Source: Gammaproteobacteria bacterium (GTDB lineage: Bacteria > Pseudomonadota > Gammaproteobacteria > Xanthomonadales > SZUA-5). Taken from it: 53,211 nt of DNA. This document shows positions 1 to 53,211 of the stretch, piece after piece. The stretch covers positions 1-53,211 of the forward strand of contig JAUIFV010000008.1 in assembly GCA_030430155.1 (NCBI GenBank), read 5' to 3'. A program made the position numbers and the translations under genes. Position 1 is the first letter of the stretch; each line of letters begins with the position of its first letter. The notes below the pieces were generated by a model that was given only the letters and a program-made list of their open reading frames with translations, did not search any database and was not told the origin of the DNA.

Positions 1-693
1 TGACCACGCGAGTCCGTCCGCAAGCAGGGCTTGGACGGCTGCGTCTTCACCGTCGATGGGAGGAATGAGAAGGGTGATGCCGACTTGTGACGGCCGCAGA
101 ACGTAGCCATCGGGGGTGGCTTCGATAGTGGCCAGGCCGTGGACGGCCTCGTTGTAGGCATCAGGCAAGCTGGGTGCGGCGCCGTGCAGAACCTGCGTGC
201 GATTGGCGTCGACCAGCAGCACCGAGCAAAGTGCACCGGGATTGAGCGTCTCGTGCAAATTGGCGATCTGGGTCAGGCTGCGAGTGAGCGGCTGCTGCGC
301 GGCGATACCGGCCAGTATGGCGTTTAGCCCAGCCTCCAGCTTCTCTCGCCGCTTGCGTGCAGTGACATCGATGAAATAGATGCGCAGGCCTTCAGCATCC
401 GGATAGATGCGACTCTCGGTCCAGCGATTCTCAACAGCAAAGAATTCTTCGACGCGCAGCGAGCAGTGCTCCTCCATGGCGCGCTGAAAGGCGACGCGCA
501 GCGGGTCCTCGTCGGCAACCGGACACTCGCTCCAGATGTGCTTGCCGAGCAGATCCTCTGCGTCGCGACCGAGTATGTCGGCCGCTGCCTCGCTAACCTC
601 CGTAAACCGCCAATGCCGATCCAGGATCACGTGCGCGTCAGCGACCGGCTGGTCGGCGGTCGCGAAGGCATCGATAGCCGCCGGCCTATTCAT
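1..693 (-). CDS. PAS-GAF sensory protein, N-terminal part (runs off left edge)
   Basis: An open frame of 231 codons begins with ATG at 693-691 and is still open at base 1, so the C-terminal effector is missing. Residues 1 to about 120 look like a PAS domain: 'VILDRHWRFTEVSEAAADIL' is the usual start of a PAS core, and a PAC-like ending with 'YFIDVTARKRREKLE' follows. From about residue 125 a GAF domain begins, with the typical stretch 'LCSVLLVD' and then 'GAAPSLPDAYNEA'. PAS-GAF modules of this kind sense small ligands or redox state and usually precede a histidine kinase, GGDEF or EAL domain; which one applies cannot be seen here. The upstream sequence has a GGTGG-like ribosome site. Domain calls are firm; the output function is unknown. 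Confidence 0.8.
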   Translation of the reverse strand, partial: MNRPAAIDAFATADQPVADAHVILDRHWRFTEVSEAAADILGRDAEDLLGKHIWSECPVADEDPLRVAFQRAMEEHCSLRVEEFFAVENRWTESRIYPDAEGLRIYFIDVTARKRREKLEAGLNAILAGIAAQQPLTRSLTQIANLHETLNPGALCSVLLVDANRTQVLHGAAPSLPDAYNEAVHGLATIEATPDGYVLRPSQVGITLLIPPIDGEDAAVQALLADGLAWS

Positions 694-1340
694 CACATCC
701 ACCCTTGGCCAGCGGTTCGATTTCAGTAGGCAGTCGCCGCGCCGAGTGGGGGCACGTCGATGAGGTCAATGGGTGTCGCACAGCCATCGGCCCTCCTTTC
801 CACGAACGGGATCGCACGCTCTCGGATTGACACTGACGCCAGGGCCACGATCCTCTCACCCAATTCAGAGAGGAATCGGGCTAAATCTGCGCATTGGGTT
901 GCAGGAAGGGCGTCCCGATGACTGCGGCGACTACTACCGCCGACGCAAACGCTGCGCAATCAGTTGGACCTGTTGTGAAACCACTGCACCCCGGCGTTCG
1001 CCGGGATGCCGGCTAGGAGACCCACACCACACAGTTCGCAGAGAAGGAAAAGTCAGGGCTTACCAAGCCGTCGTCCCGGCCTCGAGCCGAAACCCTGTGC
1101 CTGCAAGCCGCCCGTGAGGTCGCTGGACCCCGGCGTTCGCCGGGGTGACGGCAAACAGGTCCAGTGCCTGCCCATGGTTCGCGGGACGGAAGAGTCAGGG
1201 CTCACCAGACCGTCGTCCCGGCCTCGAGCCGGGACCCAGTGCCTGCAAGGCGCCCGTGAGGTCGCTGGACCCCGGCATTCGCCGGGGGTGACGGCAAGGA
1301 CTGCTCTAAGACCTAAGGCCCAAGACCAAGCTACGACAAA
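694..1340. other. Gene-poor gap of about 650 bases with hairpins and repeats
   Basis: No convincing gene is present; short frames here lack family resemblance and ribosome sites. An inverted repeat with perfect 7-base arms (851-857 and 868-874) lies near the start of the PAS-GAF gene side. The right half carries two tandem copies of a repeat described in its own entry, plus a partial copy near 980-1012. The gap separates the minus-strand PAS-GAF gene from the 3' end of the minus-strand DUF1501 gene, so promoters of the sensory gene should lie between 694 and about 850. Confidence 0.6.
1033..1297. repeat. Two tandem copies of a palindrome-rich intergenic repeat
   Basis: Copies at about 1033-1154 and 1176-1297 repeat with a period near 142 bases; the best matched cores are 1051-1154 and 1193-1297. 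Each holds two hairpins: one built on CCCGGCCTCGAGCCGGG (degenerate in the first copy) and one on CCCCGGCGTTCGCCGGGG (one changed base in the second copy). A fragment with only the second hairpin lies near 980-1012. The shape resembles REP/BIME-type elements of proteobacteria, which are multi-copy and non-coding. Mobility and copy number in the rest of the genome cannot be judged here. Confidence 0.75.
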
Positions 1341-2567
1341 CTAAACAAACACCCCGCTGGTCGCGTTGCCCTCGAATCCGGGGAAGATGCTGCTGAAGTC
1401 GCTGATCCCGCCGCGCTTGCTGAGCAGTTCGGCCAGCACCGCTCGATAGTCGGTGGTTACGGCCAGATCGCCGTTATCGAGTGCAGCGTCGGCCAAGGTT
1501 GGCCAGTCGGCATAGACCTGCCCGCCGACCACTCCGCCGCCGAGCACAAACATCGCGCTGCCGCGTCCGTGGTCGGTGCCCTGCGAGCCGTTCTCGTAGG
1601 CGCGTCGACCGAACTCGGTCATGGTTACCACGGTGACTCTGGCCATGCTCGGGCCCAGATCGGTGCGGAAGGCGCTCAGGCCCTCGGCCAGTTCGGTGAG
1701 CAGCGGGTTCAGCTCGGCGGTCTGGTTGTTGTGGGTATCCCAACCGCCGATGTCCACGGTAGCCACCTCGACGCCAAGGTCGGACTTGATCAGCGCAGCC
1801 AGATCGCGCAGGCGCTGGCCGAAGGCGCCATCGGGATAGACCGCGCCGTTGGCAGGCTCGGCTGTGATCGCTGCGCTGGTGGCCAACTCATCGACTGCGG
1901 CGAAGGCTCGGGTGCCGGTACTGTCGACGAAACTCTCGCCGTCGAAGGTCTGCGCGAGCAGGCCCTTCAGGCCGTCACTGCGCTGCGAGGCGGAGACAAT
2001 GCCGAAGTCCTCGATGCTGGACATGCCAACCACCGGCGCGGGACCGGATAGGGAACGCGATACCGCGGTGCCCATGCCGACCGCGCGGAATGTGGCAGTG
2101 GAAGCCTCCAGTGAGGCCACATAGCGATTCAGCCAGCCGTCGAACACGCTGCCCTGCTCCAGCCAGGCGCGCTCCATGAAGTCCTGCGCATCGAAATGGG
2201 AGCGGCTGGGAGTGGTCAGTCCGGCCGCGTGAACGATGGCCAACTCGCCGGCGTCATACAGCGGTTTGAAGGGCGCCAGCGCCGGATTCAGCGCGAACTG
2301 TTCATTCAGACCGATCGAGGCTTCGGCGCCCGTTTCAGGCGCGGCGACGGCGATGGTCGGACGGCGCGAGTAGTACTGATTCTCGGTGTAGGGAATGACC
2401 GCGTTCAATCCGTCCATTGCACCGCGCTGGAAAACCACCACGATGACATCGCGATTGGCGGCGTCCTTGCGTTCAGCAGACCAGCCGATCTGGCTACCCA
2501 GTAGCGGAATGGAGGCACCGGCACAGGCCAGGCGGTGAAAGTCGCGGCGGCTCAATCGATTGCTCAT
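1341..2567 (-). CDS. DUF1501 family exported protein
   Basis: The 408-residue product begins with a twin-arginine motif (SRRDFHRLACAGASIPLLG), pointing to Tat export. It then shows the DUF1501 pattern: 'VIVVVFQRGAMDGLNAVIPY' early on, 'SRSHFDAQDFMERA' near residue 120, and 'TEFGRRAYENGSQGTDHGRG' near residue 320. DUF1501 proteins belong to the alkaline phosphatase/sulfatase-like superfamily, but no activity is established for this branch. The gene lies 14 bases downstream of the DUF1800 gene on the same strand, the usual pairing of these two families, so the two are almost surely cotranscribed and act together in the periplasm. Length is normal. Family call is firm; function is unknown. Confidence 0.9.
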   Translation of the reverse strand: MSNRLSRRDFHRLACAGASIPLLGSQIGWSAERKDAANRDVIVVVFQRGAMDGLNAVIPYTENQYYSRRPTIAVAAPETGAEASIGLNEQFALNPALAPFKPLYDAGELAIVHAAGLTTPSRSHFDAQDFMERAWLEQGSVFDGWLNRYVASLEASTATFRAVGMGTAVSRSLSGPAPVVGMSSIEDFGIVSASQRSDGLKGLLAQTFDGESFVDSTGTRAFAAVDELATSAAITAEPANGAVYPDGAFGQRLRDLAALIKSDLGVEVATVDIGGWDTHNNQTAELNPLLTELAEGLSAFRTDLGPSMARVTVVTMTEFGRRAYENGSQGTDHGRGSAMFVLGGGVVGGQVYADWPTLADAALDNGDLAVTTDYRAVLAELLSKRGGISDFSSIFPGFEGNATSGVFV

Positions 2568-2581
2568 GATGCCCTCGACGA

Positions 2582-4090
2582 TTAGCGGAAGTGAAAGTAG
2601 GGGCTGGCCAGCAGCAGCGCAGTCAACTCGCGCACCCGCACCTGCAGGGTGCGCGCATCAATGCGGGATTCAAGCGGCGCACCGCCCGCGGCGAACTCAA
2701 TCAGCAGCTGGCGATCCTCGGCCAGCAACGGACGCCGCAGCAGCCGCTGCGATAGCACGTCAACGATCTCCGCCGCCTTGTTGGCCCCGCCCAGTAAGGT
2801 CAGCGGATTCAGGTATATGCCCGGCGCCAGCGTGTTTTCGGCCAGCGCAAATGCGAAGTTCCAGCGACTCAGCCAGGCGGTGGTGTTGATCCAGTAGCCC
2901 TGCACATCGGGATAACCGTTCGGGGCCGGCCACATGAAGGGCAGCTGATTGAGCTGCTCCAAGTACTGATTGACCCGGCGGATCGGCGCCTCGCCCTGAA
3001 ACTGCAGATCCAGAGTGCGCATGGCGCTCATGATGAACTCGGCCGGTCGCTTGACCTTTTGATCACCAGAACCAGCGAATTCGGCTGAGGTGAATATAGC
3101 GCGCAGCATCGAGCGCACGTCGCCGCCGGTAGCCAGGAAGACCTGCGCTACCGCATCGACCAGACTGCTCGGCGGATTGTCGGCGACAAAGCGCCGCACC
3201 AGCTTGGTGGCAATCAACTGCGCGGTGGATGGGTGGGTGGCGAGAATGTCCAGCACCTGCTGACCATCTTCGATGCCCTGCCCGGCGGGCAGGGTCTGGC
3301 CGAGGAACTGCTTGGCGTTGTAGTCGTGCGCCAAGCCGTTGAATATGAACTCGTAGTCGCCTCGACCGTTGATGGTCCAGCCCGTGAAGGCACGCGCGAC
3401 GTCCTTGACGTCGTCTTCGGTGTAGCCGCCGTTGACCCCGAGGGTGTGCAGCTCAAGCAGCTCGCGGGCGTAATTTTCCTGCGGTCCGGTGGCGATGTTG
3501 ACGTAGTTGTCGAGGTAATAAAGCATCGCCGGGCTGCGCGCGTTGGCGTTGAGCAGATCGGCGAAGCGGCCCATTGCGTTGGCGCGGATGGCGCGATCGT
3601 CGGGCGTCTTGAACTGCCGTATCGGGCCGCTGACGTGCTCCACGCTGAAGTGATTGGACCAGAACTCGACCATCACCTCGTAGAGCTGCTGGCCGCTGTA
3701 GAACTGGCGCAGGAAGGTCGCGTAGCGCAGCTCAGCCAGGCTACGGAAGCTGTTCTGATTGGCCCGGGCGTCGGCGATCAGCTGAGCGTTCGTTTGCGCC
3801 AGGGTCGGAAAGATCCGATTCAGCGCGGACTCCAGGCCGCTGACATCAATGTTTTCGGGATTGAGCTGCGCCTCCAGCCAGCCGTCGAAGCCCAGGCTCT
3901 GGGCGACTTGGAATTCCGGCGAGCGCAGGCCAAAGCTGGCCCGGTTGGTGAGCAGCAACAGCGGATCGGGGCCTTCCAGCGCCTTTTCCCCTGCGCGCTT
4001 GACTACACGTTCGCTGCTGCCGTTCAGGCTGTAGAGCTGCGGCCCCTTGAACCAGCGATCGAAAAGCTCCCGGCGGGTCACTGTCGCCAT
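2582..4090 (-). CDS. DUF1800 family protein
   Basis: The 502-residue product matches DUF1800: 'LLLLTNRASFGLRSPEF' near residue 44, 'MVEFWSNHFSVEH' near residue 140, 'NYARELLELHTLGVNGGYTE' near residue 205, and 'DVARAFTGWTI' just after. These histidine- and acid-rich helices are the family hallmarks. It starts with ATG at 4090-4088, preceded by an AGGAG ribosome site. DUF1800 genes are nearly always followed by a DUF1501 gene, as here. The pair is widespread in exported protein sets of proteobacteria and planctomycetes, but no biochemical role is settled. No clear signal peptide is visible at this start; the partner carries the Tat signal and might bring it across. Confidence 0.9.
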   Translation of the reverse strand: MATVTRRELFDRWFKGPQLYSLNGSSERVVKRAGEKALEGPDPLLLLTNRASFGLRSPEFQVAQSLGFDGWLEAQLNPENIDVSGLESALNRIFPTLAQTNAQLIADARANQNSFRSLAELRYATFLRQFYSGQQLYEVMVEFWSNHFSVEHVSGPIRQFKTPDDRAIRANAMGRFADLLNANARSPAMLYYLDNYVNIATGPQENYARELLELHTLGVNGGYTEDDVKDVARAFTGWTINGRGDYEFIFNGLAHDYNAKQFLGQTLPAGQGIEDGQQVLDILATHPSTAQLIATKLVRRFVADNPPSSLVDAVAQVFLATGGDVRSMLRAIFTSAEFAGSGDQKVKRPAEFIMSAMRTLDLQFQGEAPIRRVNQYLEQLNQLPFMWPAPNGYPDVQGYWINTTAWLSRWNFAFALAENTLAPGIYLNPLTLLGGANKAAEIVDVLSQRLLRRPLLAEDRQLLIEFAAGGAPLESRIDARTLQVRVRELTALLLASPYFHFR

Positions 4091-4220
4091 CGGACTCCTC
4101 CTGCGTTGTTGGCGATCCGCTCACGCCGTCTGGCGTGATCGAACGGTACATGGCGCTACAACGCAGCATGCCGCCAATGGTTGACAGGGGCAATGAAGAA
4201 GCTTTCCAGCTGGGGCTCTG

Positions 4221-4258
4221 AGGAGCGCCGGCATCCTGCCGGCAGGCTTGTCGCTCCT
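4221..4258. repeat. Nested hairpin between DUF1800 and DUF2145 genes
   Basis: Outer arms AGGAGCG (4221-4227) and CGCTCCT (4252-4258) enclose an inner GCCGGC-ATCCT-GCCGGC hairpin (4227-4243). It lies just past the stop codon of the minus-strand DUF2145 gene. There is no run of T on either side, so it is not a standard intrinsic terminator. It could slow 3' decay or be a REP-like unit. Confidence 0.6.
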
Positions 4259-4260
4259 GA

Positions 4261-5070
4261 TCAGCTCAGCGGGTTTGCAACGACCTCCAGCTCCACGGCT
4301 TCGCGCGCGCGGAGCAATGCGAGTATGGAGCGTACGCTCACCACCTGGTACTTCCCGGACAAGCGCGAACTGACCGGGTGATCGGAGAAGCTGGCGTTGG
4401 CGCTGAACAACCCACCCACTACTCGACGTCCGTAGCTGATCCGGATCTGCTCCGGCCTGTAGCCGTGACCGTCCAACCCGCAGCGGCCGAACGGCCGTGA
4501 GGATCGAATGCGATCGCACTGCGGCAGCTCCACGGCCAGCGCGTAGCCGATCAACTCCGCCAGCCAGGCCGTCGAATTCTGGGTCCGGGCCGAGCCATAG
4601 CGCGAGATCACGCTGTAGCGCGGATCGAATACGCGCAGCGCCGCGCCCGCGTTCAGCGCCCGGAGCAGGCCGTCGCTCAACACCTGGTCCGGCCAGGCGA
4701 TGTGCGCCTCATAGCGATACAAGTCATCCAAGTAGAAGTTAAGCAGGCCCTCGGCATAGATCGCCGAGTCAGCGCCGCCGCAGTGGTTGAGCTGGTGGAT
4801 CACCGTCCAACGGCCCAGGGCATGGTCGCGCACCACCAGCCCGGAATGGCTGTAGCGCAATCCGTAGCCGCTCAGGTCCTGACCTACCCGTGACAGCACG
4901 GCCAGCGGGCGGTTGCGCGCTTCCAGTTGCTCGACCACGCGCGCGGTCAGGGTGCTGGCGCTGCGCAGCTGATGCGCGTCGACTTCGCGCCGCTCGCAGT
5001 TCGAGCCGGCGTACGCAGCGCAGCTGCCGACCACGGCCAACACGGCAACCAGCCGCGTCAGCGTGTTCAT
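4261..5070 (-). CDS. DUF2145 family exported protein
   Basis: The 269-residue product has a signal peptide (MNTLTRLVAVLAVVGSCAAYA, cleavage near residue 22). The mature part contains the DUF2145 pattern: 'LRYSHSGLVVRDHALGRW' near residue 72, 'VIHQLNHCG' after it, and 'LAELIGYALA' further on. Conserved His, Cys and Asn residues look like a papain/NlpC-type active site (inference: the SHSG and later His/Asn are arranged as in that fold). The start codon overlaps the stop of the upstream gene as ATGA, which indicates translational coupling. DUF2145 proteins are common in Xanthomonadales and have no settled function. Confidence 0.82.
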   Translation of the reverse strand: MNTLTRLVAVLAVVGSCAAYAGSNCERREVDAHQLRSASTLTARVVEQLEARNRPLAVLSRVGQDLSGYGLRYSHSGLVVRDHALGRWTVIHQLNHCGGADSAIYAEGLLNFYLDDLYRYEAHIAWPDQVLSDGLLRALNAGAALRVFDPRYSVISRYGSARTQNSTAWLAELIGYALAVELPQCDRIRSSRPFGRCGLDGHGYRPEQIRISYGRRVVGGLFSANASFSDHPVSSRLSGKYQVVSVRSILALLRAREAVELEVVANPLS

Positions 5071-5477
5071 CGATCCAGCCTTTGCTGACGATAGTGCGCC
5101 AACAGCGCCTCGCTGGGGATAAACAACAGCAGTTCGCTACCGACCCAAAGCGACGCGCCGCCCAACTCGGCCGCATAGGTCACGCTTCGCCCAATCAGCT
5201 CGGCACCGTCGGACAGCAGCCCGGCCGACACCGTCAGGGACAACCGACTGCCATCCACGGCTGACTCGATGACTGCTGTCGCCGCTTCGCCGCTGGCGTC
5301 CAGGCCGACCAGCACCCACTGACCGCCCTCGATCGCGGCCACCGCCGAGACTGTCGCCGGAGCCAGGCTCAACTCCGAAGAGATCACGCTGGCCTGACTG
5401 ACCTCGGCGTGTAGATCCCGCGGCATGCTCGCGCACAGCACCAACAGCAGCGACGTCGCTAAGTAGAATTTGATCAT
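5067..5477 (-). CDS. Small exported protein of unknown function, coupled to the DUF2145 gene
   Basis: The frame is open further upstream, but the start at 5477 (MIKFYLATSLLLVLCASMP) is chosen because it follows a good ribosome site (AAGGTGA) and begins a clear signal peptide. The product is 136 residues; the mature part is made of short beta-strand-like segments rich in Ser, Ala and Val, with 'GGQWVLVGLDASGEAAT' in the middle. I do not recognise a family. Its stop overlaps the start of the DUF2145 gene by four bases, so the two proteins probably work in the same process. Confidence 0.7.
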   Translation of the reverse strand: MIKFYLATSLLLVLCASMPRDLHAEVSQASVISSELSLAPATVSAVAAIEGGQWVLVGLDASGEAATAVIESAVDGSRLSLTVSAGLLSDGAELIGRSVTYAAELGGASLWVGSELLLFIPSEALLAHYRQQRLDR

Positions 5478-5574
5478 TGCGTTCACCTTGCACGAATGTA
5501 TGCGCCTCAGTGTTGGCCCGGTTGTCAGTGCAACACCAGCGCCGCCAGCAACGCATTCCGCCTCGGCACTGTCA

Positions 5575-5657
5575 GTATCGCGGCGCGATACCGATGCACC
5601 GGGCTGTCCCCGGACCCGTTGATGACGAGAACTTGTGAACTGCGCCTGCTGCGCAGT
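5575..5657. promoter_or_regulatory. Two perfect hairpins in a divergent promoter region
   Basis: The 224-base gap between divergent genes holds GTATCGC-GGC-GCGATAC (5575-5591) and ACTGCGC-CTGCT-GCGCAGT (5639-5657). Both have perfect 7-base arms with short spacers, as in operator sites for dimeric regulators. No regulator could be named. The second lies about 45 bases before the oxidoreductase operon. Confidence 0.35.
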
Positions 5658-5701
5658 CACACAGATGTCACTTAGTCCTTGCAGCGAACACAGTTCGGGC
5701 T

Positions 5702-7609
5702 ATGCTTCGACCGATCCGAACGCTGTTTGGCGCATTCCAGGCAAAGCAGCAGACGGTCTTTTCGCGATCTAAGGAGAGGGAGGTCGCGGTGCACGTCACC
5801 GATATTGCAGATCCGAACTATTTCCACAAAGTCGTCGATTGCCAGTGGGCCTGTCCGGCCCACACCCCGGTTCCGGAGTACATCCGCCTGATCGCCGCCG
5901 GCCGCTACGCCGACGCCTACATGATCAACTGGTACTCCAATGTCTTCCCCGGCGTCCTCGGGCGCACCTGCGACCGCCCCTGCGAACCCGCATGCAGACG
6001 AGTCCGGGTGGAAGAGAACAACGGTGAGAGCCCCGAACCGGTGGCGATCTGCCGTCTGAAGCGGGTCGCTGCCGACTACAAGAGCGACATTCGCCACCGC
6101 CTGCCCTCTGCGGCCAAATCGCCCAACGGCAAGCGCATCGCCTGCGTTGGCGCCGGGCCGGCCTCGCTGACCGTGGCCCGCGACCTGCTGCCGCTGGGCT
6201 ATGCGGTGACCATCTTCGATGCCGACCCCAAGGCCGGCGGCTTCATCCGCAGCCAGATTCCGCGCTTTCGCCTGCCTGAATCGGTGATCGATGAGGAAGT
6301 CGGCTACATCCTTGATCTGGGCGCGGAGTTCCGTGGCGGCCAGCGCATCGATTCGCTCAAAGCGCTGCTGGCAGAGAACTACGATGCGGTATTCGTCGGC
6401 TGCGGCGCGCCGCGCGGTCGTGACCTGGATCTGCCCGGCCGTCAGGAGGCGTCCAAATACATCCACCTGGGCATCGATTGGCTGGCCTCGGTGTCCTTTG
6501 AGCATGTGGACAAAGTCGGCCCACGAGTCATCGTCCTAGGCGGCGGCAACACCGCGATGGATTGCTGCCGGTCGGCGCGGCGCCTGGGCGGCAGCGACGT
6601 CAAAGTGGTGGTGCGTTCGGGCTTTGAGGAGATGAAGGCTTCGCCCTGGGAGAAGGAGGATGCCCAGCACGAAGGCATCCCCATCCTCAACTATCTGGTA
6701 CCGAAGGCCTTCCTGCACGAGGACGGCAAGCTGACCGGGATGCAGTTCCAAAAGGTGCGTCCGGAATACGGCGAAGACGGTCGGCGCAAGCTGATCCCCA
6801 CCGGTGAGCCGGATCAGATCATCGAATGCGATGAGGTGCTGCTGGCGGTTGGCCAGGAGAACGCTTTCCCCTGGATCGAGCGTGATCTGGGTATGGAGTT
6901 TGACCGCTGGGGACTGCCGGTACTCGATGAGCACACTCTGCAATCGACTCTGCCCAATGTGCTGTTCGGCGGCGACGCGGCCTTCGGTCCAAAGAACATC
7001 ATCTGGGCAGTTGCTCACGGCCACGAAGCGGCGGTCAGCATCGACAAGATGCTTAGCGGCGAAGACCCGTCCGAGCGGCCGCTGCCGGCGGTGCAGCTGA
7101 TCAGCCAGAAGATGGGCATTCACGAGTGGAGCTACGACAACGCCATCGACCCGGACCAGCGCAACAAGGTGCCGTGGGCGCCAGCTGAGCAGACACTAAG
7201 CAACATCGGTGTGGAGGTGGAATTGGGCTTTGACCCGGCGTTGGCCGTGCGCGAGGCGGCACGCTGCCTGAATTGTGATGCGCAGACGGTGTTCACCGGC
7301 AACAAGTGCATTGAGTGCGATGCCTGCGTGGACATCTGCCCGATGGACTGCATCAGCTTCACCGAAGACGGCGAAGAACCCGACCTGCGCCAGCGTCTCA
7401 CTGCCCCAGCGCAGAACCTGACTCAGGATCTGTATATCGGCGGCGATCTGAAGACCGGCCGGATCATGGTCAAGGACGAGGACGTCTGCCTGCACTGCGG
7501 CCTCTGCGCCGAACGCTGCCCGACCGGCGCCTGGGACATGCAGAAATTCTTCCTGGAGATGACCCACGCGGGTCCGAAGTGCCGGACGCCGGGGAGGAAG
7601 GCGGCATGA
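5702..7609 (+). CDS. GltD-like FAD/NAD(P) oxidoreductase with C-terminal ferredoxin domains
   Basis: A 635-residue redox protein. Near residues 44-105 an N-terminal iron-sulfur domain has 'CQWACPAHTPVPEYIRL' and 'GRTCDRPCEPACRR', as in the glutamate synthase small subunit. An FAD-binding fold follows ('IACVGAGPASLTVARDL') and then a nucleotide-binding fold ('VIVLGGGNTAMDCCRSARRL'). The C-terminal 120 residues carry two [4Fe-4S] motifs: 'CIECDACVDICPMDC' and 'CLHCGLCAERCPTGAW'. It probably passes electrons between NAD(P)H and the 2-oxoacid oxidoreductase encoded next, replacing a free ferredoxin. The ATG at 5702 has no clear ribosome site; a GTG at 5789, after AAGGAG and GGGAGG (5771-5783), is a serious alternative and would remove 29 residues. 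Confidence 0.85.
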   Translation: MLRPIRTLFGAFQAKQQTVFSRSKEREVAVHVTDIADPNYFHKVVDCQWACPAHTPVPEYIRLIAAGRYADAYMINWYSNVFPGVLGRTCDRPCEPACRRVRVEENNGESPEPVAICRLKRVAADYKSDIRHRLPSAAKSPNGKRIACVGAGPASLTVARDLLPLGYAVTIFDADPKAGGFIRSQIPRFRLPESVIDEEVGYILDLGAEFRGGQRIDSLKALLAENYDAVFVGCGAPRGRDLDLPGRQEASKYIHLGIDWLASVSFEHVDKVGPRVIVLGGGNTAMDCCRSARRLGGSDVKVVVRSGFEEMKASPWEKEDAQHEGIPILNYLVPKAFLHEDGKLTGMQFQKVRPEYGEDGRRKLIPTGEPDQIIECDEVLLAVGQENAFPWIERDLGMEFDRWGLPVLDEHTLQSTLPNVLFGGDAAFGPKNIIWAVAHGHEAAVSIDKMLSGEDPSERPLPAVQLISQKMGIHEWSYDNAIDPDQRNKVPWAPAEQTLSNIGVEVELGFDPALAVREAARCLNCDAQTVFTGNKCIECDACVDICPMDCISFTEDGEEPDLRQRLTAPAQNLTQDLYIGGDLKTGRIMVKDEDVCLHCGLCAERCPTGAWDMQKFFLEMTHAGPKCRTPGRKAA

Positions 7610-7626
7610 TTGTTAGGAGCAGAGAA

Positions 7627-7772
7627 AGGGCTCAGGGCTCAGGGCCCAGGGCCCAGGAGAGCAAGAGCCGCATGACGCTCCGTCGAAGCATTCCTGGGCC
7701 CTTGGCCCTGGGCCCTGGGCCCTGTCTTGGCATTTGCTCTACTGGGCCCTGGGCCCTATGCCCTGGGCCCTA
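7627..7772. repeat. GGGCCC-heptamer inverted repeat, copy 1 (inside the oxidoreductase operon)
   Basis: The left arm (7627-7658) is a run of AGGGCCC-type heptamers; the right arm (7692-7723) is its reverse complement at 29 of 32 positions, with a 33-base loop. A third array in the right-arm orientation follows at 7742-7772. It fills the gap between the reductase gene and the alpha subunit gene. Read as protein it would give a Gly-Pro-Leu-Ala-rich tail, which is why the frame of the alpha subunit appears to extend upstream. Confidence 0.9.
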
Positions 7773-7826
7773 TCGCGGCGTTCGAACTGCTATCCAGCAA
7801 GTCCGAAGCGCAGGGCCTACCGCGCC

Positions 7827-9665
7827 ATGACCTCCCCTATCTCAGCCACCAACGACTTCGTCATCAAGTTCGCCAACGTCAACGGCTCCGGGTCGGCGTC
7901 GGCCAATGAGCTGTTTGCCAAGGCGATCCTGCGCATGGGCGTGCCGGTCAGTCCACGCAATATCTTCCCCTCCAATATCCAGGGACTGCCAACCTGGTAT
8001 GAGGTGCGGGTCTCCGAGGACGGGCACCTGGGCCGGCGCGGTGGAGTGGACTTCATCGTGCCAATGAATCCGCAGACCTGGCAGGCCGATCTGGCTGAGG
8101 TGGAACCGGGCGGTTATCTGCTCTACGACAGCACCAAACCGCTGCCGGCGAGTGAACGTCGCAGCGACATCCGCATGATCGGTGTGCCGCTGACCGCTCT
8201 GTGCGTCGAGCACTACAGCGACCCGCGGCAGCGTCAGCTGCTCAAGAACATCATGTACATCGGCGTGTTGTCGCAGCTGCTGGACATCGAACCCGAGGTC
8301 ATCGAGACCCTGCTCACCGAACAATACAAAGGCAAGACCCAGCTGGTGGAGGCCAATCAGCAGGCCTTCCACATCGGCCGCAGCTGGGCCGAGAAACACA
8401 TCAGCGAGCCCATCGGCCTGCGGGTGCGGCGTGCCGACAAGGTCGGCGATCGCATCTTCGTCGATGGCAACAGCGCTGCCGGACTGGGCTGTGTCTACGG
8501 CGGGGCTACGGTCTGCGCCTGGTATCCGATCACACCATCGACTTCGGCCGCCGAAGGCTTTGAGCGCTATTGCAAGCAGTTTCGTACCGATCCCGACGGC
8601 CGCAAGCGCTACGCCATCGTCCAGGCCGAGGACGAGATCGCCTCCATCGGCATGGTCATCGGCGCCGGTTGGAATGGCGCACGTGCATTTACCGCGACCA
8701 GCGGCCCCGGCGTCTCGCTGATGACCGAGTTCATTGGGCTGGCCTACTTCGCGGAGATCCCGGCCACCATCATCAACGTGCAGCGCGGCGGTCCCTCCAC
8801 CGGCATGCCGACGCGCACCCAGCAAGCCGATCTGCTCAGCTGCGCCTACGCCAGTCACGGCGACACCAAGCACGTGATGCTGTTTCCCGAAGACCCGCAC
8901 GAATGCTTCGAGCATGCGGCGGCGGCGCTGGATCTGGCCGACAGACTGCAGACACCGGTGTTTCTGATGACCGATCTGGACATCGGCATGAATCAGCGCC
9001 TGTGCGAGCCCTTCCAATGGGACCCGCAGCGCCAGCTCGATCGCGGCAAGGTGATCAGCGCCGAGGAATTGGAGGCCGGCAAGCCATTCGGGCGCTATCA
9101 GGACGTCGACGGCGATGGCATTGCCTATCGCAGCTACCCCGGCACCCACCCCAGTCGCGGCGCCTACTTCACCCGCGGTACCACCAAAGACGCCAACGCC
9201 CGCTATTCCGAGCGCGGCGCCGATTATCTGGAAAACGTGCATCGGCTGCAGCGCAAGTTCGATACCGCCAAGACGCTGGTGCCGCAGCCGGTGCTGACCC
9301 CGGCTGCCGCCGCGACTCACATCGGCGCGATCTACTTCGGCTCCACCAGCCCGTCGATGCGCGAGGCGGCCGAACGGCTCGCCGCCCAGGGCCTGGCCGT
9401 GGACATGCTGCGTCTGCGCGCCTACCCCTTCCCGCAGAGCGTGCTGGAGTTCATCGACCAACATCAACAGGTCTTCGTGGTCGAGCAGAACCGCGATGCG
9501 CAGATGCGCTCGCTGCTGGTGACCGAGTTCGACCTGGATCCAGCCCGGCTGGTGCCCATCCTGCACTACGAAGGCACCCCGATCACCGCCCGCTACATCG
9601 CCAGGGCCATTGCCCAGCGCTTGCAGCTACAGCCGCAAAAATCGGCACAGGAGCGCATCGCATGA
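7827..9665 (+). CDS. korA: 2-oxoacid:acceptor oxidoreductase, fused gamma-alpha subunit
   Basis: The 612-residue product joins a gamma domain (residues about 5-190, 'KFANVNGSGSASANELFAKA') to an alpha domain ('VDGNSAAGLGCVYGGATV' followed by 'WYPITPSTSAAEGFERY'), the usual layout of KorA-type subunits. The alpha domain forms the thiamine-diphosphate site together with the beta subunit. The enzyme oxidises a 2-oxoacid (2-oxoglutarate is most likely, others possible) to the acyl-CoA and CO2. Start 7827 is chosen because it begins with family-like sequence; the 31 codons before it come from the GGGCCC repeat. The ribosome site is poor. The stop overlaps the next start as ATGA. Substrate is inferred, not shown. 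Confidence 0.85.
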   Translation: MTSPISATNDFVIKFANVNGSGSASANELFAKAILRMGVPVSPRNIFPSNIQGLPTWYEVRVSEDGHLGRRGGVDFIVPMNPQTWQADLAEVEPGGYLLYDSTKPLPASERRSDIRMIGVPLTALCVEHYSDPRQRQLLKNIMYIGVLSQLLDIEPEVIETLLTEQYKGKTQLVEANQQAFHIGRSWAEKHISEPIGLRVRRADKVGDRIFVDGNSAAGLGCVYGGATVCAWYPITPSTSAAEGFERYCKQFRTDPDGRKRYAIVQAEDEIASIGMVIGAGWNGARAFTATSGPGVSLMTEFIGLAYFAEIPATIINVQRGGPSTGMPTRTQQADLLSCAYASHGDTKHVMLFPEDPHECFEHAAAALDLADRLQTPVFLMTDLDIGMNQRLCEPFQWDPQRQLDRGKVISAEELEAGKPFGRYQDVDGDGIAYRSYPGTHPSRGAYFTRGTTKDANARYSERGADYLENVHRLQRKFDTAKTLVPQPVLTPAAAATHIGAIYFGSTSPSMREAAERLAAQGLAVDMLRLRAYPFPQSVLEFIDQHQQVFVVEQNRDAQMRSLLVTEFDLDPARLVPILHYEGTPITARYIARAIAQRLQLQPQKSAQERIA

Positions 9666-10717
9666 CCTGGATGACCAAGCCCAAGATGCACCACCCGACC
9701 TTGCCCAAGAACCAGGTCGGCTACACCCGACGGGACTACGAAGGCAAGGTCTCCACGCTGTGCGCCGGCTGCGGCCACGATTCCATTTCCGCTGCGGTAA
9801 TACAGGCCTGCTGGGAGCTGGAGATCCAGCCGCATCGGTTGGCCAAGCTCTCCGGCATCGGCTGCAGCTCAAAGACCCCGGACTACTTCCTCGGCCAGTC
9901 GCACGGTTTCAATACCGTCCACGGCCGGATGCCGTCAGCGCTGACCGGGGCGCAGCTGGCCAATAGGGATCTGGTCTACCTGGGTGTCTCCGGCGACGGC
10001 GATTCGGCATCCATCGGCATTGGCCAGTTCGTCCACGCCCTGCGCCGCGGGGTGAACATGCTTTATCTGGTCGAGAACAACGGCGTCTACGGCCTGACCA
10101 AGGGCCAGTTCTCGGCCACTGCCGACCAGGGCTCGGCGAGCAAGAAGGGCGCCATCAACACCGACAGTCCGGTGGACCTGATCGGCCTGGCGTTACAGCT
10201 GGGAGCCACCTTCGTCGCGCGCAGCTTCTCCGGCGACAAGGCCCAGCTGGTGCCGCTGATCAAGGCCGCCATCCGCCATCGTGGCGCCGCCTTCATCGAC
10301 GTCATCAGCCCCTGTGTGGCATTCAACAACCACACCGGCTCGACCAAGAGCTACGACTACGTGCGCCAGCACAACGACGCGGTGAATCGGGTGGAGTTCA
10401 TCGAAGGCAAGCCGGCCATCGAGGTCGACTATCCGGAAGGCAGCGTGCTTGACGTACCGCAGCACGACGGCAGCGTGATCCGCCTGCGCAAGAGCGGCGA
10501 GGATTACGACCCCTGCGACCGTATCGCCGCGCTCAACTACATCGCCCGCCACCACGCCGCAGGCGAGGTGGTCACCGGCCTGCTGCATCTGGATCCGGAA
10601 GCGCGCGACTATCATCAGCACCTCAACACCACCCGCACGCCGCTCAATGCGCTGAGCACAGAGCAGCTGTGCCCCGGCGCGGAGGCGCTGGAGCAGGTCA
10701 ACAAGCGATTGCGCTAG
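9662..10717 (+). CDS. korB: 2-oxoacid:acceptor oxidoreductase, beta subunit
   Basis: The 351-residue product is the thiamine-diphosphate-binding half of the enzyme. 'TLCAGCGHDSISAA' near residue 32, 'SGIGCSSKTPDY' near residue 64 and 'ISPCVAF' near residue 216 supply the four cysteines of the proximal [4Fe-4S] cluster. 'GVSGDGDSASIGIGQFVHAL' is the thiamine-diphosphate/magnesium motif (GDGD). The open frame reaches far upstream, but the part before 9662 is antisense-like noise within korA. The gene overlaps korA by four bases (ATGA), so subunits are made together. Its stop overlaps the stop of the convergent antiporter gene within the palindrome GCTAGCTAGC. Confidence 0.88.
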   Translation: MTWMTKPKMHHPTLPKNQVGYTRRDYEGKVSTLCAGCGHDSISAAVIQACWELEIQPHRLAKLSGIGCSSKTPDYFLGQSHGFNTVHGRMPSALTGAQLANRDLVYLGVSGDGDSASIGIGQFVHALRRGVNMLYLVENNGVYGLTKGQFSATADQGSASKKGAINTDSPVDLIGLALQLGATFVARSFSGDKAQLVPLIKAAIRHRGAAFIDVISPCVAFNNHTGSTKSYDYVRQHNDAVNRVEFIEGKPAIEVDYPEGSVLDVPQHDGSVIRLRKSGEDYDPCDRIAALNYIARHHAAGEVVTGLLHLDPEARDYHQHLNTTRTPLNALSTEQLCPGAEALEQVNKRLR

Positions 10718-12276
10718 CTAGCCTCGGGACTGTTCGGGTTCAAGGCCTCCGCTGCCTGCCCCGCCAAGCGGATCCCGGCCTGATTCATGGTCAGATAGGT
10801 GAAATCGGCGCCCGCATCCTGGATTCGGGCCTTGTGCGATTCGTGCAGCGCGTGGGAAATGATCGGTCCGGTGAATCCGCACTTGCGCAGCGAGCGGACC
10901 GCAATCAGCTTGGCTTCCAAATCATCCATCGCCAGGATCGCGGCCTTGATCTGAGCCAGATTGCAGGTGCGCCAGAAATTGCTGTCTTCGGCATCGGCAA
11001 AGAGCACGTTGCGACCGGCCTGCTGATGCGCCTTGGCCTTGTAGGTATCAGCGTCCAGGCCCACTGGCTTCAAGCCCTGCTCTTCCAGCTTGCGATAGGC
11101 GGCGCTGCCGGTGCGACCCATGCCAAAAATCAGCACCTCGGCATCGCCCATGTCCTTGGGCTGCTCATCCGGATGCGGCGTATCGCGTTCGAAAGGACGC
11201 AGCAGGTTCTCCAGCTTCTCGTACAGCGGATGCGCGAAGCGGTTGATAGGCGCGGAGATCACAAAGGAAATCGATACCGCGATCGCTAGCGGCACCAAAT
11301 ACTCAGGCAGCAGGGCAGCGGCCACGATCAGGCCGAACTCCGAATAGGCAGTCAGGCTGAGCGCACTCAAGAATGCGCTGCGCGCTCGCAGTTTGAATGC
11401 CACCAGCAGCGCGAAGAAAAGCGCACCCTTGACCGCCAGCAGCACGCCCATGGCCACGGCGAAGGCCATCGCGCCCCAGTCCGGCAAGCCGGTCAGACCG
11501 ATCTGCAGGAAAAAGCCGACCAGAAACACTTCTTTCAACGACCACAGCGAGGCGCCCAGTTCCTTGGCTCGGACGTGACTGGAAAACAACACCCCGAGGA
11601 CCAGGGCGCCGATCTCCGATGACAGCCCCATCGCGGTGAATCCCATGCCACCGATGACCAGCGACAGCAGCATGCCCATCAATACCAGCAGCTCATCGTG
11701 GCCCGCCATGTCCAGCAGCCGATGCAGCAGCGGCCGCAGCAGCGGCAGCGCGAACAGCGACAGCGCCCACAGGTTAGGCGTCTTTCCGGACCAGATCGCC
11801 AGCACCGCCAGGGCGATGATGTCCTGCACGATCAGGATGCCGATCGCGGTGCGGCCATGGAAGTTGCCCAGCTCGCGCTTGGTTTCCAGCAGCTTGGCCG
11901 CCAGCACGGTGGAGGAAAAGGACAGCGCTATGGCCAGCAGCAAGGCGGTGTTCCAATCCAGGTCCATCAGCCACTTCAGACCGGGCACGAAAACACCCAC
12001 CGAGATCGCAAAGTGCAGCAGCGCCCCACCGATCACCTGAGGCTGCGCGACCTGCTCCAGCTTCAGCTTCAAGCCGACGGTGAACAGCAGCATCAGCACA
12101 CCCAGATGGGCAACGTGCTCCAGCGCCTTGCTGGTGTAGCTAGGCAAGCCCAGCACGTCGCCCAGGGCGTTGATGGCAAATCCGGCAGCAAGGAAGCCGA
12201 CCAACGGCGGCAATCCGATCCGGCGCACCGCCAGACCGAAGACGAAAGCGAAGCTGATGGTGATGACTTCAAACAA
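10714..12276 (-). CDS. KefC-like cation:proton antiporter (CPA2) with RCK domain
   Basis: The 520-residue protein has about 11-12 hydrophobic segments in residues 1-345, starting with 'MFEVITISFAFVFGLAVRRI'. The CPA2 core motif is visible as 'LALSFSSTVLAAKLLE'-like sequence near residue 120. From about residue 370 a cytosolic RCK/TrkA-N domain follows, with the nucleotide-binding 'VLIFGMGRTGSAAYRKLEEQ' and an acidic residue at the end of the second strand ('PVGLDAD'). Such transporters release K+ or Na+ against protons under control of NAD(H) or a similar ligand. It is convergent with korB with no gap and no terminator. Ion specificity cannot be read from the sequence. Confidence 0.87.
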   Translation of the reverse strand: MFEVITISFAFVFGLAVRRIGLPPLVGFLAAGFAINALGDVLGLPSYTSKALEHVAHLGVLMLLFTVGLKLKLEQVAQPQVIGGALLHFAISVGVFVPGLKWLMDLDWNTALLLAIALSFSSTVLAAKLLETKRELGNFHGRTAIGILIVQDIIALAVLAIWSGKTPNLWALSLFALPLLRPLLHRLLDMAGHDELLVLMGMLLSLVIGGMGFTAMGLSSEIGALVLGVLFSSHVRAKELGASLWSLKEVFLVGFFLQIGLTGLPDWGAMAFAVAMGVLLAVKGALFFALLVAFKLRARSAFLSALSLTAYSEFGLIVAAALLPEYLVPLAIAVSISFVISAPINRFAHPLYEKLENLLRPFERDTPHPDEQPKDMGDAEVLIFGMGRTGSAAYRKLEEQGLKPVGLDADTYKAKAHQQAGRNVLFADAEDSNFWRTCNLAQIKAAILAMDDLEAKLIAVRSLRKCGFTGPIISHALHESHKARIQDAGADFTYLTMNQAGIRLAGQAAEALNPNSPEAS

Positions 12277-12515
12277 AGCTGACTCCCGGTGAGTCCACGT
12301 CGTTCATTGCACGAACTATCGGGCCCGACAATAGCGCATCGCGGCCAGAGCCGGCAGTCAGACTCCGCGCTGACCATCAATGGAAGCGCCAAATCCATCT
12401 GCGCCAGGCATTGCATCCCCCGCATGGTCGGAACCGCCGCTCAGCGGCAATCCGATGCGACCATCGGACCTCAACACTCATCCTTGCAGTCGAGCCCGCC
12501 GATGCAGCCGATGCC

Positions 12516-13169
12516 ATGAGCGCCAAGTTCCGATCATCGAATTCGACCTGGATTGCCCTGGGAAGCTGCCTGGTAGACCTGGACAGTGGCGTCGTGCAGA
12601 CGGATCAGGGCCAAGGCAGGCTCACTCACCAAGCGATCGAAGTGCTCAAGGCGCTGCTTGCCGCAGCCCCGGAAGTTTGCAGCCGCGAACAGCTGGTCGA
12701 CTCGGTGTGGCGCGGCAACTATCTGGTCGGCAATCGCACCATCCCATCGGTGATCTATACCCTGCGCCGGGCTCTCAATGATGACGACAAGCCGGGACTG
12801 ATCCGAACCGTACCTCGGGTTGGCTATCGCCTGGCGTCCGTTCCTATGCCATGCACGACCCGCACTACAGCGCCTGCGCGACACCGGCGGCGATGGTGGA
12901 TCGGCGCCGCCGCTGCCGTGCTGACGGCTTTGGCACTGTATGCCGCGCTGGGACCGGAGATTCGGATTCGCGTGCAGCGGCAGGCCTATGCGCTGCCGCT
13001 GCAGCAGCCGGATCCGGCTATCAGTCCCCGCTCCGGCCAATCCGTTCGACGGAGCCGTCCTGATGATGGAACTGCAGTTCCACAGCCACCCCCGAGCTCA
13101 CCTCGAAGCGAACCTCGGGCAGCGGCCGCATCGACACCGCACCGGTGGGCAACACCATCTGAAAGCTAG
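12516..13169 (+). CDS. Membrane-anchored winged-helix regulator (CadC/ToxR-like)
   Basis: The frame is open upstream, but ATG 12516 starts the recognisable domain. Residues 10 to 110 form an OmpR-type winged helix ('LTHQAIEVLKALLAAAPEVC', then 'LVDSVWRGNYLVGNRTIPSV' and the wing 'LIRTVPRVGYRL'). A basic stretch and a single membrane helix follow (RRRWWIGAAAAVLTALALYA, about residues 127-150). The periplasmic tail is short, Pro- and Ser-rich. The last 50 codons overlap the opposite-strand S41 peptidase gene, so the tail may be a read-through remnant of a longer sensor domain. Target genes are unknown; the divergent antiporter and the S41 gene are candidates. Confidence 0.72.
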   Translation: MSAKFRSSNSTWIALGSCLVDLDSGVVQTDQGQGRLTHQAIEVLKALLAAAPEVCSREQLVDSVWRGNYLVGNRTIPSVIYTLRRALNDDDKPGLIRTVPRVGYRLASVPMPCTTRTTAPARHRRRWWIGAAAAVLTALALYAALGPEIRIRVQRQAYALPLQQPDPAISPRSGQSVRRSRPDDGTAVPQPPPSSPRSEPRAAAASTPHRWATPSES

Positions 13170-14346
13170 GCTCGTCTTGAGCGGTGGGCTGCAAGCCCAG
13201 CCAGGTACCGCCGTCTCGGCGTATCGCCAAGGCGCACTCGCGGACCCGCACTTCACGAATCCCGAAGACGCCTGTGTAGGGCTCTAGCGCTTCCTCATCG
13301 CAGGCTACAGCCGATTTCTGCTCCGCTGCCGCCTGCACCTCGGCCAGCGCCTTCGTCCAGCGCTGCCGGTCGACCTCGTCAGCCTCGACCAGCAGCTGGC
13401 GCAGCGCCGCTTGATGCGCCACCTGCATCGCGGCGGCCGGCGCGGTAGGGACGTCGGGTTCAACGCCGGTGCGATGCCAGTTGCTGCCGCTGTCGCTGTT
13501 GATCACCTTGGCGAACGGCAGCGCCAGCACGAAGTCGTCGGCCAATCGAACCAGTGTGGCCGAATGCGCGCCACCGCGCCCGGAGTTCTCACCGACCAGA
13601 GTGGCGCGACCGCGCTGCTGCAGCGTGTAGGCGAGGTTTTCCGCCGCAGAACCGGTGGTGTCGCTGATCAACACATACAGCGGCTTGGTGGACCAGGGAC
13701 CGCCAGCGTTGGCGTCGCTCAAGTAGCGCTGTCGCTCGCTTCGAGTGCGGCGTGCGAACAGTTCCACGCCCTGCTCCGGCATGAAGTAGCTCGCCATTGC
13801 CGGGGTAAAGCCGCCGATGCCTCCCGGGTTGTAGCGCAGATCCACAATCAGCGCGTCTGCGTGAACCACAAACTGCATCGCCGCAGCGAGGGTTTCGCGG
13901 GCCAGGCGAATGTCCGGCATCCGATCGATGCGCACATAGCCGATATTGCCCGCGAGGATGCTCGCCTGACGGAAATAGTGATTCTCCTGCTGTTGTGCGG
14001 CGGCCTGCTCTGCGCTCAGTGCAGGCTGCCCGCCAGACAGACTTTCGGCGAGCATGTCATCGACGCTTGGCACCTGGCCATACCACTGAGCCGAATCCTG
14101 CACCGAGAAATGCATGTCGCCGGTGGCATCGCGTAGCGCGTTGGTGAGCAGCATTGATACCTGCTCTCGGCTTGTTGGTTGCTCAGTCAGCGCATCCAGC
14201 CGATCACGGACTGACGTGAGCTGGGATTGATCAACGTAGCCAGCGGCGACGGCGTGGTTCAGCTCCGTCTTGATCCTGGCAAAGTCAAAGCTTTCGGCCG
14301 CGGCCAGCAGGCTGCTTGCCGCAAACATCGTCATCAGGCTGTGCAT
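13021..14346 (-). CDS. S41 family peptidase (IRBP/tricorn-like), exported
   Basis: A 441-residue product beginning with a short signal-like segment (MHSLMTMFAASSLLAAA). An N-terminal helical part with 'LLTNALRDATGDMHFSV' is typical of the interphotoreceptor retinoid-binding protein-like S41 branch. The catalytic core shows 'ALIVDLRYNPGGIGG' near residue 170, and 'VLISDTTGSAAENLAYTLQQ' near residue 230, where the Ser of GSAAE is the likely nucleophile. 'GENSGRGGAHSATLVRL' follows, as in the family. The C-terminal 100 residues look like a beta-rich extension. The ribosome site before 14346 contains GAGG. The 3' end overlaps the convergent regulator gene by 149 bases. Confidence 0.85.
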   Translation of the reverse strand: MHSLMTMFAASSLLAAAESFDFARIKTELNHAVAAGYVDQSQLTSVRDRLDALTEQPTSREQVSMLLTNALRDATGDMHFSVQDSAQWYGQVPSVDDMLAESLSGGQPALSAEQAAAQQQENHYFRQASILAGNIGYVRIDRMPDIRLARETLAAAMQFVVHADALIVDLRYNPGGIGGFTPAMASYFMPEQGVELFARRTRSERQRYLSDANAGGPWSTKPLYVLISDTTGSAAENLAYTLQQRGRATLVGENSGRGGAHSATLVRLADDFVLALPFAKVINSDSGSNWHRTGVEPDVPTAPAAAMQVAHQAALRQLLVEADEVDRQRWTKALAEVQAAAEQKSAVACDEEALEPYTGVFGIREVRVRECALAIRRDGGTWLGLQPTAQDEPSFQMVLPTGAVSMRPLPEVRFEVSSGVAVELQFHHQDGSVERIGRSGD

Positions 14347-14456
14347 ATCGACCTCGTCGTCGGGGACCAGATCACACGCTACCCAAGCCAGGACAAGTTC
14401 CGGCCGGCGCCGGAACTTCTTTCAACATTTTTCAGATGGAAGGAAGGCCACCGCCA

Positions 14457-14488
14457 GCCGTCGACCCCACCACGGCAGGGTCGACGGC
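14457..14488 (-). terminator. Strong hairpin between the IPTL-CTERM gene and the S41 gene
   Basis: Perfect 11-base arms (GCCGTCGACCC at 14457-14467 and GGGTCGACGGC at 14478-14488) enclose a 10-base loop, 20 bases past the stop of the minus-strand IPTL-CTERM gene. No T-run follows, so this is either a weak or factor-assisted terminator or a 3'-stabilising stem. Confidence 0.5.
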
Positions 14489-14507
14489 CAATTGAACTGC
14501 TCGATGC

Positions 14508-17500
14508 CTACGATCGCGAGCGCAAAATGCCCACCGTCGCGATCAACAGCAGCAGCGACAGCAGCGCAGGCCATCCCAGGGTGGGAATCTGCTGCACCGC
14601 TGCGCCGACCACCGCCGATGCACTGTTGTTCTCCGGAATCGGATCGTTCAGAGCCGAGCGAGTCGATGCGCTCACCGTGCTCGCACCCGGCGCCGATGCC
14701 TGCACCAGAACTTCAACCGAGCGGGTCGCGCCGACCGCGGTGGCGCCCGGATACGTGCAGCTGAGCAGCACCAGGCCGCCGGCTGGCGGCGAACTGGCAC
14801 AGCTGCCGCCGGTACTGGGCGTGGCACCGACGATGATCAGCCCTTGCGGGATCTCCAGATCGATCTCGACGTCGGTGGCCTCGCCGGTGCCGTTGTTCGT
14901 TGCGGTCGCCGAAATCACGTAGAACTCGCCGACCGTCCCGGCCTGCGGCACCGCGCTCAGGGCGATGGCCAGATCGGCACCGTCATCGTTGATGATGGTG
15001 CCGATGCCGGTGGCCCGGGCCAGCGTGACCAGCTGATTGGACGGCGCGGACAGGACCACGCTGAAACTCTCATCGGCTTCGAAGTCGCTATCGCCGACGA
15101 TGCTGACGGTGATTGTTTGGGTCTCACCCGCGCTCCCTGCGAAGCTGAGCATATCGCTGACCTGCGCGTAGTCACCGGGCGCCACCGCGCTGCCGTCAGC
15201 GCTGGCATAGGGAACGCTGAAGCCGCCGTCGACGGCAGTATCCAAGGTCACCGTAAACACCGCCGAGCTGTTTGCCCCGGTGCCTTCGATCACGCTGACA
15301 TCGTCGATAGCGAGCGTTGCGGTGTCGTTGTCCTGGTTGGTGACCGCGACGTCGTCCGGATTCAGACCGTCATAGTTGCCGTCGCTGCTCATCACCGCCG
15401 CAGTCACGATGGTGTAGGCCACGTCGCCATCAACGCTGGGGTCGTCCACCCCGGTCACTGTCACCGTTTGCGGGGTCATCCAGTTCGATGGGGTGAACAC
15501 AACTGAGGTGACGTCTGCCGTGCCCTCGCCCGGATCGCTGCTGCTGATGCCAATCGTGACATCGCTGGAAGGCTGCACATCGACGGCGATGGTAAAGCTG
15601 TCGCTGCCGCCGGCTTCGGTGGTCACCAAGCCCGTCGTCGGGCTGACCGTTATGGTCGGATTGTTGACGTCGATGACCCACGTGCATGCTGAGGTCTCGC
15701 CGTCCGGGTTGGTCGTATTGCCGTTAAGGACCACATCCTCGATCGCGGTGTGGGTCGCGGACCATTCCACGTTGAAGTTGTTGTCGGGATTGGCATCCGG
15801 CGTCATCGGCACGCCATCGACCGTCGCATCAGTGCCGTTGGTGGAATCCAGGCTGAGGGTGATCACCGTACCCACATCGACCGGGGTGACGGTGGTATCC
15901 GGGTCCTGGGTACAAATGCTGGTGGGCGGGTTGTAGTCGATGTCGCAAACCAGCGTGTCGGAGACCGGGCTGCCCATGCCGTCGAATCCGTTGGCGTTGA
16001 TGGTGATGTTGGTGGCATCGCCGACGATGTTGTTGACGACGAAATTCATGTTGCCACCGGGAAGATTGGTGGTAACGCCGTTATAGATGACATCCCAATC
16101 GGTCACGCCGGCATTGCCCTGCAGCGGAATGGTCACCGATCCTTCGATGTTGGCACTGCTGATTGCCGTGCAGTCGGTTTGGTTCTCAGGCGGAATGAAG
16201 CCCAGCATCGCCGTGTCCATGAATGACGTGCCGTCCGCCGCCTGCCCCACGGCGGTGTAGTTGCCGATATCGGCGCCCGAGGCCGCGACGACGTTGTAGA
16301 CATCGTCGAAGGTCAGCGTTGTGCCAACCACACTGTCGGGAACGACCAAATCGATGCTGCTGCTCGGAACGGTCAGGGTGCCGAACTTGCTGCCATCCCA
16401 AACCACATTGGTCAAAGTCACGTCGACACTGAAGGGCTGACCGGGAACCGGTGTCGGGGGATCAAAGCTGACTGTCGCCACGCCGGGCGCAAAATCGGGA
16501 GCCAGATTACACGGTGTACCGCCAACAAAGGTTCCGCTGGCCGGGGGGAACTCGGTTTCGTAGGTCGCAGTAAAGCTGCGGTTGGCGCCAGCACTGGGGC
16601 TGCCATCATTAGTGGTGTCGATGCTCAGCATCGTCGTCGCCCCGGCGGCCGGGATGGTGACATCAAGTCCGTCAGATGAGGTCAGGTTGATCTGATCGAC
16701 CGATCCCGTTCCGGGGAAGGTGAAATCCAGCATCGCGCCCAACCCGCCGGCCTGAGGGTCCAGCCAAGTGGGATTGACCGGACTGGTCGATGCGCCGCTG
16801 CAGTTGGGCACGCCGAACACGGTCACCGTCCCGGTCGCCTGGGCCAGATTGAAGTTCTCGACGATCTGCACGCGCTCGATGCTGGTGCCGTCGTCGTAGG
16901 TGTAGGCATTGGCACCGGACACCACCCCATCGGGAGTCGCGCTCACTGTCAGCTGTGCTGTCCCTGGATTGGCGATAATCGGAATCTCAAGCACACCGAT
17001 CAGGGCATCGGTGTTTTGCGCCACGGCACCAATGCTTGCATTGGTCGCAAAGTCGATCACGAAGGCCTGCTTGCGGCCGGCACCACCCTGGTTGTTGTTG
17101 ATCAACCACCCGGCGTTGGCGTTGATCTGCGGCTCAAAGTCGACTGCTGGCCCGCTGCCCTGCGTTGCCTGATTGAATATCAGCGCGCAACTGGGTGAAG
17201 CGCTGCCGCTGACGTTGGCCAGATCCGTCCCCGGGTTGGTGAGTCCGGTCAAGCCACCGCCAGTGGCAACGAAGGAATTGGCCACCAGCATGTCGGTAGC
17301 AATCCCGCCGCTGATAATGCCGGTGTCTCCGCTGATCTGGACGGTGAAGGTGATATCGCGCAGATCGCGATTGTTCTGGAATCCGTCATTGATAAAGATC
17401 GGCACCTGCACGCAGCTGGCCGAAGTCATGTCAGCAGGATCAATGGTGACCGATCCCACCTTCAGATCGATCTGCTGTCCGCCGGCGGTAGCCAGCCCGG

Positions 17501-17543
17501 GACCGGCCAGTGCCAACGCACAAGCGGCAAAAAATCGTTTCAT
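14508..17543 (-). CDS. Large IPTL-CTERM surface protein with Calx-beta and DUF11-like repeats
   Basis: A 1011-residue secreted protein. It has a signal peptide (MKRFFAACALALAGPGLATA), then about 600 residues of beta-sandwich-like modules rich in Thr, Asp and Asn. Around residues 640-740 is a module with 'VVFTPSNWMTPQTVTVTGVD', seen in large adhesin-like proteins. A Calx-beta domain follows ('AVFTVTLDTAVDGGFSVPYA' to 'GTIINDDG'), then a DUF11-like module ('ATNNGTGEATDVEIDLEIPQ'). The last 26 residues are IPTLGWPALLSLLLLIATVG plus a basic end, an IPTL-CTERM sorting signal. Such signals are processed by an exosortase (XrtH in characterised families); none is in this window. Probably a cell-surface or released calcium-binding protein; the ligand is unknown. 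Confidence 0.85.
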   Translation of the reverse strand: MKRFFAACALALAGPGLATAGGQQIDLKVGSVTIDPADMTSASCVQVPIFINDGFQNNRDLRDITFTVQISGDTGIISGGIATDMLVANSFVATGGGLTGLTNPGTDLANVSGSASPSCALIFNQATQGSGPAVDFEPQINANAGWLINNNQGGAGRKQAFVIDFATNASIGAVAQNTDALIGVLEIPIIANPGTAQLTVSATPDGVVSGANAYTYDDGTSIERVQIVENFNLAQATGTVTVFGVPNCSGASTSPVNPTWLDPQAGGLGAMLDFTFPGTGSVDQINLTSSDGLDVTIPAAGATTMLSIDTTNDGSPSAGANRSFTATYETEFPPASGTFVGGTPCNLAPDFAPGVATVSFDPPTPVPGQPFSVDVTLTNVVWDGSKFGTLTVPSSSIDLVVPDSVVGTTLTFDDVYNVVAASGADIGNYTAVGQAADGTSFMDTAMLGFIPPENQTDCTAISSANIEGSVTIPLQGNAGVTDWDVIYNGVTTNLPGGNMNFVVNNIVGDATNITINANGFDGMGSPVSDTLVCDIDYNPPTSICTQDPDTTVTPVDVGTVITLSLDSTNGTDATVDGVPMTPDANPDNNFNVEWSATHTAIEDVVLNGNTTNPDGETSACTWVIDVNNPTITVSPTTGLVTTEAGGSDSFTIAVDVQPSSDVTIGISSSDPGEGTADVTSVVFTPSNWMTPQTVTVTGVDDPSVDGDVAYTIVTAAVMSSDGNYDGLNPDDVAVTNQDNDTATLAIDDVSVIEGTGANSSAVFTVTLDTAVDGGFSVPYASADGSAVAPGDYAQVSDMLSFAGSAGETQTITVSIVGDSDFEADESFSVVLSAPSNQLVTLARATGIGTIINDDGADLAIALSAVPQAGTVGEFYVISATATNNGTGEATDVEIDLEIPQGLIIVGATPSTGGSCASSPPAGGLVLLSCTYPGATAVGATRSVEVLVQASAPGASTVSASTRSALNDPIPENNSASAVVGAAVQQIPTLGWPALLSLLLLIATVGILRSRS

Positions 17544-17575
17544 TACTGGTCACTCCGATACAGCGGTACGTTCTT

Positions 17576-17716
17576 GTGATGCACTCGGCAACGGACTACC
17601 GGTGCGCTTTGCGTGATGGTAGCAGCGCCCTATCCTGCGCACCCCTATCTCTGCGGCAAACCCGGCCTATTTCTCACCGTGAGTTGATCGTGAGCGGCGT
17701 GATGCACTCGGCAACG
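17576..17716. repeat. 18-base direct repeat pair upstream of groES
   Basis: The sequence GTGATGCACTCGGCAACG occurs twice exactly, at 17576-17593 and 17699-17716, 123 bases apart. The first lies close to the start of the minus-strand IPTL-CTERM gene, the second upstream of the heat-shock promoter of groESL. It contains GCACTC, which is part of a CIRCE half-site, but no inverted partner is present. Confidence 0.75.
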
Positions 17717-17763
17717 AAGGCATCACCGGGCACTCAGCGCTGAAAATTCCTTCCGTTCTCGCC

Positions 17764-17791
17764 CTTGAATTCATTTTTGCCAGCCCCACCT
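17764..17791 (+). promoter_or_regulatory. Sigma-32 (RpoH) promoter of groESL
   Basis: CTTGAAT (17764-17770) and CCCCACCT (17784-17791) are separated by 13 bases, matching the heat-shock sigma consensus CTTGAAA - 11 to 16 bases - CCCCATNT at most positions. It lies about 100 bases before groES, in the right orientation. Confidence 0.75.
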
Positions 17792-17893
17792 ATCCGCCAC
17801 GTCACCAATTGATGACGGCGCTGGCGATCATGATCAGACGTCCGAGGCAGGCGGTGAGACCAATACTTTCAACTAGTTAGAGAGAGATTGAGC

Positions 17894-18184
17894 ATGAAGA
17901 TTCGTCCGTTGCACGACCGCGTCATCGTTAAGCGTATGGAAGAAGAGCGCCTGAGCGCCGGCGGTATCGTGATTCCCGACTCCGCCACCGAGAAGCCGAT
18001 CAAGGGCAAGGTAGTTGCCATCGGCACCGGCAAGATCCTCGACGACGGCAGCGTGCGCGCTCTGGCCGTCAAGGACGGCGACGAGATTCTGTTCGGCAAG
18101 TACTCCGGCACCGAAGTGAAGGTGGATGGCGAGGAGTACCTGGTGATGCGCGAAGACGACATCATGGCCGTCATCGTCGGCTAA
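17894..18184 (+). CDS. groES: Co-chaperonin GroES
   Basis: The 96-residue product ([18 protein letters not shown]...) is the heptameric lid of the GroEL chaperonin. The mobile loop ('[19 protein letters not shown]') and the roof/base strands ('[15 protein letters not shown]', '[19 protein letters not shown]') are all conserved. A TTG six bases upstream is in frame, but ATG 17894 gives the normal N-terminus and is spaced well from an AGAGAG ribosome site. It is cotranscribed with groEL, 58 bases downstream. Confidence 0.97.
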
Positions 18185-18230
18185 CAGCGGCCAGAAGCCC
18201 ATTCGACAAAGAATTCGATTCAGTATTTGA

Positions 18231-19898
<1,668 letters not shown>

Positions 19899-19934
19899 AC
19901 TTGCCCTAGTCGCACGAGCTACTCGTGATATGGA

Positions 19935-19969
19935 GAGGCCCCGCAGTGATGTGGGGCCTCTTTGTTTTT
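19935..19969 (+). terminator. Intrinsic terminator of groESL
   Basis: An 8-base stem, GAGGCCCC (19935-19942) with GGGGCCTC (19953-19960), has a 10-base loop and is followed directly by TTTGTTTTT. It lies 37 bases past the groEL stop codon. Confidence 0.92.
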
Positions 19970-20055
19970 AGGGCCCAGGGATGGAGGGCCCAGGGCCCAG
20001 GATCGCGACTACGCGGCCGACGTACTGGGCCCTGGGCCCTTTGCCCTGGGCCCTA
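19969..20055. repeat. GGGCCC-heptamer inverted repeat, copy 2 (after groEL)
   Basis: Two perfect paired blocks, 12 bases (19969-19980 with 20044-20055) and 16 bases (19985-20000 with 20025-20040), form a 28-pair stem with one 4/3-base internal loop. The terminal loop is 24 bases. It begins at the last base of the groEL terminator T-run and ends 29 bases before the next gene. It is the cleanest copy of the family in the window. Confidence 0.92.
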
Positions 20056-20084
20056 AACAACAACAATATGCGATCATCCCGCCC

Positions 20085-20894
20085 ATGCACCCGACCGCCC
20101 TGGCCATTTGCGCGCTGATTGCCTATGCCCTGGGTGCGTGGTGGTCGGCGAGCGGGTTGCGGGCACGGCCGCAGCGACCGCCCTGGGCCGGTTTGGCGAC
20201 GGCGGCGGTGGCCTTGCTGTTGCATGGTTGGGTGCTCTTCCACGCCTGGCCCGGCGAAAACAACGACTGGCAGATTGGGTTTACCCGCGCGCTGTCGCTG
20301 GTTGGTGCACTGATGGCGCTGCTGGTGGTGCTGTGCAGCCCCTTCAGTCGAGTCCGCGTGCTGCTGATCGCCGCATTGCCGATTGCCGCTGTCGGTTTGG
20401 CGGCAGCAGTCATCTGGCCGGAGCAGGACACCCGCAGCGCCGCTTTCGATTGGCGCATCCAGGTGCACGTGGGTATTGCCCTGGCGGCCTACAGCGTGCT
20501 TTCGCTGGCTGCCCTGCAGGCGGCATTCTTGGGGATCACCGATATCGCCCTCAAACAGCGCCGGTTGAATTGGGAACCACGCTTCTTCCCGCCCTTGTCG
20601 AGTATGGAACAGCTGCTGTTTCAGCTGATCATTGCCGGCTTTACCCTGTTAACCTTGACCATTCTGGCCGGCTTGTTGTTCATCCACGATTGGTTCGCAC
20701 AGCACCTGATTCACAAGACCGTGCTAACCATCGCCGCCTGGCTGATTTTTGGCGGCCTGCTGTACGGCCGCTGGCGCTACGGCTGGCGCGGCATGCGTGC
20801 CGTTCGTCTGACCTTGGCGGGCATGGCTCTATTGCTTCTGGCATTCTTTGGCAGCAAATTCGTACTGGAACACATTCTGAAGCGATACGCATGA
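20085..20894 (+). CDS. YpjD-like inner membrane protein (cytochrome c assembly family)
   Basis: The 269-residue product has about eight membrane helices and belongs to the CcsA/HemX-like cytochrome c assembly family. The characteristic part is 'WRIQVHVGIALAAYSVLSLA' near residue 125 with a conserved His, then 'PPLSSMEQLLFQLIIAGFTL' near residue 166, and 'HLIHKTVLTIAAWLIFGGLL' near residue 207 with another His. Conserved His residues in this family are thought to bind heme. YpjD often lies beside ffh in gammaproteobacteria; ffh is not seen here. Start 20085 is chosen because upstream codons belong to the GGGCCC repeat. It overlaps the PilZ gene by ATGA. Confidence 0.82.
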   Translation: MHPTALAICALIAYALGAWWSASGLRARPQRPPWAGLATAAVALLLHGWVLFHAWPGENNDWQIGFTRALSLVGALMALLVVLCSPFSRVRVLLIAALPIAAVGLAAAVIWPEQDTRSAAFDWRIQVHVGIALAAYSVLSLAALQAAFLGITDIALKQRRLNWEPRFFPPLSSMEQLLFQLIIAGFTLLTLTILAGLLFIHDWFAQHLIHKTVLTIAAWLIFGGLLYGRWRYGWRGMRAVRLTLAGMALLLLAFFGSKFVLEHILKRYA

Positions 20895-21349
20895 GCATCT
20901 CTCGCGAAATCATTGACTTGGAGAGCGCAGTTGATAGACCGGATGAAGCCGGTGCAGCGGCTGCCGCGATCGCCAAGGCCAGAGCCGCGCGTCGCTTCAC
21001 CCGGCTGCCCTTTGACGGCACAGCCAGACTGTTCTCTTCCACGCAAATGTGGGAAACCGCTGTCCTCGACCTGTCGCTGCGCGGTGTGCTGGTGCAGCGC
21101 CCGGAAGCCTGGGACGGCAAGCTCAAAGCCAACTTCAGACTGGAACTGCGCCTGGCCGGCACCGCGATCATCAGCATGGCGGTGACCTTGGCCAACGTCG
21201 GCGACGAACAGCTCGGCTTCAAGATCGAGCACCTGGACTGGAACAGTTTCGGTCACTTGAAGCGCCTGATTGAGCTCAATCTGGGTGATAGCGAGTCGCT
21301 GTTTTTGGAGTTGTCGGCGTTGGGCGGTGGCGAGACGCAGAAGCGGTAG
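20891..21349 (+). CDS. PilZ domain protein (c-di-GMP receptor candidate)
   Basis: The 152-residue product has the PilZ signature: RRFTR near residue 35 (RxxxR) and DLSLRG near residue 60 (D/NxSxxG). These are the residues that hold cyclic di-GMP in the family. The first 30 residues are an Ala-rich helical stretch. The gene overlaps the ypjD-like gene by four bases (ATGA), so both are made together. It ends just before GGGCCC repeat copy 3 and is convergent with radA. What process it controls cannot be told. Confidence 0.88.
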   Translation: MSISREIIDLESAVDRPDEAGAAAAAIAKARAARRFTRLPFDGTARLFSSTQMWETAVLDLSLRGVLVQRPEAWDGKLKANFRLELRLAGTAIISMAVTLANVGDEQLGFKIEHLDWNSFGHLKRLIELNLGDSESLFLELSALGGGETQKR

Positions 21350-21360
21350 CGTCGTTGGCG

Positions 21361-21517
21361 AGGGCATAGGGCTTAGGGCCCAGGGCCCAGAAAAGACCGC
21401 AAGGCCGATTGCTGTCCGCGGTCAACGCCGGTGCGTAGGGCCGTCAGTTCGCGAAGAGCCTTCCGGATTATGAGATTCTTCGACGCTCTGGGCCCTGTGC
21501 CCTGTGCCCTGGGCCCT
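21361..21517. repeat. GGGCCC-heptamer inverted repeat, copy 3 (PilZ/radA convergent gap)
   Basis: The left array (21361-21391) and right array (21487-21517) are reverse complements at 26 of 31 positions, around a 95-base loop. The right side is followed by CCCTTTTCCC and ends a few bases before the radA stop codon. It starts 11 bases after the PilZ stop. Confidence 0.85.
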
Positions 21518-21538
21518 TTTCCCTACGCCCTTCGGCCG

Positions 21539-22915
21539 TCAACTCTGCTCCGCCACCCAATCCAGCGCCTCCACCAGACGATCTACCGCCACCACCTGCA
21601 TCTCCCCAACCTGCGCCTTGCGCGGTGCGTTGGCTCTGGACACCAAAGCGGTGCGGAAGCCGTGCGCGGCCGCCTCTTTGAGCCGCTCCTCGCCGTTGGC
21701 GACCGGCCGGATCTCGCCGGCCAAGCCGATCTCGCCAAAGCTGATGGTTCGTTCCGGGAGTGGGCGATCACGCAGCGAGGAGGCGACCGCTAGCACCGTG
21801 GGCAGATCGGCGGCGGTCTCGCTGATACGGATACCGCCGACCACGTTGACGAAGACGTCCTGGTCATAAACGCTCAGACCGCCGTGGCGATGCAATACCG
21901 CCAGCAGCAGGGCCAGTCGATTCTGCTCTACGCCGACGGCGACCCGGCGCGGATTGGACAACGAGCTGTGGTCGACCAGCGCCTGCACCTCCACCAGCAG
22001 CGGTCGGGTCCCTTCGCGAGTCACCACGATGGCGCTGCCCGGCTGTCCGCTATGCGCGCCGGAAAGAAACATCGCCGAAGGGTTGGGTACCTCACGCAGT
22101 CCGCGGTCGGTCATCGCAAAGACGCCGATCTCGTTGATTGCACCGAAGCGGTTCTTGATCCCGCGCAGGATGCGCAGCCGGCCGCCGCTATCGCCTTCGA
22201 AATACAGCACCGCATCGACCATGTGCTCGAGCACCCGCGGACCGGCGATGCCGCCTTCCTTGGTCACATGGCCAATCAGGAACACGCTGATGCCCTGGGT
22301 CTTGGCGAAGCGCACCAGTCGAGCAGCGGTCTCACGCACCTGTGACACCGAACCGGGAGTGGAGCTGAGTTCGGACGCGAAGCAGGTCTGTATGGAGTCA
22401 ATGACCAACAGCTGCGGGCGTTCGGCGTCGGCGCTGGCCAGGATCACCTCGACATCGGTCTCGGCCAGACAGCGCACGCCGGCCACCGACGCATCCATCC
22501 GCTTGGCACGGGCCGCGATCTGCCCCAGCGACTCCTCGCCGGAGACATAGAGCACCTTTGCCGACTGCGATTGCGCGGCCAGCACCTGCAGCAGCAAGGT
22601 GGATTTGCCGATGCCCGGGTCACCGCCCAGCAAAACCACCGAACCGGCAACGATGCCGCCGCCCAAGACCCGATCCAGCTCTTTGATCCCGCTGGAATGG
22701 CGTGGCGCGCGATCGGCCGGCACGCTGGATAGATCCTCCACGCTGGCCGAGCGCGCGCCGGCAAATCCACCACCGCGACCGCCGCGTGCGACGCTGCTAG
22801 TCGCACGCTGCTCGCTCAGGCTGTTCCAGGCACCGCAATCGGCGCATTGTCCTGCCCATTTGGAGTGCTCCGCGCCGCACTCGGCACACACGTAGATGCT
22901 CTTTTCCTTGGCCAA
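21539..22915 (-). CDS. radA: DNA repair protein RadA
   Basis: The 458-residue product has the three RadA parts. A zinc finger at the N-terminus has 'CAECGAEHSKWAGQCADCG'. A RecA-like ATPase follows with Walker A 'GGDPGIGKSTLLLQ' near residue 100 and the RadA-specific 'KNRFGAINEIGVFAM' near residue 258. The C-terminal part is a Lon-like domain ('RLALLLAVLHRHGGLSVYDQ'). RadA helps branch migration of recombination intermediates. It sits alone between the convergent PilZ gene and the divergent M36 peptidase gene. Confidence 0.96.
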   Translation of the reverse strand: MAKEKSIYVCAECGAEHSKWAGQCADCGAWNSLSEQRATSSVARGGRGGGFAGARSASVEDLSSVPADRAPRHSSGIKELDRVLGGGIVAGSVVLLGGDPGIGKSTLLLQVLAAQSQSAKVLYVSGEESLGQIAARAKRMDASVAGVRCLAETDVEVILASADAERPQLLVIDSIQTCFASELSSTPGSVSQVRETAARLVRFAKTQGISVFLIGHVTKEGGIAGPRVLEHMVDAVLYFEGDSGGRLRILRGIKNRFGAINEIGVFAMTDRGLREVPNPSAMFLSGAHSGQPGSAIVVTREGTRPLLVEVQALVDHSSLSNPRRVAVGVEQNRLALLLAVLHRHGGLSVYDQDVFVNVVGGIRISETAADLPTVLAVASSLRDRPLPERTISFGEIGLAGEIRPVANGEERLKEAAAHGFRTALVSRANAPRKAQVGEMQVVAVDRLVEALDWVAEQS

Positions 22916-23121
22916 GACAGGTCCTAGATCGACAGCAAGCGCGAATTATTCACCAACCGTCGTCACCTGCGAAGGCCGCGCTGAAGGTCCGGCGGGCGCG
23001 GCGACAAAGCAGCCTTCGAATTCGGCACCGCCGAGTGATTGAATTCATGCACCTGTGTGCAGACCAGATGTGCTAGCTTGCCGCGTCCTCGCGTACCCAG
23101 CACAACCCGATTGAATCCTTC

Positions 23122-23126
23122 AGGAG
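23122..23126 (+). promoter_or_regulatory. Ribosome binding site fixing the TTG start of the M36 peptidase
   Basis: AGGAG lies 7 bases before TTG at 23134. No ATG or GTG in frame gives a complete signal peptide with an equally good site. Confidence 0.7.
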
Positions 23127-23133
23127 CAAGACC

Positions 23134-25515
23134 TTGCACAGCTATCGGCGCCACACCATTGCCACCGCCATCTCCATCGCCCTTTTGGCCAGCAGTTCCA
23201 TGGCGGCCGCCTCGGATAAGGTTCGCTTTCTGACTTCCGCGCAGACCGGCGAATCGAAATCCCTGGCGCTGGGCTATCTGCATAGCCAGCGATCGCAGCT
23301 CGGCCTGACCGAGGCGGATATTGCCGAGATGGATTTGCGCGATGACTATCGCAGCAAGCACAACGGGGTCCGGCACCTGTACTGGCACCAACGTCATCAG
23401 GGCATCGCTGTGCACAACGGCATACTGGCCATCAACGTGGCCAGTGATGGCAGCATCATCAACCTCAATAGCGGCTTCGTCGCTGATCTCGCATCCCAGG
23501 TCAACAGCACCGAAGCCAGCATCGATCCGGTTGCAGCGATTACCGCGGCAGCGGACGATCTGCAGTTGAGCAACCGTGCCCCATTACTGCTGCTGCAGGA
23601 TCTGGGCGGCCCGACGCGCAAGGCGGTCTACTCCAACGGCGGAATCTCCGCTGACGACATTCCAGTGCAGCTGATCTACCAGCCGATGCCCGACGGCAGA
23701 GTCCGTCTGTCCTGGGACATGACCATTCGCGAAGTGTCCGGACCGAACTGGTGGTCGCTGCGTGTGGACGCCGAAACCGGCGAAGTCATCAGCCGCGTGA
23801 ACTATCTCGCCCACGCCGAAGCCGAGGCCAAAGCTGGCGACGACGAAGCGCAGTATCTGGTTTTTCCGTTCCCGTTCGAAAGCCCGGATGAAACCCCGCA
23901 GGTCCTGGTCAGCGATCCGCACGATCTGGCCGCCTCGCCCTTCGGCTGGCACGACACCGATGGCGTCGCCGGTCCCGAGTTCACCGACACCCGCGGCAAC
24001 AACGTGATTGCCCAAGAAGACTTCGATGGCAACAACAGCGGCGGTTCGCGCCCCAGTGCCACCGGCAGCAACCCGATGGTCTTCAACTTCCCATTCAATC
24101 CGGACAACGACCCGGAGGTGGGCGACAACCTGAACGCCGCCATCGTCAACCTCTTCTACTGGAACAACATCATGCACGATGTGACCTACCAGTACGGTTT
24201 CGACGAGCCCGCAGGCAACTTCCAGACCAACAACTACGGCAACGGCGGCGCCGGCAATGACGCGGTGCGCGCCGATGCGCTGGATCAGATGACCGGCGGG
24301 CCGCAGGGTCCGCAGAGCGGCAATGCAAACTTCCAGACCCCGCCGGATGGCTCGCCGCCGCGCATGCAGATGTTCCGCTTCAACTACCCGTTCAGCCAGC
24401 AGGTGACGGTCAACTCGCCCGCGTCCATCGCCGCCTCCTATACCGCCCGACCCTCCGTCAACGGCGGCACCGGCATGGGTCTGACCGCCGACCTCGCCCT
24501 GGTCGAAGATGGCACCGCGCCCACCGCAGACGGCTGTGAGACCGTGGTCAACGACCTCACCGGCAAGATAGGCGTGATCATCTGGAATCAGGGCGCATGC
24601 AACTCCAGCGTGTTCGTCGCCAACGCCGCCGCGGCAGGTGCGGTGGGCGTGGTCATCGTCGATAACGTCACCCCGCTGAGAACCAACTTCGGCGGCAGCG
24701 CGTCTGTTCCCTCGGTCTCGGTGTCGTCGGACGATGGGCAACTGTTGGTAACCACGCTGGCCGGAGAGGCAGTCAACGTGACCTTGGAAGACAATGACGT
24801 TGGCCCTGCCGATCGGGATAGCGATCTGGATCACGGCATCATCGCGCACGAGTACGGTCATGGCATATCCAACCGGCTCACCGGCGGCCCCTCGCAAGCG
24901 TCCTGTCTGGTGACCACCTCGGGTGGTATAACGTCGGAGCAGGCCGGCGAAGGCTGGAGCGACTTCTGGGCACTGGTGCTACATGCCAAGGCCACCGATT
25001 CTCGCGACACGCCGCGGCACGTCGGTACCTATGCCTCATTCCGGGATCGAGACATTGGACCGGGCATCCGCAACTTCCCCTACTCACCCGACCCGGCGGT
25101 CTCGCCGCAGACCTATGCCAACGTTGCTGGCACCAATGCGCCACACGGCGTCGGTGAGATCTGGGCCGGCGCACTGTGGAACATGTACTGGAATCTGGTG
25201 GACGATTACGGATTCGATCCTGATCTGTACAACGGCAGCGGCGGCAACAACCTGACCATTCAACTGGTCATGGATGGCATGAAACTGCAGCCCTGCTCGC
25301 CGACCATGGTGCAGGCCCGTGACGCCATTCTGCTCGCCGATCAGACCAACAACGGCGGTGCCAATCAGTGCGCCATCTGGCGCGGCTTTGCGGCCAAGGG
25401 TCTGGGGCTCAATGCCGATGGAGGCGCATTCGCGCGCGGCGACGAGACCGAGGACTTCGAAGTGCCGGTCGAGTGCGACGCTGACACCATTCACATCGAC
25501 GGCTTCGAGAGCTGA
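23134..25515 (+). CDS. M36 (fungalysin-type) metallopeptidase with PA domain
   Basis: The 793-residue product starts with TTG, supported by AGGAG at 23122-23126, and has a signal peptide (cut near residue 26). Residues about 45-110 are an FTP propeptide ('GVRHLYWHQRHQGIAVHNGI'). The catalytic zinc motif HEYGH is at residues 572-576, and the third ligand Glu606 sits in 'AGEGWSDFWALV'. A PA domain is inserted at about residues 450-555. The end of the protein is 'DADTIHIDGFES', a short tail shared in form with other exported proteins here. It is a secreted zinc protease, probably self-activated. Neighbours include a second exported peptidase. Confidence 0.92.
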   Translation: MHSYRRHTIATAISIALLASSSMAAASDKVRFLTSAQTGESKSLALGYLHSQRSQLGLTEADIAEMDLRDDYRSKHNGVRHLYWHQRHQGIAVHNGILAINVASDGSIINLNSGFVADLASQVNSTEASIDPVAAITAAADDLQLSNRAPLLLLQDLGGPTRKAVYSNGGISADDIPVQLIYQPMPDGRVRLSWDMTIREVSGPNWWSLRVDAETGEVISRVNYLAHAEAEAKAGDDEAQYLVFPFPFESPDETPQVLVSDPHDLAASPFGWHDTDGVAGPEFTDTRGNNVIAQEDFDGNNSGGSRPSATGSNPMVFNFPFNPDNDPEVGDNLNAAIVNLFYWNNIMHDVTYQYGFDEPAGNFQTNNYGNGGAGNDAVRADALDQMTGGPQGPQSGNANFQTPPDGSPPRMQMFRFNYPFSQQVTVNSPASIAASYTARPSVNGGTGMGLTADLALVEDGTAPTADGCETVVNDLTGKIGVIIWNQGACNSSVFVANAAAAGAVGVVIVDNVTPLRTNFGGSASVPSVSVSSDDGQLLVTTLAGEAVNVTLEDNDVGPADRDSDLDHGIIAHEYGHGISNRLTGGPSQASCLVTTSGGITSEQAGEGWSDFWALVLHAKATDSRDTPRHVGTYASFRDRDIGPGIRNFPYSPDPAVSPQTYANVAGTNAPHGVGEIWAGALWNMYWNLVDDYGFDPDLYNGSGGNNLTIQLVMDGMKLQPCSPTMVQARDAILLADQTNNGGANQCAIWRGFAAKGLGLNADGGAFARGDETEDFEVPVECDADTIHIDGFES

Positions 25516-25638
25516 GCGCAACCAACCGCGGCGATCGTGCTTATCGCAAGGCGCAATCGCCGCGGTTCCAGGACCGGCCTTCCCCAAGCTAGCCATGCGC
25601 GCAGGCTAAAATGATGGGTGGCTTTCCGGGAGTAGTCG

Positions 25639-26394
25639 ATGCTCGATCAGATCCATCACGGCGAGGTTATTGAGCTCCGCCTAACCCGCAAACCGGTCAA
25701 CGCGCTCGATCCCGCGTTGGTGGCAGCGCTGCGTGAGGCAGTCGAGCAGGCACCGGCCAATGGCGCTCGAGGGCTGGTATTGAGCGGCGCCGAGGGCATT
25801 TTTTCGGCTGGACTGGATGTACCGACGCTGGTTCAGCTTGATCGCTCCTCGATGGCCGAGTTCTGGAGCAACTTCCTCGGCACCATGCGCGCACTGGCCT
25901 GCTCGCCTATCCCTACGGCTGCGGCGATCACTGGACACAGCCCGGCAGGTGGCGCGGTGCTGGCGATCTGGTGCGACTACCGAGTGATGGCCAGGGGCGA
26001 GTTCCGCATCGGTCTGAATGAGACCCAGGTGGGCTTGGCCATTCCAGCGGTCATTGTTGCCGGGTTACAGCGCCTGATCGGCGCGCACCGCGGCGGATTG
26101 CTCGTCGCCGAGGGCCGCCTCATCGATCCCGATTCAGCGCTGCATTACGGCGTCGTCGATGAGCTGGCATCGCCGGACTCCGTTGTCTCGCAGGCGCTTG
26201 CCTGGATGAGTGAGCAGTTGGCCAAACCCGCGCACGCCTACGCCGCTAATCGGGCGACGGCACGTCGCGATCTGCAGACCTTGTTCGCCGATCCGCAGGT
26301 CACCGACGAGGAAGGATTTCTCGCCGGCTGGTTCTCTGCACCTACTCAAGCGGCGTTGCACACGCTGGTAGCGCAACTGAAGTCGAAGCATTGA
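25639..26394 (+). CDS. Delta3,delta2-enoyl-CoA isomerase-like (crotonase family, ECI1 type)
   Basis: The 251-residue product is a crotonase-fold protein. 'GIFSAGLDVPTLVQLDRSSM' near residue 55 and 'GHSPAGGAVLAIWCDYRVMA' near residue 100 supply the CoA pocket and oxyanion hole. The segment 'RIGLNETQVGLAIPA' is the mark of the mitochondrial ECI1-type isomerase branch, where the Glu is catalytic. It should shift double bonds in unsaturated fatty acyl-CoAs during beta-oxidation. A GGAG ribosome site precedes the ATG. The next gene begins inside its stop codon (TTGA). Confidence 0.82.
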   Translation: MLDQIHHGEVIELRLTRKPVNALDPALVAALREAVEQAPANGARGLVLSGAEGIFSAGLDVPTLVQLDRSSMAEFWSNFLGTMRALACSPIPTAAAITGHSPAGGAVLAIWCDYRVMARGEFRIGLNETQVGLAIPAVIVAGLQRLIGAHRGGLLVAEGRLIDPDSALHYGVVDELASPDSVVSQALAWMSEQLAKPAHAYAANRATARRDLQTLFADPQVTDEEGFLAGWFSAPTQAALHTLVAQLKSKH

Positions 26395-27869
26395 GGGCAC
26401 GCTGCGGACACCGTTGGGGATTGATTGCCGGGCTCGCACTGGCGGCTATGCTGGGTGGATCGCCACTCGCGGCCTGCCCCTTGAGCTCCAGCGAAGTGAT
26501 TCGCGCTACCGGCTTCGAAGACTGCCCGCGATCACAATCGGCATTTCTCGGCCTGGACGCGGATTTGCTGATTGATTCCACCGAGTCGCAGACCGTGCTT
26601 GCTCATAGCCTGTCGCTGAGCTCGCCTGCTCGAATCCTTGCAGTGGCTGACGGTCGTCATTTTCCGGTCGATGCTCCTGCCGGCACCCTACGTATCCGCA
26701 TCAACGGAGATGACAGCCATAGCTCCATCCCGGTTACCGACTGGGGCTCATCGCAACGTCCGGTGATGCACAGCTACAACGTCTTGGCCAGCGCTGTCTT
26801 GCAGGCTGGGGTCCACAGCGTCGAGCTCAGTGCCAGTGCACACCCCACTCGACCCGGGCGCTTTGTAGTCGGCTCCGGCAGCGGCCTGTCTGTTCTGGTC
26901 CAGCCGCTCTCCAGTATCAACGTTGCCTCACTCCCCGGCGAAAGCGAGGCAATCAATCTCACCACCTACGATCCGGACAACGGCATCGACGTCAATGAGG
27001 GCGATTTGGACCGTCCGTTCGTGCCGCTGCTCAGCAACAACGTCGGCAATCGCAGCGGACGGCCGACAGTCGCCGTCAGCCTGGCCTCCGGGCGCGGATT
27101 CAACGCCTGCGACAGCGGCATCGACAACGGCTTCGGCGACGCGCTGCTGGGCCTGTTCAGCGATGGCGTGTGTCAAAGCACCTACACGGCGGCGTGGAGT
27201 GTCAACGATCTGGATCCCGATGCCGAGCTGCAGGCGGCAATGATGCTGCACGGTGCGCACCCCTTGTTCGCTGGACAACGGCGTCAGATCAGCCTAATCG
27301 GCAGCGAACTTGCCTTCGGCTCGGATCAGGCCGGTTCACCCAGCGGACCACACGAGAACGGAGTGTGCTGGGGCTTGGGCAGCGCGCGACTGATCACCGC
27401 CAGCAGTGGCGCGGTCGTCGGTTCGGCACCCTTCGCGCCGGAACGGCTGTGCTCCACCTACACCTGGCGCTGCGTGGCCACCACCATAGGCCAACCCGGC
27501 TGCCCGCCGGCGGGGACCGATGTCACCCTGACCACCGCGCAGATCGTGATCCCGGTGGGTCATGACGGCATCGTCCAGTTCAACGCCCGCACCCGTGTCC
27601 AGGCCGACAACGCCGACGGTTTCGCGACCTTCATCCTCGGGCTGAAGATCGACGGCGTCGCCGTCGGCAGCACGGGCGTGCAGCAGTTGGCGCTGGGCGC
27701 GGGCCAGGCTTCCAGAACCCTCAGCGCGTCCTATCTAAGTGCGCCCAACAGCGCCAGCGGGACTTTGGCGGTAGGCCTGCACACGGTTGAAGTCTATCTG
27801 CGCGCGGAGGGCGAGTTGCTCAACTTTCCCAGCGTGCCCACTGACCTGACGCTGACCTGGTTCGATTGA
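26391..27869 (+). CDS. Secreted beta-rich protein of unknown function with internal duplication
   Basis: A 492-residue product I cannot assign. The TTG at 26391 overlaps the isomerase stop (TTGA) and starts a complete signal peptide (MRARCGHRWGLIAGLALAAM..., cut near residue 28). Right after the cut site is 'SEVIRATGFEDC', resembling the 'GFE' tails of neighbouring exported proteins. Two halves look alike: 'LQAGVHSVELSASA' near residue 140 and 'LAVGLHTVEVYLRA' near residue 465, each following a strand-rich stretch. Several Cys (for example 'FNACDSGIDNGF', 'LCSTYTWRCVATT', 'GQPGCPP') suggest disulfides. Likely a surface or extracellular protein; coupling to an isomerase gene is odd and may be accidental. 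Confidence 0.7.
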   Translation: MRARCGHRWGLIAGLALAAMLGGSPLAACPLSSSEVIRATGFEDCPRSQSAFLGLDADLLIDSTESQTVLAHSLSLSSPARILAVADGRHFPVDAPAGTLRIRINGDDSHSSIPVTDWGSSQRPVMHSYNVLASAVLQAGVHSVELSASAHPTRPGRFVVGSGSGLSVLVQPLSSINVASLPGESEAINLTTYDPDNGIDVNEGDLDRPFVPLLSNNVGNRSGRPTVAVSLASGRGFNACDSGIDNGFGDALLGLFSDGVCQSTYTAAWSVNDLDPDAELQAAMMLHGAHPLFAGQRRQISLIGSELAFGSDQAGSPSGPHENGVCWGLGSARLITASSGAVVGSAPFAPERLCSTYTWRCVATTIGQPGCPPAGTDVTLTTAQIVIPVGHDGIVQFNARTRVQADNADGFATFILGLKIDGVAVGSTGVQQLALGAGQASRTLSASYLSAPNSASGTLAVGLHTVEVYLRAEGELLNFPSVPTDLTLTWFD

Positions 27870-27886
27870 GGCTGGCCCTCCAAGCC

Positions 27887-28043
27887 CTACTGCGGCTTTC
27901 GCAGGCGTGCTGTGGCGCGGCTTGCTCCCTCCATTCAACTCAACTTACTGTCAAGTACGCTCTCGTCGACCCCGGTCCGCGATCCGCACCACAGCACGCT
28001 TGCGAAACCCTCGCTACGAAGGTTCATGAATGATGCGGGCTAG
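27887..28043. repeat. Dispersed CTACTGC...GGCTAG element, long copy
   Basis: A 157-base element begins with CTACTGCGG and ends with a block (AACCCTCGCTACGAA, then GGTTCATGAATGATGCGGG and CTAG) that matches the copies at 44352-44419 and, more weakly, 50168-50215. The middle (about 27910-28000) is absent from the other two. It fills most of the gap between the unknown secreted protein and the subtilisin gene. No gene is seen in it. Confidence 0.7.
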
Positions 28044-28179
28044 AGCACCGATTCACTGCAGATTCAGAAATGATGCAGCGCAACAATTCACCAACGCGGC
28101 TGGGGAACGTGCTATAGGTAACGGGTTTCGGGCCGCGAGCCTGATCCCGCCGACAAACTACATGAGGGTTGTACACACC

Positions 28180-30516
28180 ATGCGTCTTGCCCAAAGCATA
28201 ACGCTGGCCGTTGCAGCAACGGTTTCAGCCTACTCTTTCAATAGCGCTCACGCCAGCGATCTGCAGACCGCGTCCAGCGCGATTGAGTCCTACATCGTCA
28301 AGTTCAACGAACCGGGTCTGCTCTATTACAACGGCGGCGTTTCCGGGATTCGTGCCACTGCGCCTGAAGCGAACGGCCAGCGCAAGCTGGACGCAAGCTC
28401 TGCAGCAGCAATCCAGTACCGCGATCACCTCAAGAGCGTGCGCGCCGGGTACATGAACGCCATCCTGGGCGCCATCGGCCGTGTCCCCGAAGTCGAGCAC
28501 GACTACGACGTGATGTACAACGGCCTGGCGCTGAAGTTGAGCGCGGCCGACGCCGACAAGATCCGCCAGCTGGACTTCGTGCAGTCTATTGAATTGGGCG
28601 GCGAGTATGAGCTGGGCACCGATTCCGGCCCGGCCTTCATCGGCGCGCCGGCAGTTTGGGACGGCACCTCGACCTTTGGCAACATGCCCACTCGCGGTGA
28701 AGGTGTGGTCGTCGGCGTGATCGACTCCGGCGCCAATTCCGACCATCCCTCCTTCGCCAACGACGCCAGCTGCGGATTCAGCGCCGGCAGCCCGAAGCTG
28801 CTCAGCGCCAAGGACTGCACCCAGCCCAGCTGCGTCGGCGGCGACCCTGAGGACACCAGCACGGTCAGTGGCGGCCACGGCGTGCACACGGCCTCAACCG
28901 CCGCCGGCAATGCACTGATGGCCGGCATCCTGGTCAACGGCGTCGAACTGCCGTTCAACATCTCCGGCGTTGCCCCTTGCGCGGCGGTGCGCACCTACAA
29001 GGCCTGCGAGATGACCTGCGACGGCGCGGACCTGCAAGCTGCGCTGCAGGAAGCCATCTTGGACGGCGTCGACGTGGTCAACTACTCCATCTCCGGCGGC
29101 ACCTCCCCGTGGAATGACTTCGACCGCAACTTCCTCGACATGGTCAATGCGGACATTTATGTGGCAGCTTCCGCTGGCAACACGCGTACAGCCACGCCCG
29201 ACCCGGTCGGCGCGGTGAACCATCGTGGACCCTGGGTGATGACCGTCGCCAACTCCTCCCACGACCGCATCGTTGCCTTCGACGTGGACATCGCGGGCGG
29301 TCCGCAGGACAGCGGAGCGATTCCCGGGACCGGCGTAGGCTTTCCTGATGGCGCCACCATCGACGATGTCGCAGTGGCTCTTTCGTTGGGTAGTGAACTT
29401 GGCTGTAACAATCCCGACACCACAAACCCCTTCGCGCCCAACTCGATGGATGGCCAGATCGCCCTGATTTCTCGGGGCGCGTGTTCCTTCGAGGAAAAAG
29501 TCACCAACGCCACTGAGGTCGGTGCCACTGGCGTCATCATCTACAACAACGCACCGGGCCTTCCCATCGTGATGGGGGGATTGGAACCGACGACGATTCC
29601 CGCTGCGATGGTCTCCAACCCGAACGGCGTGGCCATTCGTGACTTCTTGATAGGCACGCCCGCCGCACAGATGACCGTCACCGGTCCTGCGGTGCGGATT
29701 ACCGACCCGGCTTTCGGGGATATCCTCAACGCCAGCAGTCTGCGTGGACCGCAGGAGACCTTCGACGTCACCAAGCCTGACATCACCGGTCCTGGCACCA
29801 ATATCTTCGCGGCCGTTGGTGCCGTCGATGGCGAGTTCGGTTTCCTTTCCGGCACCTCGATGTCCAGCCCGCACCTGGCTGGCGCCGGCGCGCTGGTCCG
29901 CGCGGCCAACCCGACCTGGACCCCGATGGAAATCAAGTCGGCGATCCAGCTCACCGCATCTCGTGACGGTTTCTCTGACGATTCCACCACGCCGTGGGAC
30001 GCTGATGAGGTCGGAAACGGTCGAGTGGACCTGAACAATGCGGCGATCTCCGGCCTGGTGATGAACGAGACTTTCGCCAACTTCCTTGCCTCCAATCCGG
30101 CCAGTGGCGGCAACCCGCGCACCCTGAATCTGCCCAGCATGCGTCGGATAGACTGCCCCGGCCAATGTGCCTGGACCCGTACCGTCCGCAACACGCTGGC
30201 CAGCGCTCAGGACTGGAACGTTCAGATTGAGGCTCCGGCTGGCGTGCATCTGCGCGTGGTGCCAGACACCTTCAGCTTCACCGGCAACACCGCCGAGACG
30301 CAGGAGATCACCATCTTCGCCACGATGTTGACCACCATCACTGCGGTGGAGAACATCGTCTTCGGTCGGGTCAACCTGGTGCCGGCGACGACATCGGTTC
30401 GCGGCGCGAACGTGCCCGAGGCGAGCATGACAGTGGCGATTACCGGCACTGAAGCGCCGGGGATGCCGACCGCTGACATGCTGATGATTGACAGCATGGA
30501 AGACATCAGCGAGTAA
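28180..30516 (+). CDS. Subtilisin-like serine peptidase (S8) with PA domain
   Basis: The frame is open from 28030, but ATG 28180 follows GAGG and starts a good signal peptide (MRLAQSITLAVAATVSAYSF, cut after AHA). The product is 778 residues. An I9-like propeptide follows, then the catalytic triad: Asp182 in 'VVVGVIDSGANSDHPSF', His233 in 'SGGHGVHTASTAAGN' and Ser560 in 'SGTSMSSPHLAGAGALV'. A PA domain is inserted at about residues 385-490 ('LISRGACSFEEKVTNA'). The C-terminal 150 residues are beta-rich, ending in 'TADMLMIDSMEDISE', similar in form to the tail of the M36 enzyme. An exported endopeptidase. A terminator follows. Confidence 0.92.
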   Translation: MRLAQSITLAVAATVSAYSFNSAHASDLQTASSAIESYIVKFNEPGLLYYNGGVSGIRATAPEANGQRKLDASSAAAIQYRDHLKSVRAGYMNAILGAIGRVPEVEHDYDVMYNGLALKLSAADADKIRQLDFVQSIELGGEYELGTDSGPAFIGAPAVWDGTSTFGNMPTRGEGVVVGVIDSGANSDHPSFANDASCGFSAGSPKLLSAKDCTQPSCVGGDPEDTSTVSGGHGVHTASTAAGNALMAGILVNGVELPFNISGVAPCAAVRTYKACEMTCDGADLQAALQEAILDGVDVVNYSISGGTSPWNDFDRNFLDMVNADIYVAASAGNTRTATPDPVGAVNHRGPWVMTVANSSHDRIVAFDVDIAGGPQDSGAIPGTGVGFPDGATIDDVAVALSLGSELGCNNPDTTNPFAPNSMDGQIALISRGACSFEEKVTNATEVGATGVIIYNNAPGLPIVMGGLEPTTIPAAMVSNPNGVAIRDFLIGTPAAQMTVTGPAVRITDPAFGDILNASSLRGPQETFDVTKPDITGPGTNIFAAVGAVDGEFGFLSGTSMSSPHLAGAGALVRAANPTWTPMEIKSAIQLTASRDGFSDDSTTPWDADEVGNGRVDLNNAAISGLVMNETFANFLASNPASGGNPRTLNLPSMRRIDCPGQCAWTRTVRNTLASAQDWNVQIEAPAGVHLRVVPDTFSFTGNTAETQEITIFATMLTTITAVENIVFGRVNLVPATTSVRGANVPEASMTVAITGTEAPGMPTADMLMIDSMEDISE

Positions 30517-30537
30517 GCTCGATACCAAAGCGCAACG

Positions 30538-30564
30538 AAAAAGGGGCCTTCAGGCCCCTTTTTT
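30538..30564 (+). terminator. Intrinsic terminator after the subtilisin gene
   Basis: AAAAAGGGGCC and GGCCCCTTTTT pair around a TTCA loop (30538-30563), with a six-T run. It lies 22 bases past the stop codon. Confidence 0.95.
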
Positions 30565-30703
30565 GTGCCCCAGCGGAGAGTCCGAATGGGCCCGCGCGCA
30601 ACTCTGATCCGAGTCGGCGTTGAACTAATTGCTCCACTGGCTTCTGCTATCTATGCCAGATACCTCGCGAAGCACGCGCTGAAGTTGCGAATTGCTCGCC
30701 CCA

Positions 30704-30711
30704 GGAAGGAG
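30704..30711 (+). promoter_or_regulatory. Ribosome binding site fixing the TTG start of the acetyltransferase
   Basis: GGAAGGAG ends 8 bases before TTG 30719. The alternative TTG at 30692 has no such site. Confidence 0.7.
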
Positions 30712-30718
30712 AACGCGG

Positions 30719-33070
30719 TTGGCCAACTCCGCATTGCCTATAGAGCGTCTGCACAGACCACAATCGGTAGCCATCATCGGCGCCTCGGACCAGCTGGACT
30801 CGGTGGGCACCGGGATCACCCGGCACTTGCTTGAGCAAAGTACGGCCGTTCAGGTTCATCTGGTCAATCGGCAGCGCAGCCTGATCTTCGGCAGGCCAGC
30901 GTTGGCCGATGTGAGCGAACTCCCAGAGCGCATTGATATGGCGCTGATCATTACCCCCTGGCACAGCGTTCCCGGGATCATCGCGCAGTTGGCGCAGCGC
31001 GATACTGGCTGCGCCGTAGTGGTCAGCCTTTGCGATCCCGACCCGCTCACCTGGCGCAGCCGCAGTGGCGATCTGAAGAAGATCCGGCGCAGCATGGAAG
31101 GCAGCGCGATGCGAGTGGTCGGCCCGGCCAGTCAGGGCATCATCCTGCCCCGTCTGGGGCTGAATCTGAGTCTTTGTCCGGCCACGCCTGAGGCCGGCAG
31201 TGTGGCCTTCGTATCCACTTCCGGTGCGATTGCCAGCGTTATCGTCGACTGGGCTGCGAACCGCGGGCTGGGCATGTCCAGCGTACTGGCTCTGGGCGAT
31301 GCCGCTGATTTAAGCCTGGCCGAGAGCCTGGACTGGCTGGCCAGTGATAGCCACACCCGCGCCGTACTGCTGTATCTGGAGCAGCTTCCGCCAGCACGAG
31401 GCTTTCTCAGCGCAGTCAAACACCTGGCGATGATCAAGCCGGTGGTGGTGTTGGCTCCGGACGCGGTCGCTCTATCTGCGCTGGCTGCCGATGAACTGGA
31501 ACAGCGGCTGCTACTGCGCAGCGTGCTGGAGCGCTGCGGCGCGCTTTGCGTTGATAGCCTGGACGACTTCTGCGCAGCGGCCAATGTTGATCTGCCAGCC
31601 TGGCCGCACGCCGGTGCACGTTTTGCGGTCGCTGGAAACGGTTCGGGGCTGATCCGTCTGGCCGCCAACGCAGTGAGCAAGGAAGACGGTGCGTTGGCCC
31701 GGCTCAGTCCGAACACGGCAAGCGGACTGAAGAAGATACTCCCGGCCGGAACGCCGATAGAGAACCCGCTGGATCTTGGCCGCGATGCCGATGGGGCGCG
31801 TTACGCTCGCTGCGCGACGCTGCTGGCCAACGACCCGAATGTCGAGGCCCTGCTGCTCTGCCATCACCCCACCAGTTTCTCCTCTGCCGAACAAATCGCC
31901 GCCAGTCTGCAGCCGGGCGGCGAGGAGGCCGCGCCGCTGCTCGCAGCCTTCGCCGGAGCCGGTCAGGATCGACCACGGCACGCACTGGCGCGGCGCGGCA
32001 TCGCGGCCTTTGAGACGCCGGAGGCCGCAGTGCAGGCCTACGCCCTCAATCGACGCTATTTTCGTCAGCGTGAAGCGATCAAGCAGACCAGGCCGCCGCT
32101 GCAGCGGCTGATCTGCATCGACCACCCGCGGCTGGACAAGCTGCTGGCCGGGACTGATCCCGATCTGCGTCAGATCTTCGACTGCGCACAAATTCGCCTC
32201 ACCCAGGCTCAGGCCAACGATGCGCATCGGCGCCTGCGCTTGGCCAGCGATCCGCGACTAGGGCCCTTCCTGCACGCTTCAGCCCCCGGGCGCTCCCACT
32301 ACTTTGCACTGCCTCTGGACCGTCTCAGTGCCGCCGCGGCGCTTGCCACGTTGGACGGCCGGGCGTCAGCGGATAGTTCAAGCGCCGCACACGCCGAGAC
32401 CGATTTGGTCGCGCTCGCCGAGCTGTACCAGCAGCGCAGCGAGTTCGCCTCACTAACGGTCGATGACCCGAGTTGGAGCGATGACGGATTGCTCGCCGCC
32501 GAAGTGAGCCTGCAGCTGCAGTCCGAGCCGCGCGCGGAGCTGGCATTCGCGCCCTACCCCGAGCTCGATATCGAGCTCATCGATCTGGATGACGTTCAGC
32601 TGATGCTGCGGCCCATCCGCGGCGAAGATGAGCCGGCGCTGCAGCGCGTCTTCGCCGAGCTGAGCGCTGAAGAGGTGCGAATGCGATTCCTGCACCCCCT
32701 CAGCACGATGACCCATGAGTTGGCGGCGCGACTGAGCCAGCTCGATTATGACCGCGAGGTGGCACTGGTGCTGTGCGAGCCGAAGGCGCCCGGACACGCC
32801 GCCATCTATGCGGTGGTTCGCGCCAGCTACGACTTGGCCCGGCGCCAGGCCGAGTTCGCAATCATCATCAAGCGCACCCTGGGCCGGCGCGGACTAGGCG
32901 CGCTGATGATGGAACGGATCATTGAAATGGCCACCGAGGCGGGAATGGAAGAGATCTGGGGCCAGGTATTGATTGAGAACGAAGCCATGCTGGCCCTGGC
33001 CAACAAGCTCGGCTTCAAACGCAAGGCCAGCGAAGGGCTGGTTCGGATCAGTTTGCCGCTGGGCGGGTGA
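30719..33070 (+). CDS. Pat-type protein acetyltransferase: acyl-CoA synthetase-like domains plus GNAT
   Basis: The TTG at 30719 is chosen because GGAAGGAG lies 8 bases before it; the frame opens slightly earlier. The 783-residue product begins with a CoA-binding domain ('SVAIIGASDQLDSVGTGITR') and a succinyl-CoA-synthetase-like flavodoxin domain ('GSVAFVSTSGAIASVIVDWA'). A GNAT acetyltransferase fills about residues 615-780 ('VQLMLRPIRGEDEPALQRVF', 'KRTLGRRGLGALMMERII', 'NEAMLALANKLGFKRK'). This is the layout of PatZ/Pka lysine acetyltransferases, which regulate acetyl-CoA synthetase and other enzymes. The middle, where PatZ has an ATP-grasp domain, is short and divergent, and I see no clear ATP-grasp motif there. 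Substrates are unknown. Confidence 0.82.
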   Translation: MANSALPIERLHRPQSVAIIGASDQLDSVGTGITRHLLEQSTAVQVHLVNRQRSLIFGRPALADVSELPERIDMALIITPWHSVPGIIAQLAQRDTGCAVVVSLCDPDPLTWRSRSGDLKKIRRSMEGSAMRVVGPASQGIILPRLGLNLSLCPATPEAGSVAFVSTSGAIASVIVDWAANRGLGMSSVLALGDAADLSLAESLDWLASDSHTRAVLLYLEQLPPARGFLSAVKHLAMIKPVVVLAPDAVALSALAADELEQRLLLRSVLERCGALCVDSLDDFCAAANVDLPAWPHAGARFAVAGNGSGLIRLAANAVSKEDGALARLSPNTASGLKKILPAGTPIENPLDLGRDADGARYARCATLLANDPNVEALLLCHHPTSFSSAEQIAASLQPGGEEAAPLLAAFAGAGQDRPRHALARRGIAAFETPEAAVQAYALNRRYFRQREAIKQTRPPLQRLICIDHPRLDKLLAGTDPDLRQIFDCAQIRLTQAQANDAHRRLRLASDPRLGPFLHASAPGRSHYFALPLDRLSAAAALATLDGRASADSSSAAHAETDLVALAELYQQRSEFASLTVDDPSWSDDGLLAAEVSLQLQSEPRAELAFAPYPELDIELIDLDDVQLMLRPIRGEDEPALQRVFAELSAEEVRMRFLHPLSTMTHELAARLSQLDYDREVALVLCEPKAPGHAAIYAVVRASYDLARRQAEFAIIIKRTLGRRGLGALMMERIIEMATEAGMEEIWGQVLIENEAMLALANKLGFKRKASEGLVRISLPLGG

Positions 33071-33072
33071 GG

Positions 33073-33147
33073 CACAGGGCCCAGGGCATAGAGCCCAGGA
33101 GCGGCCCGATGTGCGCAGCTGGGCCCTGGGCCCTGGGCCCTTTTCCC
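33073..33147. repeat. GGGCCC-heptamer inverted repeat, copy 4
   Basis: The left array (33073-33099) pairs with CTGGGCCCTGGGCCCTGGG and following bases (33119-33147) over about 23 positions with three mismatches, around a 19-base loop. A TTTT follows the right arm. It lies between the convergent acetyltransferase and S1/P1 nuclease genes and starts two bases past the first one's stop. It might act as a terminator for both. Confidence 0.85.
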
Positions 33148-33171
33148 ATGCAAACCCGCAGTCCCGCAGCG

Positions 33172-33972
33172 CTAGTCGGGTCCCGCCGTACTGCCCAGAA
33201 TGTGGTTCAACATCACCGCCAACCGCTCGCCCGCCTTGGCCAGCTGGCGCTCCGCGATCGGCCGCTTGGCGTCCAGATAGCTGTCGCCGATCTTGCGCCG
33301 CGGCGGGTAGAAGTCGCGATCCTGGACGATGCGGCAGGATTCCTCCACCCACATCGCTGCATCGCCCTGCGGCGGCGGCGAACTGAGCCGTCCTTGCGCC
33401 AACTCGACCATGGTCTTGGCGTCCAGCCCAACGCTGGTCAGGATCAAGGTGTCCCACAGCGCGTGCAGATTCCAGCCCTTGCCGATGTAGTTGACCTGGA
33501 AACGATTGCCACCGCGATCCTCGGCGAAGCCGGCGTGCAGCGGTTGGTGCGCGTCGCCGACGAAGTGCACCAGGAACTTCAGCGCTTCGGTGCGCTGCGC
33601 GTCAGGCAGCGAGCGGTCGCCCAACTCGGCAGCAAAGCGATTGATGATTTCGGGCAGACAGTTGCCGTCGCTGCACAGCCGCTCGCGCTCATAGCGACAC
33701 TGGCCTTTGGGGAAGTTGACCCAGTGCCACGGCGCGGTCTCACGACGCTGCTGCGGTCCGTCGCGGATCTCATCGGCCCAGCTGGCCACCCCGCCCAAGC
33801 TGGGATTCGGCTCGTCGGCGAGCAGACGCCGTACTTCACGCTTGGCGGGGTCAGTAAGCCGCTGCTCGGCATAGTCGCCGACGATCTGATGCCCCAGCCG
33901 CCCCCAGGCGGCAACCGGTTCGGCAATCAGCAGAGCAATCAAGCACCACACTCCACAGCATCGTCCAGTCAT
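33172..33972 (-). CDS. S1/P1 family nuclease, exported
   Basis: The 266-residue product has a signal peptide ending in 'EPVAA', so the mature chain starts with Trp ('WGRLGHQIVGDYAEQRL'), as required for zinc binding in this family. Further ligands are seen in 'VASWADEIRD', 'FLVHFVGDAHQPLHAG' and 'WNLHALWDTLIL'. These trinuclear-zinc enzymes cut single-stranded DNA or RNA and remove 3' phosphates; here it should act in the periplasm or outside. Its start codon shares one base with the mutS stop (TGATG), so translation is coupled to mutS. Confidence 0.92.
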   Translation of the reverse strand: MTGRCCGVWCLIALLIAEPVAAWGRLGHQIVGDYAEQRLTDPAKREVRRLLADEPNPSLGGVASWADEIRDGPQQRRETAPWHWVNFPKGQCRYERERLCSDGNCLPEIINRFAAELGDRSLPDAQRTEALKFLVHFVGDAHQPLHAGFAEDRGGNRFQVNYIGKGWNLHALWDTLILTSVGLDAKTMVELAQGRLSSPPPQGDAAMWVEESCRIVQDRDFYPPRRKIGDSYLDAKRPIAERQLAKAGERLAVMLNHILGSTAGPD

Positions 33973-36536
33973 CAGTTCAGGCTCTTCTTCAGCTCGTACA
34001 GCAGGGTCAGCGCTTCGCGCGGGCTAAGTTCGTCCGGATCGACCTCGCGCAATCTGCTCAGCGCCGGGGCTTCGACGGGGAACAGACTCAGCTGAGGGCC
34101 GCTGGCGCCAGCGTCGTCAGCTCGGGTCGCGCGCGCCGGCTGGTCCCGCTCCAGGTCACGCAGATAGCCCTGCGCTCGCTGCAGGGCCTGCGCCGGCAGT
34201 CCGGCCAGCTTGGCCACCTGCAGGCCGAAGCTGCGACTGGCCGGACCGGGCTTGAGCGCGTGCAGAAAGACCAGTTTGTCCTGATGCTCGACCGCGTCCA
34301 GATGCACGTTGGCAATGCCCTCGTACTCCTCGGCCAGCTGGGTCAGCTCGAAATAGTGCGTGGCAAACAGGGTCATGCAGCGGTTCTCGGTCGCCAACTG
34401 CACCGCGCAGGCCTTGGCGATGGCCAGACCATCAAAGGTACTGGTGCCGCGACCGATCTCGTCCATCAGCACCAGCGACTGCGCGCCGGCCTGATGCAGG
34501 ATGCGCGCGGCCTCGACCATCTCCACCATAAAGGTCGATTGCCCGGCGCTGAGATCATCACCGGCGCCTATGCGGGAAAACACGCGATCCACAGGTCCAA
34601 TAACAGCGCGCGCGGCCGGGACGTAGCAGCCGATGTGGGCGAGCAACACGATCAGCGCCGTTTGCCGCATATAAGTCGACTTGCCGCCCATATTCGGCCC
34701 GGTGATCACCAGCAGGCGGCGGTCCGGATCCAGCTGCAAATCATTGGGCTCGAATACTTCATCTCGAAAACGCTCGACCACCGGATGGCGGCCACGCTCG
34801 ATCAGCACACCCGGCAGTTCGCTAAACTCCGGGCGCACCCAGTCCAAGCCGTCGGCGTGCTCTGCCAGGGTGGCCAGCACGTCCCACTGGGCCAGACTCT
34901 CAGCCAGAGCCATCCATCTCGGCAGGTCCTGACGAAGGTCTGCAAGCAGCTCATCGTAGAGCGCCTTCTCCCTGGCCAACGCGCGCTCCCTGGCACCCAG
35001 CACGCGGTCCTCGTAGGTCTTGAGCTCTTCGCAGATGTAGCGTTCGGCATGCTTGACGGTCTGCCGCCGGGTCCAGTGCGCGGGCGCCTTGGCACTCTGA
35101 CTGCGCGGCACTTCCAGAAAATAGCCGTGCACCCTGTTGTAGGCGACCTTCAGCGTGGTGATGCCGGTGGCCTCGCGCTCGCGGCTTTCCAACTCGGTCA
35201 AAAAGGCGTCGGCACCGCGCGAGAGCTCGCGCAGCTGCGCCAACTCCGCATCGTAGCCGTCGCCGAGCACACCGCCATCGCGAATCAGCAGCGGTGGCTC
35301 TTCCACCAGCGCCCGCTCCAGCAGCGCACACCAGTCCTCAAGTCCCTGCAGCCCTTCGAGCAGAGACTGCGCCGCCGGCAGATCCAATGTGCTGAGGGTC
35401 TGAAGCAGCTCCGGCAACCGCTGCAGAGTGCGGCGCAGGCCGGACAAATCACGCGGCCTGGCGCTGCCCAGGGCGATCCGCGAAGCGATACGTTCCACAT
35501 CGGCGCTGCCACGCAGCTGCTCGCGCAGTGGCCCCTGGGTGCGCTGCTGCAGCAGGCTCTCGATCAGATCATGGCGGTCACCTAGCGCCGGACTCTGCCG
35601 CAGCGGCCGGCGCAGCCAGCGTCGCAGCATGCGGCTGCCGGCCGGCGTCACGCACTCGTCCAGCAAGCCGAGCAGACTGCGCTCATCACGCCCGGACGGA
35701 TGCGTTTCCAGCTCCAGATGACGCCGGGTGGTTGCGTCCAGATGCAGGCTGTCGTCATGGCGTTCCATGCGCAGGCTGGCCAAGTGCGGCAAGGCGCTGC
35801 GCTGGGTGTCGCGGATGTAACCAAGCAGCGCACCCGCTGCTGCGCGCACGGCAGGCAGGTCCATACCTTCAAAGCCGCTCAGATCGCGGGTCTGGAAATG
35901 CTCGCAGAGCGCGCGACCGGCCGAATCCGGATCGAAATGCCAGGGCGGCAGCTCGCGCACTCCGACCTGCGCCGGAGGCAGCGCCAATGCGCTGTCCTCG
36001 GCAATCAGCAGCTCTGCCGGTGCCAGCCTCTCGATCTCGCCCGCCAACCCGTCGCGGTCCACGTCGCTGACCACGAAGCGGCCACCGGCCAGATCCACCC
36101 AGCCCAAGCCGAGCGACTCCTTGCCGAGGTCCGCCACCGCCATCAACAGGCGCTCGCGACGCTCCTCCAGCAGCCCTTCGTCGGTCAAGGTACCGGGGGT
36201 CACGATTCGGGTAACTTGACGCTCGACCAGCCCCTTGGATGTCGCGGGATCGCCGATTTGTTCGCAGATTGCCGCTGACTCGCCGCGCGCAACCAGCCGC
36301 GCCAGATAGCCATCCAGCGCGTGATAAGGCACGCCGGCCATCGGTATCGGCTGACCGGCCGATTGCCCGCGCTGAGTCAGGGTGATATCGAGCAGACGCG
36401 CCGCGCGCTTGGCGTCGTCATAGAACAGCTCGTAGAAATCACCCATCCGAAAAAACAGCAGGATCTTCGGATGCTCGGCCTTGATTGCCAGGTACTGACG
36501 CATCAGCGGCGTATGTTTGGCGTTGTCGGCAGTCAT
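33972..36536 (-). CDS. mutS: DNA mismatch repair protein MutS
   Basis: The 854-residue product is full length. The mismatch-reading Phe-x-Glu lies in '[18 protein letters not shown]' near residue 30. The ATPase has Walker A '[18 protein letters not shown]' and Walker B/signature '[18 protein letters not shown]'; the C-terminal helix-turn-helix ends with '[17 protein letters not shown]'. The frame is open 120 codons further upstream, but that part overlaps the divergent GFA gene and its promoter; the ATG at 36536 gives the normal N-terminus ([18 protein letters not shown]). The next gene downstream is coupled by TGATG. Confidence 0.97.
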
Positions 36537-36632
36537 CCAGGCGCGCGGTTTCGACGGGGGCGCTAGTCTACGATGCTTCCGCCGGCGCAAGCTGCTCGCG
36601 CTATAGTTGCCGTCTACAGATAGGAATAACCG

Positions 36633-37022
36633 ATGAGCGAGGTAGTCCACCAGGGCGGCTGCCACTGTGGCGCGGTGCGCTTTGAATTCAGTGCGCCACG
36701 CCAGATCGAGGTCATCGACTGCAACTGCAGCCTGTGTCGAATGACCGGATTCGAGCACTGGATCGTACCCGGCGCGAGTTTCCGTCTGCTCAGCGGGAGC
36801 GATGCGCTCAGCGAGTACCGCTTCAATACCGGACAGGCCAAACACTGGTTCTGCCGCCACTGCGGCGTGAAGTCCTACTATCGACCGCGCTCGCACCCCA
36901 ACGACTACAGCGTCAACCTGCGCTGCGTGGACCCGGGCAGCTATACGGTGGTCGCGCGGCGGGCCTTTGACGGCCAGAATTGGGAAACGGCCATTTCCAC
37001 CTTGAACGGCGACAACTCATAG
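36633..37022 (+). CDS. GFA domain protein (CENP-V/Gfa family)
   Basis: The 129-residue product has the zinc-binding Gfa fold: '[15 protein letters not shown]' near residue 8, '[11 protein letters not shown]' near residue 30 and '[20 protein letters not shown]' near residue 71. Two zinc ions are held by these cysteines. The family is named for glutathione-dependent formaldehyde activation, but most members have no proven activity. It is divergent from mutS and 12 bases before pncC, with which it is probably cotranscribed. Confidence 0.88.
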
Positions 37023-37034
37023 GCGGGCACTTCG

Positions 37035-37544
37035 ATGTCGAATATTTCCAAAGCCGATGCCAGCCTGCACCAGGTCGCCGCCGATCTGGGCGGGCAAATG
37101 CTCGCACGCCGGCTGAAGCTGGCTGTGGCCGAGTCCTGCACCGGCGGCTGGGTGTGCAAGGTGGTCACCGAGGTGCCCGGCAGTTCCGACTGGTTTGACG
37201 CCGGATTCGTCGCCTACAGCTATGAGGCCAAGGAGGCCATGCTGGGCGTCGATCGACGCATACTCGAGCGCTTTGGTGCGGTCAGCGAAGAAGCCGTGTT
37301 GGAGATGGTCCGCGGGGCGCTGAGTCGCTCCCGTGCCAACGTGGCGCTGGCCATCACCGGCATCGCCGGGCCCACCGGCGGCACCCCTGACAAGCCAGTC
37401 GGCACGGTGTGGGTGGCCTGGGGTTTCGGTCATCATCCGCCGGAGGCCGCAGCCTTTTTGTTCAACGGCGATCGCGAGCAGGTCCGGGAGAGCACCGTGC
37501 ACGTCGCACTACGCGGTGTGCAGGAGATGCTGGAGAGACACTAG
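37035..37544 (+). CDS. pncC: Nicotinamide-nucleotide amidohydrolase PncC (CinA C-terminal domain)
   Basis: The 169-residue product is a stand-alone CinA-C domain. 'LKLAVAESCTGGWVCKVVTE' near residue 32 contains the Ser and Thr of the active site; 'VALAITGIAGPTGGTPDKPV' near residue 100 is the second family motif. It removes the amide of nicotinamide mononucleotide, recycling it for NAD synthesis. A pncC gene just before recA is common in gammaproteobacteria, and this order is kept here. GGGCCC repeat copy 5 starts 4 bases past its stop. Confidence 0.93.
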   Translation: MSNISKADASLHQVAADLGGQMLARRLKLAVAESCTGGWVCKVVTEVPGSSDWFDAGFVAYSYEAKEAMLGVDRRILERFGAVSEEAVLEMVRGALSRSRANVALAITGIAGPTGGTPDKPVGTVWVAWGFGHHPPEAAAFLFNGDREQVRESTVHVALRGVQEMLERH

Positions 37545-37547
37545 CAA

Positions 37548-37569
37548 GGGCCCAGGGCTCAGGGCCCAG
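37548..37569. repeat. GGGCCC-heptamer array, half copy 5 (pncC/recA gap)
   Basis: Three heptamers (GGGCCCA, GGGCTCA, GGGCCCA) in left-arm orientation start 4 bases past the pncC stop. No matching right arm is seen before recA. It may be a decayed or deleted copy. Confidence 0.8.
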
Positions 37570-37638
37570 AAGGCGCGCTTCCGCAGCGTCGGCAGTCCTC
37601 GAGCTGACCGGCTCAGTCTCAGCATCTGCGACAGCCTC

Positions 37639-37654
37639 GTAGGAATATTCCTAC
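37639..37654. promoter_or_regulatory. Perfect 16-base palindrome upstream of recA, LexA-operator candidate
   Basis: GTAGGAATATTCCTAC is a perfect palindrome, 88 bases before the recA start. Its layout (TAG...CTA around an AT-rich centre) resembles the Xanthomonas LexA site (TTAGTAGTAATACTACTAA by my recollection) more than the enterobacterial CTGT-N8-ACAG. Position and symmetry suggest the SOS operator of recA in this lineage. A clear sigma-70 promoter could not be picked out between it and the gene. Confidence 0.6.
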
Positions 37655-37742
37655 AGCAGATCGAGCAAATTGCTGACAGCGGGCTGACAGGCCGCTGTGG
37701 GATACTGCCGACAACGATTCATCAAGCCACTCGGAGTCAGCC

Positions 37743-38771
37743 ATGGACGACAACAAGCGCCGCGCGCTATCAGCAGCACTGGGACAAATCGAGAAGCAAT
37801 TCGGCAAAGGCGCGGTGATGCGCATGGGCGACCGGGTCATCGAGGCCGCCGACGTCATTTCCACCGGCTCGTTGGGGCTGGACCTGGCCCTGGGTGTGGG
37901 TGGATTGCCGCGCGGCCGGATCATCGAGATCTATGGACCAGAGTCCTCGGGCAAGACCACCCTGACCCTGGAAGTGATCGCCAATGCGCAGCGCGCCGGC
38001 GGCACTGCGGCCTTCGTCGATGCCGAGCACGCCCTGGATCCAGGCTACGCCGAGAAACTGGGCGTGAAGGTCGACGATTTGCTGGTCTCCCAGCCCGACA
38101 CCGGCGAGCAGGCGCTGGAGATTACCGACATGCTGGTGCGCTCGGGCGCGGTAGACGTGGTGGTGGTCGACTCGGTCGCCGCATTGACCCCGAAGGCCGA
38201 AATCGAAGGCGAGATGGGCGATACCCACGTCGGCCTGCACGCCCGACTGATGAGTCAGGCCCTGCGCAAGCTCACCGGCAACATCAAGCGCTCCAACTGC
38301 ACGGTGATCTTCATCAACCAGATCCGCATGAAGATCGGCGTGATGTTCGGCAGCCCCGAAACCACCACCGGCGGCAACGCGCTGAAATTCTATTCCTCCG
38401 TGCGACTGGACATCCGCCGCATCGGCTCGGTCAAGCGCGCCGACGAGGTGGTCGGCGCAGAGACCCGGATCAAGGTGGTCAAGAACAAGATGGCCCCGCC
38501 CTTCCGCCAGGCCGAGTTTGAGATTCTCTACGGCGAAGGCATCTCACGCGAAGGCGAGTTGATCGAACTCGGCGTGGCCCACAATCTGATCGACAAAGCC
38601 GGCGCCTGGTACAGCTGCAACGGCGACCGGATCGGCCAGGGCAAAGAAAATGTCCGTCAGTATCTTAAGGAAAACAGGGAGTTGGCCAAGTCTATAGAGG
38701 ATCAACTGCGCGCCAAGCTGCTCGGCAACCTGCCCATGAAGGCGCCGGACGTCAACGAAGTCGAAGCTTGA
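37743..38771 (+). CDS. recA: Recombinase RecA
   Basis: The 342-residue product is a normal-length RecA. Walker A is '[12 protein letters not shown]' near residue 66; '[20 protein letters not shown]' and '[20 protein letters not shown]' cover the loop regions that bind DNA. The C-terminus ends with an acidic tail. It forms filaments on single-stranded DNA, drives strand exchange and triggers LexA self-cleavage. recX follows after 7 bases. Confidence 0.98.
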
Positions 38772-38778
38772 CCCCTCC

Positions 38779-39249
38779 TTGGTCAGCGACCCGACCAACG
38801 AAACTGCGATACGCGAGCGAGCCCTGAATCTGCTCGCCCGCCGCGAACACGCCCCGGCTGAACTGCAGCGCAAACTGCTCAGTCGGGGCTTTGATGCCGA
38901 CGCCGTGGCTGCCGTGCTGCACGATCTGGAGCAGGCCAACCTGCTTAGCAGCCAACGTTATGTCGAGGCCCGAGTGCGACAGGGAATCAGCCGCGGCGAC
39001 GGACCGCGCAAGATCCAGGCGCGGCTGAAGCAGGCTGGAGTCGAGCCGGCGAGCAGCGCTGAGTTCGTCGACGAGGCCGGCGACGCGGTCGACTGGCTCG
39101 CCCAGGCGCGCGCGCTGTGTCAGCGGCGGTTTGGCGAGGATCCACCGCCCACACGCAAGGATTGGGCCCGTCGGGCTCGTTTTCTGAGTTCACGCGGCTA
39201 TACCGAGGATGTCGTACGAAAGGTACTGGGTGGTATACCTCGGCTCTGA
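38779..39249 (+). CDS. recX: RecA modulator RecX
   Basis: The 156-residue product has the RecX three-helix repeats: 'ALNLLARREHAPAELQRKLL' near residue 15, 'VEARVRQGISRGDGPRKIQA' near residue 62 and 'ARFLSSRGYTEDVVRKVLGG' at the end. RecX limits RecA filament growth. The likely start is TTG at 38779, 7 bases after the recA stop; there is no good ribosome site, so translation probably depends on ribosomes ending recA. Residues near the N-terminus are uncertain for this reason. Confidence 0.9.
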   Translation: MVSDPTNETAIRERALNLLARREHAPAELQRKLLSRGFDADAVAAVLHDLEQANLLSSQRYVEARVRQGISRGDGPRKIQARLKQAGVEPASSAEFVDEAGDAVDWLAQARALCQRRFGEDPPPTRKDWARRARFLSSRGYTEDVVRKVLGGIPRL

Positions 39250-39357
39250 AAACGGTGCGTGCAGTCCCGCCTATTCGATCTGCGAATCGCCAATTTCGCG
39301 AAAAATCAGCCTTTCTTCGGTACATTAGCGGGTCCTGTTGCCAACCCTCTTGCGTCC

Positions 39358-41985
<2,628 letters not shown>

Positions 41986-42156
41986 TCGCATCAAGCGCGA
42001 ACTGGCGCACAGCTCTCGGGTCTTTACAACCGACTTTGTGCGAAACTGTGACAAAGAACAAATCAAACCCCAGCCTTCATTGCGACAATGAAGAGCGCGG
42101 AGCGCGCCGCTGCATGCGGTAGCGAGATTGGCAGTGATCTTCCCAGGGAGGGAGGG

Positions 42157-42561
42157 ATGGCAAAACACATCGCAGCGATCGTCGCTGGGGTAGGTGCGGG
42201 TTGGGTCGCGGTTGAGCTGATCGGCTTGATTGGAACGTGGCTCTTTCCCGCCGCTGCCGCGCAATCCTCCAACGCCGGACAGCTGGCAAGGATGATTGGC
42301 GATCTGCCCACCCTGTCGCTGTGGATCAAACAATTGGCCTGGTTCATCGGCGCCGTCGCCAGCGCCTGGCTGGCTTCGCGCATCCACGCCGGTGATCGGC
42401 TGATTTGTGGTGCGTTGGCTGCGCTGCTGCTGTCGATGGTCAGCGTGGTCAGCTTGATTGTTCATCCCAGTCCGCTGTGGTTCATATTACTCACGCCAGT
42501 GGTGTTCTTCTCCGGCGCCACCTTGGGACTGCTGCCCAACCTGCGGGCGCAGCGGATCTGA
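42157..42561 (+). CDS. Small integral membrane protein, unknown function
   Basis: ATG 42157 is chosen over an in-frame ATG at 42088 because a very strong purine-rich site (AGGGAGGGAGGG, 42145-42156) ends right before it. The 134-residue product has four hydrophobic segments (about residues 5-28, 50-70, 78-98, 103-125). No family is recognised. It lies 13 bases before the phosphatase gene and is probably cotranscribed with it. Confidence 0.7.
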   Translation: MAKHIAAIVAGVGAGWVAVELIGLIGTWLFPAAAAQSSNAGQLARMIGDLPTLSLWIKQLAWFIGAVASAWLASRIHAGDRLICGALAALLLSMVSVVSLIVHPSPLWFILLTPVVFFSGATLGLLPNLRAQRI

Positions 42562-42574
42562 ATCGAGCTAGACC

Positions 42575-43843
42575 GTGTCGCTCTCGCTGTGGTCAGACTG
42601 GAGCCAGCCCGAAGCTGACCCCTATGCATGGCTGGACCACTGGCTGGATCAGCGACCGGGCAGCGCCGCGTCGCTGCTTGCCGTCGGTGCCGAGAGCGCG
42701 CTGCACGGACGCCTGCTCTACTTGCGCAATGCGGGCGCGCCAGCCGAGCTTCGACTGACTGAAAGCAGCCAGTTGAGCAATGCCGCGGTAATCACCGACC
42801 GCTACTATCGGCAACTGAGCGCGCTCAGCAAGAACGGCTGGAGCGACGGAACGAGCGTGCAAAGCGCCCCGTTCTGGCTACCACAAGGCGCCAGGACCGT
42901 GCACCCCATTCCCATAGTTCAAGAAGGTCGCATCGCCTACTGGCTGATGCTGTGCGATCCGGGCGTGAGCTTGGGTCAGCCCGAGCTCACCGAGTTCAAC
43001 CTGCGCGCTGCGTTGGGTTTGGGCACGGCCAGGCTCAACGAAACAGCGCGGCTACACCGAGCCGGTAGCGCCGCGGTACACGATCTGGCCGAGGTGCAGC
43101 GGCTGCTACAGCCGCAGCAGCCGCAGATCCGCGGACTGGAGTACGCGCTGCATTGGCAACCCGCCGAGACCGCTGCCGGCGACTACTATGACGTGATGGC
43201 CTTGAATGGCGCCTTTGGCGACGACTACGACGACCGCCATGGTGACATCTGGGGGGCGATGATCGGCGACGTCAGCGGTCACGGCGCCGCGGCGGCGATG
43301 GAGGCGGCCCAGTTTGATGCCATCTTGCGCACCTTCAAACCTGATAGCGATGTCGGCCCAGGCGGCGCATTGAGCTACGCCAATCGCTATTTCTTCTCGC
43401 GCCAGTCGCGGCAGCGATTGATGACCGTACTGGCCACCCGCTACCGTCCCGACACGCAGGAACTGGTCTACGCCAATGCCGGTCACCTGCCGCTGCTGCT
43501 GCGTCGAGGCGATGCAGTCGAGGTGCACAGCGAAGGCGACATACCCATAGGCGTGTTGCGCGATCAGCAGTACCGCAATCTGCGCTTGCGCCTGAACACG
43601 GGCGATTCGCTGCTGATGTACACCGATGGGGTGATCGAGGCTCGCGATGCCAACGGTCGGGAGTTTGGCCAACAGCGGATGCACAACATCCTCGCCCAGG
43701 GGCCGCAGCGCCCGCAGGCAATGCTGCGGGAAATCTGCGAAACGCTATTCCGTCACCAGGGCGGGCAGATCGGAAGTGATGACCAGACTGTGGTCGTGCT
43801 GCGGGTCAGTGAATCCAGTTCGGCACTACACCATTCCGCGTAG
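42575..43843 (+). CDS. SpoIIE/RsbU-type PP2C serine phosphatase
   Basis: A GTG start at 42575 opens a 422-residue product. Residues 1-180 form a sensor-like region with no named domain. From about residue 190 there is a PP2C/SpoIIE domain: metal-binding Asp in 'ETAAGDYYDVMAL' and 'GAMIGDVSGHGAAAAMEAAQ', then 'LVYANAGHLPLLLRRGDAVE', 'LLMYTDGVIEARD' and the last Asp in 'GSDDQTVVVLRV'. Proteins of this kind remove phosphate from anti-sigma-factor antagonists (STAS proteins) and start partner switching. No STAS or HATPase kinase partner is present in the window. The ribosome site is weak. Confidence 0.85.
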   Translation: MSLSLWSDWSQPEADPYAWLDHWLDQRPGSAASLLAVGAESALHGRLLYLRNAGAPAELRLTESSQLSNAAVITDRYYRQLSALSKNGWSDGTSVQSAPFWLPQGARTVHPIPIVQEGRIAYWLMLCDPGVSLGQPELTEFNLRAALGLGTARLNETARLHRAGSAAVHDLAEVQRLLQPQQPQIRGLEYALHWQPAETAAGDYYDVMALNGAFGDDYDDRHGDIWGAMIGDVSGHGAAAAMEAAQFDAILRTFKPDSDVGPGGALSYANRYFFSRQSRQRLMTVLATRYRPDTQELVYANAGHLPLLLRRGDAVEVHSEGDIPIGVLRDQQYRNLRLRLNTGDSLLMYTDGVIEARDANGREFGQQRMHNILAQGPQRPQAMLREICETLFRHQGGQIGSDDQTVVVLRVSESSSALHHSA

Positions 43844-43851
43844 TCATCGGG

Positions 43852-44340
43852 CTACATGTCGAGTTCGACTATCCTGCCGACCACGCCTGCGGGCCCTATC
43901 TGCAGACGACCAACCGCCACCGGGAGCTTGAAGCGCCGCGGACCAGCGCTGCCCGGATTGAAGTAGAGCACGCCGTCCTTGGTTTGATTGTGCGGCTGAT
44001 GCGAGTGGCCAAAGACCACCACATCGAAACTGCCGGCCGGATCCAGGTCCAACTCGGCGATGTTGTGCAGCAAATACAGCGCACGGCCGTTGATGGAAAT
44101 GGCTTCGGTGGCCGGAAACTGCGCGCCCCAGTCGCCCTTGTCGATATTCCCGCGCACGACAATCAGCTCGGCCTGCGCACGCAGCCGGCTGACCACCTCG
44201 CCCTCGCCCATGTCGCCCGCGTGCAGGATCAGCCTGCAGCCGGCGAGGGCTTCCAACGCCTGCGGCCGGATCAAACCGTGGGTGTCGGAGATGACCCCGA
44301 TATCGCCGTCGACCCGAAACTCCGTCCTAGCCTGCGTCAT
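43852..44340 (-). CDS. YfcE/MJ0936-type metallophosphoesterase
   Basis: The 162-residue product has the full set of metal ligands of the family: 'IGVISDTHGLIRPQAL' (DTH) near residue 15, 'ILHAGDMGEGEVV' near residue 39, 'VVRGNIDKGDWG' near residue 62 and 'VVFGHSHQPHNQTKDG' near residue 108. Such enzymes cleave phosphodiesters in the cytoplasm; the natural substrate is unknown. It is convergent with the phosphatase gene (9-base gap) and starts next to a repeat. Confidence 0.9.
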   Translation of the reverse strand: MTQARTEFRVDGDIGVISDTHGLIRPQALEALAGCRLILHAGDMGEGEVVSRLRAQAELIVVRGNIDKGDWGAQFPATEAISINGRALYLLHNIAELDLDPAGSFDVVVFGHSHQPHNQTKDGVLYFNPGSAGPRRFKLPVAVGRLQIGPAGVVGRIVELDM

Positions 44341-44351
44341 TCATGAATCTT

Positions 44352-44419
44352 CTACTGCGGCTTCCGACAGTACGCCTGCGCAACCCTCGCTACAAACGTT
44401 CATGAACAATCCAGGCTAG
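44352..44419. repeat. Dispersed CTACTGC...GGCTAG element, medium copy
   Basis: A 68-base element begins with CTACTGCGG and ends AACCCTCGCTACAAA, GTTCATGAAC, AATCCAGGCTAG. The last bases contain the stop codon of the minus-strand prpC gene (CTA at 44416-44418). TTCATGAA also appears just before it, at the phosphoesterase start (44341-44347 region). It matches the long copy at 27887-28043 with the centre missing. Confidence 0.7.
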
Positions 44420-45561
44420 CGATCAGCCATCGACACCCAGGCCAGATCCTGAGGACCGGTGTAATTGGCGCTGGGCCGGATGATCTTGCCGTCCATGCGC
44501 TGCTCGATCACATGTGCGCACCAGCCGGTGGTGCGAGAGACCACGAACAGCGGCGTGAACATCGCCGTGGGCACACCCATCATGTGGTAGCTGGAGGCGC
44601 TGAACCAATCCAGATTGGGGAACATGCGCTTGGTCTGCGCCATCACCTGCTCAATGCGCTCGGAGACGTCGAACAGGCGCATGTTGCCGCCGTCCTCGCA
44701 CAGGCGGCGGGAGATCTCCTTGATGATCACGTTGCGCGGATCGGCAATCGTATAGACCGGATGACCGAAGCCGATGATGATTTCCTTGCGTTCCACCCGG
44801 GCGCGGATATCTGCCTCGGCCTCGTCGGCGTTGCGATAGCGGGAGATGATGTCCATCGCCACTTCATTGGCGCCGCCGTGCTTGGGGCCGCGCAGCGCGC
44901 CGATGGCCCCGGCCACGGCCGAGTACATGTCGGCGCCGGTGCCGGCGATCACTCGCGCGGTGAAAGTGGAGGCGTTGTACTCGTGCTCGGCGTAGAGGGT
45001 CAGCGAGGTATCCAGGCTGGCAACCTGCAGCTCGCTGGGGCGCTGCCGATGCAGCAGATGCAGGAAATGCGCGGCGACCGAATCGTCGTCGGTTTCCACA
45101 TCGATACGGGCGCCGTGATGGCTGAAGTGCCACCAGTACAGCAGCATCGAGCCGAAGCTGGCGACCAGACGGTCGGCGATGTCACGTGCCTCGGCGACCG
45201 GATGCCCTTCGCGCTCCGGCAGGATCGCACCCAGTACCGAAGCACCGGTGCGCATCACGTCCATCGGGTGGGTCGCCGGCGGCAGCAGCTCCAGCGCGTC
45301 GCAGACCGCCATCGGCAAGCCACGCAAGCGGCTCAGCTTGGTCTTGTAGGCCTTCAGCTCGGCCGCATTGGGTAGATGCCCATGGATAAGCAGATGACTG
45401 ACTTCCTCGAAGCAGGCGTGCGCGGCCAGATCGTGTATGTCGTAGCCGCGATAGTGCAGATCGTTGCCACTGCGACCGACCGTACACAGCGCGGTATTGC
45501 CAGCGGCGACACCGGACAGGGCGACGGACTTCTTCGGTTTGGGAAGGGTGGATTCAGTCAT
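44416..45561 (-). CDS. prpC: 2-methylcitrate synthase
   Basis: The 381-residue product is a short citrate-synthase-fold enzyme: '[20 protein letters not shown]' near residue 35, '[13 protein letters not shown]' near residue 195, '[16 protein letters not shown]' near residue 242 and '[19 protein letters not shown]' near residue 315. His and Asp residues in these blocks are catalytic. It condenses propionyl-CoA with oxaloacetate. ATG 45561 follows AGGAG; the frame opens earlier without support. It is the last gene of a run from 49801 and lies 76 bases after prpB. Confidence 0.93.
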
Positions 45562-45637
45562 TGTGGCTCTCCTGGTCGGTCGGTGAGTGCACAGCTCAGG
45601 TTGATGGGGGTGGGCAACGGCGCGTGTGGCTCGGCTC

Positions 45638-46510
45638 TCAGCCGTAGAGCTGATCCAATTTGGCCTCGTAGTCCATGTAGCCGAGCACCTCATACAGCTC
45701 CTTGCGGGTCTGCATCTGCTCGACCAGCGAAACCTGGGTGCCGGCCTGGCGGATGGTGCCGTAGACCTGCTCGGCGGCCTTGCACATGGCGCGGAAGGCG
45801 CTGAGCGGATAGATGATCATGGCGATGCCGATGGCGCGCAGCTGGTCCACGGTGAAATACGGCGTCTTACCGAACTCGGTCAGGTTGGCCAGGATCGGCA
45901 CCGGGCAGCTGTTCACGAAGCGCTCGTATTCCTCCACCGTGGTGCAAGCTTCGGCGAAGATCGCGTCAGCCCCGGCCTCGGCGCAGGCCACAGCGCGATC
46001 AATGGCGGCATCAATGCCTTCCACGGCCAGCGCATCGGTGCGGGCAACGATGACGAAATCGGGGTCGATGCGCCCATCCACGGCGGCCTTGATTCGGTCG
46101 ACCATGTCGCCCTTCGGCACGATTGCCTTGCCCGGACGGTGACCGCAGCGCTTGGCCTGGACCTGGTCTTCGATATGGCAGGCGGCTGCACCAGCGCGGA
46201 TGAACTCGCGGATGGTGCGCTGGATGTTGAACACCGCACCCCAGCCGGTATCGGCATCGACCAGCAGCGGCAGATCGACCGCACCACAGACGCGGCGGAT
46301 GTCCTCGCACACATCGTTGAGGCTGGTCATGCCCAGATCCGGCAGCCCGAAGCTGGCGTTGGCCACCCCGGCGCCGGACATGTACAGAGCGCGGAAACCC
46401 GCGTTGCGCGCCTGCAGCGCGGCGTAAGCGTTGATCACCCCCGGCATCTGCAGCGGCGATTCGTCCTTGATTGCCTGGCGTAGCCGGGCACCTGCGCTGA
46501 ACTGACTCAT
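45638..46510 (-). CDS. prpB: Methylisocitrate lyase
   Basis: The 290-residue product belongs to the isocitrate lyase/PEP mutase fold. '[20 protein letters not shown]' near residue 43, '[10 protein letters not shown]' near residue 82 and '[17 protein letters not shown]' near residue 115, including the catalytic Cys of KRCGH, are all present. It splits 2-methylisocitrate into pyruvate and succinate. Next to prpC it defines the methylcitrate route for propionate; the dehydratase (prpD or acnD) is not in the window. An AAGGAAACG ribosome site precedes it. Confidence 0.95.
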
Positions 46511-46525
46511 ATCGTTTCCTTGCTA

Positions 46526-46921
46526 CTAATCGATCTCGAACTTGAAGCGGACCCCTTCGGCGGCGGCGCGCTCCAAAATGGTTTCCAGCTGCGCCAGCTC
46601 CTCCATGATCGCCTGGGGCCGGCGAAACTCATCGGGATCGGACTCCACATAGCCGTGCAGAGCGCGGACGCTTTCCAGCGCTTCATTGGCCTCGAACCAG
46701 CCGTCGTCAGAGGAGCTGCCATGAGTGTCCCAACTTTCCAGCTCGGCCAGCTCTTCGTAGTCATCGTCGCCACCGTCGGAGTAAGCCGACAGCGCCACCA
46801 CGCCGATGTCCCTGGCGATCCGGTCGAGCTGCTTGATGGCACGCGCCACCGACTTCGCCTCGCCGCTGTCGACCGCCTCCTCCAACTCCTCTTCCAGCAC
46901 CAGGTAGATCGTCTCGCTCAT
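46526..46921 (-). CDS. Small acidic protein of unknown function
   Basis: ATG 46921 starts a 131-residue very acidic product. A helical N-terminus ('YLVLEEELEEAVDSGEAKSV') is followed by an Asp/Glu-rich middle ('SYSDGGDDDYEELAELES'-like) and a helical C-terminal half ending 'AAAEGVRFKFEID'. No cysteines. No family recognised. The frame is open upstream, but that part is the LOG gene read in another frame. It sits between LOG (14 bases) and prpB (15 bases), so it is surely in the same transcript. Confidence 0.75.
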   Translation of the reverse strand: MSETIYLVLEEELEEAVDSGEAKSVARAIKQLDRIARDIGVVALSAYSDGGDDDYEELAELESWDTHGSSSDDGWFEANEALESVRALHGYVESDPDEFRRPQAIMEELAQLETILERAAAEGVRFKFEID

Positions 46922-46935
46922 GGCCTGGGGACTCC

Positions 46936-47526
46936 CTAGCTCTCGGCAAGCACGGGACCGGCGACCTCGCGTCGCGGCCCGGGTGACTGCCAATCGCGCA
47001 GTGCGTCGAGCAGCGGCGCGGCCTGCTCGGCACGAACGATGCCCTGGCTGTGAGTGCTGTCGACAAAGTCCTCGCCGGCCGCGCGGCCGACGAAGTGCAG
47101 CAGATGGTCGTAATAGCCGTTGACGCTGAGCAGCCCGCAGGGCTTGTTCTGAATTCCCAGCTGAGTCCAGGTCAACGCCTCGAACAGCTCGTCCAGGGTG
47201 CCGAATCCACCGGGTGCGGCGATGAAGGCATCTGCCAACTCGGCCATCCGCGCCTTGCGCTGATGCATGGAGTCGACCACTTCCAGCCGCTCCAGGTTGG
47301 GATGGCCCAGCTCGCGTTCGAACAGGTTGCGCGGTATCACCCCGATCACCCGCCCACCGCCGGCCAACGCCGCGTTGGCCAGCACACCCATCAAGCCGAG
47401 GCTGCCGCCGCCGTAGATGGTGACCAGCTGGCGCCTGGCCAGCTCTGCGCCGAGTGCGGCAACGGCCAGTGCAAAAGCCGGGTCGGCGCCCTCGCGGGCG
47501 CCGCAATAGACGGCGACGCTGCGCAC
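46936..47526 (-). CDS. LOG family protein (nucleoside-5'-monophosphate phosphoribohydrolase type)
   Basis: The 196-residue product starts with GTG three bases after the mdh stop. 'VAVYCGAREGADPAF' at the start, 'TIYGGGSLGLMGVLANAALA' near residue 40 and 'AAPGGFGTLDELFEALTW' near residue 108 (PGGxGTxxE) are the LOG family signature. These enzymes remove ribose 5-phosphate from nucleotides such as cytokinin precursors or AMP. Its place between mdh and prpB is unusual, with no obvious metabolic tie. Confidence 0.92.
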   Translation of the reverse strand: MRSVAVYCGAREGADPAFALAVAALGAELARRQLVTIYGGGSLGLMGVLANAALAGGGRVIGVIPRNLFERELGHPNLERLEVVDSMHQRKARMAELADAFIAAPGGFGTLDELFEALTWTQLGIQNKPCGLLSVNGYYDHLLHFVGRAAGEDFVDSTHSQGIVRAEQAAPLLDALRDWQSPGPRREVAGPVLAES

Positions 47527-47529
47527 CGC

Positions 47530-48516
47530 TTAGGCGCCCGGGAACAGGTGCTCGACTGCGGCCCGCTCTTCGCGCAACTCCTTCTCGGTCGCGTCCATCC
47601 GCTCCCGCGAGTACTGGTTGATCTCCAGGTCCTGCACGATCTGGTAGCGACCGTTGCTGCAGGTGCACGGATAGCTGTAGATCACGCCCGGGGCGATGCC
47701 GTAGCTGCCGTCGGAGGGAATGCCCATCGACACCCAGTCGCCCTCATCGGTGCCCAGCGCCCAGCTGCGCATGTGATCGACTGCCGCGCTGGCGGCGCTT
47801 GCCGCCGAGGACGCGCCACGCGCCTTGATGATCGCCGCGCCACGCTGCTGCACCACGGGAATGAAGCTATCGCTGACCCAGCCCATATCGACCAGATCGG
47901 TGGCAGCCTTGCCGTCCACCTTGCAGTGATGGATGTCCGGATACTGGGTTGCGCTGTGGTTGCCCCAGATGGTCATGTTCTTGATCCGAGTGCTGTGGCT
48001 GCCGGTCTTCTCAGCCAGCTGGGACAGCGCGCGGTTGTGATCCAAGCGAGTCATCGCGGTGAAGCAGCGCGGATCCAGATCCGGCGCATTCTGCTGCGCG
48101 ATCAGCGCATTGGTGTTGGCGGGATTACCCACCACCAGCACCTTGACGTCGCGCTTGGCGTGCGCATTGAGCGCCTTGCCCTGCACGGAGAAGATCGCCG
48201 CGTTGGCTTCCAGCAGATCCTTGCGCTCCATTCCCGGGCCGCGCGGCCGGGCGCCGACCAGCAGGGCGAAATCCACATCCTTGAAGGCGACGTTGGGGTC
48301 ATCGGATGCCACCGTGCCGGCCAGTGTGGGGAACGCACAGTCGTTGAGCTCCATGATCACGCCCTCCAGCGCCGGCAGGGCCGGGGTGATTTCCAGCAGA
48401 TGCAGGATCACCGGTTGATCGGGCCCCAACATGCTGCCGGAGGCGATGCGAAACAGCAGCGCATAGCCGATCTGACCGGCGGCTCCGGTGACTGCGACGC
48501 GGACGGGTGCTTTCAT
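47530..48516 (-). CDS. mdh: Malate dehydrogenase
   Basis: The 328-residue product is a malate dehydrogenase of the group that resembles eukaryotic cytosolic enzymes. '[20 protein letters not shown]' is the NAD-binding loop. '[20 protein letters not shown]' near residue 88 holds substrate Arg residues. '[13 protein letters not shown]' and '[15 protein letters not shown]' (catalytic His) follow. It interconverts malate and oxaloacetate. It follows the aminotransferase gene by 88 bases and precedes the LOG gene by 3. Confidence 0.97.
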
Positions 48517-48604
48517 CAGGTTGTTCCTCGTAGATCAATGGTTGGAGGCCGACTTGGAAAGCGCCGGCCGAATTCGATAGTGCTGCCTGGTGTAAGTCCT
48601 CGGG

Positions 48605-49801
48605 CTAGCTCAGCGAGTTGAAGAAGCGCTCGATACGGGCCAAGCCGTCGGGCAGTTCCTCCGCCTTGCAGGTGTAGCTGATGCGCATGCCGTCGGGTTC
48701 GCCGAAGGCGCTGCCCGGCACGCAGGCCACGCCCACCGCTTCCAGCATCGCCGCGCAAACATCAACATCGTTGTTGAGCACCACACCGTTGTGCTTGCGG
48801 CCGTAGGCGAAGGAGATATTCGGGAAGGCGTAGAAGGCACCCTGCGGCTTGGGACAGGTCATCCCCGGAATGCGCGCAAAGGTCGCCATGACCTGGTCGC
48901 GCCGCTCGGCAAACTCCGCGCACTTGCCCTGGGTCACCGTCTGCGGTCCGCTGATTGCCGCCGCCGCGGCGGCGCAAACCACCTCGGGCAGATTGGTGAT
49001 CGCGGTGGAATTGAGCGTCACACAGGCCTTGGCGATCTGCGCCGGCCCGGCCATCAGTCCGACCCGCCAACCGGGCATGCCGTAGGTCTTGGAAATGGAA
49101 TCAATCAGGATCACCCGATCACGCAGCTTGGGCTCGGCGGTGACCAGATGGTGCCAACCGATGCCGTCGTAGATCATCTCGCGATAGATATCGTCGGAAA
49201 GGATCCAGATTTCGTGCTTGACCAGTTCGGCGGCCAGCGCCGCAATCTCTTCGCGGGTGTAGACCATGCCGGTGGGGTTGGAGGGGTTGTTGAACATCAA
49301 CACCCGGGTCTTCGGCGTGATCGCCGCTGCCAACTGCTCGGGCAGCAGCTTGTATGACTGCTCGGCCGAGCACGGCAGGAATACGTTCTTGGCGCCCAAT
49401 ACGTCGAGCATGTCGACATAGGAAGTCCAGTACGGCGTGGGAATCAGAACCTCGTCACCTTCGTCAACCAGCGCGTAGAGCAGATTGAACAGCACGTGCT
49501 TGGCGCCAACGCCGGTGACCACATTTTCGGCGGTGTAGCCGGTAACACCGGAGCGCTCCAGGCTGCCTAGCCATGCATTGACCAACTCGTCGGGACCGCG
49601 ATTGGAACCGTATTGACCACTGTCGTGCTCCAACGCCGCGCGCGCGGCCGCGTAGACATGATCGCCAGGCAGGAAATTGGGCACGCCAATGGAGAAGGAA
49701 ATGATGTCCCGACCTTGCGCTTTCAGCCGTTTTGCTTTCAGCGCAATCTCCATGATGGCGCTAGGTTGAGCACGCGACATCCGCGGTGCGAGAGTCAACA
49801 T
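48605..49801 (-). CDS. Aspartate-type aminotransferase (class I, PLP)
   Basis: The 398-residue product is a fold-type I aminotransferase: 'ISFSIGVPNFLPGDHVYAAA' near residue 36, 'FNNPSNPTGMVYTREE' near residue 170, 'ILSDDIYREMIYDG' near residue 195 and 'LIDSISKTYGMPGWRVGLMA' near residue 230, where the Lys holds PLP. The likely reaction is aspartate plus 2-oxoglutarate to oxaloacetate plus glutamate, in keeping with mdh next door. A CATAAT -10-like box is present upstream at 49813-49818 (minus strand). Exact substrate range is inferred. Confidence 0.88.
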   Translation of the reverse strand: MLTLAPRMSRAQPSAIMEIALKAKRLKAQGRDIISFSIGVPNFLPGDHVYAAARAALEHDSGQYGSNRGPDELVNAWLGSLERSGVTGYTAENVVTGVGAKHVLFNLLYALVDEGDEVLIPTPYWTSYVDMLDVLGAKNVFLPCSAEQSYKLLPEQLAAAITPKTRVLMFNNPSNPTGMVYTREEIAALAAELVKHEIWILSDDIYREMIYDGIGWHHLVTAEPKLRDRVILIDSISKTYGMPGWRVGLMAGPAQIAKACVTLNSTAITNLPEVVCAAAAAAISGPQTVTQGKCAEFAERRDQVMATFARIPGMTCPKPQGAFYAFPNISFAYGRKHNGVVLNNDVDVCAAMLEAVGVACVPGSAFGEPDGMRISYTCKAEELPDGLARIERFFNSLS

Positions 49802-50217
49802 GGGCGATCCCGATTATGCAAAAGACAGCCCCCAAGATTATCACAGCAGGCCCGCCAAGCATGCCGCCAAAGTCCGAATCAGTGCCTTGCGAGGCCAGCG
49901 GAAGCGGCGCGCTCGAGCGCACAGTGGACCGAGGCTAGGGACTCCTTAGCCAACATGGCGCGAACAACCGCCAAAGCATGCACAGCAGCGCAATCAACAA
50001 CCGGCACAGGGCCCCACTTCGGCTGCGGCTGTGCGACACTCCGAGGCGTGCTTGGATCTCTGCATTCTCTCTCTGCGACCTATGTCCCCGACGATTTGCT
50101 GGGGCGTATGCGGCCTTGGCGTGTCGCTGGCCGCGGCGACGACGACCGAATGCGGATCACCACAGCTCTACTGCCGACTGCCGTGGCAGGAATATTCGTG
50201 AGAAATCCAGGCTAGAC
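49802..50217. other. Divergent gap of about 415 bases, no gene
   Basis: It separates the minus-strand aminotransferase from the plus-strand lipoprotein gene, so it should hold both promoters. A 12-base palindrome, GCGCTCGAGCGC, is at 49909-49920. The frame of the lipoprotein extends upstream through here but has no signal peptide or ribosome site at the earlier start. The right end carries the short copy of the CTACTGC...GGCTAG element. Confidence 0.6.
50168..50215. repeat. Dispersed CTACTGC...GGCTAG element, short copy
   Basis: A 48-base stretch starts CTACTGCCGACTGCCG and ends GAAATCCAGGCTAG, matching the two ends of the copies at 44352 and 27887. The middle differs and contains AGGAATATTC, the ten central bases also found in the recA palindrome. 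It ends two bases before the lipoprotein start codon. Confidence 0.5.
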
Positions 50218-52902
50218 ATGCCAGCAATCGCATCCAGCCCACAACACCTTGGTCAGCCCGCAGGGCGTCGGCGCGCGATCATCGCCTGCCTGTTGCACAT
50301 TGCGGTCGCATTGTTGCTGCTCGCCGGCTGTTCGCCAGCACCCGAACCCGAGCCGCCGACAGCAGTTGCGGCGCCTGAGCCGGAACCGGTCGTTGCAGCG
50401 CCGCCCCCACCGCCGGCGCTGTTGCCGGCTGCGCCGACTTTGCCCGATCCCATGACCTCGGGCAGCTACCTCAGCCGGCACTTGCCGCCAAACACCGTCG
50501 CTTACCTGCGCCTTCCCAACCCGTGGGCGTCATTGGGTGATGTGGTCGGTCGACCGTCCGACGCAGCCTATGCCTCGGTTGCGTGGCGACAGCAGTTGGA
50601 ACTACTCAAGAACGCGGTGCGTTCGGTGAGCAGCAAGGACCAATGGCCTGCCGGATTGGCCGAGGCCCTGGTGTATATCGACGGCCCTGTCGAGATGGCT
50701 TTGCTCAGTTCTGAACGTCCGCTCGCCAACGGGGCCAGAGTGTGGATCAGCGCGAAGATGCGCAGTGACGATCCAGCGCCCCTGGAACAGTGGCTGCAGT
50801 TATTCCAACAGACTCCGCGACCAGCCACCAGTATCGAGACCGGCGAGGACGATAGCGACGATGAGGCGACCGCTACTGCAGGAACTGAACCGCCGCCGGA
50901 CGAGACCGATGTAGACACCGGGCCAGCGACCGCCGCCGAGCAACCGGACGCGCCGGCGATCGACGATCAGCCCCCTGTTGCCCTGCCCAGCTTCGGTGCC
51001 AGCGGGCTGACCACCCTCGATGTCGGCCTGCCCGACCCATTGCTGCTGCGATTTGATCGAGACCAGAAGCGCCTTCATGCACTGGTCAATATCGGCGCTG
51101 TACAGACCCAGTCCTCCAGCATATTTGCCTCATTGGACAAGGAGACCGCGCATCCGGCCCGGGCTCACTTGGAGTCCCTGGACCACAGCGGCCGCGGGCT
51201 TGCGGCTTGGATGGACCCGCAGGTGCTGATCCCCCATGTGCCAGCCAACGAACTTGAAGCCCGGTCCATCCTTGAGTTGGGCACAAGCTGGGCATTCGCC
51301 GTGGGCACTGTGAATGGTCACGGCCAAATCTCACTCAGCGTTGGCGGCGTCGATCAGGAACTGATGGCGCGGCTCCCTCAGGGACTCCGCCAGTTGCCGG
51401 TGACCAGTGCATTGGATCCGCACTGGGCAATCGCCCTGGCGCTGCCGGGCGCGGCCGAATGGGAAGCGTTGCGGCAATGGAGCATCGCCAGGCAGGCCCC
51501 GAGTTCACCCGCCGCGGAGCCGGGCGCGGAGCCAGACCAGGAAGATGCGGCGCAAGAGCCAACCGAGGCGAGCGCAGAATCCGACGGGCCGCAATCGCAG
51601 GTCATGGCCGAGCCCAATCTGATTGATCAGATCGATGCGCTGATGCGCGCGGCGACGGGAATCAGTGCAACCACCGTGTTCTCCCGCATCGGACCCGAAT
51701 TGGTGATCTGGGAGGACAGCGCCGGGCGCTTCGCCGCCGTGCGGGTCAAGGATCCGGACGGATTCGACAGCCTGCTGGAATACATGAGCAGACAGCTGTC
51801 GGGCGTACTGAAGATGCGGCGCTGGAACGGCATGGACATCCACGAGTTCAGTTTCCTCCTGCAGCCGCAGCCGCAAGCGCCTTCCGCCGACGCCAGCAGC
51901 GGTGAGATCGATGAATCGCGCCTGGTCGAGACGACCGACGACGACTCGGACTCCATAGCCAGTCAGGCGGGCCCCGGCGCGGATGCCGACGCACCAGCCA
52001 CACCGCCAGCAGCGGATGAGCAGGACGCCGAGTCGGGCTGGTTCGATACGGTCGGGCGCCTGCGCGGTAGGGTTTACTGGGTTGTAGAGGAGCAGTTCCT
52101 GGTCGCGGCCAAGCTGCCGCAGGTGCTCGCCGACCGGCAGTTCAGTCGCGAAAAGACCACATTGCAGCGCTGGTTGAAGGATGATCAGGCACGCGATCCG
52201 GCCGGCAGCATTGCCTTGGCCACGGCGGTCAGCGACAACCTTCAGCGCGACAGCTATCACGGCATGATCAGCGTGCTGCAGAACCTTGGGGATCTGCTCG
52301 AAGTGGAAGTCGATCCTTACGCCTTCCCCAATGCCGATGAGCTGCGTTTGCCCGAGCGCGGCGCAATCTCGGCGCGACTAGGCATCGACGGCGACCGACT
52401 GTCGCTGGCGCTGAGCTACGAAGACAGCCCCGGCGAGCTGTTGCAAGGGCCCGGCGGACTGGCCACGGTCGCCGCAGCCGGGCTGGTCACGGCAGTCGCG
52501 CTGCCTGCCATTGAGGACTATCGCGCTCGCGCTCAGCTGCGCCAGACGTTGACAGAGGCTGCCGAGCTGCGCGCGCAGATCAGCGCGTATGTGGAACGAC
52601 GCAAACGTTGGCCGCGACGAGTAGAGGATCTGCAGAGCGCACGGGAAGACCCAGATGATGCGCTCCCAGGCGAGCTGAGCTGGCAACTGGAGTCGAACCA
52701 CCTGCTGTATGTATTTGCCTTGCACGAGACGGTGCACGTGGACCTGCGCGGCAGGCGCTTGGTCCTGCGGCTGGCGGACGGGCAATGGCAGTGCGACCTG
52801 GAACAAGGCGACATCGCCGAGCGCTTGGCGCTGCGCGTTTGTGCCGATCTGGATCCCGTTGTTGACGATGCTGTGGCCACTTCAGAGCAGTCGAGCGACT
52901 AG
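50218..52902 (+). CDS. Large lipoprotein with C-terminal type IV pilin-like segment
   Basis: The 894-residue product has an N-terminal hydrophobic segment and a lipobox (LLLLAGC, Cys near residue 38), so it is a lipoprotein; a Pro/Glu/Ala-rich linker follows. Residues about 80-400 and 430-700 are a long extracytoplasmic part with 'LPPNTVAYLRLPNP' like DUF3352-type proteins and several acidic low-complexity linkers. Residues 746-800 are pilin-like: 'AVALPAIEDYRARAQL' closely follows the pilin pattern 'AIAIPAYQDYTARAQ', and 'RRKRWPRR' sits where pilins have a Trp-Pro. The prepilin cleavage site (G-FTLIE) is absent. Function unknown; cotranscription with recQ (6-base gap) is likely. Confidence 0.75.
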   Translation: MPAIASSPQHLGQPAGRRRAIIACLLHIAVALLLLAGCSPAPEPEPPTAVAAPEPEPVVAAPPPPPALLPAAPTLPDPMTSGSYLSRHLPPNTVAYLRLPNPWASLGDVVGRPSDAAYASVAWRQQLELLKNAVRSVSSKDQWPAGLAEALVYIDGPVEMALLSSERPLANGARVWISAKMRSDDPAPLEQWLQLFQQTPRPATSIETGEDDSDDEATATAGTEPPPDETDVDTGPATAAEQPDAPAIDDQPPVALPSFGASGLTTLDVGLPDPLLLRFDRDQKRLHALVNIGAVQTQSSSIFASLDKETAHPARAHLESLDHSGRGLAAWMDPQVLIPHVPANELEARSILELGTSWAFAVGTVNGHGQISLSVGGVDQELMARLPQGLRQLPVTSALDPHWAIALALPGAAEWEALRQWSIARQAPSSPAAEPGAEPDQEDAAQEPTEASAESDGPQSQVMAEPNLIDQIDALMRAATGISATTVFSRIGPELVIWEDSAGRFAAVRVKDPDGFDSLLEYMSRQLSGVLKMRRWNGMDIHEFSFLLQPQPQAPSADASSGEIDESRLVETTDDDSDSIASQAGPGADADAPATPPAADEQDAESGWFDTVGRLRGRVYWVVEEQFLVAAKLPQVLADRQFSREKTTLQRWLKDDQARDPAGSIALATAVSDNLQRDSYHGMISVLQNLGDLLEVEVDPYAFPNADELRLPERGAISARLGIDGDRLSLALSYEDSPGELLQGPGGLATVAAAGLVTAVALPAIEDYRARAQLRQTLTEAAELRAQISAYVERRKRWPRRVEDLQSAREDPDDALPGELSWQLESNHLLYVFALHETVHVDLRGRRLVLRLADGQWQCDLEQGDIAERLALRVCADLDPVVDDAVATSEQSSD

Positions 52903-52908
52903 TCAGCG

Positions 52909-53211
52909 ATGTCCACTACCGCAACCGAGCTGCTGCAGAAGGTCTTCGGCTTTGCCAGTTTCCGCGGCCAACAACAGGCCATCGTAGAGCACGTTTGCGA
53001 CGGCGGCGATGCTCTGGTGTTAATGCCCACCGGTGGTGGCAAATCGCTGTGCTATCAGGTTCCTGCGCTGATCCGCTCCGGCACCGCGGTGGTGATCTCG
53101 CCGCTGATCGCGCTGATGGAGGACCAGGTCAACGCCCTGGTGCAACTGGGCGTCAACGCCGCGGTGCTCAACTCCAGCCTGGACGGCGAGCAACAGGCGG
53201 CAGTGCTGCGT
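52909..53211 (+). CDS. recQ: ATP-dependent DNA helicase RecQ, N-terminal part (runs off right edge)
   Basis: The first 101 codons are present. 'LQKVFGFASFRGQQQAIVEH' is the RecQ motif 0; 'ALVLMPTGGGKSLCYQVPAL' is Walker A; 'AVVISPLIALMEDQVNAL' is motif Ia. This is a 3'-5' helicase for recombination and fork repair. The start at 52909 is six bases after the lipoprotein stop and no ribosome site stands out. Later domains are outside the window. Confidence 0.95.
   Translation, partial: MSTTATELLQKVFGFASFRGQQQAIVEHVCDGGDALVLMPTGGGKSLCYQVPALIRSGTAVVISPLIALMEDQVNALVQLGVNAAVLNSSLDGEQQAAVLR

Follow-up and report, generated by a model that had tools for sequence, protein, structure and literature searches.

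Substrates of type II secretion systems (T2SS) fold in the periplasm. The determinants by which they are recruited are thought to be structural (PMC7949064), and no signal that T2SS substrates have in common for crossing the outer membrane has been identified (PMC11981180; also PMC7949064). PelI has a disordered Fn3 loop to which the PDZ domain of OutC binds, the Ig-fold of VesB is a PDZ-dependent signal that works with EpsC (PMC12369372), and in Pel3 the Fn3 loops (loop 3) act as a T2SS signal (PMC7949064). The tag described here resembles the PelI/Pel3 loop 3-OutC and VesB-EpsC pairs in combining a flexible exposed segment, often of an Fn3 or Ig domain, on a folded periplasmic protein with a GspC of the PDZ type (PMC7949064, PMC12369372). 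The PelI, Pel3 and VesB signals, however, differ from substrate to substrate; they are composite and structural in nature, and no sequence common to them has been reported, whereas here one motif recurs on dozens of unrelated proteins, mostly at the C-terminus.

A second group of described systems pairs a short, mostly C-terminal tag on many unrelated exported proteins per genome with a processing enzyme: GlyGly-CTERM/rhombosortase, PEP-CTERM/exosortase, LPXTG/sortase and MYXO-CTERM. Our tag shares these general features but has neither the tripartite C-terminus of such signals (motif, transmembrane helix, basic residues), since only 0 to 12 residues follow it, nor their fixed C-terminal position, copies being found in loops and at mature N-termini as well. 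No matching NCBIfam model was seen. The C-terminal domains of type IX secretion (T9SS; Por secretion tail) are also found on M36 peptidases and at the C-terminus, yet T9SS tails are whole domains and the tag is seven residues long. The M36 model for T9SS cargo (type A CTD) reached 767 bits against a cut-off of 885 and covered the protease part only, and no T9SS tail model was listed for the tag carriers. Type I secretion uses a C-terminal signal without an N-terminal signal peptide, and the carriers do have signal peptides.

Three motif copies in the window and in their orthologs

The window (the whole stretch of DNA analysed, 53,211 nucleotides from a gammaproteobacterium of the Xanthomonadales) contains three neighbouring genes for exported proteins with copies of the motif:

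23134..25515, + strand: M36 (fungalysin) metallopeptidase that has a signal peptide, an FTP propeptide, a PA domain and a tag at its C-terminus (open reading frame; Pfam Peptidase_M36 at E 1.6e-135, PA, FTP)
25477..25512, + strand: C-terminal tag DADTIHIDGFES of the M36 peptidase, core I-H-I-D-G-F-E (sequence; a tag ends 16/16 M36 orthologs)
26391..27869, + strand: exported middle protein, carrier of an N-terminal tag (open reading frame; homologs within the family)
26490..26525, + strand: N-terminal tag SEVIRATGFEDC of the middle protein, directly after the signal peptide, residues 34-45 (kept in homologs L116 and L117)
28030..30516, + strand: S8 subtilase of cucumisin/SBT3 architecture (I9-type propeptide, PA, Fn3-like domain at the C-terminus), whose C-terminal tag is degenerate (Pfam; the ortholog model matches the PDB structures of cucumisin and SBT3)
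30469..30513, + strand: degenerate C-terminal tag TADMLMIDSMEDISE of the subtilase (aligns with the VFANGFE, LFANGFE and LFANGFE ends of the nearest orthologs)

All three strings were found where a preliminary description of this DNA had placed them, and they fit the expression given there; that expression had been built on the same three strings, so its fit proves little. None of the three copies fits the strong core F-x-[DN]-G-F-E that emerged from the rest of the genome (0/3). We nevertheless judge them to be genuine tags, two of them degenerate and all of them weak forms of a tag that is strong elsewhere, D-x-[ILV]-F-x-[DN]-G-F-E, because orthologs and homologs have the tag at the same places. 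In the M36 orthologs it is readily recognised at the end, for example as LFKNGFE, IFADSFE or FFRDGFETLP. The subtilase (Pfam domains Peptidase_S8, PA and fn3_6) reads LMIDSME in register with the ends of its three nearest orthologs, to which it is 53-63% identical. For the middle protein, which has no family match in Pfam or NCBIfam, three homologs were available, and the N-terminal position is considered genuine because two of them have RADGFE in the same place (VIRADGFEPC in L116, VPRADGFESC in L117); in the third, L119, it has eroded to VIHSSDFSSC. The structure model of the middle protein was poor (mean pLDDT 41) and is left out of the argument. Its N-terminal tag is framed by cysteines 29 and 45, which are invariant across four homologs; a disulfide between them would perhaps present the tag as a loop.

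Elsewhere in the window, a protein of 1011 aa (14508-17543, - strand) ends in AVQQIPTLGWPALLSLLLLIATVGILRSRS, an end that presumably resembles an IPTL-CTERM sorting signal of the exosortase type. A classical CTERM system thus seems to be in use in this genome as well.

A short tag on exported proteins and its place within them

In the source genome (5.06 Mb), a search at the DNA level for F-x-[DN]-G-F-[ED] returned 41 sites, against 2 for the reversed control. These sites, read in frame, together with one F-x-x-G-F-E case make up our set of carriers. In 36 proteins the motif lies at most 12 residues from the stop, and in 21 of these it is exactly C-terminal, with 1-12 residues following it in the other 15; the tag is strongly enriched at protein ends. 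Across the 36 carriers the core is close to fixed (F 36/36, [DN] 35/36, G 36/36, F 36/36, E 34/36), and around it D occurs at -3 in 13/36, [ILV] at -1 in 30/36, and A is the commonest residue at +1. When 26 carriers were aligned, the only invariant columns were the F, G and F of the tag, and by sequence the carriers are mutually unrelated apart from it. Their domains include peptidases of families M6, M12, M14, M28 and S8 as well as FG-GAP, PQQ and Calx-beta repeats. No NCBIfam CTERM model for the tag was found in the 26 carriers checked, and the motif strings did not turn up in the library of papers searched.

The suggestion that this is a tag of exported proteins is borne out by signal peptides, which a crude home-made predictor called in 27 of the 31 complete carriers as compared with 32 of 85 other ORFs (p 1.9e-6). 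A Sec/Tat signal peptide, as expected of T2SS substrates, is thus predicted for most of them. Two tagged proteins, L131 and L124, have lipobox-like signal peptides (LAGC and LSAC), and tagged lipoproteins may therefore exist. One carrier, L025, has a longer form of the tag, FIDGFESGDTSSWS. We also observed that an exactly C-terminal tag is followed by a TAG stop in 17 of 21 cases (e.g. L041-L061), as opposed to 28 of 85 other ORFs (p 1e-4); the stops listed after the tag in the f12 genomes G012 and G031 are all TGA, and the bias may be specific to this genome.

An alignment of 30 subtilisins was informative on the place of the tag. The tag position (INDEPENDENCE) varied between proteins, each of which had a single tag. 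In close orthologs it is C-terminal. In L069 (VIFADGFD) and L071 (VIFAHGFE), and in degenerate form in L066, it precedes an added domain, and in eight others (L074, L076, L078, L080, L082, L083, L090 and L091) it lies inside a loop that connects strands of the Fn3-like domain, where L075, L084, L085 and L087 have degenerate copies. Complete subtilisins with a loop copy have lost the C-terminal one, and in complete sequences two places were never tagged together. Four orthologs had no recognisable copy (L067, L070 and L089 of genus g13, and L081 of G086), all four sequences being incomplete. In a structure model of L080, whose fold matches cucumisin and SBT3, both subtilases with a C-terminal Fn3-like domain, the loop copy (residues 752-758) forms a gap of pLDDT<50 inside an otherwise confident domain.

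Judged by these alignments, the tag is a position-independent linear motif. The earlier idea that it can work at either end thus holds for the N-terminal copy kept in homologs of the middle protein, and extends to internal loops. The loop copies and those after the signal peptide imply that the tag is no substrate of C-terminal sorting enzymes and that a free carboxylate is not needed. A PDZ ligand of the C-terminal carboxylate kind would have the free C-terminus right after the motif, and here 15/36 tags are followed by further residues while others are in loops.

Co-occurrence of the tag with a PDZ-type T2SS

The preliminary description had mentioned similar endings on many exported Xanthomonadales proteins, and among Pseudomonadota the tag is indeed specific to this order. 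Most families of the order have amplified it to about 20 to 200 sites per genome; counts are low in family f8 and do not rise above background in most of f2 and f12. Beyond the order, the motif anchored at a stop codon gave 25 matches in 386 genomes as compared with about 40 for the reversed control, which is chance level and rules out a spread over the Gammaproteobacteria at large. Named hits were in Dokdonella, Tahibacter, Pseudofulvimonas, MAGs of Lysobacterales and one MAG of the Thermoanaerobaculia. This last genome (G676, Acidobacteriota) has 87 F-x-[DN]-G-F sites where the control has 1; its tags (L140, L160, L171, L182) are C-terminal and of a long form ending DGFExGxxxxWSxxxP.

The strict GFE form is scarce in most genomes of genus g13 (family f10), with 2 to 9 sites, yet T2SS-A, the system described below, is present there. 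M36 tails in this genus read HRDRFE or HFDRFE, and once G or R was allowed the counts rose, for example from 8 to 102 in G037 and from 9 to 60 in G009. On these sequences, genus g13 has changed the tag to F-x-D-R-F-E (e.g. L106, L107) and keeps T2SS-A.

The T2SS secretin was first searched for across the order as a possible refutation of a link between the tag and type II secretion. GspD passed the cut-off in 115 of 121 genomes, tag-rich or not, so that T2SS in general was ruled out as the partner of the tag. The secretin scores suggested two kinds, however: an Xps-type secretin almost everywhere and a kind A in the tag-rich genomes, and only the latter (T2SS-A) tracks the tag. The source genome has a T2SS-A cluster on contig C45, with a PDZ-bearing GspC, GspD and GspE, adjoining genes for a DEAD-box helicase and a thioredoxin. 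Matches to Pfam comprise T2SSC and PDZ, N0 and Secretin, T2SSE, and T2SSF; the gene order is C-D-E(-F), with GspF often present. T2SS-A therefore has the parts of a PDZ-type T2SS (GspC with HR and PDZ, GspD with N0 and secretin, GspE, GspF). The profile of its GspC, with HR and PDZ domains, matches the structures of OutC (6hcg), PulC (5hj1) and EpsC (2i4s), and its secretin is of the XcpQ (5wln) and Vibrio (5wq8) kind. Unlike those systems, T2SS-A coexists with a separate Xps-type T2SS in the genome, and the sequence read near the cluster showed none of its other genes, such as those for pseudopilins G-K and GspL/M. Most GspC loci beside a secretin of the T2SS-A type have a PDZ domain, compared with 0/5 of the Xps-type loci. 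This agrees with the literature, where Xanthomonas XpsC is set apart from OutC and EpsC with their PDZ domains (PMC11981180).

We then used the A secretin as a query over 398 Xanthomonadales genomes, calling T2SS-A from the secretin alone at E <= 1e-90 and calling genomes tag-rich when they had at least 20 sites of F-x-[DN]-[GR]-F-[ED] above the control. T2SS-A was found in 92 tag-rich and 25 tag-poor genomes; 8 tag-rich and 273 tag-poor genomes had no hit, with MAG incompleteness affecting some of these calls. In the same order, the 277 genomes that had not been used in forming the idea were distributed 37/14/4/222 (p 7.5e-30, p-values here ignoring kinship), the 99 genera 30/9/0/60, and family f12 22/3/0/115. 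The phylogeny of Xps-type secretins of 44 genomes, taken as a proxy for that of the species, calls for three label changes. These are readable as losses of T2SS-A in f2, f12 and f8, each with low tag counts, and the independent events behind the co-occurrence would thus be about three clade-level losses. The pattern also holds for single protein families: tagged M36 peptidases occur in T2SS-A genomes only (21/21), as do 29 of 30 subtilases of the tagged S8 type, the exception being in a fragmented MAG whose congener has T2SS-A. Genomes without T2SS-A do keep an S8 paralog of about 1400 residues, which lacks the tag.

Among the 25 tag-poor genomes with T2SS-A, some have divergent secretins (f2, f12) and some belong to g13, f7, f8 or f9 with reduced counts. 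The eight tag-rich genomes without a hit are mostly fragmented MAGs with congeners that have T2SS-A; for G061 and G841, neither fragmentation nor congeners give an explanation. In the near-closed genome G019 (2 contigs; family f9, genus g19), no T2SS GspD was found, and its 9 strict tag sites are far fewer than in most other genera of that family.

Proposed recruitment to T2SS-A and alternative readings

We consider it probable that D-x-[ILV]-F-x-[DN]-[G/R]-F-[ED] serves as a short linear signal by which the lineage-specific T2SS-A recruits its substrates, the link between the two being correlational. This reading is favoured because the precedents pair a PDZ-type GspC with a flexible Fn3 or Ig loop, and the A-type GspC has a PDZ domain whereas the five Xps-type loci are without one. 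Carriers would cross the inner membrane by means of their signal peptide and, after folding in the periplasm, present a single copy of the tag on a flexible segment, be it a C-terminal tail, the mature N-terminus, an interdomain linker or an Fn3 loop. T2SS-A would then bind the exposed tag and export the carrier. Computation establishes that the tag exists, that it is concentrated on exported proteins and independent of position within them, and that it co-occurs with T2SS-A and not with the Xps-type T2SS; that passage through T2SS-A requires the tag, and that a PDZ domain reads it, is what we infer.

The candidate reader is the PDZ domain of GspC, which forms the weaker step of the proposal and is advanced tentatively. 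Tag number was related to PDZ similarity with rho 0.53 at 34 loci outside the training set. Divergence of the PDZ relative to the HR domain is, by contrast, unsupported as a quantitative predictor of tag number, with a Spearman coefficient of 0.08 over all loci; a selectively diverged PDZ next to a conserved HR was found only in the tag-poor f8 genera g46 and g56. It may also be, at about the same tentative level, that the tag is a transplantable, sequence-defined T2SS signal. A dedicated T2SS would then read one motif at any exposed position through the PDZ of its GspC, each genome would have between tens and about 200 unrelated proteins recruited in this way, and the motif could drift in form together with its reader, as F-x-D-R-F-E in one genus.

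The preliminary description had left open whether the tag serves sorting, secretion or surface attachment, and had proposed to look for a co-occurring secretion or sortase-like gene. What co-occurs with it is a secretion machine, the PDZ-type T2SS, and not a sortase; the anatomy of the carriers speaks against sortase-type sorting. M36 peptidases elsewhere do have cleaved signals, as reflected in the T9SS-, rhombosortase- and myxosortase-dependent M36 models of NCBIfam, and most copies of the tag are C-terminal, as one would expect if a sortase, exosortase, rhombosortase or PorU-like enzyme cleaved it. Such a signal should, however, be accompanied by a transmembrane helix and basic tail, and the short or absent sequence after the tag has neither; cleavage at copies in Fn3 loops or behind the signal peptide would necessarily sever the protein itself, and the carriers checked matched no CTERM model. 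We therefore rejected this reading as highly improbable. Surface retention is harder to dismiss, although we still regard it as unlikely. A docking motif that binds a surface receptor after export would suit both the position independence of the tag and its carriers, the majority of which are large enzymes and repeat proteins of a kind to be expected at the surface, and the correlation with T2SS-A could then be indirect. It would need a receptor whose phylogenetic profile equals that of T2SS-A, with losses in the lineages that lost this system, and none is known, while recognition of an Fn3 loop by a PDZ domain is already documented for T2SS (PMC12369372, PMC7949064). By analogy with this published contact, and from the co-occurrence, the tag probably acts in secretion rather than in surface attachment. 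More generally, the true partner of the tag could be some other gene that disappeared from the lineages which lost T2SS-A. The two lipoprotein-like carriers and the tags in one Acidobacteriota genome also count against recruitment to T2SS-A.

The next matches of the GspC PDZ profile are the PDZ domains of DegQ and DegP, which raises the idea that the tag marks its carriers for a periplasmic chaperone or protease of this kind instead of for secretion. We hold this to be very unlikely, since loop and N-terminal copies are ill-suited to recognition of a free C-terminus, such proteases are expected in tag-poor genomes too, and the tag follows T2SS-A. As improbable as cleavage by a sorting enzyme is a functionless relic or spreading DNA repeat, which might for instance have arisen by duplication of a lectin-like domain's first strand (IFxDGFESGDxSxWS) onto the ends of genes. 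The long form in L025, the similar one in the Thermoanaerobaculia and the over-used TAG stop behind terminal tags would be in line with such an origin. A repeat is hard to reconcile, however, with synonymous codons that vary freely, with three core positions invariant across unrelated proteins, with orthologs that keep one tag while its place moves and with three lineages that lost the tag together with T2SS-A.

If the tag is a T2SS recruitment signal as proposed, its seven residues, approximately I-F-x-D-G-F-E, are probably the long-sought kind of address label for export. The question of the T2SS signal would become directly testable by grafting and deletion, secretomes could be read from sequence across the whole order (Dokdonella, Tahibacter, Pseudofulvimonas and relatives), and the tag could find use in biotechnology as a secretion tag. 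The order itself offers a natural experiment, in that lineages losing the machine have lost the tag and one genus has changed the motif.

Finally, the divergent neighbour of the T2SS-A gspC gene in G105 (L192:11301-13025) and G031 (L194:11926-13533) encodes an exported protein that ends in DVIFADGFD and DIIFRYGHE, respectively. A large protein of 954 or 972 aa is encoded a short distance after it.
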